A stretch of DNA of 64,000 nt from contig JAPEHQ010000013.1 of the NCBI GenBank assembly GCA_027405735.1, forward strand, positions 868,001 through 932,000, written 5' to 3'. Shown here in pieces: positions 1 through 64,000 of the stretch (position 1 is its first letter; every line of letters starts with the position of its first letter). Below the pieces are notes generated by a model. The model was not told where the DNA came from and made no database searches. It was given only the letters and a program-made list of their open reading frames with translations. The stretch comes from Mucor racemosus. Taxonomy: Eukaryota; Mucoromycota; Mucoromycetes; Mucorales; Mucoraceae. A program made the position numbers and the translations under genes.

Positions 1-75
1 CCGGATACTCATTTTTGGATTGATGTTGGACACCTCGAGTACGTGTACGTGTATTTTGATTTTGTTGTTATCCGT
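1..75 (+). repeat. End of a dispersed repeat, cut by window edge
   Basis: The first bases (CCGGATACTC then TTTTTGGATT, followed by a CTC-AG/GTACGTG stretch) closely resemble 12672-12760, where CCGGATACTTG-TTTTTGGATT is followed by a similar GAGCATCTCAGGTACAT run. I infer two copies of one dispersed non-coding repeat. The boundary on the left lies outside the window. Confidence 0.45.
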
Positions 76-499
76 TAAAAAGGTAAGATGATGGTCTTGT
101 ATAATTGCATGTAATAAATTATTGCTGTATTTAATACATCAAAGATTGTACATAAAGTTTTTATATAGATACTCATCAAAGCCATATTTATGGAGTGAAT
201 CATATCAGGTATGATATAATAAAGTAAATTTAAATCAATTTATATAAATGTAATACATCTAGATAAATCACAAACAATTCGTCATTAGGTTTTAATTCAA
301 AGGCTTTGGCATGTATGCTAAATTATATAATTCTCTGCATTAGAAATTAATAGTATAATTTTGCTTGAAACAGGCTGAAACTAGAATGCTTTATGTATGT
401 GTGCTAGTTATATGTCCATACAGTGATTTACTGCAATTGAAATCGAATATTTTACATGTGGAAACAATACAATTTTATTTTTTAAGGGTAAAAGGCAAA
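76..499. other. Intergenic, nothing recognised
   Basis: AT-rich DNA downstream of the lectin-like gene on the minus strand. The open frame at 365-619 on the plus strand starts with a non-ATG codon and overlaps the lectin gene, so I read it as a shadow. Confidence 0.5.
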
Positions 500-990
500 T
501 TAACCAGAGTATTCCTCCAAGAACCAACGTTGATTGGAAGCAATTTCACCTTCACGCTTTTCATACAAAATAACAACAGAGCCATCTTCATCTTCACGTC
601 CAGCAATATCCAAAACTAAATCAGGGCGAGCAGCACAACAGATATAACCATCTTCATCAATTTCCCACTTTTGATTAGCAGCTTCCTCAGACATCTTTTG
701 AGCATATTGAATGATAGAAGACTCGAGTTCCATTTCACCACCCCTAATATCAAGAACCTTTGCGGAATTGGCATTGATGAAATAGCCATCTTCATAACGC
801 CACAATTGGTTCAAGCAGTCTTCGCCCTTTTGAGAATAGACAATAATTTCGGCATCATCCTATTACACACAATTGTTGGTATGTGGATACAACAAAATTT
901 GCTAATATGGCTTACCTCAAGAGAGCCTTCACTCACATCAAGAACACGACCGTTCATTTGGCTTTTGATGAAAAACATGGTTCCAGTCAT
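500..990 (-). CDS. Ricin-B-type (beta-trefoil) lectin-like protein
   Basis: Two exons, 990-916 and 859-500, with a 56-nt intron (donor GTAAGC, acceptor TAG). The intron falls in phase 0 and gives a protein of about 144 residues. The protein has the signature of a single ricin B-type beta-trefoil domain: three Q-x-W-like repeats (NQLW, NQKW, NQRW), each preceded by a G-x-V-L-D-I/V type strand (GRVLDV, AKVLDI, DLVLDI). Such domains bind glycans. There is no catalytic chain, no signal peptide and no membrane segment, so a cytosolic sugar-binding role is the simplest reading. The length fits one trefoil with nothing added. The start at 990 (MTGTMFFIK) was preferred over an upstream in-frame codon because the first trefoil strand begins directly after it. 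The sugar specificity cannot be read from the sequence. Confidence 0.8.
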
Positions 991-1415
991 TTTTGAATAA
1001 TTTAATAAGATAATAAAGAGATAAAGGAAAAAAAGCAATTCGGTTAAAAGGATGTTATTTTATACCTAATATTTGCCTGTCCACAAAATGCACAATGATC
1101 TAATTATAATGTTATATCTGTTTATATAAAATTCGTATAGTACCATCATCATCGTTTGTTATTCGGAATAAATTGCTTATATTCCGGCTGTTTATCGTGT
1201 ACCCCTTTGTGAGCTAATTATATAAAAGTGGTAAAACTTTAAAATTTTATTTGAAATCAGATTCTGAATAGATGTATTAGAATCAAACAAAGTGCAGTAA
1301 TATCCCGGATTTGGCTCCTTCCCAATTTTAAGATTTGGTATTCCCATATGTTATAATAAAAAGAAATCTAGAGCGACCTCATCCTTACTTTTTTAAGCTA
1401 TAAGAGTATATGTTC
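991..1415. other. Intergenic between lectin-like gene and unknown gene
   Basis: AT-rich. It contains the presumed promoter of the lectin-like gene (a TATATAAA-like run on the minus strand near 1131-1140) and the 3' flank of the unknown 10-exon gene. Nothing else was recognised. Confidence 0.45.
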
Positions 1416-2929
1416 TCAATATGTTTGGATCGTAACACCTGAATTTCGGCATGTACTATTGATAAATTGTAATATGAGCATGTGTAGCAATACAGAAAAG
1501 GATTATGGCTTACCGTCGTTTACAAAATTGATACTAGGATTTGCTTGTATCCACACGTTTTCCAGAAATGCCAATAATGAGCCTGTTAACAAAACTGATT
1601 CTTCTACAGGTAATTTGTCAATATAATCAAAATCAAGCTGAAATGGGTTTTTCGGGTTAGATGTCATGAGCAATATTTCAGCCACCATTTCCCATAATGA
1701 GACATCTAAATAACATCATTTAAGATTTAGGCTACGTCAATAAAATTTGTACTATATTTTTTACTATTGATTTTCCATTCGTTAGTTTTCTGTAACTGTA
1801 AAGGGTTGTCATCTTCCTCTAATTGTCCAGGTTGAGTACGAATCAGTTGCTCATGATGCGACCTTAGCTTTGTAAAATGTTAAAGTTTGGCTATACATGC
1901 TATTATACTATACTTACCCAAACATAAGGGCATCTGTATTTTGCATATCCTGCCACAAGAAATATTATTTTATTTTTTTCCTGCATTCAAACATTATTTT
2001 AGTTGTGCCTGAATATGGTTGTTATATGCGTACCTGTCGGAAATCTTCATCCAATGGACTTTGAGAATCGGGCGATTGCCATTGAGATAATTTGTTTCTG
2101 TGGAAAACGGTTAAAAGTTGATAAAATTGTAAAATATACTCCAGGAACATAACGTACCGAGGATAGTATTTATTTAATACATCTTTTGGCATTAAAACAG
2201 AGCATTTTGGTGTATAATTATTGGTGTATATGCATAAAACAAGTTCTTCTCGGCCTCTAACAAAGGATTCAAAGTGTTTAAAGCCCTATCTTTCATCTTT
2301 AAATTGCTGTATTTATATTATATACAATATGTTATCATTGTCTTACTCTAAGACTTCCCAAAGCTAAACACTCTTGAAGAAAAGCAGCCAGTCGTGTAGA
2401 ATCCTTCAAGAGTTCTCTCTGTGAGAAGACGTAAAACAGTTAATATATGTTATCCACAAATAGCACAGTTTCTTTACGCTTATTACATTAGGGTCAGGTC
2501 CCAGCATTTCAAGGTTACTTGAGGTATATTATAATACACTTGTCTTGTTGTATATTTAGATATAAGTGCAGATAGGTGAAAAATAATGAAAAATCAACTT
2601 GTACGCATCTCAAGTAGCCACCAAAATCAAGAAGAACTCATCACGTGTGTAACTTATATTCATATTTTATGCGACCATAGTAGACATCTGGATATATAGT
2701 AGACAAAAATTGCCGTTTATGCTCATTATTGAACTCTTTTTTATAAGCAGTGAACGTCTTTTATGTATTATTCGCAATTTTTCTCGGCAAACGAATAGAA
2801 CTATTGATCATTTACAGTGATTTCACTGAGATTAATTCGTCATTTTACGATGCCAATGCTGCTTACCTGCAGAATATATTTGTTAGTTTGCAAATACACT
2901 TTACAATCTATAGCATTAATGCTCTGCAT
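1416..2929 (-). CDS. Unrecognised protein, 10-exon gene
   Basis: I reconstructed ten exons: 2929-2867, 2733-2645, 2517-2487, 2418-2347, 2285-2158, 2097-2034, 1949-1918, 1862-1765, 1705-1514 and 1438-1416. All junctions keep phase, giving 263 residues. Most donors are GTAAGN or GTACGN. The donor at 2644 (GTGATG) is weaker, and the first two exons are the least certain. The product appears soluble and mixed alpha/beta, with segments such as LAAFLQECLALGSLR, FVRGREELVLCIYTN and LWEMVAEILLM. I see no signal peptide, no membrane helix and no catalytic motif that I can name, and I do not recognise the family. The start lies about 200 bp from the divergent lipase gene, so the two probably share a promoter region. 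The high intron density (nine introns in 1.5 kb) explains why no long single ORF marks this gene. Confidence 0.6.
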
Positions 2930-3129
2930 TATTCTATTGAAAACGTAGAAAGGACTAACGCTTGTTTAAAACAATTGACTGAGATTCTTTATAGACTTCC
3001 CCCAAAGACTAAAGTTTGTACAACAAAACGAATATATTATAGATGTAATCATTCAATGATCCTTTTTGGGCTTTTTTTCCATTCTTCTTTCTCTTTCAAA
3101 TACCCTTTTTTTTTGTTCTTTATTAAATA
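2930..3129. promoter_or_regulatory. Shared intergenic region of divergent genes
   Basis: The 200-bp gap between the start of the 10-exon minus-strand gene and the ATG of the lipase gene is pyrimidine-rich on its right side (TTTTTTTCC, CTTTCTCTTTC). It must hold both promoters. No clear TATA box was seen. Confidence 0.4.
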
Positions 3130-5038
3130 ATGAAGCATTCACTGATAGACTATATATTTAAAGACGACGAAGGTGATGGTATCATAACAGACGATGACCA
3201 TGGATTTCTTGACAAGAACAATTGTTCTCAACAGCATTTCAGTGAAATTTTGAGCCAATCTAAAGAGCATCATGGCATAGATATTCAGAAACGACATAAT
3301 ATGCCTAAACCGCAGACATTCGTTGAATATATCATTTTCTGGGTTCATTATATACAGCGAAAAACGAGTAAACGATACAGACCTAGTGGTTATTGGCGCT
3401 ATGCTATAGGAGTGTACAAGAATTTGTTTTTGGTATTTTACTTTAATTGGTTTGCCATCGTTACTTCGCCATTGAGCTCGATGGCTTTTATACTAGTTTA
3501 TCCTATACTAAGCAGTGCATTGTTCGCTTTTGAAATTGGCCTCAAAATATTTATGGATTATTTAGGTGGTGCAAATCTCGTGGAACGCATTAGCCAAGAT
3601 TATGGAAATAGTAACGAAATTAAAAAAAAAAAAAATATAATATAAATATATATCTAAATTCATAAATTTAGATTTCAGTATTATCAATTGGGGTGGTCCT
3701 CAGTTATTACTTTCCTCCGAAACGCAAAGATTAGTTCAAGCAACATTATCAGCATTTGGTAAAAAAGCAGATGCAACACAATTGAAAGGTGATGTGGATC
3801 ATCGTCATAGAACCTTTGATATATCGATAGCTGAAACAATGACAGTTTTATCTGCTTTAATTTATGAAAGGCGAGACGAAAAAGTAACAAAAGCCTATAA
3901 AATATTAGCAGATTTTAACAAGACAAACAATCCAAACCAAACTTATGAGCAAATAGAATTAGAAATGAAAAGATTGGTTTGGGAATCTGAAAAGCCTATT
4001 CGAAAAATAGCTCGTACTTATGGCCTTCAGTTTGCTGGTGTAACAGAATTAAAGTCATTAGGTGGTCCATTTTGTGGTCTTTATTGGCCTATAGTAAGAG
4101 AGGATCATCATCAGCAGCAGCAAGAGCCCTTTATTATTGTATCTTTCAAAGGAACTACACCTACCAATTACAGCGAATTCTTAGTAGATGCAACATTGCA
4201 GCGCACAGACGCAAGAGCTTATCTGTTTGGATCAACACACCAAGGTTTTTATGACAGTTTATTTCCAACAAGCGAAGATTCAGGTACTGATAGTAGAGAT
4301 CCATATTATGCTATTCAATCAGCAATACAAGAAAAAGCAGTTCAATTACAAAAATCATTTAAAACCAGAAAGCCTGTTCAAGTTTGGGTTAGTGGTCATT
4401 CCCTTGGAGCTTCCCTGGGCGTCTTACTGTTTGCTAGATGGTTAAAATGCCCTGAAGATATTGAACCTTCATGTGAATTGCGCGATGCCTATGTAATTGG
4501 GACACCAGCCGTAGGAGATAACGATTTTGCATCACTGTTTGCTTCCTACTCCAATACACCATTGTCTCGATCTTCTACATTATGGAGAATAATTAACAAA
4601 TCAGATGTCATATGTCGTATCCCTCCTGGGTACAATAATATGACAGTAGGTCATTATATTCCAACTACAGATTTCTTCAATTACTCACATGTTGGCCATG
4701 CTGTCCAAATAACGCACCCCATATTGAATCCAGAGCCATTGAAAATATACCCTTCTAGTTACCAATCTAACCTTAAGGTTGATATTATTGTCTCTTCTCC
4801 ATCTTATCAAGGAGGTGGTGCACCCGATCAAAATACCTGTTTCAGCAATTCAAAATCCAGCAATGATCTTACTGCAAATTACCCTTGGTGGTTTAGGCCC
4901 TTTCTAAAAAGAGGAACCAATCCTATCCCCTTTATCGAATCTTTCTATCCATTCTTTCTCCGAGATCATATCCCCATTCATTATTATGAAGGGTTAGAGC
5001 GTGCACGTGGGTACTATAGTAAAAAAAAGCATGTGTAA
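3130..5038 (+). CDS. Class 3 (fungal-type) lipase, membrane-associated
   Basis: Two exons, 3130-3610 and 3672-5038 (intron 61 nt, phase 1), give 615 residues. The alpha/beta-hydrolase core is clear. The nucleophile elbow GHSLGASLG places the serine at residue 404, an aspartate sits in SDVICRIPPG (about 472), and histidines sit in YSHVGHAV (500 and 503). This is the triad order of class 3 lipases, which hydrolyse acylglycerols. The N-terminal exon has two hydrophobic stretches (residues about 96-140, around NLFLVFYFNWFAIV and MAFILVYPILSSALFAF), so the enzyme is probably membrane-anchored. There is no N-terminal signal peptide. The region before the core and the His/Asp-rich first 40 residues are not recognisable. 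A sn-1 diacylglycerol- or phospholipase-like role is possible, but the substrate cannot be read. Confidence 0.85.
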
Positions 5039-5540
5039 AGCACACAAATTGGGTAAATTTAAATGCACATAAAGAAATAAATTTGAGAACCTCATTTTAC
5101 TATCCGATTCCCAGAATCCGTATTTTAAAGGATTCTTACATAATTTAAGAGCTATATAGTAATTCGTTTTCTTTGAAAAATTAACTAGTACCATACAAAA
5201 TACCTAGAGACATTTTTCATTTTCGATTTATCGACCTTCATGTTTAGTTTTCCATACCATCCAAAATGGTATGCTTAAATCATACGCCGCTCTTGAAAAG
5301 CTGGTTAACAACATTATAATATATAATTCAGAAACCAGAAATTAATATTACTTCTATTTTTATCAACATATCTACTTGTAAAGGTCCAGAACAATGCTTT
5401 GAAGCCAAAAGAATGGGGGGGGGGGGTTTAGCAGATTTCAAAATTTGTAAAAATTGTATTGTAGTAATTATATTATTTTATTTCGAATAAAAATATTCTT
5501 CCAGCAGAAATATTTTCTTTAATAGATGTTAAGTGTTAAA
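5039..5540. other. Intergenic between convergent genes, with G12 tract
   Basis: This is the 3' flank of the lipase and of the RRM/MLLE gene, which converge here. It contains an uninterrupted run of 12 G at 5415-5426 in otherwise AT-rich DNA. No gene was seen. Confidence 0.6.
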
Positions 5541-8177
5541 TTATAAACTAGCAAATGCTTTATCAACTTGAACTTTCAATGATTCCTTATCAAACATAAT
5601 TTTAGCCAAGGATTCTAATTCAATGGTATCTAACAAACGAATTGTAACTTTGGGTGCATGTTTGGTACCAGTAGCCTTAACCAAGGGAAACAATTGATCT
5701 CCTAAAAGTTGCTTTTTTTCATGTATCGCCTTTCCTTCAAATGAACTCAACATGGCTTTGATTTCTGCAGCCTTGGGTGTATCTAAAATAGGAGGTGCAA
5801 CAATGGGTATAGCTTTGGATTTACGAGGAGGTATAACAACATTGTCAACAATATGGTTATTGTTGTTGACTATGAGTGGTGGGCTCACGCTTTTTCTCTT
5901 TTTTAAAGGTGATTTGGGAGGGCTTGGAACAAATGCTCTTTATACATCTTTTAGTCATCATGATATTTAAAGGATATATACTATACATACCTTGCTTTTA
6001 TTTCAATGCCTCTATTTTCTTTCTTCTTTTCTGCAATCATCATCTGTCGATGTAATTCATCTTGTTCGCTTTCTTCATCATCGTCTTCACAAACTTCTAA
6101 TGCTTCAACCGCTGCATTAATTTTATCTTTAAGGAAATCAGGATTGAATAAACAAATCGATCTTTCTTTCTTCTTCAGTGTCAAAAGCATGTCTACAATG
6201 TCGGGTAAATTGTTACCATAGTTACCACATCGTTTGACAGCTTCTGTCATGCGTTGACGTTGAACTTTTGCACTTGATTCAGTCATGACAGAGCTTACTG
6301 ATTCTAAAGACCCTTTACGACGAAGTGTGCGAGGTTTTTCTTCTAAAATCTTTTCTTGTTCAATCTTTTCATACATTGCAGCAGGAGCTGGTTGAATACT
6401 AGCGCCAGATGCTAATGATGCAAGTGATGGGCGAGACGCAAATTGAGGTGATGTGCGAATAGGTGGAGGTGTGAATGAATTGTTATCCATTGATAACTAA
6501 TGTAAAAAAAAAAAAATGTAATAGTCAGTATATTTGTAAATATAAACCCGTCAAGGACATTTACATTTCTTTGTATTGTGGGTACTGTAGTACCACCTAC
6601 TGATAGTTCTTTCATATTATTTATCGTTAACTGATCGACATTATCAATTCCTAAACCATTAATTGGACCGACTATAATCAATATAAATACATGATAAAGA
6701 TGATTTTGTTTCTATTACCAAATTGAGCTTTACCTTCATGGGGATGCCTTGTTTCAAAATAGGGAGTTGTGGCATAGTCAATAGGAGCAGATGGAGGAGA
6801 ATGGAAAGATGATGTTGTAGTTGAAGTTGATTTCTCTTGTCGGGGCTTCTTAGGCTCATGATAGGCTACTATCATAGGTTTGGTACGGAATTGATATCCA
6901 TTCATTTCTTCCAGGGCGAGAGCTGCTTCTTCAGGTTTTCCGAAACTTACAAACCCATAACCCTTTGATACTCCATTTTGAGGGTTACTCATAACTCGAG
7001 CCGAAACAATGCGACCAAATTTACGGAAAATGTTGAACAAATCGGTATTATCTACGGTTGGATCCAGGTTTTTGACATAAAGGTTCATAAAATCGACGAA
7101 ACCAGAGCTTTCTTTGGTGGAATCATTTACCATTGTGGTGGTTCCGGAAGTTGGAGTAGACATAGATTGACTCTGCATTATGTATTTTTTAGTATGAAGT
7201 ATTACTCGTATTTTATTACACTCACCATATATCGAGAAGATGAAAAATTGTTCATCATTAATGCAGTAATTTGACTAAATGTTTCAATGTTTATAATTGT
7301 TTAGTTAGTTGTTATGCTTAATGAAAACAAAATAAAAAAAAGGGTCTTTTCAAGTGATGAAATGCCTGTTTATATAAAGGACCCTTTATTCACTCCGTTT
7401 GACAACCCCCCACTCCTTACTTACATGATGCTACCATCAATCATTTTATTATTCTATAGAAGCAATTGCTTAATTTATAGCCATGCTATGTGTATAATGA
7501 ATATTGAAACTTACCAAGTTATTGACAGCATTATCAGAATCTTCCTTGTAAAAAAATTGAATAAGTGCCTTTCCTCTATGAGCACCATCTTCTGTAATAG
7601 GTTTGCAGATACTCAGGGGACCATAAGGACGAAATATGTCATACAGGGTATTATGATCAATGTGGATGGGCAAATGTCTAATTTCTAAAATGTATCCCTC
7701 AGGTTGAGGGTCATTTAAATCATTGAAAGACAATCTAAACTTCAAAATGGTTTGATTTGCAAACATATAACCGTTGAATAATGAATACACTCTATCCGCT
7801 ATATATCTCTCTTTTTGAGTATCACAATGTCTTTTTCGTTTGTCCTTGTCACTTACCAATTTTGGAATCCGGGAAGCTTAAATATCCGCCACCTCGTTCT
7901 CTCTTGATTCTTTATAACACGTTTTTTTTTTTTAGCTTTATGTGGTCGCTTGCTAAATTGTACATGTAAAACAAGAAACTTACTGAAAGAGATTGTAGTC
8001 TTGCAAGAGATTATGAATATCATAATCTTGAAGTCTATTTTCTTTATCTTCGAAATAAAGTTCATTAGTTACAATAGATTGTTGGTCATAAGAGGACATC
8101 ATATCCTGGTAAGTTGAACGAGTGGAGCATGATTTACTGCGAGGTGGAAGCTTGATGATAGGTTTAACTGTTGCCAT
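5541..8177 (-). CDS. Poly(A)-binding-protein-like RRM/MLLE protein
   Basis: Eight exons: 8177-7984, 7900-7857, 7798-7515, 7453-7425, 7170-6719, 6671-6565, 6496-5991 and 5937-5541, giving 670 residues in continuous phase. The start of exon 2 could also be 7909, which would add three codons. Domains in order: a disordered N terminus; what looks like only the second half of an RRM (GGGYLSF strand, then the helix and strand to about residue 105); a complete RRM (about 115-190); another RRM (about 213-290, RNP2 LYVKNL, RNP1 KGYGFVSF); a long Ser/Pro/Lys-rich linker with a charged helix; and a C-terminal MLLE/PABC domain (about 596-670, with LGDQLFPLV and RLLDTIELESL). MLLE domains bind PAM2 peptides in translation and mRNA-decay factors. 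Canonical Pab1 has four RRMs, so this is a divergent paralogue, perhaps like yeast Pes4/Mip6, rather than Pab1 itself. Likely roles are mRNA binding and translation or decay control in the cytoplasm. Confidence 0.8.
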
Positions 8178-8581
8178 AATTTATATATTTGCTCTAAATG
8201 TTAAATTTTGTTTTTAGTTCACAAATATAAACAACTGCAATTTTCTGTCGAAAAAGGAGAAAGCAGTAAATGACAATATATAAAAAAAAAAAAAAGATAA
8301 ACAAAATGGTTTATATTAGCGTACCTGAAAGTAAAGAGAAGAAAACAAAAAAAAGCGTAAAAAAAAAAAAAAAAAAAAAAGGATTTGAGAAAGAGAAAGA
8401 AAAAGAGAAAGAGAAAGAGAGAAAAGAAAAAATTTAAACAGCTAATCTTGCTTTCTATCTACTTTTTTTTATGTAACGTATAACTGTATATGTATGTACA
8501 TCGCTTGCTAATTCTATGCAATAGCATTATCATCTTTTGGCAAACAGTAATCGACCGACAGACAGATTCAATCATATTAAG

Positions 8582-8615
<34 letters not shown>

Positions 8616-10910
8616 CAACGAAGCAATGAGTTTAAACTAAACATGACACAAAAAACAACATACACCCACACTGCTGATTTTTATTTAAGGTGGGGGAACT
8701 CAAGACAGACACTGTTTATGGCAGTGTATCACCTTTTTATTTTCGGAGACCCATCTTTCTCTAGTTACACTAATCTAACAGTAGATCATGAACTCTTTGA
8801 TGCTTGAAAATCTCATTTTTCTTGGTCGAGAAAAAAAGAGAAACCAACCAAAAATAAAAATGCACTTCTTCTCCCCCATTTATATATCAACAACGATATG
8901 TCTAAATTTATGGGAAAAGGCTTTACAGTTCTGTGTATATTAGACACCCGTTCTTTTTTTTATATATATAAACATTGGCAAAGAGTCCAGAATTTTTATA
9001 CAACATGCATGTTAGTGAATATGAATTTCATAAACTAAAACATATTAAACCCGAAAAAATTCTGGGTTACGCATGTAGATCATAATCTATTTGTACTTGT
9101 CATGTATGCACTATGCATTCTTTTTTCTCTTGAACATGTTAATTCAATATTAATATGAAGATCAAAAGTTTCTCCAAATTGAAGCTGCCCTGAAAAAACT
9201 GCACGGCGGCGTTTATATTTCAAGTTCAAGGAAAAACATTTTAGAAGAATTTTACCGTGCAATTTGATGTATATAGAACATATTCTAGCATATTTCAAGT
9301 ACTTTAGAAGGCATCAACATTATTCGTATTTTTTATAACACAAAGAGCTGTACAGACAGTGTGCTATCAACTGTATTTTTAACAATATCGGAGGTCTGTT
9401 TACGAATCGGAGCCTCAATTAAAATCAGGTACCAGGTACGACGAATCATACGTTTTTTTCCATACATCTGCAGCTGCTCCAGAAGCAGTTTATATCTCAA
9501 AAAGATAGATTTTACGGATAAAGAGTATATTAATTAATCAAAAATATACCGGCATTTTGTTTTGTCTTAGAAAATTCAAGAGAGCATTATTTATATATCT
9601 TCAACGCACTTTAAGAACAAATTTATAATAAGACATAACGTTTTTCGTTGAATAGTTTTACGCAAAGAGAATTAAATCGATATTTTTGTTGCCACTACTT
9701 GCTTTAATTGTATTTAATTATTGGGTTTATAGGCAATATTAATCGAAAAGTATCTCGAAAAAGCTATCATTACGGAACTGATGGGATCAATGTAAAATAC
9801 ATAATATATATAACATTAAACTATATTACTGTGGATACTAAGCTCCAATATATGTAAATACTTTTTATTCTTATTTTATATTTTTGATAAAAGTATACTG
9901 CCGTACTACAGTATTTCCACTTTAAATTCAGACATTTCAAGAAAATACTTGGACGATTTTCAAGACGATTGTAGTAGTATATTGTTGTTAAATTTCTGAT
10001 ATTAAAAAATACCACAAGGTGCAGTGGCACCTTTCAATTACTTTTACTACATATAAAGCAGCTAACCTTCTGTTTTTGATCCAAAAACTTCTTTCCAAAT
10101 TACACTAATATTATATAATTGTTTTAATAAGAGATGATAGTGCAAGTAGAGACGTAATATACCACTTTGAGGAGATTGTCTGAAATATTTTATGAACCTG
10201 TAAGTGATTTCTCGCATTAATATATTTATTTCTTACTGATATATTTTCTTTAGAGTTAACAAATGAAGGTGTATGATTTTTAACTGGTTCTAGGCTGATT
10301 TTTTAGATAGCCTTCTGCTTATCTTACAGGTCAAGGGGTGCAAATATCTAAAACATTATAGTATTGTGTACTCTGCATCTCTGGCTGGATACTGATACTT
10401 TTAAATAAAATGGCGTGAAGTTTATTACAATTGTCGTAACAAATACGGTGTCTTCTTTAGAAGTTTAAATTATTACAGGTAAATTCATTTAATTCTTTGA
10501 AATAATATCTGAGGCTAATTTAGTCTTGTCCAAACCCCCTTCTCACTATCTCTAAATATCATCCTCACTTCATCCCAAATTTTACTTATTTTGTCTGAAT
10601 TTAAAGTAGAAATACTGTAACATGAGGTTTCTTTACTATATCAAACTTGGAATAAAGTATTTAATCTTTGAAACATAGATGTTATAGGCAGAATACAACA
10701 AATTTGCATGCAAGTTTATTATTTGATTATTGCTAAACTTTATTTCCAAGGTTAGCTCTTTATTACTTGCTTAATAATGTTTGGCAGTTTGTGCTTTAAT
10801 AACATCATTTAACTTTTTCATTTATGAAATCAACAACGGTAGAGCTTACTAGCGTGGAAGAACATGCATATAATTTTGTTTTTTGTACTGAAAATTAATA
10901 GAATAATAGA
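8178..10910. other. Gene-poor AT-rich stretch with simple repeats
   Basis: The region begins with the 5' flank of the RRM/MLLE gene. It contains an A20-class tract (about 8361-8380), a GA-rich purine run (8381-8430) and long T tracts (8581-8614). Beyond 8.8 kb I see only short frames full of stops and no convincing exon. Confidence 0.5.
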
Positions 10911-11337
10911 AGAGCTGATGAGTATGCCAAACATATGCGTGTGTTGTTATGTGCTCAAGCAGATAGTATGTTACCAATTATAGGAATCTGATATGTATCA
11001 GCATGCCACTAAAAATAACCAAGTGTTTTATTGCTAAAAACTTGATAAAATCTTATCTTGCTTAGTCAACGTAACTTTACATTTTACTATAGTACTTAAG
11101 GTCATACGTTTGCATTTTAGTTGATGAAAACAATCATCGAAATTACTATGAACTTAAATGTGCAATCATGAACCAATTAACAATATATAAATTCTAGACA
11201 AAAAACAGATTCGAGTTCGTGAAATACTTCTTGAATATAGACGGTCAAATCAGAATCTAGATAAAAACTATGATTTATTTTTACATCTACTGAGTGCATT
11301 AAGTGCAACTGCAAAATTTGATTTTGATCCATCATAA
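10911..11337 (+). pseudogene. Possible two-exon gene fragment, unrecognised
   Basis: Two coding-like segments join in phase across a GTATGT...TTCTAG intron: 10911-10965 (RADEYAKHMRVLLCAQAD) and 11198-11337. The second ends in a TAA and contains EILLEYRRSNQNLDKNYD. Together they give about 64 residues of soluble, helical-looking protein. No start codon or upstream exon could be placed, and the segment lies against a dispersed repeat beginning near 11340. It may be the 3' end of a decayed gene. I do not recognise the family. Confidence 0.3.
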
Positions 11338-11339
11338 AG

Positions 11340-12660
11340 TGCGCAATAAGCTATTGGTGCACTTTGGCGATGATGTTCTCAACACACAGTAGGTTGTGAA
11401 CATTGCCCTTTAAAATAAGTATGTCAAAGATGTATCTCTACTCTCATGTAAAGTTAGAAGTTATTAGGATCTAAATTCGCTGAGATAAGGTTTTCGTTGT
11501 CGATTTTTTACAGTTGTTGTAAAAAAGTAAAAAGTAGATTTCAGAAGGCTTTTAAATGAGAATTTTTTCGCCCAATATTAATGAGTCGAATTATGTAAAA
11601 TATTTAAAGAAGGTGTGCCTTCACCACTCCGTAGATCATTGATATCTCTCCGAAAATAAAAGTATTAATACCAGAATATAAGTGCACTGGCCAAACATTG
11701 ACCAAAATTGATCTAAAATTGATTATAAAAAATCGAGCATCGAAATTGAGGTATTAATTTTTTGTATTTACAAAATAGATCCAACTCTAAGCTACCTTTA
11801 ATTTTTTATTTCAGCGAAAAATATTGATTTTTCATCGAGATAATCAAAATAATAGTCGACATCACAGCTTACAGCTTATGATAACTGGGCTCCAAAATTT
11901 ATTTTAAAAAATGGACGAAAAATGATGAAAAAAAACAAAATCGTTTAATTGATCATGAACTGCAAAGTAAGTCGACCTAGTATACTAAATAGCTTTTGTA
12001 CAGTTTTAAATTCTTCATCTATCTAAATAAAATTCAAACAAACATTGTGCATTAAATTTTGCGTAAAATACAATTGCAATTTTGGAGGTTTTTTGAAGAT
12101 ACACATTAATTTTGATGAACAAATTTAACGTATAAGTAATTAAAATAATGCGCAAAAAAATTATCTATCGATCGAGCTATTGCGGAATCTTTTAGCTACA
12201 TTTTTCGTAGAGAAAACGTGATTTTTGTCCAATTTTTTTCAGATTCAGAATTTAGGATGAGGGTGTATAAGGGAAAAATGGAAGCTAGAAATGGAGGTAC
12301 CTTTTTGTACACATTTTTTAGGATATCTCCACGAAAAATCAATATTTTGAAAAACTCTAAATTGGGTCCGAGAGAGTTTCACGAGCCTAATGACATGAAT
12401 GCAAAAAAAATGTTGCTCCATTTAACCAATATTTTGAAACCTACTATAGAAATGTCAAAAAAAATGAAAAAAAATAAAGGTGCTCAGAATTTTTTTATAC
12501 TCAACTATGTTATAGAGCTCTTTAAAACAAGTAAGTTTTATTATTAGAAAGTGTTAGTATAGCTTAATTATTTCTGGAGATATGAAGCCTCAAAGTTTGC
12601 AATCCTTTAGCAGTGAAATACCCGTAAAAAATCTGAAACCTTAGCACTGAAAAATTAATA
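11340..12660 (+). repeat. Dispersed repeat family copy
   Basis: Two blocks have counterparts near 42 kb. 11355-11560 (GGTGCACTTTGGCGATGATG, then CTCAACACACAGTAGGTTGTG) matches 42485-42690. 12265-12620 (GAAGCTAGAAA, CTTTTTGTACACATTTTT, GAGAGAGTTTCACGAG) matches 41605-41930. The order of the blocks differs between the two places, so these are either separate elements or rearranged copies. The 109-codon frame at 12218-12547 lies inside and is not an independent gene. Confidence 0.6.
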
Positions 12661-12671
12661 CCAACTGCAAA

Positions 12672-12800
12672 AAGTAGGATATTTCCGGATACTTGTTTTT
12701 GGATTACAGGTGAGCATCTCAGGTACATTGGCATATATTTTTTTCTTGGTGTTATTTAGTGAAAACAAAAAGTAGAGCAGGGATGAAAAATGAGACCCAG
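12672..12800 (+). repeat. Second copy of the repeat seen at 1-75
   Basis: CCGGATACTTG-TTTTTGGATT and the following 50 bases resemble the first 75 bases of the window. No coding potential was seen. Confidence 0.4.
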
Positions 12801-13683
12801 TTTTCAAGGAAAAAGCAGTGAATTTTACGCGTTTTTATATCTCTTGTGAGATATAAAATAAATCTAGGGATACGTAGGATAATACGATCAATTTATTTCT
12901 ATTTAGCAGTGTCTAGGGTATATCTTAAAAAATATTTATTATGAGGTTAGTTATAGAAATACTGGAATGCTTTGGATTTGAATATTTGCCTTGATATGTA
13001 AATTATACAAATCTATAATCAATCCATTGTGAATATATTAAAGCAGCAAAATTGCTCAAGTACTTATTTTTTAATTTGGTCTATCACAATAATCTGGTCA
13101 TAAGCCATACTATTCAATAGTTAGTTTCAAAGAAATAATGGGGTTTTGGTTTTTTGTATATGTTGTTAATTGTCGATTTGTAACGCATCTTTACTACTTT
13201 GTATTACAAGCAAACATAGATTACTGAGAATCTATTATTGAAATTGTGCTTTCAAAAATTAAAGTATCATAGGCGTCTGATAATATTGTATATAGTCATT
13301 GGTAAATATCAAGCATTCATTTAATGTAAACTGACCTATCATACCATAATCTAACTATAGACTTCCTTTTTGTTTATTTTGTTTTGAATTGAATTGTATA
13401 TACTGAAACATAGAATAACAAAATATAACAAAATAAGCGACTAATTAATCAGAAATACAAGATACAGAATTCTCCCGCCAAGTGTTTGAAATAGGTATCC
13501 CATATAAACAAGCAATAAGCAATATTGTATTATGGAACGCCTGAATATGATATATATCTTGTAAAACGGTGATATATGCTAATATTTTAAACTTTAATAC
13601 AGGATACAACCAGGATTCAAAGTAAATTCAAGAATCAGGCGCACTTTTCCATTTGTGAATCATGGAAAATTTGTAAAATATAG
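12801..13683. other. AT-rich, nothing recognised
   Basis: No exon, repeat boundary or RNA gene could be supported here. Confidence 0.4.
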
Positions 13684-13886
13684 GCTCATATGAATTTAAT
13701 ATCGCCATACTCTATGAATGCGCTAATTTTTGCAATATAGTAGTAAAGTGCAAATTAGCTGATCTTGCTTTGTATTATCAACTTGCAACAGATTTCAAAT
13801 CTAGTAAACCTTTAGGAAATCTACTTTATTCACTAATTAAAGGGTTATCTACTGATAAGGAGAGAAAGAAAAGTGCAACTGTATAG
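13684..13886 (+). pseudogene. Orphan exon resembling Sel1-type repeats
   Basis: An open segment beginning just after a possible acceptor (AATATAG) runs to a TAG at 13884-13886. It reads EFNIAILYECANFC, then CKLADLALYYQLATDF, then KPLGNLLYSLIKGLSTD. The spacing of A-L-Y, A-x-Y-Y and L-G-x-L-Y-x-L-I-K-G is reminiscent of Sel1-like tetratricopeptide repeats. No upstream exons could be assembled, so this is probably the surviving 3' end of a dead gene. A live gene with unrecognised upstream exons remains possible. Confidence 0.35.
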
Positions 13887-14579
13887 TATATTCTTGAAAT
13901 CTATGTTTATTGTAAAAGAGCACTAATACTATATATATGGGCGACATGATGAAATAAGGTTATGGCTTGTATGTATAATGTACACGGAGACAGGTATTGT
14001 GATACTTGAAAAAAAGTTGACATTTTTTTTATCATGTACCTCAAATATATATTAAATTGATTATATAATAAAATGCATGAAATTCCTTTGGTGTCTAAAT
14101 GAAATTACTCAGTTACCTTTCTGATTTGTCTGTTGTTGTACCTGATTTTGATCTACGATATAAAAGGTGTCTTTCTGGCATGATATTGTTGATGATACAT
14201 CTTTCAAGTAACAAAAGAAAAGTGTAACACTAACCTTATACAAAATCAAAATAAACAACCCTGTAGCCTACTTGTACAGTTAATAACACATTCTCTCACA
14301 CTCACACAAGCAGAATATTGGGTTATTGCTTCTATTTTTTCAATTGTAAATTTTCTCCCTAAAATGAATTAAACCCCCCTTATTTTTATCTTGATTGTCT
14401 CCTTTTTTTTTGTTTTATATATTATTTTTATAATCACAATTGTGTGCTGTTGTTGTTTTTTATTCTAGTTAAACTTGAAGTAATTAACTGCTCTTTTTTC
14501 TTTTCCTTCCTTTCTTTTTTGAGTTTTTTTTTTGAATTTTGATTTTTTGAGTGTTTTGAGTTCTTTTTTACATTTAAAA
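13887..14579. other. 5' flank of the G beta gene
   Basis: The proximal part (14280-14579) is pyrimidine-rich with CTCACACTCACACAAG-like sequence and long T runs, as often seen before highly expressed fungal genes. No TATA box is obvious. The distal part shows nothing. Confidence 0.45.
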
Positions 14580-15745
14580 ATGCCAAATACAAACAACGAT
14601 AGCGACATACCTGAAAGAATAGCAGCTGCTAGAAGAGAAGCAGAAGCATTGAAAGAACGCATCAAACAACGAAAAGAAGCATTGGCTGATACAACCTGTA
14701 AGTTTTTTTTATTACTATTTATAATCGAAAAAGTTAATCTAATTGATAAAATCAGTACAAGAAATGGCCAAAGATGTTGAGCCATTACCACGCATTGTTA
14801 TGAAAGCCAGACGAACATTGAAAGGTCATCTAGCTAAAATCTATTCAATGCATTGGGCTTCTGATAAAAGACATCTGGTATCAGCATCTCAAGATGGTAA
14901 ACTCATTGTCTGGGATGCTTATTCAACAAATAAAGTACATGCCATTCCACTTCGATCTTCTTGGGTCATGACCTGTGCTTATGCACCTTCTGGTAACTTT
15001 GTTGCTTGTGGTGGTTTAGATAATATTTGCTCCATTTACAATCTAAGAACACGCGATGGCCCTGTACGTCCTGCTCGTGAATTATCAGCGCATAATGGCT
15101 ATCTTAGTTGTTGCCGATTTATTAACGACCGTCAAATCTTGACAGCTTCTGGTGATATGACTTGTATGCTTTGGGATATTGACGCAGGTGTTAAAACTGA
15201 AGAATTTGCTGATCATACAGGTGACGTGATGAGGTACTTATAGTTATAACTTGTTTATCTATAGCAATGTACTTATAGAATAATATAGTCTCTCTTTAGG
15301 GCCAAATCCCAATGTATTTGTTACTGGTGCCTGTGATTCAACAGCTAAAGTTTGGGATATTCGTACAAAACGATGTGTGCAAACATTTGTTGGTCATGAG
15401 GCTGATATCAACGCCGTTCAATTCTTTCCAGATGGTAATTCATTTGCAACAGGTTCTGACGATGCTACTTGCCGTTTGTTTGATCTACGTGCCGATTGTG
15501 AATTAAGTGTTTATTCACATGAATCAATTTTATGCGGTATAACATCTATTGGATTCTCTCCTTCGGGTCGTTTACTATTTGGTGGTTATGATGATTACAA
15601 TTGCAATGTATGGGATACACTTAAATGTGAAAGAGTGGGTGTATTATCTGCTCATGATAATAGAGTATCTTGTCTAGGTGTTGCTGGAGATGGTATGGCT
15701 TTGTGTACTGGTAGTTGGGATTCTACTCTCAAGGTCTGGGCCTAG
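14580..15745 (+). CDS. Heterotrimeric G protein beta subunit
   Basis: Three exons, 14580-14697, 14756-15233 and 15289-15745, give 350 residues, the usual length of fungal G beta. The N-terminal helix ([16 protein letters not shown]) is the coiled-coil segment that pairs with G gamma. It is followed by a seven-bladed WD40 propeller with blade ends such as [34 protein letters not shown] and LKVWA. The acceptor at 15288 was chosen over one 11 nt downstream because it restores the family sequence [14 protein letters not shown] in phase. G beta-gamma relays signals from G-protein-coupled receptors, in fungi typically for growth, mating or nutrient responses. The gene starts after a pyrimidine-rich leader and ends just before an A tract. 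Confidence 0.95.
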
Positions 15746-16224
15746 CTTCAAACTTAAAAAAAAAAAAAAAAAAAAAAAACTTGATTTCTGCGATACTATA
15801 CTACTCCTTAATTATTTTTCAACGTATAGTTGTTGTGTGCTGTGTGTGCTTGTGTGTGCTTGTGTGTGTGTAATTCATCTCCTTTATCCTTTTCTCTCTA
15901 TCATACAATTCTCCTATTTTCTCATTTATAACTAAATGACATCTTTTTTTATTATTATTATTACTTATCATGAATTATGATAATCTATAATTTTTCTTTG
16001 TAAATTAAACTTTTTAAGAATTAAAAACTTATTTATTAACAGCAACAACAACAACAAGAAAAGGAATCTCTTTTGCCACATTTAATGCAATGTATCAATG
16101 CAAAATAATAATAATAATAATAAAAAGGGGGGGGGGGAATGAATATGTATAAAAATATGTATAATATATAATAGGTGTCATAATATATAGATATATAAAT
16201 AATAAAAAATGTATGCACAGAATA
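15746..16224. other. Intergenic with homopolymer and microsatellite tracts
   Basis: Contains an A tract (about 15757-15779), a TG microsatellite (15834-15870), AAT repeats followed by a G11 run (16106-16137), and ACA repeats near 16041. It lies between the convergent ends of the G beta and Tco89-like genes. Confidence 0.7.
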
Positions 16225-16878
16225 TTACGCAACATGTGGATAACGTTTAAGTTGAGACGAGGAGAGTGCTGAATGGTGCATTGATGAAGCACCAAACAAC
16301 CTACCGATAAAACCTGCTGATTTGTCATTTAACGAATGTCTTCTTTCTTCTTTAAAATTCATTAAATAATCATGCACTGTATGTGATGATGCTCTTCTTT
16401 GTAATTTAGGTGGTATAGATAATGATGAAGATGAACAAGAAGATGACCAAGAGGAAGCAGCAGATGATGATAATGGAGTATTTGAAACTAACAACGGTAA
16501 TTGTTGTTGTTGTAGTTCTGTCACGCGTTTGATCGATAGAGCTAAAGGATCTTGGAATTGTTTGACACACTTGTATTCACGATTAACTCTATCTAACTCT
16601 TTTGTTAATCTACGCATATTATCAGGATGGTCCAAATAGTTTTTATCATCTGCCAAAAAAGATTGTCTCTGTAACATTAATTTGTGTTGTGTACGACTTA
16701 ATTCTGATTTGTGAACAGATGATGAACGGGATGAACTTGATCTTTTCATGATTAAATCTTCATTATCGACAGTGTTGATACCATTAGTAGTAGATGTATA
16801 TGCTAGCGCATTGTAAGTTGTAAGTTGTATACTTGGAGGTGACCTTAGTAAAGAAGGCCTTGGATTCTGTTGATTCAT
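16225..16878 (-). CDS. Short Tco89-like protein (TORC1-associated family)
   Basis: Single exon, 217 residues, ATG at 16878. It is Ser-rich and mostly disordered, with a conserved-looking middle: SRTQHKLMLQRQ (about 60-71), then a helix containing LTKELDRVNREYKCVKQF and DPLALSIKRV. The RTQ-K-LLLQR motif followed by REY-x-V-xx-F/Y-x-DP is characteristic of the fungal Tco89 family, a subunit of TOR complex 1 at the vacuole. Yeast Tco89 is several times longer, so only the core is present here. The C terminus carries an RRASSHTVHDYL segment that could be a basophilic-kinase site, which is an inference. It lies convergent with the G beta gene. The main alternative is an unrelated disordered protein sharing the motif by chance. 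Confidence 0.6.
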   Translation of the reverse strand: MNQQNPRPSLLRSPPSIQLTTYNALAYTSTTNGINTVDNEDLIMKRSSSSRSSSVHKSELSRTQHKLMLQRQSFLADDKNYLDHPDNMRRLTKELDRVNREYKCVKQFQDPLALSIKRVTELQQQQLPLLVSNTPLSSSAASSWSSSCSSSSLSIPPKLQRRASSHTVHDYLMNFKEERRHSLNDKSAGFIGRLFGASSMHHSALSSSQLKRYPHVA

Positions 16879-17036
16879 TATTTATTGTTGTTTTTTAAAA
16901 ATAAAGAAAAGAGAGAGAGAGAGGAAAAGGGAGGGAGGGGAGAAGCTATTATTTTACTTTTTTTACTTTTTACTATATACACATTACATTGCTCCTATAT
17001 ACTTATTTTCATTTCACATGACGCTCCCTTTATTGC

Positions 17037-18668
17037 TTATTTGTTTGTATCATTTTTTATAACAAATTTGTTGATCAAGAATCTTCCAAGTTTGAATTTT
17101 TTTAGGATGCCTTGAATGACGCCTAAAATCGCATGAGCAACTGGACTTTTGTTCTTGTATAGAAACAGCAATAAAATTGAAGCTGTCATTAGATTCATAA
17201 TAGCATGTTTAACTGCTGCCTGTATAATTTATAATAGTTGATAATTAACATTCTAAACCACTCCTTAATCCATCATTCTTTACCTTAAAAACCCATTTCC
17301 AGCCATCTTCATCTCCATTACTATTAGTGTTTTTTGATTTTACTAATTTTTTAGATGTAGATGAAGTGTCTCTTGCCACTAATTCTTTTCTTAATCCATT
17401 GATTCTCTCATTTAATGATTCAATCTCTTGCTGTAACGCTTCTAAAGCTCTTTTTGTAGCAGGTCCTAAAACTGTTTGTTCATGTTGTTGTTGTTGCTGC
17501 TGAGCATTAAGTGATAAATATTGTTGTTGTGTTGCTGTTGCAGATGATGATGTTGTACTCATAGGTGATCTATATAAAGCAGATAAATCTTGTTGACTAT
17601 CGCGTTGTTGCATTAATGGACCTTGATCCATTTTATATTGTCGAGTAGAAGGATGTAATACCCAAGGATTCACACTGTCGTCAAAATTGTCCTCAAATAA
17701 TTCTCTTCTATTATTACTACGCTGTTGCTGAATACCAGATCTCTTACTATTGCTATTCATTTCTAAACCTGATCTACCAGATGCTGCTGATACAGGCCGT
17801 AATGTATGGCTGTTGGATGATGAAATCGATAATCGTCGTAATTCTGTAGGTGCTGTCATCATTGACATACGTCCTGATTGAGAAGAAGCTCGGCTAGATG
17901 ATCTTTCTTGCCACCTTGTTTTCTGTTGTACAGGTGGTGGTTGACGACGGTTCATTATAGGTGTAGATCGCTGAACTTGTCGTAAATATGCTCTTTCTTC
18001 TGCTTCTGCTGATCCAACGCTAGATTCATCTTGGGATGTTGCATCTTCTTCCTCACTAGAAGAGTCGCCACTATCACCTGATGGCTGCATAATAGCAAAG
18101 GACTGAATGATTTGATGGGCTTGTGCCCGGCCTGCAGGTTTTTTATACGCCTATACAAGTATGCATTGCTATAAATATAAATCGTTCTAGTTATAAACTA
18201 AAGTGTGGTAATATACCTCTTTTGCTGCTTGTAATAATGTTTCGACGTATTTATGTTTTGCTTCCATTTCACTTGTACCTTCTAATCTTTTCCAAGCATC
18301 CCTAAATCAGTAATTATAAATATACATTTATTGTTAGTCATGAACGGGAATTTTCATATGCAAATGAATTTATAAAATAAATACCATTTTGCTCTACCAA
18401 CAACATCAAAAATTCCAGGTCGTTGCGTATCAATATCTCCCTGCGACACCTGTTTGTATAAGGCATATAGCTATTTTGAATGATTAAATTATTGATTTTT
18501 CGCAACGGTTTAGATTTTTTTTTTCGCTCATATAAATAATACCTCTAATTTTTGGTCTTTTGTGGGTTGAACATTAGAAGAGGTTGGTAAATGTTGTACA
18601 ATATATAGTGCTTTATTATATCTCTGATTTATATATCTATTTGAATAATGAGCTGGTATAAAACTCAT
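17037..18668 (-). CDS. Acyl-CoA-binding domain protein with C-terminal anchor (ACBD5-like)
   Basis: Five exons, 18668-18543, 18470-18385, 18301-18217, 18150-17284 and 17219-17037, give 448 residues. The N-terminal ~95 residues are an acyl-CoA-binding (ACBP) domain with the signature [12 protein letters not shown], then [16 protein letters not shown] and [13 protein letters not shown] long acidic and Ser/Gln-rich disordered region follows ([15 protein letters not shown]), then a coiled coil near residues 350-375 ([16 protein letters not shown]). The last exon encodes a hydrophobic helix ([14 protein letters not shown]) and a basic tail ([12 protein letters not shown]). This layout, N-terminal ACBP plus coiled coil plus C-terminal anchor, is that of ACBD4/5-type proteins, which tether peroxisomes and bind very-long-chain acyl-CoA. 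I therefore infer a tail-anchored peroxisomal or ER protein. Without the last exon the frame would end after KNDG, losing the anchor. Confidence 0.85.
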
Positions 18669-19012
18669 ATTGTGATGTTGTTCTTATTTTCGTTTTGAAG
18701 GATTGTAAAGGGGAGTAATTCAAGGAAAAAGAGATTGGAGTGGGAATTAGAAGCTGCTCAAATTTCATCTTGTTGGAGGCCCAGAAACTGCTCGGAGAAT
18801 GAATAAATACCATGATGTGTTCGATTAGAGTTGTTGTTACATTTGATTGTTACGGTTAGAATGGCTGAAGAAGCTTATAAAAATCGCTAATAATGCCTCC
18901 TTTCTTATTAGCGCTGCTAATTAGCTTAACGGTGTATATGTAATTATTATTTTTCTTTTATCAAGTGTATAACTTTATTAGATTATAATATATGTATTAC
19001 GTATTCGTATAT
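18669..19012. other. 5' flank of the ACBD gene / 3' flank of the SDR gene
   Basis: About 340 bp with no exon recognised. Confidence 0.5.
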
Positions 19013-19870
19013 TTAATCATAATTGACATCAACAATAACTTCCTTCCATTCTTCAAGCAATTTCAAAGTGCTTTCACATTTGTTCTTAATAACATTATAG
19101 TTATCTTCACTGAAAGGAAGGATATCAGGAAATTCGTGGTTAGCAGCAAAGTTTTCGTGTCTAACTACATCAGCGATACTCTTCGCAAGTTTGGCTGGGT
19201 TACCAGGTTGCTGGCCATTGTATAACATGGTATTTTTCTTGTAGCCATCCAACATTTCCTTGTAATCATCATCACAGATAATGTTGGCCATTTTCTTTTC
19301 CTGGAAGAATTCAGTTCTTGTAAAACCAGGTTCAGCAACTAGTACTTTGATACCCAAATGAGCCACTTCTTTTTTTAAAGATGCACTAAGGCCTTCAACT
19401 GCAAATTTAGAGGAAGCATACAGACCAGCAATAGGAAAGCCATCCCAACCAGCACCGGAAGAAATATTGACAATAGTACCCGTTTTCTTTTCTCTCATAT
19501 AAGGAAGAACGGTACGAGTGACAGTCAATAAACCAAAGACATTAGTATTGAATTGATCAAAGGCTTGCTTGCTAGAAGAAAACTCGAGGAAGTTTTCTTC
19601 GGCATAACCAGCATTATTGACCAAGACGTCGATTTGACCAAAAACGTCTACGATTTCTTTAACAGTTTTTTTGATGACTTCAAAATCATCTGTAACATCG
19701 ATCTTCTTTAATAGCAAATTTTCGTTCTTGCTATGCTTTGCGAATGCCTTTTCTAACTTTTCCAAGTTTCTAGAAGTAGCAACCACTTTATCTCCTCTCT
19801 TCAAAGCTTCATAAGCCATGTATTCACCAATACCAGAAGAACAACCAGTAATCAACCAGACCTTGGACAT
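19013..19870 (-). CDS. Short-chain dehydrogenase/reductase (classical SDR)
   Basis: Single-exon gene, 285 residues. Cofactor motif TGCSSGIG at residues 8-15, NNAG at 85-88, catalytic Ser in NISSGAG (137-138), and Tyr151/Lys155 in YASSK. These are the complete landmarks of a classical Rossmann-fold SDR. The motif TGCSSGIG with an ATSRN segment after the second strand suggests NADP(H) preference (inferred). The substrate is unknown; relatives act on short ketones, aldehydes or sterol-like molecules. There is no signal peptide or membrane segment, so it is cytosolic. The ATG at 19870 starts MSKVWLITG, the normal distance from the first strand. A TATA-like box lies 63 bp upstream. The gene is intronless, unlike its neighbours, which may indicate high inducible expression or a horizontally acquired gene; the sequence does not decide. 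Confidence 0.9.
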   Translation of the reverse strand: MSKVWLITGCSSGIGEYMAYEALKRGDKVVATSRNLEKLEKAFAKHSKNENLLLKKIDVTDDFEVIKKTVKEIVDVFGQIDVLVNNAGYAEENFLEFSSSKQAFDQFNTNVFGLLTVTRTVLPYMREKKTGTIVNISSGAGWDGFPIAGLYASSKFAVEGLSASLKKEVAHLGIKVLVAEPGFTRTEFFQEKKMANIICDDDYKEMLDGYKKNTMLYNGQQPGNPAKLAKSIADVVRHENFAANHEFPDILPFSEDNYNVIKNKCESTLKLLEEWKEVIVDVNYD

Positions 19871-19932
19871 TTTAAATTTGTTGTATAAATAATAGTAATA
19901 ATAGAATAATAATATTACATCCTTGCTCGGAT

Positions 19933-19940
19933 TATTTATA
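19933..19940 (-). promoter_or_regulatory. TATA box of the SDR gene
   Basis: TATAAATA on the minus strand, 63 bp upstream of the SDR start codon, embedded in a more GC-rich flank. The position fits a core promoter. Confidence 0.6.
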
Positions 19941-20770
19941 CCTGGAAATGAAGCACTAGCATTTAAAACGTTGTAAAACTCTTACGAATGGTTTTCTTTT
20001 TAAGGAAATATAGAAGAAAAGCATTACGTTTGACAGTTTCCTCTTTTAGATATAATAATCTGCTGATATAGTGTTGCGATAAGAAGTTATTAATTCACTT
20101 GCACAAATGTTTATGCACTACAGTTTGACCCATATTGCAGTTTATGAATAAATCATTTTTCGGCGTTGTCCATTGAGGAGGATCAGTATCATTCCCTTCT
20201 GTAAATTATTACTTTATTATCTTTAGTTTAATTTACTTTTATTTTTCAAGTTTTTATCGTTCTTAACATTTATATTATATCTTCAAATCTCACATCTTAG
20301 TTGCGCGCGCATCTTCGGTAGGACCTCCCACTCTTACTGTAAACGGATCAATCAATAAGCACAATTTAAAAAAAAAATTCGACGTTGATGTGATCAAATG
20401 ATTTATAAATATATCACAATCTAGAGCCGAGATCGTTGAGAAAAGATATACCATATTTAAATCAAATTTATACTCTACTTCCATGAAAAAACTGTAATAA
20501 AATCGGTTTAGATACAGAGGCAGTTTTTTGATAAGGTCAGCAAGAGTATTTATTTTAAATCAATAGCAATGTACTAACCTTTTATTTTTCATATTTCTCT
20601 ATATTAATCCTCCTTTGTTGTTGATTTCATTTATAAAAATACCAAATTTGTTTTTGGTAGTACTGGCTCTCCCCAAAACAAAATGAACTTACTCAATGGT
20701 AATGCTTTTTCTTGCAAAAAATAAATTACCAGAGATTTAATAGCATGCTACATAGTACATCTATACTATA
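19941..20770. other. Intergenic, nothing recognised
   Basis: AT-rich upstream DNA of the SDR gene. A short GC-richer patch (TTGCGCGCGCATCTTCGG near 20301-20318) stands out but has no assignable function. Confidence 0.4.
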
Positions 20771-20953
20771 TTAATTTAAATCTACCGCGTTAAAGCCATG
20801 TAAGAATCCTTTAAAGATGTGTAAATCAATTTTGCTGCTGCTGCTGCTGCTGTTTTCATATTCAATCACCGCTTGTCCATTTCTTTTGTTGGACGTCAAT
20901 TTGATGAATTTTGAACATCCAAAATAGTTTTCGATAGTTTTCTCAAAAACCAC
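20771..20953 (-). pseudogene. Orphan exon with RRM-like character
   Basis: A 60-codon open stretch with the pattern ENYFGCSKFIKL, then RNGQAVIEYEN, then a Ser tract from a GCT/AGC trinucleotide repeat, then GFLHGFNAVDL. The N-Q-A-V-I-E-Y strand after a basic loop resembles the RNP1 strand of RNA-recognition motifs. No partner exons were found, so it is either a relic or the last exon of an unresolved gene. Confidence 0.25.
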
Positions 20954-21890
20954 TTTATAAAGTAGGCAATGCCTAATAATAAAAAATTATACGTCTTTTG
21001 ATGGCGGTTTTAATGATGCAACTTGTGCCCATTTTTCTCACTAAAAGTATTAAATGAAATTCAAAAATGTAAAATGAGGTTTTTGCCAAAAACGTCGCGT
21101 TTCTCAATAAACGAAATCAAAATAAATGTTTCTACATGAAAGGGTGAGAAATTCTGATTATTTTGATCTTAGAAATGTCATATTTAATTTGTCATTTTCG
21201 GCCCGAAAATCCCGAAAGAGCGATTTGAAGTGATTTTCCCTTATGACCCCTCATGAAAAATGGTCGAAACTCGAAACATTTTTCGATGGATCCAAAAATA
21301 CAAGAAAATGCAATACAAAGCAGCCATGAGTTGTAGATGGTAATTGGTAGTAATTTCTCGATCCAGAAACGCCCAAAAACCAAAAAAACAGACTATTAAA
21401 ATTACTAAATTTAGGCATTTTCAAGCACAAAATTGCATATTCAAAGCTATTTACTTGATGAAACATATAATAATGTTTGATATTTTTATAACTCTCACGG
21501 TCAGTAAACATGCATACAACAATGTACGTACATTTTTAATATGCTTTACAATAACTAAATTTGTTAAAAATCCTATGATTTGAGGATTTTCATTGTGTCT
21601 GTGTTTTTGCAAGCGACTTTTATTTATGCATAAAACTCTGAGCATATGTAAATGTATAGTAGATATTTAATATTTAATATTTTAAATAAACGTCATGTAA
21701 CTGTAAGATTTATGCAAAGGAATTTCTAGTAAATGTTTATTAATATTTACCGCTATAAGGGTTTCAGACGCTTGAGGTAAATGTTACTCTAAATTGAATT
21801 AATTTGATACAATTACCGAGAAAATACTAAAAATTAAAAAATACATGATCTACATACAATGTTAAATTAATATAAGATATTATTCGGTAT
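20954..21890. other. Repeat-like AT-rich DNA
   Basis: Stretches such as GCCCGAAAATCCCGAAAG and AAACGCCCAAAAACC have the same texture as the non-coding repeats near 38.6, 54.6 and 59.9 kb, but I could not align a full copy by eye. No gene was seen. Confidence 0.35.
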
Positions 21891-21898
21891 CTTCACCC

Positions 21899-22044
21899 TG
21901 AGACTCAACCAGACTCAAGGTATTTTCTATCTGACTTCGAAATTAAGCAGTGAAATTGAAAAATTAAAAAGTATTTTTGAGTCACCCGCTTAAAATATTA
22001 AAAATACCTTTCGAAATACCTCGTTTCTGTGAGTCTCAGACTCA
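21899..22044. other. Cluster of GAGTC/GACTC motifs with a perfect palindrome
   Basis: The pentamer GAGTC or its complement occurs repeatedly in 150 bp (TGAGACTCAACCAGACTCAA at 21899; TGAGTCAC near 21978). The cluster ends in a 15-bp perfect palindrome TGAGTCTCAGACTCA at 22030-22044. It lies just left of the Crypton-type recombinase gene, where element-end binding sites could be expected. That role is inferred. Confidence 0.4.
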
Positions 22045-22238
22045 TAATAATTGTTTTCCCGAAAATTCGCTTATTGGTTCCCTAAAATCGGTTCCTGGAA
22101 CAAATCCGAAAAAAGAGCTATTTGACATCTGTCTTCTTTTTTTTTTTTCCTTTTATCAATTCTTCTGATAATTTTAACAACACGAATACTCAGCAAAACA
22201 ACAACACCTCTAGCTCTAACGAGCAAGGAATTCGACGT

Positions 22239-24382
22239 ATGATTGATAATAACGTTGCAATGCACCGTAGTAACCAGATGGTACTTGCCGAAAGTATGAT
22301 CCAACGTCCTATCAACACTATAAAAGCTTATTCTGCAAAACAGACTGAGTGGAAGGTATGTACAGTTGTGCAATAATGTATGTACCAAAGTAACTAACCC
22401 TCTTATATTACTTTTTGTATAGCAAAAGCAATGGTGCCATGGAAAAGAATTCGGCGATGGTGAATGTGTAACTGACGCAAAGCTCAGTTTTTTCTTGAAT
22501 GATTTTGTTACTACTCGCGGGCGTAAGTTGAGAAAAAATGCAGATGGTACAGCCATTCCCTTAGGAAAAGAATCTGTTCTCAGTTATGTTAAGGCTGTCT
22601 CTGATTTGTGTACAACACAGAAGGCATTAGGTTCGAATCCAAACGGTGTAGCTCCGGGCCCTCTTGTACGAACTTTTATTGATACTCTTGAAAAAAACGA
22701 GCTCAGAGTAAAGAAATGCATTTGAAGACAGAGGCAAGAACACTCTAAATGATGGCTATAGCAAAATTGAATTGGAAAAAATTAGCTGCTACTTTTTGAA
22801 TGAAAAAAACAGCCCACTTGGATCCAGAGATAGATTATGCTTTCTTCTTAGTCACTCGATGCTTTGTCGTAGCCAAACAACTCTTGGAATGCAGTTTGCC
22901 GACTTGTTTTCACTTAAGATTGAGAATCAAGGTGTCACTGAGTGTGTGTCTCTTGTTACCACGATAACTTTAGGAAAAACTAATCAACACGGAAAGATCG
23001 AATATGGTTCCGCTGTAAGACACCGCCAAGTTGAAGTCTGTTCCGTTGGTGCTCTTGCTATAAATCTTTTCTCGAGATTTCATTATGAAAATGAGCCATT
23101 CCCAGATTTTACAAGTCGTGACAGATGGTATGAAACTTGTGTTGTGAAAGGTGATGACCCATTTACTCCAGTTCATTACAGTACTCAATACAAGGCTTAC
23201 ACCGAAGCATTCAAAAGAGTTGGTATCAGTACTTCAAAGGTAACCCACGCCAATCGTAAGAGTGCATTGAATATGATTGCACAGGAAGATGTAGAAGGTG
23301 ATCAGCAAAGAAGAGTTGAAAGGTGGGGAACTGATCGTATGGTAGGCTGCTATGTTTCAAGCCTTCCAGTTGAGGCTATGAAAAGCCTGGCCGGCTTTTC
23401 AGGTCGCAATGTTAACTATTTCTTGACTCGAACCTCTGTTATTCCACCAATGAGTCTTCAAGTGCTTATCTTCCCTGACATTGAGTACTGGCAAGATAAA
23501 TTCAAGAACAATGATGGCGTTCAGGAGGATATTGCTGGTCCAAATTTTTTGCTCTTGCTTTCTTATTTGCGTGTTTTCTTTTTGCAAGTAAGTGTATTTT
23601 TGTATATTTTCTCGAATAATTGATTTTATTTATGTGTTAATCACCCAAATATTTTGTAATAGGATTCTGTTGCCTTAAAGAAAGCTCACCCAGATTACTA
23701 CCTTTGGAGCTGTAGCTTGTTTCAAACCGAATTATATAAAAACTTTGAACAGCAACTTCTCTCAGCTTTGCAAGAAGAAGAAAGTCTATTTAACGCAAGC
23801 CAAATGATACAAAGGGCAATGCCAGAATTAGTATCAACACTGGAATCAGGCTTTAGTTTGATGGCTGCATCTATGCAAGCTATGAGTACCTCACATTCAG
23901 CAGAACTTCAAAAATTAAACAAGCCATGGTCTGAAATTTTTGCCCTTGGAAATGCATTTTTCAATCAAGGCGATGGCTCTTTGCACATTCCTTCGAATAA
24001 CTCTGTTCGGAACACAATCGACACTGCTGCTAGCCTACCAACAGCATCTCATTTAACAACATACAAGCTCAACAGAACAATTGTCACTGTGACAGATGTC
24101 TGGAGAGAATATGCCAATGGGTTGTGTGGAGGTCCTTCTGTGGAATATTTGGAGAAGGAATTGGAACTTCTTGGAGAAAAGATAGAAAAGAATCACGTTT
24201 TTTTAGTCGCAGAAACGAATTATACAAAGCTATCAAAAGTAAAGCAGATGCAGAACGCACTTCGTGTGAAGAAGCTGCTCGTAGAATTTAAGAAAGAAGA
24301 GCATTTCTTTGTATATCTCTTGACAAGCTACGTTCTGTTATTAAAGACGACAGCCTTAACACCTCAAATTAGCTTTCTCTAA
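22239..24382 (+). pseudogene. Crypton-type tyrosine recombinase, frameshifted
   Basis: Three segments: frame open to 22355 (first ATG at 22239; the 5' end is unresolved), 22423-23587 and 23663-24382, with two good introns. The product has Crypton organisation. An N-terminal SAM-like part (NTIKAYSAKQTEWKQ, VTDAKLSFFL) is followed by a catalytic part with an Arg in MLCRSQTTLG, HANRKSAL as the H-x-x-R box and a Tyr in MVGCYVSSLP. It continues with AGFSGR and a late FPDIEYW segment, and ends with a C-terminal GCR1_C-type DNA-binding region (VTDVWREYANGLCGGPSVEYLE). Two frame breaks are visible. At about 22717 the reading must skip one base to reach AFEDRGKNTL. At about 24161-24163 a shift is needed to enter SWRKDRKES, FFSRRNELYKAIKSK and AARRI, which end at 24291; the unshifted frame reads on as unrelated sequence to 24382. 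Cryptons integrate and excise through a circular intermediate using this enzyme. This copy is probably inactive. It sits upstream of and parallel to a Fanzor-like gene. Confidence 0.85.
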
Positions 24383-25077
24383 CATCCTCCCGTTTTTTTA
24401 AAAAAAACCTCCATAAATAAAAATATAAATACTATTAGACACCTATATATGCAATACTATTGTTTCTCAAATCCCCTACTAAGGCTACTTGTTTATTTGA
24501 AGTTTTTTTTTTTTTGGGAAAAGATTTGACCAAACCAACTAAACTAACCTACAACTTTGTCATTACTTGCCAATCTACTTACAAGACATCATCTTTTTCA
24601 ATATTTGCAAATTAGCAACAAAACTAACTTTGATTGTCAACCTGTTGCTCTCAAACATATTATATGTCGTAAAAAAAGATGTAAGCGACTCCCATGTCTT
24701 TAATTGTGTCCCAACGTTGCCTTCAATATTGATCATATTGTACAGTATTTTAACTCGAATAAATAAAATTAGAAACCTAAATTTAAATTCAGCCAATCAA
24801 AGCTCTTGAATTGCTTCATCTATTTCTAAATATGGAAGTCAACGAATGTCTAATACCAAAAATTAAGTGGATGAAACTGAATTTATTCAGTGTTTGACTG
24901 AGTAACGCTCATAAAAACCAGGAAAAATTTCAATAAAAAATAATAAATTCTGGAAGTAAAACTCTATCATGAACCTTTCAAGCTTAATCTAATATTAATA
25001 TTTGATTTTTTTTATTAAATAACTTAATATTTAACTCTGATTTGTACTTTCAGTTATAATACATTTTATTATGTATT
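24383..25077. other. Spacer between recombinase and Fanzor-like gene
   Basis: AT-rich, with no exon seen. It contains a T13-type run near 24502-24514. Whether this belongs to one composite mobile element cannot be decided from one copy. Confidence 0.4.
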
Positions 25078-25330
25078 ATTCCCCCTTGGGGAAAGCAAGT
25101 GTTTCACTTTTAAAGCCTTTATACTCGCTGAGAAATCAACATTGATAGAAATAACTTTTTTGGCAATATTCTGTAGAATCTCAAGTATAGCCTTGCATTT
25201 TTTATTTTCTGATTATCCATTGAAATAGGTGCACGCTCCGATTTTGAATCTGACCATATAAAATTATATATTATGCAGATATTTACACTTGACTGAGCTT
25301 AAATCCACATCTGCCAAATGCATTTTATTT
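25078..25330 (-). repeat. Dispersed repeat fragment, inverted relative to 41.4 kb copy
   Basis: Read on the minus strand, this block (ATTCAAAATCGGAGCGTGC, GATTTCTCAGCGAGTATAAA, AAGTGAAACACTTGCTTT) aligns over about 240 bp with 41345-41575 and with 52485-52695 on the plus strand, at roughly 85% by eye. It splits the interval between the recombinase and the Fanzor-like gene. Confidence 0.8.
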
Positions 25331-25675
25331 TCACTGTTTGTATCGACATCGTAGACACTATGACTCAAACTCATCTGAAAGGGGAGAAAACTTAAACTAT
25401 TTTGATTGATAGCTCAGTACAGAGAAATCTTTGTTAGTTATTGCATATAAATACATATAATTGATTATTAATAAAGTCTTTAATTGACTATCCAATACAG
25501 CAATTTGCTAGACATTTCCATTGAACCTAATTTATCAATTCGATTGTTATCAATGCCAATTTAACATTTAATATAACAGGACTGCGCCTTTAAAGCTGTT
25601 TATTATGTACGAGCACAATATTTGAGCCCTCTTTCTTTTCTTTATCTTGTTATAACATATACATTATTATTCAAA
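25331..25675. other. 5' flank of the Fanzor-like gene
   Basis: About 345 bp, AT-rich. The proximal part has a CTCTTTCTTTTCTTTATCTT pyrimidine run immediately before the start codon. No clear TATA box was seen. Confidence 0.4.
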
Positions 25676-28600
25676 ATGAGAAGAAGAAAAAGACAATTAG
25701 ATGTTTATATTTCAGGCACAACCACCATAAACCCTCCAGCCTCATTTGAAGATGATGGCCAAGGATGTCGTAATAGGAAGCGTTTAACATCCTATGACAA
25801 AGCAAACCACATGAGTGCTTTAGAAGCTCAATTCAAGATTAGACTTGTAAACTCAATCGAGCAATGTAAAGACCAGAAATATGATAAACTTTACGAGATT
25901 CTTCTGAAAGGTATAAGACTTCCCAAGGGTGTGGTAACTAATGCTGCAGCAAGTATCAATGTCGATGCTGCTTCTATTGAATCATTTTTGAAAAATGAGT
26001 GTAAGAAAACAAAGAAAAAGAGCGTAGAATACTGGACAGATTTTGTTCGAAAAAACTTCGTCACCACAAAGCACTCTATTTTGAACAATGAAGCAAGTAC
26101 ATCATCTACTGACAACAGAAGAGATGATGATGATGATGACGATAGTAATGATGATAGTAATGATGATATGGATGAAGATGAAGATGTCGATGATGAAGAT
26201 ATCGGTGAATATGAAGACAGCACGCAGTACAGAGCCTGCTCTACTTCTCTTCGATCAGTGCTTCGATCAGACTTATCTCAACAAGTTCAATCATTGTTTG
26301 CAAGTACTATAAACGAAAACATGCAATCTGTCTCAGACTATATATCTGATTTTAGTAATCAAATCTTCAAAATGATTCTCGTATTCAATGAATATAATTT
26401 TGTCTTGGAAAATCACGCTGTGTCACTTGTCGCTCATGAGGGCAACAAGATATCTCAAGTCTTGCCTGAAGGGTACTTGGAAGAAGATGCTTCAGTTGCT
26501 AAACCCTTGGATCCTAACTGTTTAGAAGATGAAGACTTCAAGGTCAACTACAACAAACTGTTTCAAGACTCACATCTGGAACTCATTCATTCGACATTCT
26601 ATGGTGCAAAGGGTGCCCAAGACTCGTCGTTGAAGACACATATTCTTCATAAAGTAATAGTAGATGTATTGGGTCGTGATGAAGTAAACATCTACAAAGA
26701 CTTATCTTCACACGTGACAAAGATGGCTCGCCAGTTGTATTACATCAATTTTCATAAAATGTGGTCAGACAACACCATCGTGAACAAACTGCTGACAAGG
26801 CTCTTGCGATTCCTCTTAATAATACATCTTTGCCCTGATCAAGATAATGATTTCAAGGCTAACAAGGCGAAACATCAGAATAAAGGCAAAAAAGCAACGA
26901 GAAGGGTTACTAACTGCAGAATACCAGAGGAACGTATCTCTTTGTTACGTATGACCAGGAATGGAAGAAGAAGGCTGTTTGCTAATGAGGAAAAGAAACG
27001 AATCAAGTACTTACAAAAGGGAAAAGAGTTATCTGCAAGTTTGTGCCAGAGGAGATTAGACACATACAGACAAGCACTTGAAAGAGAGGTAAACATGCTT
27101 CAACTTTGAATATTACAAGAGCATTAAATAACATTTTGTGTTATTCATGTAGCGTGAAGAGAGGGATTCTGGTTGGAAAGAAAACCCGAAAAATAAGAGA
27201 GGACGAAAGGATGACAATGATGATGATGATGATGATGATGATATAGAGGATGCTTTAGTTAGAGATGATATCAATGTTGAAAAGACCAAGGATACTCCCA
27301 GAAGAAGGATTGGACAATTGTTACAAGTAACAAGATCAGCATTATTTCAAACACAAACGGTTACAAGACGCTATTTTGAAATGAAGCTCAAGAGCCTTGA
27401 CGACAAAGAATATGAGACAATCATAAAGATAGTGAATTTCGTAAAGCCTTATATACCAGATAAAGATAACTATCATCTCTTTCAATATCAGGTCCCATTT
27501 GTCTTGATGGCAAATCAAGTGTTACGATCAATTGGATACGATGGTCAAGTTGTGAAATTAATGCCAATTATCAAACCGACTGCTCTCCACTCCTTCCTTG
27601 TTGATACAACAACGCTTTATGCGCTCTTTTGCTCAAAACAATGCAGACAAAGAATGTTTGTTTTGGATTTCAAAGGCAACCGTCTCAAACAAGGTTCAGC
27701 TCTTGCTAATAAAGATGCTGTCTTTAGCGCATTTTTCAATATTGATCAACTAAAAAAGATATCGTCAAGCTACGGACTAGAGTTTGCAAATAGAATCCAC
27801 ATTCTTCCTGGACTGAAGACTATCAGAATATATGGCACAGTAGATTATATTCAACAACGTCAGAAAAAGCCAAAAGCAATCAATAAATCAATAGCTCAGG
27901 ATGAGGATGACAGATTAAAGGCTTTGAATAATCGTAAATCTGATTTGGAGACGTTGTTTAAGGAACGAAGAAAAGAACTGGATCAGTTTATTTTGACAAC
28001 CAAGAGTGTTCGTGCTTCGAAAAGAGATTGGAAAAACAAGGTAGCAGATCGAAACAAGTACTATCGTGAAGTTGAAATGACAAAGTTGAAAAAGAGGGAA
28101 TTAATGATTGGTATTCGTGATGTACGACAAGATCTTCAATCATTAAAACGACAAATATCCGAATATCGAAACCCCTCAACTTCTTTAACATCGACTACAT
28201 CACCGAACCCATTTATTATCAACAGAAAACCTTGTCATAAAAAGATCGAAGAATGTATGCTTGATACTGACGTGGATTTAGATGATGTAGTATTCTGTGG
28301 AACTGACAATGGCATCATCAAGACTACTGAGACAGTTTATTTTGATATCAATCGATTTACATTCCATTTAGAGCTATACAATCGATTCCAAATCTTAGGT
28401 AATATGACACAATAGCCCTTAAGTACATACAAGGTAAAACTAATCTATACGCTTATCAATGTTAGAGGATGCCATGGATACAGACGATGTGTACAATTTG
28501 GAATGCATGAAACTGCCTCTTTCTCTCACGATCGGTCCAAAGGAAATCAATCAAGGTAGTGGGTTGGCTTCATATACCAAATCAATTGCTCAAAAGAAAA

Positions 28601-29304
28601 AGTCGACAATAGAAGGACATGTGGTCTTGGACGAAGAAGAGAAGTTATCAAATCACAACTTACATCAATGCCAAACAGTTGAAGAGTTACAAGAAGCAAT
28701 CTCTCATCACTGCAATGCTCGTGACAAATTGCGTTCGTTTTATTACAGCAATTCGCAGTGTAAACAGAGACGAAGATTGGAATTGAAGAAGAGAAGATTT
28801 TACGACAAGTTGGCAGCAGATGAAAGAAAAACCTCTGGAGCTAAAAGGCCTATTATGATGATTGGTGACCGTGGACACGGTAAAGGCTCACGTATAAAGA
28901 AGCATCAGAGATTTGGCGGGCACTGGAAAGAGTCAAGACATGGTCTTTATACACCTACCCTTATCACGAATGAGTACAATAGCTCTCAGACATGTCTCTT
29001 CTGCTACTCCAAGCTTTCTCATCCTGTTGGTGTTGTTGCTGGTAAAATCAAGACTGTCAATGGTTCGTTTATATGTCTCAATCAAAAATGCCCAAATGCA
29101 TTTAAAGTGGTGTGTCGGGACCAGGTATCGGCGTTGGCTATTGGTTTGGCTGGTGTGGCCCAACTTCTTTTTGGTGTCACTTTTCCTTGTTTTGATGAAA
29201 AGTCAAATTATACAAATCGAATCAAGTTCAATGATTTAGCCCTTGATTTTCTGTACAGGAAACAACGAATGGGCTCGCCGCTTGATGGCGGTAATACTCT
29301 TTGA
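25676..29304 (+). CDS. Fanzor-like protein (eukaryotic TnpB homologue, putative RNA-guided nuclease)
   Basis: Three exons, 25676-27088, 27153-28398 and 28466-29304 (introns 64 and 67 nt), give an intact 1,165-residue protein. The N-terminal third is basic (MRRRKRQ) with an Asp/Glu tract near residues 155-185, then helical sequence and a second Asp tract. The C-terminal third has the RuvC/zinc-ribbon layout of TnpB and Fanzor proteins. RuvC-I is VVFCGTDNGI with Asp856. A G-rich segment IGDRGHGKGSRIKKHQRFGG starts near residue 1018. Glu1056 sits in TNEYNSSQTC, the relocated RuvC-II glutamate described for Fanzors. The zinc ribbon is CLFC plus CLNQKC, and RuvC-III is CRDQVSALAIGLAG with Asp1105. 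Fanzors are RNA-guided DNA endonucleases, often carried by eukaryotic transposons, with the guide RNA usually encoded around the 3' end of the gene. The intron at 28399-28465 removes an in-frame stop and joins LYNRFQIL to EDAMDTDD. The ATG at 25676 is the first in frame; a non-ATG codon upstream was ignored. The intact frame contrasts with the broken recombinase upstream. It could be an element-borne or a domesticated gene. Confidence 0.8.
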
Positions 29305-29762
29305 GGTAGGTAATACATAGCTTATATAGAATGATGTACTAAATATTACTTACTCTTCAAACCCTTTTTCAAATCAAATTATTTTTATTGGTACGTAATC
29401 AATTTATACTCTTTTTATGCAATGGACTAACCAGACTCCCAATTGCTTCTTTTGGACACATAAGTTAATATACCATTACAGTATATATCTATATAATGAT
29501 ATCACCAATAATAATCATCATCATTCTTATCATCATCAAGACGAAAACATATCGTCACTTATTTTGCAAATGCATGAAATAGAAAAGGTACAAATAAAAA
29601 TAGAGCTAAATTAAAAATACGTTATAAAATACATCATTGCCTTTTTACTACTGTTTATTTTTCGCTGTGATGCTATAATGCAAAATGAAGAAACAGTGTA
29701 GCTATAAAAGGCAATCATTTTATGATGACAGAATGACTGAAGCTAGAAATACCCAAATTTAA
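29305..29762. other. 3' flank of the Fanzor-like gene, candidate guide-RNA region
   Basis: This stretch separates the Fanzor-like gene from the HAM1-like gene. In characterised Fanzor loci the omega RNA overlaps or follows the 3' end of the gene and extends to the element end. Nothing diagnostic is visible here beyond a small GC stem at 29275-29290 (CGCC, 7-nt loop, GGCG) overlapping the last codons, and CCAGACTC at 29431-29438, which also occurs at 21909-21916. I make no firm call. Confidence 0.3.
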
Positions 29763-29770
29763 TATAAAAA
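29763..29770 (+). promoter_or_regulatory. TATA box of the HAM1-like gene
   Basis: TATAAAAA 72 bp upstream of the ATG at 29835, a typical core-promoter distance. Confidence 0.55.
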
Positions 29771-29834
29771 GGATGAAAGAAACTCGACAAAACAGATCGC
29801 TTTTAATATAACAACTTTTAAAAATAACTTAATC

Positions 29835-32800
29835 ATGACTACACATCAACAACCTCAGCAAAATTTACATCAACAACCTCAGCAAAATTTACATCAACAA
29901 CCTCAGCAAAATTTACATCAACAACCAAACAAGAATAATTTACCTTTGAGTGAAACTAATCCTCAAGCAGCTAAACAAAAGGCCGCTGATGAAAAGCTAC
30001 AATTACTCGGTACATTTCAAGCTATGCAAAGAGATGGAAGAATGCCCCATAATCCTCAATTAGATGATTTGTTGGGTAAATTAATGACAAATAAGATTAT
30101 TTCTTCAAGAGAACATTTAATGTCTGAAGATGGAAGACTCTTGTTGAAGGATTTCCGTAAATTGATCGGCACTGCTCAGAAAGCTTTGTCTGTCAAAAAT
30201 AAGGATGAACTGTTCCAATCTCTTGTATACCATCTTCATTGTATGGAAAGCCCTCTCAATAAAGGTAAACAAAAGATACCAAGTTTATCAAAATACGATT
30301 ACTGATTAGTTTATTTTAGACCACATCAATCAACAAGTGAAATCTACTGATCAAAATGCAATGCAAAATGAAGGAAAGAAGGGTAATTTGTGAAACAAAA
30401 CTTACGATTAATTTCTTGATCTGACCAAGTATTTACATGTAGGATCTGAATCTTTAATGAAGATCGGCAAACTTATCCTCCTCAATAATGAATTCCGTTC
30501 TGTGTTGGGCGAACTTATTGATATCTCACAAGATATTTTCAACAGTGTTGCTGGAAAGGCTGGTCAATCTCTCCAACAAGCTGGATCTGGCCTTCAAGAT
30601 CAAAACAACAACGGCGGAGGCAAATCTGGCAAACACTTTGTAGATAATGCTCTTGACAGTGCACTGAACAATAATAACAATAATGCTCAACCTCGTAACA
30701 ATACCCAATCTTCGTCCTCTACCTATCATGACCGTGAGCCTCATCTCGTCAATGCATCCAAGGATGACCCTCGCCATCAAGGTCTTTTGAATACTGGTGA
30801 TTCTGTTCATCCTAGTGCTATACCTGGTGGATTTCCTACTGAACAAGGTGGCGGAATTCTTGGTGATTATCAGCATCAACAAAACGCTCCTCAGGTGCCT
30901 CCTCATCATACACCTCCATTTGATGATAATGTTGATTCTCATACTGCTCACAATATGAGTGGACAACAACCTCAACAAAACTATTCTGAGCAGATTCAAA
31001 ACCATCCCAAGTATCAAAAAGCTCAAGATCATTTGAATGATCACAAGCAATTTGCTCAAGGCACTGTCAAGGAGAACCTTCCCAAGGAAAAGCAAGATGA
31101 ACTCTTAGGTCGTCTTCAAGATGCTCTTGCTGAGGTTCAGCAAAATCCTGATTACCAAGATGCTATTAGCACCCTTATTCAATTGATCAAGGTTTGGTCT
31201 TCTCGTTTGACAAAGATTTCTGAAGGTGTTATGTCCAAGGCCAAGGAAAATGACAAACCCGAACAAATGAACTACAGAGAGCAATCTGAAAAGGAACTCA
31301 AGGCTATCATTGAATGTTGGGCTCAAGGTGAATCTATTGATCCTTTACTCCATGGTGTTCAAGATGTCATGCATGATATGCAAAACGATGATCAACTTCG
31401 TGATTATTACCATACAGTGATGAGATATGCTGATCGCTTATTGAGAGAGCCTGGCTATGCTCAAAAGGATAAATCAACTGACGAAGGAAGAGAACTCATG
31501 GATAAAGGCAACCATCTTATCAAGGGTCGTTATAAAGAACATCTCAACTTTTTGTCATCTGAATCTCGCAAGTACATGAACTTGATGGCTGAAGATGAAG
31601 TTTCAAAGGAACTTCATGCAAGAATTGCCAAGATTCATCGTGATTTATGGATGGACAAGGAAGGCAATCCTGCTTTCAAGCCTCAACTTTTGAATGATAT
31701 GAGAATGACTTTGCTCCCTGCTTTTATTGATGAGATCAAGTATATCCCTATTCCTCGTATTGAATACAGCGATCCTCAATATGATATCATTATTGAAAAT
31801 CTTATTCTTTCTGGTGATACTTTACTTCCCAATACCTTTGATTCCAAGATTGAAAGCTTCAATAGTTTCAGTCTCAAGTCTGATATCGAGTCCAAGCCTA
31901 GCCATCAATCCTTATTTATTCGTATGAGTGAAATCCAAGCTGAAATTGACGATGTTGTATTCTCTTACAAGAAGAAGACTGGCTTCCCCAAGCTATCTGA
32001 TCGTGGTGTTGCATCTCTTGTTGTCGGTGGTAGAGGTATCTCTATTGCTACTCGCATTACTACTGTCACTGATAACCCAGCAAAGACTTTCAAGGTTGCT
32101 TCTTGCAAGTGTAATGTCGATAATTTGAAGGTTAAGGTCAATGACAGCCATCACGATATCTTGTACAAGGCTATCCGTCCTTTGGTTATTGGTCAAGTAA
32201 AGAAACAAGTTGCTCGTGCCATTGAGGAAAAGATGGTCGCATTGATCAATCAACTCGATCAAAAGATTACTAAATCTATTGTCAAGACGAACCAAGATCT
32301 TCAAATGAAGGCATATGAAGCACTTCCTGAACAAGAAAAGGCTCGTTATGCTCCTCCTACTGTTTCTATGGCACGTCCTCGTCCTAGTCTTTTCTCTACA
32401 GTTGTTAGTGTTATTAACCGTAACATCAAGACCAAGGTTCAAAAGCGTAATGAAGCAAAGAGACATGGTCGTTTATCTGAAGATAGTGGTGTCAGTCATC
32501 CTCAATATGATGATCAAGAGAAGCGTCAAATCCCTGATTCTACCAAACATCATATGCCTGTAGTCAATGCTGCTTCTGGTAATATCCGTCATTCTCAACA
32601 AGGTGATGATAACATGCAACAAGACAGATCGTCTCAACATTCTGGTGGTTTACAATATCCTCAAACTAGCCACAATTTCCCTTCTGCTGCTGAAGGTGGT
32701 ATTCAACAATATCCTCAACAGACTTTTGGTAACCAACAAGAAGATCCTGCTCATGTAAAGGAACCTCATCATCAAAGACTTGATAATGTTGCTGGTATTC

Positions 32801-33315
32801 CTGAGCATCAAGGTGCTACTAATTTATCTAGCATCAATGAACCTCATCATCAACAAGGTCTCTCCAATGTTGCTGGTATTCATGAGCCTCAACAACGCGG
32901 TATTTCCAATGAACCTCTTGGTAATCAACCACAACATGGCATTTCCAACGTTGGTGGTATTCATGATCCTAGTCAACAAACACAACATGGGCTTTCTAAT
33001 GTTGCTGGTATTCACGAACCAAACTATCAACAACAAGGTATTTCCAATGTTGCTGGTATTCACGAACCAAACTATCAACAACAAGGTATTTCCAATGTTG
33101 CTGGTATCCATGAACCTGATTATCAACAGGGTTACGAACCCGGTTACACGCCTTCCAATGCTGCTTCCATGGATACAAACCGCCATAACATTGTTAGCCC
33201 TCCTGCCTCTCCTACCAAGAAGCATGATCCAAGCAACAACTTCAAATTGGCTGCCGATTTATCGAATGCTCAAAATGAGTATCAACAAAATCAACTTTCT
33301 TCAAGACAATTGTAA
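29835..33315 (+). CDS. HAM1-like fungal protein with Gln/His repeats
   Basis: Three exons, 29835-30264, 30320-30382 and 30443-33315, give 1,121 residues. After an N-terminal tandem repeat (HQQPQQNL, perfect 24-bp DNA units) comes the HAM1-like N-terminal region: AMQRDGRMPHNPQLDDLLGK, LMSEDGRLLLKDFRKLIGTA, then KLILLNNEFRSVLGELIDI. A disordered Gln/His/Asn-rich insert follows, then a long domain with HAM1-like C-terminal character (PIPRIEYSDPQYDIIIENLI, LSDRGVASLVVGGRGISI, FKVASCKCNVDNLKVKVND). This central module is considered lipid-binding-like in the broad family, which is widespread in fungi and poorly characterised. The last ~200 residues hold a tandem repeat with core ISNVAGIHEP, about six to eight degenerate copies. 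The last two are nearly identical at the DNA level. There is no signal peptide. The repeats suggest ongoing length variation at both ends. Confidence 0.8.
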
Positions 33316-33755
33316 TCCATCATAATGTCTTTCTAAATATATATAAATACAAACTATAATTTTTAATAATAAAATGAATACCTTTTTGTACAAAAATAAA
33401 AGCACTTAACTTTGTCTATTTCAAATGTAAAGACACGTAAATAGTGTATTCAGGATTGTAATAGAAATTACTCTCCGCGCTCTATCCATAGCTTTCAATG
33501 GAAAGGAGGCGCAATGTACTGGTTTGCTATACTGTATGATGCTCTCTATTATAACCGTGTTTATAAGCTTATAAATTTTTAATTAACTAATGACCGATAA
33601 GAATTACGTACAATTTCCCTGTTCGCTTTTATGCATGCCAACAATTTCGCGCGGAGCATCACTTTCAAACAGAATAACACGAAGCATATTATTACCAAAT
33701 TTCATGTCTCAGAATAGTGAAAAGTAATCGGCTAAACCCCAGAAAAACTTTCTTG
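33316..33755. other. Intergenic, with 8-bp GC inverted repeat
   Basis: CTCCGCGC (33473-33480) and its complement GCGCGGAG (33649-33656) stand out in AT-rich DNA upstream of the Old Yellow Enzyme gene. They could be two oppositely oriented factor sites. This is inference only. Confidence 0.4.
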
Positions 33756-33763
33756 TATAAATA
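33756..33763 (+). promoter_or_regulatory. TATA box of the Old Yellow Enzyme gene
   Basis: TATAAATA 74 bp upstream of the ATG at 33830. Confidence 0.6.
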
Positions 33764-33829
33764 GAACCAAACAAAAAGATACCGATAACGCATTATTGTA
33801 ATCATTTCTCTTTGTTCTAATACTTAAAA

Positions 33830-35353
33830 ATGTCTGGTTCACTTCCTGCACTCGCTGCCAATATCCAAAAGCCTGCTGGTACCCCTATCGATCCCAATGA
33901 TGCTCAAAAAGTTAAACTCTTTCAACCATTTCACCAAAAATCAGTTATTTTGCATAACCGTTTAGGCGTTTCGCCAATGTGTATGTATAGTGCTGCTGAT
34001 GGACATTTGAACGATTTTCATATTTTGCACTGTAGGTAAACATTTTATATTTCAAAATACATAAAATGCTAAACATTGCATCTTAGATGGTTCTTTGGCT
34101 TTAAAGGGTCCAGGATTAGTTATCATTGAAGCATCAGCCGTTGTTCCAGAAGGTAAGACATGACGATTACCCCATACCTACGTCAGTAACCATAATACAA
34201 TAATACAATATATAGGCCGTATTACACCACAAGATTCTGGTTTGTGGAACGACTCACAGATCAATGATTTAAAGCGAGTTGCCGATGTTATAAAGTCGCA
34301 AGGTAGTACAGCAGGTCTTCAAATCGCTCATGCAGGCCGTAAAGCATCCATGTCTCCTCCTTTTAAAGGTGATTACCTTGAAGCTGAAGTTGATGGAGGT
34401 TGGCCTAACTCTGTTGTTGGCCCATCCGATAATGCGTATGCTCCCCATTATGCAAAACCTCATGCTTTGACTGTTCAAGAAATCAAACAGCTTGTTCAAT
34501 CTTTTGCTGATGCTGCTGTTCGTGCAGATAAAGCTGGTATCGAATTATTGGAAGTCCATGCTGCTCATGGGTAAATTTGTTATATTTGTATATTTGTTCA
34601 ATCACTCATTCTTGTGAATGTTGGAATAGATACTTGCTCAGTAGTTTCTTCTCTGGTAATTCAAACAAACGAACTGATGAGTATGGTGGAAGCTTTGAAA
34701 ATCGTATAAGATTTGGTAAGATTAAACTTTGTTTTGTTTGCATGTCTATAAACCTTAAAAACTAATCGTATCAAAAAAACCTAGGTCTTGAGGTTGTTCA
34801 AGCTGTTCGTGCAGTTTGGCCTACTGATAAACCTCTTTGGGTTCGTATCTCTTGTGCAGAATATGTTAATCCTGAGCCTATGGGCCAAGATCCTAATGGT
34901 TGGGACATCTATCAATCTTGCAGATTGGCTAAAGAATTCAAGAAATTGGGCGTCGATGTAGTTGATTGTTCCAGTGGTGGTAAGATTTGGATTTAAATTA
35001 ACTTTAGCAAATGTATTGATTGGGAATGTTTGTGATTAGGTAATATTCAAGGAGTCAAATATCCTAGTAGTCCCATGTATCAAGTCCAATTCTCTGAGTC
35101 CATCAAGAGAGAAGCAGGTATTCAAACTGCCGCTGTAGGCCTCATTGTAGAAGGAACAGATGCTGAACAAATCCTTGAAAAAGGTCAAGCTGATTACATT
35201 TTAGCAGCACGTGAGTTTTTAAGAGATAGCGCATTTGTATTAGTTTCTGCGCAAGCATTAAATGTAAATATTACATGGCCTCAACAGTATTCTTGGGCTG
35301 TCAAGAAGGCTCGTCGTCATAATATTACAAAAATTGACGATTCAAGACATTGA
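33830..35353 (+). CDS. Old Yellow Enzyme family NADH:flavin oxidoreductase (YqjM-like)
   Basis: Six exons, 33830-34031, 34087-34152, 34216-34570, 34630-34715, 34785-34979 and 35040-35353, give 405 residues in continuous phase. This is the FMN-binding TIM barrel of the Old Yellow Enzyme family. Landmarks are the first strand NRLGVSPMCMYSA with the Cys typical of the YqjM class, HYGSLALKGPGLVIIEA, LQIAHAGRKA (active-site His), LLEVHAAHGYLLSSFFS, NKRTDEYGGSFENR, and LIVEGTDAEQILEKGQADY near the phosphate site. These enzymes reduce electron-poor alkenes (enones, oxidised lipids) with NAD(P)H and contribute to detoxification. There is no targeting sequence, so it is likely cytosolic. The Cys in the first loop and the length put it nearer the thermophilic-like/YqjM group than yeast Oye2. 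A TATA box precedes the gene, fitting inducible expression. Confidence 0.92.
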
Positions 35354-35602
35354 AATGCTGACAAAATGTCAAGCATCACATAGATAGCTTTTTTTGCATA
35401 ATAAAACTTGTTAAACTGAAACATATTTGTCCACTACAAGCAAATCAAAAGGATATGTCTTTGATCTTTCTACATCTCCCTTGTATTAAAAAGTGAGAAC
35501 CCTGTTTTTCATTTGTTTCATCGAATAGAAGCTTATATATAATACTTTCATTCTCAAATGTTAGTATTCTCTACTCTTTTTTTTTTCTATCAATTTCATA
35601 AT

Positions 35603-36550
35603 ATGCGTATTGCTTTTTCATCTGTAGCATTAAGCATTCTTTTAGGTTTAAAAGCCATTGGTGCTCAGCAACAGCAACAAGATCCCAATAGCAATAATAA
35701 TAATAATGTTACGATCTTGCAAGCATTGAACAATACAAATAGTCCTGCACTTAAATTTGTTGAATTCTTGCAATCATCTCCAGATTATCAATCAATTTTG
35801 GATATTTTGAATGATCCTTCCAGTAATGTCACTCTTTTTGTTCCATCAGATCAAGTATACTATGAAGCTACTGGTCAGCAACCTCCTGCTCCTGTTCCAG
35901 CTCCAATTGGCAATACTACAACTGGCACAAATAGTACAACTGGAACAAATAGTACAACTGGAACAAATAGTACAGCTTCTTCTACTAGTGCTGCTATTGG
36001 TAGAGGTGGTAGTGCTTCCTCAACTGCTACTGCTCCTGCCAGTTCTTCTTCTTCTGATGGTGGTGGCGGTCTGGCTGGTCTTTTGTCTTCCATCTTGGCT
36101 GGTCAATCCTCTTCCGCTGCTCAACCTGTACAGCCAACAGCAGCTCCTGCAACTACTGGTGTTGCCCAAATCAACCCTAAAAACATGGCTAGATATGTCA
36201 AGGTACCTAATGCTGAGGTAGCTCAACCTTATGAACATTTGGCTTCTACTTCTGATGCTGAGGAGCATCATTCTTTGGTAATGAGAGCACTTCTTGTTGA
36301 TGAACAACAAAGCAATGGTAGTGATTGGGAATCTTTAACTACTGACGCTCCTTTTGCTGACCAATTTGACTTTACTGATCTCCTTAATTATCATTTGGTC
36401 AATGGTTCCATTCAATTGAATGACACTCAAAATGCTACAATCATTCTTAATACTTTCTTGACCAATGAAACAGTTGATAAATTGGGTTATGGTTTACCTT
36501 TGCTTCTTCAACAACAACAAGATCAAAGTCAAAATCAAAGTCAACAACAA

Positions 36551-36581
<31 letters not shown>

Positions 36582-37648
36582 ATCAAGATCAAGGTCAAGG
36601 TCAAGGTCAAGGTGAAGATCAAGGTCAAAATCAAACAGAAGTACGTTGGCAACAATTACAGCAACAAGGCGATGGTGCTTCCAACTCATCTAGCGCTGGA
36701 GGTAACTGGACTGTAGGTAGTGGTCTTGGTACAGATGCCAATATTTTGACAAATGAAACTATTCAAGCTTCAAACGGTATGGTTTATATTATTGATAAGA
36801 GTAAGTATATTATATGTTTCAACTTTTCACATTACAAATGATTAATTAATCCGATTCTTGATTTAGTTTTGGTACCTCCTGTTAGCCCCACTGAATCAGT
36901 GAATACAATCAAAAACGCTTCTTTCTTTGAATGGTTGTTGACAAAATCAGGCGAAAATAGTACCTTGGATAACACATCCAATGTAAGTTTTTCTATACAA
37001 TATCTAAATGAATATTTTGTTAATTATCATAAATATTTAGATCACTATTTTCGTTCCTATCAACGAAGCATTGGAAAACTTGGATTTCACTGAATTGAAT
37101 AACGAAACTCTTGAAGGTGCTATTAAGGCTCACATTGTTCCCGGTGTCTACTACACTACTAATTTGACAAGTGATCCTACTACCGTTGAATCAGTTGGTG
37201 GAACTAACATTAGCTTAACCAACTCTGATCCTACTAATAATAACAGTGTTACCGGTATGAAAAAGCCATTTAATCTATATCCACAGAATTGAATCTAATC
37301 CTATCTCAATTAGTTAATGATGCTCATATTGTTAAAGCCAACGTTCTCTTGAACAATGGTGTTATGCATTTGATCGATAGCAGTAAGTTGAATTAATCAC
37401 ATAACCCCCTCCCTCCCCCCTTTTTTCTTACTAATTTTGTTTGCTTTGTAGTTTTGAACTTCCCTACTGTTGAATCTCCAAATGGAAATGACAACGGTAC
37501 TGATGATGGAAATTCCACTGACTCCGGTCCTTTCCCTGCTCCTCAAACATCTGCTGAATCTATGGCTATTACATCAGCCATGCCAATGACAGGAAGTGCT
37601 TTTGCTTTACTTCTTTGTACTGTTTACGCATACTTATTTTCCATGTAG
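35603..37648 (+). CDS. Secreted fasciclin (FAS1) domain protein, probably GPI-anchored
   Basis: Five exons, 35603-36800, 36867-36982, 37041-37254, 37287-37382 and 37452-37648, give 606 residues. A signal peptide (MRIAFSSVALSILLGLKAIG) was used to choose the start at 35603 over an in-frame ATG at 35558. There are two FAS1 domains. The first (VTLFVPSDQVYYEA ... LLNYHLVNGSIQL ... NGMVYIIDK) is expanded by Ser/Thr/Ala-rich and Gln-Gly hexanucleotide-repeat insertions. The second (ITIFVPINEALENL ... IKAHIVPGVYYT ... NNGVMHLID) is more compact. Many N-x-S/T sites and a hydrophobic C terminus (SAFALLLCTVYAYLF) after a Ser/Pro-rich spacer fit a GPI-anchored cell-wall or adhesion protein. The intron 37255-37286 is only 32 nt, yet it is required to avoid a stop and to restore the second FAS1 domain. 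Confidence 0.85.
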
Positions 37649-37866
37649 ATAACGCAATACTTTTTTAATTCAACCTTTTAAATATTGCATACAACGCAAT
37701 ACATCAATATTTTCATTTATCATTACAATATGACAATATATTATATATTTAATTAAATTAATTAATAAATAACTTTTCGTAAATAATTAATATTTTCCAA
37801 GAATTTACGTAAATTCTGCAATTTCGCATAATAGTTTGAACTGTGATATTTCTTAAAAATTCGATA

Positions 37867-38121
37867 ATGAAATTTTTTTTGAAAATCTGTATTATGTTTA
37901 TATGGTCTCTATTTGCCTTTATGAATTTATCTGATCAGTCTTCCAAATGCGATCAAGACGCAATAATATTGAAGTTATTGGAATTGCTCTCTGAACTAGA
38001 GCAAATGCACCCTATTACAACAAACCGAAATGAAATGTTAACTTTACTGATTCTTTGCCAAATAAATGAATTAAGATATAGAATACAACGAAATTGTTGT
38101 TTCATACACTTTTTGCATTAG
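37867..38121 (+). CDS. Possible small secreted protein
   Basis: Open frame of 84 codons beginning MKFFLKICIMFIWSLFAF, a good signal-peptide shape, then a short amphipathic helix-rich mature part (LKLLELLSELEQM, LLILCQINELRYRIQRN) with three cysteines. It lies at the left edge of the repeat island, has no introns, and matches no family I know. The chance of a random ORF in AT-rich DNA is appreciable. Confidence 0.3.
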   Translation: MKFFLKICIMFIWSLFAFMNLSDQSSKCDQDAIILKLLELLSELEQMHPITTNRNEMLTLLILCQINELRYRIQRNCCFIHFLH

Positions 38122-38199
38122 TTTGGAGCTCAAATTTGGTCGAAGCTATTTCTTAAATCAAATAGCTTCGCATATACCGTAGTAAAAACAGCTCTGTTT

Positions 38200-41100
38200 G
38201 GGAGGCCATTAAGATTGCCAAAACTCATCAAAATACGAATTCTAACACATTTCACAGTGCCGTAGAGCTAGAGCAAGTGGTTTTTTATCTAAGCTATCAA
38301 ATTAGTGCTTTATAACATTGCTTACTGATATAGTAAATGTAGTTTAAGAGTAGAAAAACTGTCTGTCATATCATACATTCATTGAAAAAATTGCAAAATC
38401 TAGCCCGCAGGGCGACGCCATAATTGAGCCTGGCGAGATCGAACGGATGGGTCTCTTAATATTATGATATATCTAAGTTTTAAATGAAAAAAGTTGTTTT
38501 TTCCAGCTTTTTCTTATATTTAACTACGTATAGTCTGAAAATTCGGTTTTTTTAGCGGGCATTTTTGGGGACTCATTTTACCCTTACCAACACTCATGAT
38601 TTTGATCAAAAAACAGAAAAATCAAATTTTGATACCAAAATCAACGTTTAAATATACTATATTGTGAGAGCAAATTGCAGCTATAACTAATACGCATTTC
38701 ATAAAAACTTAATATTAAAAGTTAAGTAATGAAACTTTGCACTTTTGGCCCAAAAACGGTTTTTTGATTAAAGGATTTTCATGTAATATTTTGCAATAAA
38801 AATGTTTGTTATTTTTTATTGAGCAGATAGAACGCTAAATTCTGAATATGTGTATATTTTTGTTTTTATATTTGGTAAAATAATTAACTCTAGATTTGCA
38901 AAATCAGAAAAAAAAAATTAAAAAATGTCAAAATTGATGATCTGGGCAAGAATAATTTTCAAAATTAATATTCCACTTATAAGCTTTGTGAGTTTTAAAA
39001 ATAAGAGATTTTATAATACATGAGAACTTTTTCAAGAATTAATAATCCTGTACCCACTTGATTCAAGCTTATTACTGTGAATGTTTATACATGTTAATAT
39101 TGTGTGGTAGTTTATTTAATGATAATATAGTCTTACTTTACAATTACCGCGCTAAAGGTGATTTACATTGAGTTTTAGTCTTACCTCTCCAGTATTATAA
39201 ATTATAAACATAACCATGGCCATCACTGGAACCTATTATTACCACCTTTTTGCCCTCTGTGTCCCAAGCCAATTTATTCACTGCCATGCCTCACCAGAAC
39301 CAACTTAAGTACGTACAAATGGTTCCTCGGCATTTGCATTAAAATTTTATAAATCAAATTGACTGATTCCATCTACAACAGTATCAAACGTATCGTCAGC
39401 CCGCCTTATGATAAATGCCAATCTAAAATCAGAAACATCCTATTGTCATTTTTATAAGCTATAAAAAGCTTGATTTTTAATAATACAGCAATCAGTAAAT
39501 AAAAAACAAGATGATACTAATATCATATGGTGAGTATTTAACATCCAAGTAAGTTTGATAAAGCATGCTTTTAAAATCTTTCTTAAAAATCCTGAGGCAA
39601 ATACAACATCTTGGTCCTGTAATTTCTATCCATCGAAATGTTATGATTTTTACTACATAATGAATGTACCTTTTATCAACGTTGACCTCGATGCACATTG
39701 GGTATCAGTTTTTTACCATTCGTATTTTCTCTAATTCATTAATATTCAGTCATATTTAACGACAATGATTTGTAGCATTAAAGTATTATACGTTATCACC
39801 TTCTACAGTATTAATGCATCTCACAATTTATTGACTACGACATTCATTGAAATGCAAACTCTTGATATCGGATATAAAAGACTCCTAGCGTACCAAGTTT
39901 AATTCAATAATTACCAAAAACGCTTGGACCTCAATTATGACACAATGTTATTTTATCCCAGCAGTTAATCAATCAAGTAGCTATTAAATCAACATCCAAA
40001 CTCCTTTAGCGCAGCATTGAAACAAGACAATTCACCAGCTGTGCAAGAACGGTTAAATTATAATTAATCCATTTCAATCCATCGATTACTATCAAACAGA
40101 TCTAATGGTTCAATATTGTCTTAAATTACATCTCAGAATCTCAGTGTCAAATCAATATAATAGGCCATATTTTTACTGTATATCTAAATAAACGATATAT
40201 TGTTTTTATTATACAGTCGAAGAACTGATTCATTACTGATTCTTTTTTAATTGTATTCTTTTTAAAGTATTACTCATCAAACCTGAAAATATACGACAAT
40301 GTGCACCTTGTCATCTTTTTAGCCATATTCAGTAGGTACAACGGCACAACAGCTCAGGCTATAGTGTGCAGCCCACCTTCTGAGCACCACAACGAAATAA
40401 TCTTGCGCAGCACAGGTCGGCCGCAATGACTAATTTTGGTGACATACAACAAATTTTATCAAAATGGGTAAGCTCCAGCCAAGGTTTTGAGGCTTTGCAT
40501 TTTTCATCTTGTAGCCAGTTTTCGACAATATTCATTAATCTAGTAATAACAGCTTGATAAACTACCACGCAAACTAACATTAATTTGAATAATGATGCAA
40601 AAAGGGCCAGCTTAAAATTGAGAACCGCATTTGAAATGAAAATAAGTCGAGAAAATACTAAGGTATTGCAATAATGGTTATTAAGTAAAGTCTAGATTAT
40701 TTTTCATTCTCAACCAGGATATCTAGGTTTTGGATGGCTGTAAAGACTTTTTTAGTTTTTTATAAATTTTGTGAGAGTATTTTTTCTGTTATAGAGATCC
40801 ATGAAGGGATGCCTGGTATGCAAAGCTACAGCCATAGGATAGTACTCATTAGTGTCTATCCAACGAATTTTATCTCGTCAAAAAATATTGATTTTCCGTC
40901 GAGAAACTTGAGATTGAATAATTGATTTTTGATGATACAAAAAAGAATCCATTTTGGACGAGGATATACAAGGATAAATTTTCGCCGACCAAAAAAAATG
41001 ATCAAAAAAAATTAATATCCCCACGAAACATAGAGCTACAGTTACGTATAAATACTCATTTTGTAGATAATTTTGTTGCGCATAATCTGAAAATAAAATA

Positions 41101-41890
41101 TTTTAGGGTTGCATTTGAATGAAGGGTACTTTTTGATCAAAAACCGTTAAAATTTGACACTAAATTTACTAGAGATTTTATGAGAAAAACATTTTCAAAA
41201 CCTACACAGATCGATTTAGAATTAAAAACTGAATCCAAGATATTTAATATGCTAGTTCAACTTACTATGCATTTTTTTGAGTAATTAAACACACAAGGTT
41301 TTTTTTGGATTTTTTTGAATTTTTTTTCCATTTGAACACTTTTTGGATTCAAGCTCAGTTGCATGTGCATATCTGATTATACAATTTTATATAGTGATAT
41401 TCAAAATCGGAGCGTGCCCCCATTTCAATAGATAATCAGGAAATATAAAATGTAGGGCTATACTTGATATGCTACAGAATATTGACAAAAGACTTATTTC
41501 TATTCATGTTGATTTCTCAGCGAGTATAAAGGCTTCAAAAGTGAAACACTTGCTTTTACCCCGCTTAAGAAATCAATCTAAGTTGTCAAATATGATAGTA
41601 TACAATGAAGAAATTGAAGCTAGAAACAAAGGTATCTTTTTGTACACATTTTTGAGAAAGATACCTCCACGAAATATCAGTATTTTTTTTAAAAAAAAAA
41701 AAAAAAAATCTAGATTGGGTCTGAGAGAGCTTAACGAGGTCGATGACATGAATGTAAAAAAAAATTTCAAAAAACTGACAGAAAAATAAAGGTGCTCAAA
41801 AAATATGTATACTATCATATGTGTTATGGAGCGTTTCAAAACAAGTAAGTTTTACTATTATTAGAAAGTGTCAGTAAAGCTTATTCTTTT
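38200..41890 (+). repeat. Repeat-island copy A (long dispersed element)
   Basis: 38200-40275 is repeated, inverted, at 47070-49130. The part from about 39300 to 39780 is almost base-for-base identical, and the outer 300 bp are diverged. 39790-41580 is repeated, direct, at 50184-52725. So A appears to be the most complete copy. It carries no intact long ORF. The short frames at 39492-39698, 40359-40580 and 40922-41122 recur in other copies only because the DNA is duplicated. The right part (41345-41575) also matches the fragment at 25078-25330. Confidence 0.8.
39185..39422 (-). pseudogene. Decayed exon of a dynein intermediate chain gene (arm A)
   Basis: Reverse complement of the copy at 47916-48153 and exactly the same length (238 nt). 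See that entry for the protein landmarks. It is interrupted by the same stops, so the decay preceded the duplication of the arms. Confidence 0.6.
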
Positions 41891-42484
41891 GCAAAGATTT
41901 GAAGCCTCAACGTAGTGGAACCTTTTAATCTAAGGAAAACAGGTTTTTTTTTATAGCCGTGCCTTGATCATTCAAAATAATCTTTAATCAGTGAGATCAA
42001 GATTGTATGTTATTCATAGGCTCACTGTGCATTAAGTCTAACTTCAAAATTTAATTTTAAACTATTATTTGATTTTATAAAAAATTTCAAGGACTATCTG
42101 AAACAAGTGATACAGAATAGTTTAAAATTTGAACACGTACGAGTTTTTATTTCTCCATTTCCACAGCAACTCAGACAGCTAAACCTTTTGCAATTCTGTT
42201 AACCAACATTAAAAGTACCTGCTGTTACAACGGGAGGTCATTTGGATCCCTATCCGTCGAGAACGAGTGAGCTCACTGACCTTCATACAAAGCATAAATA
42301 GAAGATAATCAACTTTTTGTTCAAACCTATCGAATGCACAATACCTCATGGAAGCTGATACTGTATCTAAAATGCTTTTAATAAATATGCATATCTATGT
42401 CCATGTGGAGTCGCAGCTTACTTGGATCAGTATTTATAGATGCCTTATTTAAATTGTTTTCAATAAAAGTGTGCAACAAAATAT
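41891..42484. other. Repeat-derived or anonymous AT-rich DNA
   Basis: No gene was seen. Lies between two blocks that both match the repeat at 11340-12660. Confidence 0.35.
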
Positions 42485-42830
42485 AGGTGCACTTCGGCGA
42501 TTATTTTCTCAACACACAGTAGGTTGTGGAAGTTGCCATTCAACATCATTATGTGGAAGATAATGCGTACCAAACTCTCGTGCAAATTTGGAAGTTACTT
42601 GGATTGAAGTTCCTCAAGATACGGTTTTGTTGCCACTTGAATTTTGGATGGTTTCAGATGGTTCTCGGATAATTTTCAAAACTTTTCGCCCAATATTGAG
42701 TCAAATTCAGTTAAATTCTCAAAATAGATGTATCTTGTCTCTATAGGCCATTAATTTCTCTCCCGAAATAAAATTGCTAATATATACCGCTCTCTAAAGC
42801 AATGATTTCTATAACACAGATGATTGTATT
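42485..42830 (+). repeat. Repeat block shared with 11355-11560
   Basis: GGTGCACTTCGGCGATTATT, CTCAACACACAGTAGGTTGTG and following bases match 11355 onward. Homology fades after about 42700. Confidence 0.6.
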
Positions 42831-43308
42831 TACAGTGTGGTTCAAGTTTATAAACAGCATTTCAATCAAATTGCACAAAAATTTGAAGACGTCATCAATG
42901 GAGCTCAAATTTTAGGGTTTATTCAAAAAACACGATGGCCCCCTGTTTTTTTTTTGTTTTTTTTGACAACCAGGTAAATTTGATGAAGCAAAACCTTATG
43001 GTTTGGTGGAATCACTAGTCTATCTTGTACGTGCCTTATCCGTTGGCTAAGGTCTACTATAGTATCTCGCAAGATAAAGTTTCATACGTAGCTGCTGAAG
43101 GTTTGGTGGGAGTTTTGACGTTAAAGTAACGTCTGGTGCGTGAAATTTTAACGAAGCTTCTATCATAAACTTTCCTAGTATTCTAGGTTTGAGTAAAAGA
43201 AAAACAAGTAAGCTGCTCTTGTTTAACTTTCTTTTAGCTCATCCTGGTACAGGGTTTATTCTATCTGCGTTTGGTTCTTTGGATTGTTTACCTGCGGTTA
43301 TCAGCTGT
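42831..43308. other. Anonymous DNA before the tandem repeat
   Basis: Slightly less AT-rich (GGTTTGGTGGGAGTTTTGACG, AAGTAACGTCTGGTGCGTG). No open frame or motif recognised. Confidence 0.35.
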
Positions 43309-43735
43309 TGTTATCTGATTTTTGACACACCCTTGACCAGGGTTTAAGAGTCGAAATGATTTGAACAAACAGTTGGTAGCTATTGAGCTATCAGCTATTA
43401 GCTATCTGATTTTTGGCACACCCTTGGCCAGGGTTTAAGAGTCGAAATGATTTGAGCTAATAGTTGTTAGCTATTGAGCTATCAGCTATTAGCTATCTGA
43501 TTTTTGGCACACCCTTGGCCAGGGTTTAAGAGTCGAAATAATTTGAACGAACAATTGGTAGCTATTGAGCTATCAGCTATTGGCTATTTTATTTTGGCAC
43601 ACCCTTGGCTAGGGTTTAAGAGTCGAAATGATTTGAGCTAAAAGTTGTTAGCTATTGAGCTATCAGATATTGGCTATTTCATTTTGCACACCCTTGGCCA
43701 GGGTTTAAGAGTCAAAATAATTGGAATTAATAGCT
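43309..43735 (+). repeat. Tandem repeat, ~91-bp unit, ~4.7 copies
   Basis: Units begin at about 43311, 43401, 43493, 43584 and 43674. Each contains CTATCTGATTTTTGGCAC, CCTTGGCCAGGGTTTAAGAG, TCGAAATGATTTGA and GCTATTGAGCTATCAGCTAT. A single diverged unit (TTATCTGATTTTTGATACAC, GGTTTAAGAATCAAAATGA) lies alone at 45818-45890, on the far side of the minisatellite. There are no spacers between units, so this is not a CRISPR array. Confidence 0.85.
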
Positions 43736-43789
43736 GATGCCTCAATTCTGCTATCGCATCTCTTTTTTCTTTAACGTCTGTTCTCTTTT

Positions 43790-45640
43790 TTGCAAGGTCT
43801 GATCTTTCTGGTATGTTTCTAAAACGTAATATATTCTACTTTCTTCTAACCTAATTTTTTTTTTGGATATATTCAATAATCGTTTTTCTGCAATATCTAC
43901 TTCTCTTCTCAAAGATCCAGCACCTTTTTTTTAGCATATCTGGTCTCGTTTCTGCAACATTTGTTATCGTTACTGAGCAATTTGGTCTATCATACGCAAA
44001 CCTGGTCTCTTTCTGTAATATATGGTCATTCTCTTTCAATACCTGGTAACTTTATGTTAACATTGGCTTTTTATTTAGGTTTGGCTTGCCTTTTATTCTA
44101 TCTGTCTGTCCTACTATGGCTTTTCTGGTATCTGGTTTCTCTATATATGCTATTATCTCGTTTCTTGGTTTTTAATGCTGCCGTCTCTCTATGTTCATTC
44201 ACCTCGTCCGTTTCAGCCAACATCTGGCTTTTCATATCCTGTTGTATCAAGTTTTGGTCTACTGGTCTACTCTATGTGGTTCTATCTGACATCGTGCTTT
44301 ATCTATCTGGTTTCTGTTTGTCTTACATGATCCTTGATTCTCCATTCCACCGCTGCCCTAAATCTTTTAATTGCGTGGTGCTTTTTTGTGTATGTCTCGT
44401 CGTGGTTCTTCACTATATCTGGTAGTATTCTGGATATTGTATGTCATTTAAGCAATATCTGGTTTCGATTAATTTACTTCTGGCCTCAACTCAGGTTTAT
44501 ATGGTCTCATTTCATGCTCATCAGATTTCCATTCATGTACTTTCAGTCTCGATTTATCAATGTTTGGTCCTTCTTCAAGTATTTCTGGTTTTACTCCATG
44601 TTTATCTCGTCTCATAACATGCTCTCCTGGTCTCATCTCATGCTCGTCTGGCCCCAATACATTCTCTTCTGGTTTTAACTCGTGCTTATCTGGTTTGAAC
44701 TCATGCTTATTTGGTTTCAATTTAATGCTTATATGGTTTCAATTCATAGTTATCTGGTTTAGGTTTATGCACATCTGGTTTTCTTTCATGCGCTCCTCAT
44801 TTGAAGTAATGCGCATCTTGTATCGTATCATTAGCATCTCGTCTTTCTGGTTTCATCTGGTCTCATTACATGCTTACCTGGTTTCAATGTATGCACATCT
44901 GGTATTGTTTTTTAACATCTGGTTTTCATTTATGCACTGTTGGTCTCAATTTATGTTTATATGGTATAGGTTTATCAATATCTGGTTTTTATTTATGCAC
45001 TTCTGGTCTCACTTAATGCACATCCGTTCTGCCTTTGCCAATGTATAGTCTTTATTTTCATGCACATCTGGTCTGTATTTATGCACTTCTGGTTCCATTT
45101 CATCAATATATTATCTCATTTTATTCTTATCTCGTCTTTAGTTTTGCTCGTCTGGCCTCCATTCATGTTTATCTGTTCTCCATTATTATTTATGCTCGTA
45201 TCAACTCCATTAATTTTTCTCTGGTATTAAGTGGTTTACATCTGGTCTATTTTAATTCTTGCTCATCTGATTTCTATTTATTCACAGTTAATAATGGTTC
45301 ATTCAAGTCTGTTCTCAATTTATTTTTACCTGGATTCCATTTATTCTGGTTTTGTCTCCATCCATTTGTATCTGGTTTCAATGTATACTCATCTGTTTTC
45401 AAGTTATCCTGATGTGGTCAAAATTCATGTTTATCTGGCCTTATTTCATCTTTAACGGGTCTCAATCTATGCTCTTTTGGTATAAAGGTATGCTCTTTTA
45501 TGTTCATCAGTTTTTCAATTAATGCTCATCTCGTCTTACTTCATATTTATCTAGTCTCAATTCATCCCCATCGGGTCTCAATTCGTGTGCTTCTTGTCTC
45601 ATCTCTTTAACTTGTAGTTTCAATTTATGAAAAAGGTATA
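43790..45640 (-). repeat. Decayed 21-bp minisatellite (heptapeptide-coding on minus strand)
   Basis: The plus-strand consensus is about TCTGGTYTCAATTCATGCWCA repeated head to tail with many substitutions and small indels, roughly 80 units. On the minus strand the period is seven codons. The longest surviving frame (44469-44720) reads as heptads of the type HELKPEE, HEMRPGE, HVMRRDK and PELRPEV. The plus-strand frames of up to 162 codons are by-products of the repeat. It could be a dead gene for a highly charged heptad-repeat protein or a purely non-coding minisatellite. Confidence 0.75.
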
Positions 45641-45897
45641 TTATTGAAAACTTAAAAAGTATCGTCAACGTCTGATCCTAATTTGGTATATTTTTCATAA
45701 TTTTGAAGGTTTCTTTTAATATAACGTCTCCAATCAAATGTCTCTGGTCTTGTCTCTCTGGTCTTGTCTTCATTGTTTTTACTTTATTCCATCTAGAAGT
45801 TAAAGCATCTTTTCGTTATCTGATTTTTGATACACCTTACGTAGGTTTAAGAATCAAAATGATTTGATCGAAAAAAAAGCGATAACTTTTACCACCT

Positions 45898-46188
45898 TTA
45901 TTGGGATAGTATCTGTTTTAATGCTATCTTAGTAAATTCGGTTATTATACTCAGTTGTTTGTTTTTGTACAATCGGTAATCCTGAGTCAATTTAATCTGG
46001 TTGCTCTCCATTCGTGGACTTGCGACCTCTCCCCCTTTTAGGGTCTTATAGTCTTCTTTCACGGTAACCGGCTGGAAACTATAGCCCTTTCTGGCAATCG
46101 GAGTCGTATTGATTTCATAGCATCTGCTTGATTTCAGTATCACTTTATAGTATGGTGGTATACAAACTATAAAGTCAAATGGCAACAT
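45898..46188 (-). CDS. Hypothetical ORF in the repeat island
   Basis: Frame of 96 codons from ATG (MLPFDFIVCIPPYYKVIL), open another 20 codons upstream. Composition is more protein-like than its surroundings (TTPIARKGYSFQPVTVKEDY, KTLKGGEVASPRMESNQIKL). I recognise no domain. It could be a fragment of a mobile-element protein or of a captured gene. Confidence 0.3.
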   Translation of the reverse strand: MLPFDFIVCIPPYYKVILKSSRCYEINTTPIARKGYSFQPVTVKEDYKTLKGGEVASPRMESNQIKLTQDYRLYKNKQLSIITEFTKIALKQILSQ

Positions 46189-46259
46189 GTAGATAGACCT
46201 CCTCGTGGTGTTGCTGGAAACGTTATTTTGAACGGCTAACTATCTACTCCATTAAACCA

Positions 46260-47069
46260 ATTATATCAAAAGTTACTTTTCCTCCATCTTAGAGCATTTC
46301 ATTGTTTATCAGATCGATCCATAATTTTTTACTTGATTTGTTTTTTCTTGGATTCTTTATATTGCATAATAAAAATTACAAGATTGAAATTAATTGTTTT
46401 ATCCATCTATTTATTATTTCTTATTTTTTGTTCTGATACAAAGTATTGAATAATACAACTAAGCACTTGTAAAACCATTGACAGTATTAAAAAAAACGTA
46501 GACTACTGCACAGAATATATATGTATTGATGTATTTTCTATAAACCCACCATGAAGTTTCATAAAAAAAAATTATGCAAATTTGCTTGACTGTTATATAT
46601 ATACAAGAAAACTACTTACCAACAGTATACGCATACTTTATATATATATATCCGAGAGCGCTTTGATTTTACGCCAGGAGATTATATCAATTTAGAAGCT
46701 AAGACATGTACTAAATCATTAATTAAAAATAAAGAAAAACTGCTATCAAATGAAAGAGCACATTAGAACTAAAGAACTTTATTATAAGATCATAACATCT
46801 TCTTTTACATCCATATTCTAATTATATGACTAGTCTAAAATAAGCCTATTTAAATACATATATATCTCCAACCAAGTCTAGGTGACACACACCAGTCCCA
46901 CATTCTTCAATACGTACAGTATAAACTGAGCTTTATAACATAACACACAGCAATGTAGAACTAATCATATCAATCTTTGTTGTAATCTTAACCAAGGAAT
47001 GTACACAGACCTGTGGACGCAACAATCTAGTTTTAACTTTGCAGTATATTTTTAGCTTTGATAAATAAC
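46260..47069. other. AT-rich DNA, nothing recognised
   Basis: Between the hypothetical ORF and inverted arm B. No exons or repeats could be defined. Confidence 0.4.
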
Positions 47070-49130
47070 ACTTAAAAAAGAATACAATTAAAAAAGAATC
47101 AGTAATGAATCAGTTCTTCAACTGTATAATAAAAACAATATATCGTTTATTTAGATATACAGTAAAAATATGGCCTATTATATTGATTTGACACTGAGAT
47201 TCTGAGATGTAATTTAAGACAATATTGAACCATTAGATCTGTTTGATAGTAATCGATGGATTGAAATGGATTAATTATAATTTAACCGTTCTTGCACAGC
47301 TGGTGAATTGTCTTGTTTCAATGCTGCGCTAAAGGAGTTTGGATGTTGATTTAATAGCTACTTGATTGATTAACTGCTGGGATAAAATAACATTGTGTCA
47401 TAATTGAGGTCCAAGCGTTTTTGGTAATTATTGAATTAAACTTGGTACGCTAGGAGTCTTTTATATCCGATATCAAGAGTTTGCATTTCAATGAATGTCG
47501 TAGTCAATAAATTGTGAGATGCATTAATACTGTAGAAGGTGATAACGTATAATACTTTAATGCTACAAATCATTGTCGTTAAATATGACTGAATATTAAT
47601 GAATTAGAGAAAATACGAATGGTAAAAAACTGATACCCAATGTGCATCGAGGTCAACGTTGATAAAAGGTACATTCATTATGTAGTAAAAATCATAACAT
47701 TTCGATGGATAGAAATTACAGGACCAAGATGTTGTATTTGCCTCAGGATTTTTAAGAAAGATTTTAAAAGCATGCTTTATCAAACTTACTTGGATGTTAA
47801 ATACTCACCATATGATATTAGTATCATCTTGTTTTTTATTTACTGATTGCTGTATTATTAAAAATCAAGCTTTTTATAGCTTATAAAAATGACAATAGGA
47901 TGTTTCTGATTTTAGATTGGCATTTATCATAAGGCGGGCTGACGATACGTTTGATACTGTTGTAGATGGAATCAGTCAATTTGATTTATAAAATTTTAAT
48001 GCAAATGCCGAGGAACCATTTGTACGTACTTAAGTTGGTTCTGGTGAGGCATGGCAGTGAATAAATTGGCTTGGGACACAGAGGGCAAAAAGGTGGTAAT
48101 AATAGGTTCCAGTGATGGCCATGGTTATGTTTATAATTTATAATACTGGAGAGGTAAGACTAAAACTCAATGTAAATCACCTTTAGCGCGGTAATTGTAA
48201 AGTAAGACTATATTATCATTAAATAAACTACCACACAATATTAACATGTATAAACATTCACAGTAATAAGCTTGAATCAAGTGGGTACAGGATTATTAAT
48301 TCTTGAAAAAGTTCTCATGTATTATAAAATCTCTTATTTTTAAAACTCACAAAGCTTATAAGTGGAATATTAATTTTGAAAATTATTCTTGCCCAGATCA
48401 TCAATTTTGACATTTTTTAATTTTTTTTTTCTGATTTTGCAAATCTAGAGTTAATTATTTTACCAAATATAAAAACAAAAATATACACATATTCAGAATT
48501 TAGCGTTCTATCTGCTCAATAAAAAATAACAAACATTTTTATTGCAAAATATTACATGAAAATCCTTTAATCAAAAAACCGTTTTTGGGCCAAAAGTGCA
48601 AAGTTTCATTACTTAACTTTTAATATTAAGTTTTTATGAAATGCGTATTAGTTATAGCTGCAATTTGCTCTCACAATATAGTATATTTAAACGTTGATTT
48701 TGGTATCAAAATTTGATTTTTCTGTTTTTTGATCAAAATCATGAGTGTTGGTAAGGGTAAAATGAGTCCCCAAAAATGCCCGCTACAAAAACTGAATTTT
48801 CAGATTGCACGTGGTTAAATATAAGAAAAGTTAAAAAAAGCACCTTTTTATTTAAAATTTAGATATACTGTACCATAGTATAAAATATTTAACTGTTCAA
48901 TCTTGCTATGCTCAATTACGGCGTTGGTCTACGGGCTCGCTTTTGCAATTTTTTAACGAATCTATGATATGACAGACGGTTTTTCTGGTAGAAAAATGGA
49001 TGTTTCTATGATAACAGATATTGCTTATTTTGCTTAACGTAGTTTATGGGTTGATGCGCTGTAAGGCTGCTTTTACATTGGCTGAAATGTGTAATTTGGT
49101 AGGGCTTTAATTGCACTAAATAATGTAAAG
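47070..49130 (-). repeat. Repeat-island copy B, inverted relative to A
   Basis: Reverse complement of 38200-40275. The 68-codon frame at 47640-47846 is identical at the protein level to that at 39492-39698 on the other strand. The outer end (near 48900-49000) keeps a GC-richer segment (GGCGTTGGTCTACGGGCTCG) that corresponds to 38400-38430 but is clearly diverged, so different parts of the arm have different divergence. Confidence 0.85.
47916..48153 (+). pseudogene. Decayed exon of a dynein intermediate chain gene (arm B)
   Basis: The segment lies between an acceptor-like TTTTAG and a donor-like GTAAGA. Across frames it reads TFDTVVDGISQFDL, NFNANAEEPFVRT, then AVNKLAWDTEGKKVVI and GSSDGHGYVYNL. 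The order F-D-L, N-L-N-x-x-x-E-E-P, A-L-N-K-L-A-W-D-x-E-G-K-K and I-G-S-S-D-G-x-x-Y-V-Y matches the late WD40 blades of cytoplasmic dynein intermediate chains. Stops and small indels break it. Splice signals are retained, so a genomic rather than mRNA-derived fragment was incorporated. Confidence 0.6.
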
Positions 49131-50183
49131 CCTTGAAAATTCTTTTCTACTTGTGTTGTTTCCCTCTTTTTGTTTTCATATTATTCTAGGAATATATTCA
49201 CTGTTTGATAAGGTATATCAGACTATTATCAAGCTGGTATCCTTTTCTTTTATCTAAATAAGCATGCTAACATAAGGGACTAATATTTTTAATATAGGTA
49301 GCAGTCTATATTAGAGACTTAAAATATCATTTAACCGCATTCTAAGATCAAATATCATTATTTACTACTGTCTTATTGGACGTATTTTGTGATTACAAGA
49401 TCAAATCGAAGGCAATCATATTTATATCTGCTCAATGCAAAGCTAGAACTGGCTACAGATCCACAAAATGTTCCAGAAAAGTGATAAAATTTCAAACGAT
49501 ATAGAAACACAAAAAAAGAATAATCTGATGTCTTGGTTAATAATAGCCATAGTTTTGATTGTAGCTATGCTTGGAAACAAATTTTCTTACAGCTGACAAT
49601 CGTAAGCTAAGATAGTAAGTTTCAAAATCGTTAATTTGTTTGAATTTTATGTGTGATAAAGTAACATTTATAACCTTAGATTTGGTTTGCATATAAATTT
49701 AAGCAGAAAGTGTTATTTAAGTTTATGCTCGAGCAAAGAAAAACCATTGTTGCTACAAACATTATAGCTATAAACACATTTACAAATAATAATAATAATT
49801 GTAAATATATTGGCAGTTGCATTTATTGCTCTACAACAACAATTTATTGAATCGTATTATCTGTAACATATATTAATGAAAGCAAATGTAATTTAAAACC
49901 ACATTCTAGTAAAAAATGCAATGAAATTTTGAGAACGGCACAATGCTCGTGTATAAACTAATTTGTGCCCATACGATCAGCTCATTATGCTTATGGTCAA
50001 ATTTTATTATGATGCACAGATAGGAATAACGATATGCTTATGGGCAATTCTACAATCATGGGATTAATATCATCATGCACACGGATAGAATCTTTAATCC
50101 TGCACATACAGGCTTTTCGTTGTGCTCGTGTGCAGTTTCTTTTGTTGTGTCCATGTGTTTTTTATGCCACCTAGATAGTATCA
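49131..50183. other. Spacer between copies B and C
   Basis: AT-rich. A patch near 49930-50110 repeats related phrases (TGCTCGTGT, GCTTATGG, GCACA), perhaps a decayed tandem array. No gene was seen. Confidence 0.35.
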
Positions 50184-52725
50184 CACGTTATAGCCTTCTA
50201 CAGTATTAATACATCTCACAATCTATTGACTACGGCATTCATTGAAATGCAAACTCTTGATATCGGATATAAAAGACTCCTGGCGTACCAAGTTTAATTC
50301 AATAATTACCAAAAACGCTTGAACTTCAATTATGACACCATGTTATTTTATCCCAGCACTTAATCAATCAAGTAGCTATCAAATCAACATCCAAGCACAT
50401 TTAGCGTAGCATTGGAACAAGACAACTCACAAGCTTTGCAAGCGCGGTTAAATTATAATTGATCCATTTCAATCCATCGATTACTATCAAACAGATCTAA
50501 TGGTTCAATATTGTCTTAAATTACATCTCAGAATCTCAATGTCAAATCAATATAATAGGCCATATTTTTACTGTATATCTAAATAAACGATATATTGTTT
50601 TTATTATACAGTTGAAGAACTGATTCATTGCCGATTCTTTTTTAATTGTATTCTTTTTAAAGTATTACTCATCAAACCTGAAAATATACGACAATGTGCA
50701 CCTTGTTATCTTTTTAGCCATATCCAGTAGGTACAACGGCACAACAGCTCAGACTATAGTGTGCAGCCCACCTTCTGAGCACCACAACGAAATAATCTTG
50801 CGCAGCACAGGTCGGCCGCAATGACTAATTTTGGTGGCATACAACAAATTTTATCAAAATGGGTAAGCTCCAGCCAAGGTTTTGAGGCTTTTGCATTTTT
50901 CATCTTGTAGCCAGTTTTTAACAATATTCATTAATCTAGTAATAACAGCTTGATAAACTACCACGCAAACTAACATTAATTTGAATAATGGTGCAAAAAG
51001 GGCCAGCTTGAAATTGAGAACCGCATTTTAAATGAAAATAAGTCGAGAAAATACTAAGGTATTGCAATTGCAGTGGAATTACATCCTAAAAACGCTTGAT
51101 AAAAATAAAACAACCTAAATTTCAAGTGTCGCTCATAAAATATGATACCACTTAAAATGTGAACAACGATAATAAACAAACGCTTCAATTGAACACAATA
51201 ACAAACGCATGCTAAAAATATGAAATACCCTTTTTGAACCATACATGTCGTGTAGATGATAGCACCCTTGATCACGGCGCAATCAATTACACAAATAACA
51301 TATATATATCAAAACAGGATTCTATCCAAATCAATAATGATAATAAACAAAGATATTAATTTAGTCAACTACTCATCTATATCGAAGTTGCACTATCAAT
51401 ATAAATAAGATTCAAGCATATAAAAACTACCCCTTAAAAATCAAGGTTACATAAAATAGATATAACAGAAATAAACAAAACAACCATTTCCCAAAAAGGT
51501 CGATATTGTCACACTTGACATACAATCCCTTATGGTCAATGCTCAACACAATTTACCCCTTAAAATATCAAATCAATAACAATGTACTCAAAACTGGAAG
51601 ATTACTAAATATACATCCATTCAAGTCTGATGGTATCCAAGTTCTCCAAATCACTATAAATACCCTCATGCTTTTCAATTATTTTAACTCTTCAGAAATC
51701 TTTTGTAATAAAAACTTTAGCTGATTATAATTGTATTTCTACTGCTTTTATTTTTATATATTTTTTTATTTTAGTAAATAACATCATAATTTACTGCAGC
51801 AATGATGGTTATTAAGTAAAGTCTAGATTATTTTTCATTCTCTACCAGGATATCTAGGCTTTGGGTGGCTGTAAAGACTTTTTTATTTTTTTATAAATTT
51901 TGTGGGAGTACTTTTTTTTTATAGAGATCCATGAAGGGATGCCTGATATGCAAAGCTAAAGCCATAGGATAGTACTCACTAGTGTCTATCCAACGAATTT
52001 TATCTCTTCAAAAAATATTGATTTTCCGTCGAGAAACTTGAGATTGAATAATTGATTTTTGATGATACAAAAAAGAATCCATTTTGGACGAGGATATACA
52101 AGGATAAATTTTCGCCGACCAAAAAAAATGATCAAAAAAAATTAATATCCCCACGAAAAATAGGGCTACAGTTACGTATAAATACTCATTTTGTAGATAA
52201 TTTTGTTGCGCATAATCTGAAAATAAAATATTTTAGGGTTGCATTTGAATGAAGGATACTTTTTGATCAAAAACCGTTAAAATTTGACACTAAATTTACT
52301 AGAGATTTTATGAGAAAAACATTTTCAAAACCTACATAGATCGATTCAGAATTAAAAACTGAATCCAAGATATTTAATATGCTAGTTCAACTTACTATGC
52401 ATTTTTTTGAGTAATTAAACACACAAGGTTTTTTTTGGATTTTTTTGAATTTTTTTTCCATTTGAACACTTTTTGGATTCAAGCTCAGTTGCATGTGCAT
52501 ATCTGATTATACAATTTTACATGGTGATATTCAAAATCGGAGCGTGCCCCCATTTCAATAGATAATCAGGAAATATAAAATGTAGGGCTATATTTGAGAT
52601 GCTATAGAATCTTGCCAAAAGAGCTGTTTGTATTCATGTTGATTTCTCAGCGAGTACAAGGGCTTCAAACGTGAAACACTTGCTTTTACCCCGCTTAAGA
52701 AATCAACCTAAGATGCCAAGTATTT
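50184..52725 (+). repeat. Repeat-island copy C, direct copy of 39790-41580
   Basis: Homology begins at CCTTCTACAGTATTAATAC and ends near CCCCGCTTAAGAAATCAAC. It is interrupted only by the 730-bp insertion at 51069-51798. The 66-codon frame 52052-52252 differs by two residues from 40922-41122. The frame matching 40359-40580 is broken by an extra T near 50890. Confidence 0.85.
51069..51798. mobile_element. 730-bp insertion with TIRs and 5-bp target duplication
   Basis: Found by comparing copies: A reads ATTGCAATAATGG at the site (near 40665), whereas C has extra DNA flanked by GCAAT (51064-51068) and GCAAT (51799-51803). The ends are imperfect inverted repeats beginning TGCAGT (left TGCAGTGGAATTA, right, reverse-complemented, TGCAGTAAATTA). 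The interior is AT-rich with no transposase, so this is a non-autonomous element (MITE-like). The superfamily is not assigned. Confidence 0.75.
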
Positions 52726-53918
52726 CAAGATTTTAATAAGCTTGAACTTAAAGGTTTCTAAGCTAAATCTTCTTGTTTTTCAATGTTTTATTATATATTA
52801 AAGTTTCAGGGATGATTTTTTTTTTTTGGATAATTTTTGAATGCCTAAACCTTGTAATTGTAAATCCTGTTTTGTTTTTCTTTTTCTTTTTGTAGTTTCA
52901 ACAATTTGGAGAATTTTCACATTTTTGTACAAAAGTATTGCTAGGAATCAGGCAATCAAGTTTCCTGAGGTAAAATTGGTTGCTGAAAACGAATCTGCAA
53001 TTTATTTTACTGTATCTATTAAATCCGCCGAGATTTATGTAGTATAAATATTGCTGGAGTTTAGTATATATGCCTATGACAACCTTTAAATTTCATTATA
53101 AAGTCTTACTTGAGCACATAATGAAAGCTGTCGAACAAATTATTTCACCCGTCGTTTTGATATATAGTTTTAAATACCAAGTTTAGTTTCAACAGTTTTA
53201 TAAGGCAAAACTGAATGTCCAAGATTTAGAATAAATATTGTAGCAAGAAAAAATGTATAATTTAATAAAGAAACTTGCTAAATTAAATCACACACAAAAA
53301 CTGAGGATCATTTTTATTTAATATCAATAATTTGTCCTATTTATATACAAATTCTATATTATATTTATTCGTTAGATCAGTTTTGGATCGATTATATCTT
53401 TCTGACATTCCATGTCAGATCAATCTATTTACATTAGAAACACAGCACATTCAAATTGAGCTTATTTTATATAGCTAAATCCAACAAGTGGATATGTCGC
53501 ACATATCCCGTTTCCTGGATCTTACTTTAGAACAATAAGAACAATCAAGAATGTTACCACAGATCAATTAGCTGACTTCTTATCAATAAGGATTACAAAT
53601 CAAAAGGTTCATTGTCTTACAAATAACCAGCGAATGCAACAAAAACAAGCAAAATAATATAAATATCTTCTGTACCGATGGTCAATTTTAGCAGAAACTT
53701 TTTTCAAAAACAGTATCCATCCATTCAACATCGTCTCAGCTACAAACTTTATTTAACAGAAAAACATCAGAAATCATAAACCTTTGTTTTCTAAATGATT
53801 TGCTTTATTAGTGTATATGTTAGTGGTCCGCAGATAATTGCCGAACAAATAGTAAACATCGTTGTCTGCTGAACACTTTTCAATAAAGCAAGTTTTTAAA
53901 GTAGATGACTTGCCTAAA
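52726..53918. other. AT-rich DNA right of copy C
   Basis: Contains a 68-codon ATG frame at 52841-53047 with a hydrophobic stretch (FVFLFLFVVSTIW) but no recognisable domain. Otherwise nothing was seen. Confidence 0.35.
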
Positions 53919-54021
53919 TACAGTAGTCGCGCTATATAAGGCTAACTTTTTGGAAGAGGCTTTCAGCCTTATAGAGAGCATAGCATTATATAGTGTAACC
54001 TTATATAGCGCAACTACTATA
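53919..54021. mobile_element. ~100-bp MITE with TA ends, pogo/mariner-like
   Basis: Left end TACAGTAGTCGCGCTATATA, right end (reverse-complemented) TATAGTAGTTGCGCTATATA, both continuing AGG. The inverted ends are about 24 bp with two or three differences, flanked by TA. The CAGTAG start and TA target are typical of Tc1/mariner/pogo elements. The loop of about 50 bp has no coding capacity, so it is a non-autonomous copy. Confidence 0.75.
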
Positions 54022-55369
54022 TAATCCTCGGTAGCAAAAAAAAATTGTATCTATGAAACATATTAAAATTGAATCTTGTTTTAATAAAAATTAAATATAA
54101 TTTGCTGTCAATTTCAAAAACATTTTTGTTTTAAGGTTGTTTTTAAATCATTGTTGATAAAATCAATGCAAAATAGACCCCATAGCCAATAGCTATACTT
54201 AATTTAACCGTATTTTAAGTATCTACATGACATAAAGTTTATCAGTTGATCATATACACTTTATGAAGTATTTTTGCACTCTTTGATATTTTTGGCATAT
54301 TTTACATAGTCAGTTCGAAGGATTTTTACTCAATATTTAGAAAACAGTTTAATATATTTGGGATGATAACATGTTAGAAACTATTCGTGAAATATGTAAA
54401 CATTTTTTTATTTGCACAATCGTATATATGTATTCCTGTAAGTCTTATCAAATCATTACATTTCCAAACCCTCAACTCCAGGTCTGTTGAGTAGAGTGCC
54501 GAAAATTTGGAGAATTTTTGGCTTTTTCATCTAAAATTCAAATAATTTTGAGAATCTAAATATTACTCATAATAACCCACAAGATTATTTGAAAATCAAG
54601 ATATTGTTTGCAATTGAAACTGCATTTTTTGTGTAGAAATCTGTTATTTTGCGTTATATTTTTGGTATCCGGAGAAATATAGGACCTAATTGTTCATAAA
54701 AATTACGTAGATTTAGCTATCACCAATTTTTTTACGCATATTTTTATTTTTCTCCATCGAAAATTGAGATATTTTAGAAAACTAACCTGCCACATATAGG
54801 TATGTATTGGCACTATAATTTGATCATATGAACGTGGTTATTGATATATTAAATATTCAAAAGTTATGTCTAAATATTGAAAAAAAAAAAAATACATATA
54901 CACAATTGAATAAAAGTTTATGCTCAGATATGTTCAGAATCATCTCAAAACAAGCAAATACCACTCTGTATATTCTTTTTTCGTTGTGAAGTACAGCAAA
55001 GTCTTGAATTTGGTGGTGAAAGTGGGAGCTCAGATGTTCAAAAAGTTTATTCTGAATCATGGAGCATGATAAATAAAAATAACAATATTTATATTTCACT
55101 GAAACATCCAGGCATGTTTCTTTTTTTTTCATTTCATATTCAACCATCAAAAAAAGAAAATAGCCATCATAAATTAACACTTTTTTAGACCTAGAAATGG
55201 CATAAAAGCATATACGGATTTTATTTGAGTGGACAGTTATCAAACCACATCATTGATAAACGATGCTATACGTTTTAAAACAAAATCAAGCATGGATTTG
55301 ATTCAAAGGTATCATATTTGGAGTATAATACAAGTTTATTTCAGATATATTCTATAGATTCGAATTATT
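54022..55369. other. AT-rich repeat-like DNA
   Basis: Phrases such as CCGAAAATTTGGAGAATTTTT resemble other decayed repeats in the window. The 128-codon minus frame at 54857-55243 starts inside low-complexity DNA and has no protein-like character. Confidence 0.35.
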
Positions 55370-56306
55370 CTATTGCCAAAATTTATCCAACTAAAAAGAA
55401 CATTTATAATCAATCAATTGAACAATTTTTTTTTTCATTTTTCCTACAACTTACTGGTACACCAATTCTCTTGAAAACGTTACTAACTTGAGGTGTCATA
55501 GAATCTGAGATTTGCTGTAAATAGCTATTATTATCATCTGAATACTCTGATGCAACTGATGTAGCTGTTGCAGTATTTTGAATCTGTTGTAAAGTACGTT
55601 GTTTTGGCGGTGGTTGTCTTAATGGTGGTAATTGCACATGTCCATATTCTAATGCTTCATCAATCTCCTTCTGCTCTTCCTCTTCTGCTTGCTTTTGTTT
55701 TTCTACTGCTTCCAACTCTTCCAGTTCTTTTCTCTTTTTAGCCTCATCCTCTCGTGCCTTTTCTTGCTCTTGTTCTTTCAACAACGATTGTTTACGGTGT
55801 TCTTCTTCAAGTAATTTTGCTGCCGCCGCTGCCTCTGCTTCTGCTGCTTGTCTCTTTTTCTCTTGCTCCTCTCGTATTTTATTTAAATGATCGGATTTTT
55901 CTAGAAGCAACATACGACATTCTTCCATGCGTGTCTTTGCTATATGAGGTCGACGTAATTTCTCCAAAGCTGCTTCTGTATCTCCTTCTATTAAACCCAA
56001 ATTTTTCTTTACAGCTTCTACGCCTTGATGAGTAGACTTTGCGTCATCTGCAATCACTTTTAAGTCGTAAAGAATGCGAGGCATAGATTTAATGACTGTA
56101 GATGAAAGTTGATCAAATTGACGTGAGGTTGAATCGCTTGCAATCTGAAGTTTTGTTACGAGAATAGTTGTGTTCTTTGCTCCTCCATCTTGGTCTTCTT
56201 CTTTTTGTGATTCTGTTGTAGATGGTTTCAGTACAGAGTTTATCCATTTTTTAGGGTTGAAATTAGGATCAGAAAACTCGTTTGTATCTATAATAACAGA
56301 GGACAT
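55370..56306 (-). CDS. COG7: Conserved oligomeric Golgi complex subunit 7
   Basis: Two exons, 56306-55455 and 55390-55370, give 290 residues. The small last exon (LDKFWQ) is supported by a perfect GTAAGT donor and TTTTTAG acceptor in phase 0. The N terminus has the COG7 pattern: FNPKKWINSVLK, then an acidic linker, TTILVTKLQIASDSTSRQFD, IKSMPRILYDLKVIADDA and VKKNLGLIEGDTEAALEKL. A long Glu/Lys/Ala coiled coil (about residues 140-225) and a Pro/Gln-rich stretch follow. COG is the octameric tether for intra-Golgi retrograde vesicles, and Cog7 belongs to lobe B. Animal COG7 is about 770 residues; yeast Cog7 is about 280, so this short form fits fungi. The start is near that of the neighbouring gene's 3' end, only about 120 bp away. 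Confidence 0.75.
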
Positions 56307-56428
56307 TATTTACAAGTAAAGAAGAGATATGTTCAAGAAAGAAACTGTAAACTAGTTGAACATTAATTTTACACGGACTTTTAATGGTTCATGGTCAAGA
56401 TTTTATTTAAATGGGTATATATGTAAAA

Positions 56429-58669
56429 CTACAAGTTATTTTCTGTCTTAAATACATCCCAAGCTTGGTTTAATGTAGTAAAAATGCCGCTGGCCAACAT
56501 CCGTTGCTCAACAGTTGCATTTGATGGAAGCTTTAGTATATAAATTATCAGTAAGTTACCATGAAAATCATCATATGAAGTTATAAATATTACCTTGTCA
56601 GGATGAACTTTTGCAATAGCCTTCATGTAAGTCAATTTGCATTTTCTAGCATCTAATAATTCACTCATCATCACACCTTTCCATTGGACACCAGGCCACA
56701 ATATCAACTCAAGCGATCCCAAAAGGGCTCTCAAATTTTTATCTTTACCGGTTTTCCAAACCGATATTTGAGCATTTACCTTGTCTTCATTCTCTAATCT
56801 TTCAGCATCTTCTGCTTCCTTCTTTTTCTCTCGATCACGCATCTCTTTGACAGCCTTACTATTATTGATTTCATTTAATTGAGCTTGAGTTTTGTGATCA
56901 TTTTTTGGGATAAACATATTGAAATCAATATCAGGAAATGCGGTAGTTGCATCGTTTGCTGATGAAGCAGGCTTCCATTGCTGTTGCTTTTTCTTGCTAT
57001 CTAATAAAGCTTGTTGACATCGCATAATACCTTGAGTAACTTGTGCGCTTCGAGAGCCATCTAATCGAACATATTCTTCGTATACTTGAATAGCTGCTTC
57101 AAATAAACGTAAACCTTCTAACGCACAAGCCTTTCGATGCAATGCTTTAATCAACTGAGCTTTCATATTGGTAGAAGTAGCACTCATGATGGGTGAAATG
57201 GGTGTATCGTTCTGCATATGCTTACGAGCGATATCAATTGCCATTGAGCAATCTGCTAAACAATCTTGATATTTGCCTTGCTTTAATCGAGCAGCAGCTC
57301 TGTTGTTGCTGAGTAATACGACATCTCCATGTCCCGCAGGCAAAGATTTGATTGCAAGTGTATAAGCAGATTCGGAATCTGCAAATTGACCTTTATTGAA
57401 ATAATAATTACCCTGTTTTCTCTCTTTATCGGCGTAAGTTGTTGCTGGGTCAGGTTGAGAGGCAGCTGTTGGAGTATTAACTTTTGGAGATGGAGCTGCT
57501 GCATGTTGAGGTGGTCTAGGAGGTTCATGAGGAGGTGGAACTGGGGGAGACTGAGATGGTACCTGAGAAGATCCCTTTGGTATATGGGAGGATGTTGGAG
57601 ATGTGGATTTAAATGATGTTCCATTTTGTTCATTTTGGCTATTGTAACTGGTACTACTGCTAAATGTGGGTTTTGGTGGTGTAGGTTTGTTTCTCTTTAA
57701 TTGTTCAAGATATTCTCGTCTACGTTCTTCTTGTTGTCTCTTCCAAATCTCTTCATTCCGTTTTTGTGATTGAGGATCTTCCTCATCTGAAGATGAATCC
57801 CTATTTTGATTTGCAGTAGCATTCTTTTCGGCCTTTTCATTTTGAACAAGAACATCTAAAACATCTTGTAAATTAGTACTACCACTAGCTGCAATGGCCA
57901 CTTTTGATGCCTCTAAACTAAACCCCATATCTACTAATTGTGCTAATAACATATCCTTTGTAGATGAGGCAGAGGATGTGCTTGAAAATGAAGATGTTCC
58001 ATTTGGTGTCTATAATACAAGAAAATGTCGGGTTACATGATATGTAATTATAATTATATTTCTGTATAACTATACGTTGGAGTAATTATTTCGATCATCT
58101 TGACTATGTGTATTCAAATTATTCATAGTAGGTCTAATGGGTGATGGCTACGTATGTATTACTGTAAGGATTTGTTCTGTTTCTTTCCAGATATTTAGCC
58201 TTACCTCTTGGCGTTCATTTTGATAAGAAGATGTTCCACTTTTATACAAAAGTATATTAGTTTACATTATAAATACAATACTTCATACTTACGAAACTGG
58301 GGAGGCTGCAGATGATTTACTCGATAATGGATCAAAAGAGCTACCATTATAAGATGGTTTACTGTAATATTTAGGAGTAGAAGGGCTATATGATGGCTGT
58401 TGTGATGTAGGGACATATCTTTGCTGAGGATTCAGTTCTTTTTTTAAATACATATTAGTTGGTGTATTAAATATCGGAACCACTGCATCGCTTTCATCGG
58501 GAGTCGCATATCTTCTAGATATTCTTGAGCTTGTCTTTGGATATTCTTGTACAGGGGAAGAGTATCTATATTGACTTTTTTGGGAGGGAGTAGTTGTATA
58601 GTTATTATAGTTTTTCGTTGGTGTCGAACTATACGACTGGCGCTTAAGATAAGTTCCCTCACCCTCCAT
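56429..58669 (-). CDS. Auxilin-like UBA-TPR-J protein (Swa2 type)
   Basis: Five exons, 58669-58293, 58238-58205, 58147-58076, 58009-56594 and 56530-56429, give 666 residues. Order of parts: a disordered Ser/Tyr/Pro-rich N terminus where clathrin-binding motifs would lie; a UBA domain (about 182-222, LLAQLVDMGFSLEASKVAI); a Pro-rich linker; TPR repeats (about 335-455, KERKQGNYYFNKGQFADSES, LLSNNRAAARLKQGKYQDCL); a charged helix; and a C-terminal J domain with HPDK at residues 630-633, just before an intron, ending LNQAWDVFKTENNL. UBA plus TPR plus C-terminal J domain is the layout of yeast Swa2/auxilin, which recruits Hsc70 to uncoat clathrin vesicles. The J domain is split by the last intron immediately after HPDK. 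It lies upstream of COG7 on the same strand, and both act in vesicle traffic. Confidence 0.9.
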
Positions 58670-59086
58670 ATTTTGCTTGTTTTAGGTAACAAAAAAAAAG
58701 GAAAATTAATAAAAAAAGTATACGAGATATTTATGTACGTCAGTCTGGATGTTTAAGGTGATACAAGTTCACTTTACTGGCTTTCAATGCTTTGGTGTGA
58801 ATTTGTGCAAATGTTGCTTTCATAAATAAGTTCATGAAGGATTTTTTCATTTATAAATAAAATATTAGACAGCTTTAAAAGCATTGAATCACTTGCTTAG
58901 TATGTCAAAAGTTTCGCAGTATTTTTTATTTAGTAAAAAAGCTTTAGAGCCCATAGATTTAGGCATTTTATTCAAGGCTTTATTCATTGTCCAGCTCAAT
59001 ATAGATCGAAGAAGTTTGGGTTGAGTAGAGTTATTAACAAAACATTTGCAATGGAATAATGTTCATTATATAAAAATATATGAAAT
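58670..59086. other. Intergenic, nothing recognised
   Basis: 5' flank of the auxilin gene. AT-rich, no motif called. Confidence 0.45.
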
Positions 59087-59565
59087 CTAATAGTTTTTAT
59101 CTTTCTTGCCTTCCCAATACTTATCGCCTTTATCTTCATCTTCTTCATCATTATGCCATTTTTCTTGTCCTTGTCACCGTCTTCACCATCATCTTTATCG
59201 TCTTTGTCCCATTCATCTTCGTCGCCTTCATCATCACCATCTTTATCATCATCTTTTCCATAATTTCCATGACCTTTGTTTTTGCCTTTACCATGATGAT
59301 AGCCATGGTCATGATCAGATATAGCTACTGTTACATCGTTAGAATTAAACTTTTAGGTTTGTCCCTAGGCGGCCCAAGGAAGTTAAAATGGTAATTTGAG
59401 CTTCAATCCACCAAGGAATGTACATTTACCGCTTTGTTTTATATAATACATACCCTCTGATATTTTCCCACTTGAAATAATCCATTGGTAGTAGCCAGAC
59501 GATTGAAAGATTACCGAAAAATTGAACCATGCGAGTATTATAATTACCATGTTAGTAAATGCCAT
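59087..59565 (-). pseudogene. Acidic His/Lys/Asp-rich secreted-type protein, one-base break
   Basis: Exon 59565-59430 encodes a signal-like N terminus (MAFTNMVIIILAWFNFSVIF). A GTAAAT...ACAG intron leads in phase to 59327, giving SDHDHGYHHGKGKNKGHGNY, then KDDDKDGDDEGDEDEWDKDD. At the T5 run 59159-59163 the frame must shift by one base to continue WHNDEEDEDKGDKYWEGKKD and stop at 59087. About 125 residues in all. The shift may be a true mutation or a homopolymer sequencing error; alternatively the unshifted frame, which loses the acidic character, is real. The composition suggests metal or cation binding in the wall or secretory lumen, which is an inference from composition only. Confidence 0.4.
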
Positions 59566-61026
59566 ACAGCTTAGTCAATTTGTACATAAATTGAAATTGA
59601 GTTTAAGTACAATTGTCTGTGTCAAATTAAATTTATCTATATTATAAATGTTATCAATTGGGTTAAGAAAAGTAATATATTAGATTCGTGTAGGAGCTAT
59701 AGCATGCTAACATTGCATTGTAATATGGATTGCCCCCCTAAGTTTAGTGTGTAAAATACATTATACTCGCAAGGCTTGAGGGGATACGAATTCGATGTTT
59801 AAAATATTAAAACGCTGTTGATTCCAGAAATGTTAATTTTTTGAAAATTTAAAAAAAAAAAATCGTTTTTCAAAGATTCCCGAAATAATTATTATGCTAA
59901 CCTAAATAAAAAATTAACTGAAATTTATAGTAAATTTTATTTTGCATCTAATGATGTTGAGAACAGCAAAAGTTTTCTGGTAAAATACTTCACAAAATTG
60001 AATAATAGAAAAATTGGTTTTTTGGGGAAAAGTCTCGAATTTGAGTAGCTACTTTGTATGCACTTATTTTGAGCCGAAAGAGGAAGTTTTTGCGGTCATT
60101 TTGACTTATACATACCTTGATGAAAAATGCCTTTTTTGGGTTCAAAAATTAAATTTTGTCAAAATCGATATTTTTCATGAGGTATACCTCATGAAAATTT
60201 GAAGAAAAATGATGATCAAAGAAAAACTGCAAGAGTTTAGTAAAACACATCTATTAAATTAGGGGAATTGTTTGGTACACTTATGAGCATCTGTAACGCC
60301 CATAAACCATCAAAATGCGTCCTTTAAAGTGCTGAAATAGGCAATTTTCTGATGAAACAACGACGTTTCGTTGTACGTTTCAACGAATTCAGCATATATT
60401 CAGGAAATATGTATGTACAAGAATGAAGCTATTTCTATTGCAACATGTAGCACAGCTTTTTGCATTTTAGCTTAGTTACGAATCCAAAGCATGTATTGAA
60501 AGATTGAATGTTTGAAAGAAGAGAAATTTAACTTTTGCAGTCTCTCAGGGATTTTTTCAGAGGCATGAGATTGATCACATCTGAAAACTAAATCTCCATA
60601 AGCTGTACTATAACATATGTGTATTTCTATATTTTTTATTTGTTACTTTCACAAGTAAAAAAAGTTTAAAAATCAATCATCATAGTCGTTGGTCCCCAGC
60701 GGGATTTCATTCTAGTGTAGATGGTGAAAATTAATGTTTTCCTTCGCAACAGAGTGGCTAAAATCAAGTTTTAAACCAGTAAGCCTTTGGTTTACAATTG
60801 AAGCATATCGTGAGGACTAAATCAGTTGATAAAACTAGGTATTTATGTACATGAAACAGTGTTTTTGTGTTTGAGATCAAAAGGAAAGAACGATCCGTGA
60901 AATGTCGGACGAATTGATGAAAATGACAGCATTCGTACATAAACCAATCAAATACCTGCTTAATTGTTAAAATAGATGTTTTTCTCTGTTTATTCATATT
61001 CATTCTTTCTTTCAATAACCCATACC
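59566..61026. other. Intergenic AT-rich DNA with a 26-bp perfect palindrome
   Basis: Contains decayed repeat-like sequence (59800-60200) and a perfect palindrome at 60172-60197 centred on GGTA/TACC (half-site TTTTCATGAGGTA). The 79-codon minus frame below 61000 has no recognisable domain. The promoter of the Dug3 gene must lie at the right end. Confidence 0.5.
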
Positions 61027-62386
61027 ATGTGTAGATTTTTATTATACAAGGGAAACCAACCCATTTTGCTTGCTCATGTGAGTTATTTTTAGCTTTTAAT
61101 ATTCAAAATGAAATCTAATTTATATTTACTTTAGCTTATTACACGACCAAAGCATTCAATTGTAAATCAATCGTTTGATTCAAGATTACGTTTAGATACT
61201 AGAAGACCTCTTAACGGTAATATTAACTATAAAATAGAAAAACAAAGACATCTGACATCATAATTTTAGGCGATGGATTTGGTGTAGGCTGGTATGATAA
61301 TGAAACACCAGAGACAGAACAAGACCCCATTACACCCTGTATTTTTACTTCAGTGACACCAGCATGGAATAATGTCAACCTGGTGAGACTTGCTGAAAAG
61401 GTTAGAAGCCCACTTGTGTTTGCTCATGTTCGTGCAAGCACATCTGGTGCTGTTTCTGAAACAAACTGTCATCCCTGGTCGTAAGTAAATTACATGAAAA
61501 CCAACAATTAAAAAGATATTGACATGTTGTATAGTTTTGGACGGTTAATGTGGATGCATAACGGTGGTATTGCAGAATTCGATAAATTCAAACGTAAATT
61601 ACAAAACTCTTTGCCGGATGAATTGTTCTTATTTGTTCAAGGCAGTACTGATTCAGAATGGGCGTTTGCTTTATTTTTAAGTTTTGTAAGTTGGAGATTT
61701 ATAATTAGATATTCATTTAGTCGTTAATACTTTATTAGTTGAAAAATCCAAATGCCAATTCATTTGAACATCAAGAATTAAAAGAAGCAATGCTTAAAAC
61801 TGTTGCTCAATTGAATGCTTATGCTGAGGAATACAATATTACCGAGGTAAAAGAGTTGAATATCAAAGTTTACCAAATTGTCATATTAACGTGAAATCAG
61901 CCTTCATTATTAAACTTTGCAGTGACAGATGGTCAAACAGTTGTTTGTCTTCGTTATATCAGCAGCAGAACTGAGGAAGCAGCATCGCTTTACTTTTCGT
62001 CAGGCACAAGATTTGAATGTTATAGACCTGGTCATTATCGAATGGTCAAAGCTGACAGAAGAGAAGATATTGTTGTAGTTGCTTCAGGTAAAATAGAAAA
62101 TGTTTAACATGCTGGTTTCATTATTAAATCACCCTGTTGTTTAGAACCGTTGACATTTGAAAAGGCTGATTGGCTCACAATTCCTACCAACAACATTTTA
62201 GTTGTTACTCCTAAACTAAATGTATTATTACAACCTATAAAAGATAAATTTTATACGCCAGAAAGAGGTATGGAAGTCAAGATTAATGATGAAGATGTAG
62301 CCATTATACCAGAGCCAAAGGCTCAATTATTTAAAGCACAAGCTGAAGAACAAATGCAACATGATTCTCCCATCTTGGTTGGTTAA
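61027..62386 (+). CDS. DUG3: Dug3-like class II glutamine amidotransferase
   Basis: Seven exons, 61027-61077, 61135-61216, 61270-61480, 61535-61685, 61739-61846, 61901-62087 and 62145-62386, give 343 residues. The protein starts MCRFLLYKGNQPILLAH, so Cys2 becomes the N-terminal nucleophile after Met removal, as in class II amidotransferases. Further landmarks are RPLNGDGFGVGWYD, PLVFAHVRAS, NCHPWSFGRLMWMHNGGI, GSTDSEWAFALFL and SRTEEAASLYFSSGTRFEC. In yeast, Dug3 with Dug2 forms a glutathione-degrading complex that releases glutamate; Dug1 then splits Cys-Gly. The length and motifs match the family. The model ends at PILVG. An Anp1-family gene follows after only 170 bp on the same strand, with a pyrimidine-rich spacer that must contain its promoter. 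Confidence 0.92.
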
Positions 62387-62556
62387 AGCTGCCTTTCAAA
62401 CATTTGAACCTGAATGGAAAAATGAAAAAAAAAAAACTGATTCCATTTTCTCGACATTATATATAAATCCACTCCCCTCTCTCCCCCTCTTCTTTCCACT
62501 TTTTCTTTACTTTTTCTATATCCCTTTTTTTTATCTACAACAAAATTAAACAGAGA

Positions 62557-63840
<1,284 letters not shown>

Positions 63841-63900
63841 AATCTTTCTTTGTTACTACTGGGGCTATCCATTCTCGATAATACTCATTGTAATCTCCTG

Positions 63901-64000
63901 TTAATCAACACAATTCCGCCTAATACTATCAAGTTTCCAATCGATGAATAATTGGAACAATTCCTCATAATTCTCTGCTATTTTTAATTCTGCAACTCCC
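63901..64000 (-). CDS. Partial open frame entering from the right edge
   Basis: On the minus strand a frame is open from the window edge to a TAA at 63901-63903 (GVAELKIAENYEELFQLF, then DWKLDSIRRN), with protein-like composition. It would be the 3' end of a gene convergent with the mannosyltransferase gene. It is too short to identify. Confidence 0.35.
   Translation of the reverse strand, partial: GVAELKIAENYEELFQLFIDWKLDSIRRNCVD

Follow-up and report, generated by a model that had tools for sequence, protein, structure and literature searches.

One open question is how nucleases guided by RNA have adapted, in eukaryotes, to transposases of different kinds. Crypton recombinases are listed among the partners of Fanzor1 in one sentence of the available text of PMC10711439, and the sole described Fanzor-Crypton case found by our full-text literature search, other mentions being possible, is MCi-2 of Mucor circinelloides (Bao and Jurka 2013; PMC3627910). 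Judged by the accessible part of its description, on which our comparison is based, MCi-2 resembles the family reported here: its Fanzor part is nearly identical between copies, whereas its 5′ regions are of several kinds, part of a Crypton recombinase is present in one subfamily, terminal inverted repeats (TIRs) cannot be recognized, and the direct repeats are made of a constant part plus variable bases. The repeat reads ATAATTNNNN(N) in MCi-2, as opposed to CAGTA(NNNN) in our family. The same source describes MuDR-type Fanzor elements (ROr-4, PBl-3, and MCi-4), which differ from our family by a 9-bp duplication and TIR-like ends in place of the CAGTA core. As for targeting, TnpB cuts the excision joint next to its TAM, which is the transposase target motif, and repair has been proposed to restore the element (accessible text of PMC8612924). 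SpuFz1 of Spizellomyces punctatus, a 633-residue protein, recognizes the TAM CATA (PMC10432273), and its element has TIRs and a putative target site duplication TA, unlike the CAGTA-ended unit described below (PMC3627910; both sources as far as available). The SpuFz1 TAM may thus be read as host bases plus the duplication, and Fanzor1 reRNAs are predicted to include the duplication in their scaffold (available text of PMC10711439). As far as our literature search goes, the CAGTA ends and their division into two types are new, as are the rule for the host bases, the estimate of selection, and the finding of a related Fanzor lineage in an element resembling MuDR (both ends read in one copy).

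The window, i.e., the whole stretch of DNA analyzed, comprises 64,000 nucleotides of Mucor racemosus (contig JAPEHQ010000013.1, positions 868,001 to 932,000, forward strand). Its Fanzor-like gene consists of three exons, which upon splicing encode 1,165 residues followed by a single terminal stop, and of two GT...AG introns of 64 and 67 nt (Table 1). The exons, the residues D856, E1056, and D1105, and the four cysteines all lie where the initial annotation had placed them, within the motifs GTDNG (starting at residue 854), NEYNSSQTC (1055), CRDQ (1103), CLFC (1063), and CLNQKC (1090). Both introns that it had proposed are likewise supported by homologs. The nearest named protein, Mucor plumbeus P0001 (89% identity over 64% of the query; deposited, and itself a predicted gene model), continues without interruption across both junctions (LEREREERDSG and RFQILEDAM), and a second relative, P0004, has an insert precisely at junction 2, as expected of an unspliced intron. 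The relative P0002 shows a 12-column gap beside junction 1 and is therefore informative for junction 2 only.

Table 1. Features of the composite element in the window (coordinates in window positions)
Feature	Position	Strand	Evidence or remark
Module of Crypton type (tyrosine recombinase), upstream neighbor of the Fanzor unit	21885..24742	+	Full in three copies only: window, C26, and C12
Left core of the composite element, CGGTA here (CAGTA in C26 and C12), then TCTT + CACCCTGAGACTC	21885..21889	+	C26 and C12 matches begin here
Open frame, probable N-terminal recombinase piece; frame not continued into the next piece	22423..22725	+	Frame analysis
Open frame with NDC10_II (PF16787), fungal Crypton recombinase-type domain	22712..23623	+	E 3.7e-44
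Open frame with GCR1_C (PF12550), probable C-terminal recombinase part	23663..24382	+	E 1.1e-7
Fanzor unit, 4,741 bp, CAGTA at each end	24743..29483	+	Nine module-free copies have the same two ends, each flanked by unrelated host DNA
Internal CAGTA core at the left of the Fanzor unit, then TTTT AACTCGAATAAAT	24743..24747	+	Copy comparison
Fanzor-like gene, exon 1	25676..27088	+	Splicing and translation
Fanzor-like gene, exon 2, with D856	27153..28398	+	Splicing and translation
Fanzor-like gene, exon 3 and stop; E1056, D1105, zinc ligands	28466..29304	+	Splicing and translation, copy comparison
Right end, predicted place of the guide-RNA scaffold; no significant fold	29305..29483	+	Prediction
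Right CAGTA core; host DNA from 29484	29479..29483	+	Copy comparison

The Fanzor-like identity proposed in the initial annotation stands through a chain of relatives; direct searches did not recover it. The profile search suggested there, run with the translated model against Pfam, returned no Fanzor match, nor was any significant Fanzor obtained with the whole protein against the PDB, with the family profile against the PDB, or with the relatives and exon 3 against NCBIfam. PDB matches of the window protein were weak and fell on acidic or charged stretches (best E 0.065). PF07282 (Cas12f1-like TNB) did not match the whole protein and stayed below its cut-off of 26.3 bits throughout, with E-values of 1.0 for window exon 3, 0.085 for P0002, 0.0099 for the locus L069, and 1.6e-4 for L080. 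The latter, from the genome of the window, is a stepping stone: it matches the C terminus of the window protein (E 4.5e-5, 29% identity) and solved SpuFz1 (8gkh; E 5.8e-5), with DEY, the cysteines, CTNPNC, and NRD aligned, so that the glutamate just before the zinc ribbon, the CxNPxC second knuckle, and RD are shared with SpuFz1 in this alignment. No RuvC-I exon was recognized upstream of L080. A second route leads through the canonical Mucorales Fanzors (21 of the 43 matches of the search, alignment A4), which match SpuFz1 at E 1.4e-14. Aligned to them by hhalign, the window family scored a probability of 72.6 and a single-pair E of 3.2e-5, NEY pairing with DEF and RD with RD; the values were 34.0 and 4.3e-4 with only four sequences. 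Neither alignment extends to the RuvC-I aspartate, and the assignment of D856 thus rests on the motif. A profile comparison restricted to the core (probability 38.0 over 21 columns) gave a score of 29.6; the highest value among 100 column shuffles was 19.3, and the reversed control reached 10.2. This comparison omitted 7 of the 18 extracted fragments, L080 among them, and 20 of the 43 canonical matches carried the motif.

The window protein was compared with published fingerprints. The Fanzor/TnpB motif of Bao and Jurka, D-X(125,275)-[TS][TS]XX-[C4 zinc finger]-X(5,50)-RD (PMC3627910, accessible text), is found complete: D856, 202 residues, S1059 S1060 QT, the cysteines C1063/C1066/C1090/C1095, 8 residues, and R1104 D1105. 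A second source, as far as available (PMC10711439), gives as Fanzor hallmarks a RuvC-II glutamate six residues before the zinc finger and, near exclusively, DPG in RuvC-I. The former is present (E1056-xxxxxx-C1063), bearing out the shifted glutamate described in the initial annotation. DPG is not, RuvC-I of the window protein reading D856-N-G, a departure that the annotation had overlooked; GTDNG is nearly invariant (90% or more) in the 11-sequence alignment A3. An AlphaFold2 model of P0002 built with 11 sequences was of low confidence (mean pLDDT 42.5, pTM 0.22). Given the link via relatives, the Bao-Jurka motif, the glutamate, and the absence of DPG, we file the window protein as a divergent member of the Fanzor lineage and do not count it among the canonical Fanzors; its sequence is homologous to that of a proven Fanzor only by way of intermediates, namely, L080 and the canonical Mucorales Fanzors. 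A second, canonical Fanzor family resides in the same genome (L001 to L004) and is closest to M. plumbeus proteins. Canonical Mucorales Fanzors share with the window family the shifted glutamate, RD, and several copies per genome, but they differ in RuvC-I (DPG in L002 to L004, DPE in L001), in scoring over the PF07282 cut-off, and in size (at most ~790 residues). The N-terminal half of the window protein is very long, and the spacing from D856 to E1056 amounts to 200 residues, versus 158 in SpuFz1 (D383 to E541). In the available text of PMC11423790, a RuvC insertion domain is reported only in Parasitella and Rhizopus; the D-to-E spacing of the window protein is likewise long.

What the initial annotation had missed is that the window gene belongs, as a single copy among many, to a mobile family whose ends can be defined, and that a Crypton-type module adjoins it. 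When the C-terminal 162 residues were searched against the 53.2-Mb genome to which the window belongs, at least 91 matches were obtained at E-values up to 0.001. Over these residues, group A comprises 13 copies 97 to 100% identical (L006 to L018, window included), a further copy stands at 86% identity, group B comprises 23 copies at 58 to 61%, and group C is a set at 44 to 47% whose frames are mostly open (~1,195 residues); the remaining matches are mostly shorter pieces. Across residues 527 to 1165, the 13 group A copies are free of indels, 11 of them lack stops, and pN/pS is 0.27 (121 synonymous and 121 nonsynonymous changes from the majority sequence), which confirms that the window gene is real and more than a chance open frame. 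The active-site residues reported as intact in the initial annotation are indeed so: D856, E1056, R1104, D1105, and the four cysteines are retained in all 13 copies. Exon 3 of 16 of the 23 group B copies is stop-free throughout, with a one-codon gap in a single copy, pN/pS of 0.22, and both E and D retained in every copy; the same active-site residues occur in both aligned relatives of group C. These patterns show purifying selection on the Fanzor-like protein, as would fit a working enzyme.

The ends of the unit were delimited by copy comparison. Group A right ends break off sharply at window position 29483, the DNA beyond being different, and mostly read ...TATACC-GTTA-CAGTA (ATTA in the window). 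Nine group A copies without the recombinase module begin at window position 24743 with CAGTA (CATTA in one) and continue leftward into unrelated host DNA; their left core is followed by four variable bases and then mostly by AACTCGAATAAAT. Junctions were tabulated for 28 copies (12 of 13 in group A and 16 of 23 in group B), with both ends readable in 26. Two copies, C8b and C2h, were dropped from the junction counts because of an unreadable left end, and the group A copy at C2:1012237 (L018), whose left end is not cleanly preserved, was left out of the table. With a parser that sought these motifs, the right CAGTA was found in 28 of 28 copies and the left core read CAGTA in 24, CGGTA in 1, CATTA in 1, and unreadable in 2. 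No TIR appeared among the 25 longest inverted pairs listed for positions 20000 to 30500, so that the element combines absence of TIRs with short direct repeats at its ends, as Cryptons do. A search for empty sites with 25 joined flank pairs returned only element copies themselves among the best 40 candidates scored. To the right of the insertion lies a HAM1-like gene (PF19343, E 3.7e-104; window positions 30412 to 33315), whose probable first exon (ATG at ~29835) opens with a 24-base repeat coding QQPQQNLH and would locate the element in the upstream region of this gene. Elsewhere, group B left ends (L052 to L066) feature a fold-back region whose ~100-bp middle is inverted in some copies, and two copies arranged head to head at L063 (C2:1008170-1008540), one of group A and one of group B, have a recombinant left-end region in common.

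NDC10_II and GCR1_C, both encoded by the upstream module, are domain types of fungal Crypton recombinases. A tyrosine recombinase with an NDC10-type domain is thus found in the three composite copies; its frame is disrupted in two of them, the window copy and C26, and for C12 the match falls into two parts, so that mobility of the unit would now depend on a recombinase acting in trans. The autonomy of a Crypton with an intact recombinase is missing accordingly from the window and C26 copies and from the nine module-free group A copies. An abundant 2,906-bp Crypton of the same genome (L084, C8:801000-808000; L085; L086) accounts for 39 NDC10_II matches with an unbroken 412-residue frame. It resembles the window element in its NDC10_II recombinase, its direct-repeat core, and the sharing of one core by tandem copies, several pairs of which lie ~2.9 kb apart; it differs in having no Fanzor between the ends of the copies read and in its 11-bp core, CAAAATAATAG (tandem pair read). 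Such tandem Cryptons could be a model for how the recombinase module and the Fanzor unit became neighbors. As mobilizer of the Fanzor unit this Crypton was rejected, its core being CAAAATAATAG and not CAGTA.

The 26 copies with two readable ends fall into two end types. Type 1 (16 copies; 13 of group B and 3 of group A) is preceded by host AA in 14, has TCTT as left spacer in 12, and has CTCT at the right in 12. Type 2 (10 copies; 9 of group A and 1 of group B) is preceded by host T in all 10 and has GTTA at the right in 8. End pairing deviates in the window copy (ATTA) and C12 (GTTA) within type 1, and in C21 (CTCT) and C1b (TCTC) within type 2. The four bases after the core are the same on both sides in only 5 type 1 copies. 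In none of the 26 copies does the host dinucleotide preceding the left core match the element dinucleotide preceding the right CAGTA, and the bases at −1 alone coincide in one. Among copies with T as the element base, the host has A at −1 in 14 and T in 1; with A as the element base, the host has T in 10 of 10 (Fisher's exact test, 3.4e-6 for 25 copies; the 26th has C and T). In C22, a group B copy, the left and right ends as well as the host base are of type 2. That both ends of this copy are of one type is most easily explained if the two had been joined in a circle. Tyrosine recombinase sites consist of short inverted arms around a core, and joined ends of our elements would give such arms, i.e., GTTA-cagtattt-TAAC and TCTCAG-tatcttcacc-CTGAGA.

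Collectively, these data suggest, with slightly better than even confidence on our part, that a relative of Fanzors rides on a CAGTA-ended mobile unit and favors it by RNA-guided cutting of element-free sites, in which repair would then restore the element. Movement of the unit at CAGTA would be the work of a tyrosine recombinase, by now probably provided in trans. The transcript leaving the right end would carry host sequence beyond CAGTA as a guide, and, by the logic of SpuFz1 and Fanzor1, the TAM would comprise the left CAGTA together with the host bases that precede it, a combination restored in the empty site. A TAM containing the duplication of the element is a further likeness to SpuFz1, here on the level of prediction. 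As CAGTA occurs at either end, cutting would extend to the right end of the element itself unless this is told apart by the bases preceding the core. It would be spared if the differing two bases before its CAGTA serve this purpose, and the lack of any equal dinucleotide in 26 copies fits what such a TAM needs. The predicted nuclease would then cut only sites devoid of the element. Dozens of recent copies in one genome amount to a natural experiment with a constant core and two end types, in which host bases across copies predict both the TAM and a rule of self and nonself. If the protein does cut, the known Fanzors gain DNG as a variant of RuvC-I as well as an N-terminal half that is large and unexplored.

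The same host-base pattern could equally be expected from target choice by the recombinase alone, which leads to the most serious alternative: a Fanzor-lineage protein that no longer cuts, and instead binds element ends or RNA and regulates transposition. We deem it unlikely. DNG in RuvC-I would suit it, as would right ends without a significant RNA fold in groups A and B. C22 also speaks for it, because its host base follows the end type and not the protein type, which is unexpected for a TAM fixed by the protein. Against it stands the retention of the active-site D, E, and D in 13 of 13 group A copies, of E and D in the 16 group B copies examined, and of this set in both aligned relatives from group C.

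Still less probable, in our judgment, is movement of the units by a MuDR-type DDE transposase with 9-bp duplications and a preference for CAGTANNNN in place of a tyrosine recombinase. CAGTA plus the next four bases do match on both sides in 7 of the 10 type 2 copies (a further copy, C17, has an altered left core), but the low number of such matches in type 1, the nearly constant core, the Crypton-type recombinase in three copies, and the lack of a TIR among the 25 longest inverted pairs run counter to it. This alternative draws its other support from group C, which includes a Fanzor relative with an intronless 1,195-residue frame (L067/L049, C5:921000-926800; L068). In the sole copy with both ends read, its element shows a 9-bp duplication, CTGAATAAC, as well as a shared inverted motif, GCGAGTATAATA, at unequal distances from the ends, and thereby resembles the ROr-4/PBl-3/MCi-4 type, as far as the latter is described in the available text of PMC3627910. 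A domesticated host gene lying by chance beside transposon debris, for all its intact frame and strong conservation, is very improbable and was rejected, since it is refuted for the family by dozens of closely similar copies, all sharply delimited and flanked by unrelated DNA.

Returning to the reading in which the protein cuts element-free sites, a broader scenario can be outlined, which we consider less likely than not. A separate lineage of very large, DNG-type Fanzors may have moved between MuDR-type and Crypton-type carriers. In its CAGTA form, recombinase and nuclease would share the five-base core, with the two host bases marking the target and the two element bases before the right core marking self.

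Right-end RNAs were folded at ten lengths each for two group A copies (A_L013 and A_W) and one group B copy (B_L020), and none was better than shuffled sequences (z −1.2 to +1.7). Rfam gave no match in the window at gathering thresholds. The group C right end (L068, one copy) ranged from z +0.4 to −4.1, with the strongest value at 100 nt; its last 100 to 120 nt fold into a hairpin that terminates precisely where the element does, with z values of −4.1 and −3.9 that weaken at other lengths. Finally, a splice donor-like GTAAGT or GTAGGT directly follows the stop codon in groups A and B (CTCTTTGAG|GTRRGT; window positions 29295 to 29320 and ~1998 in L020), and GTAAGT also occurs just past the coding end in group C (~181 in L049, immediately downstream of the L067 frame). 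These signals would allow for a terminal intron whose end lies close to the right end of the element.
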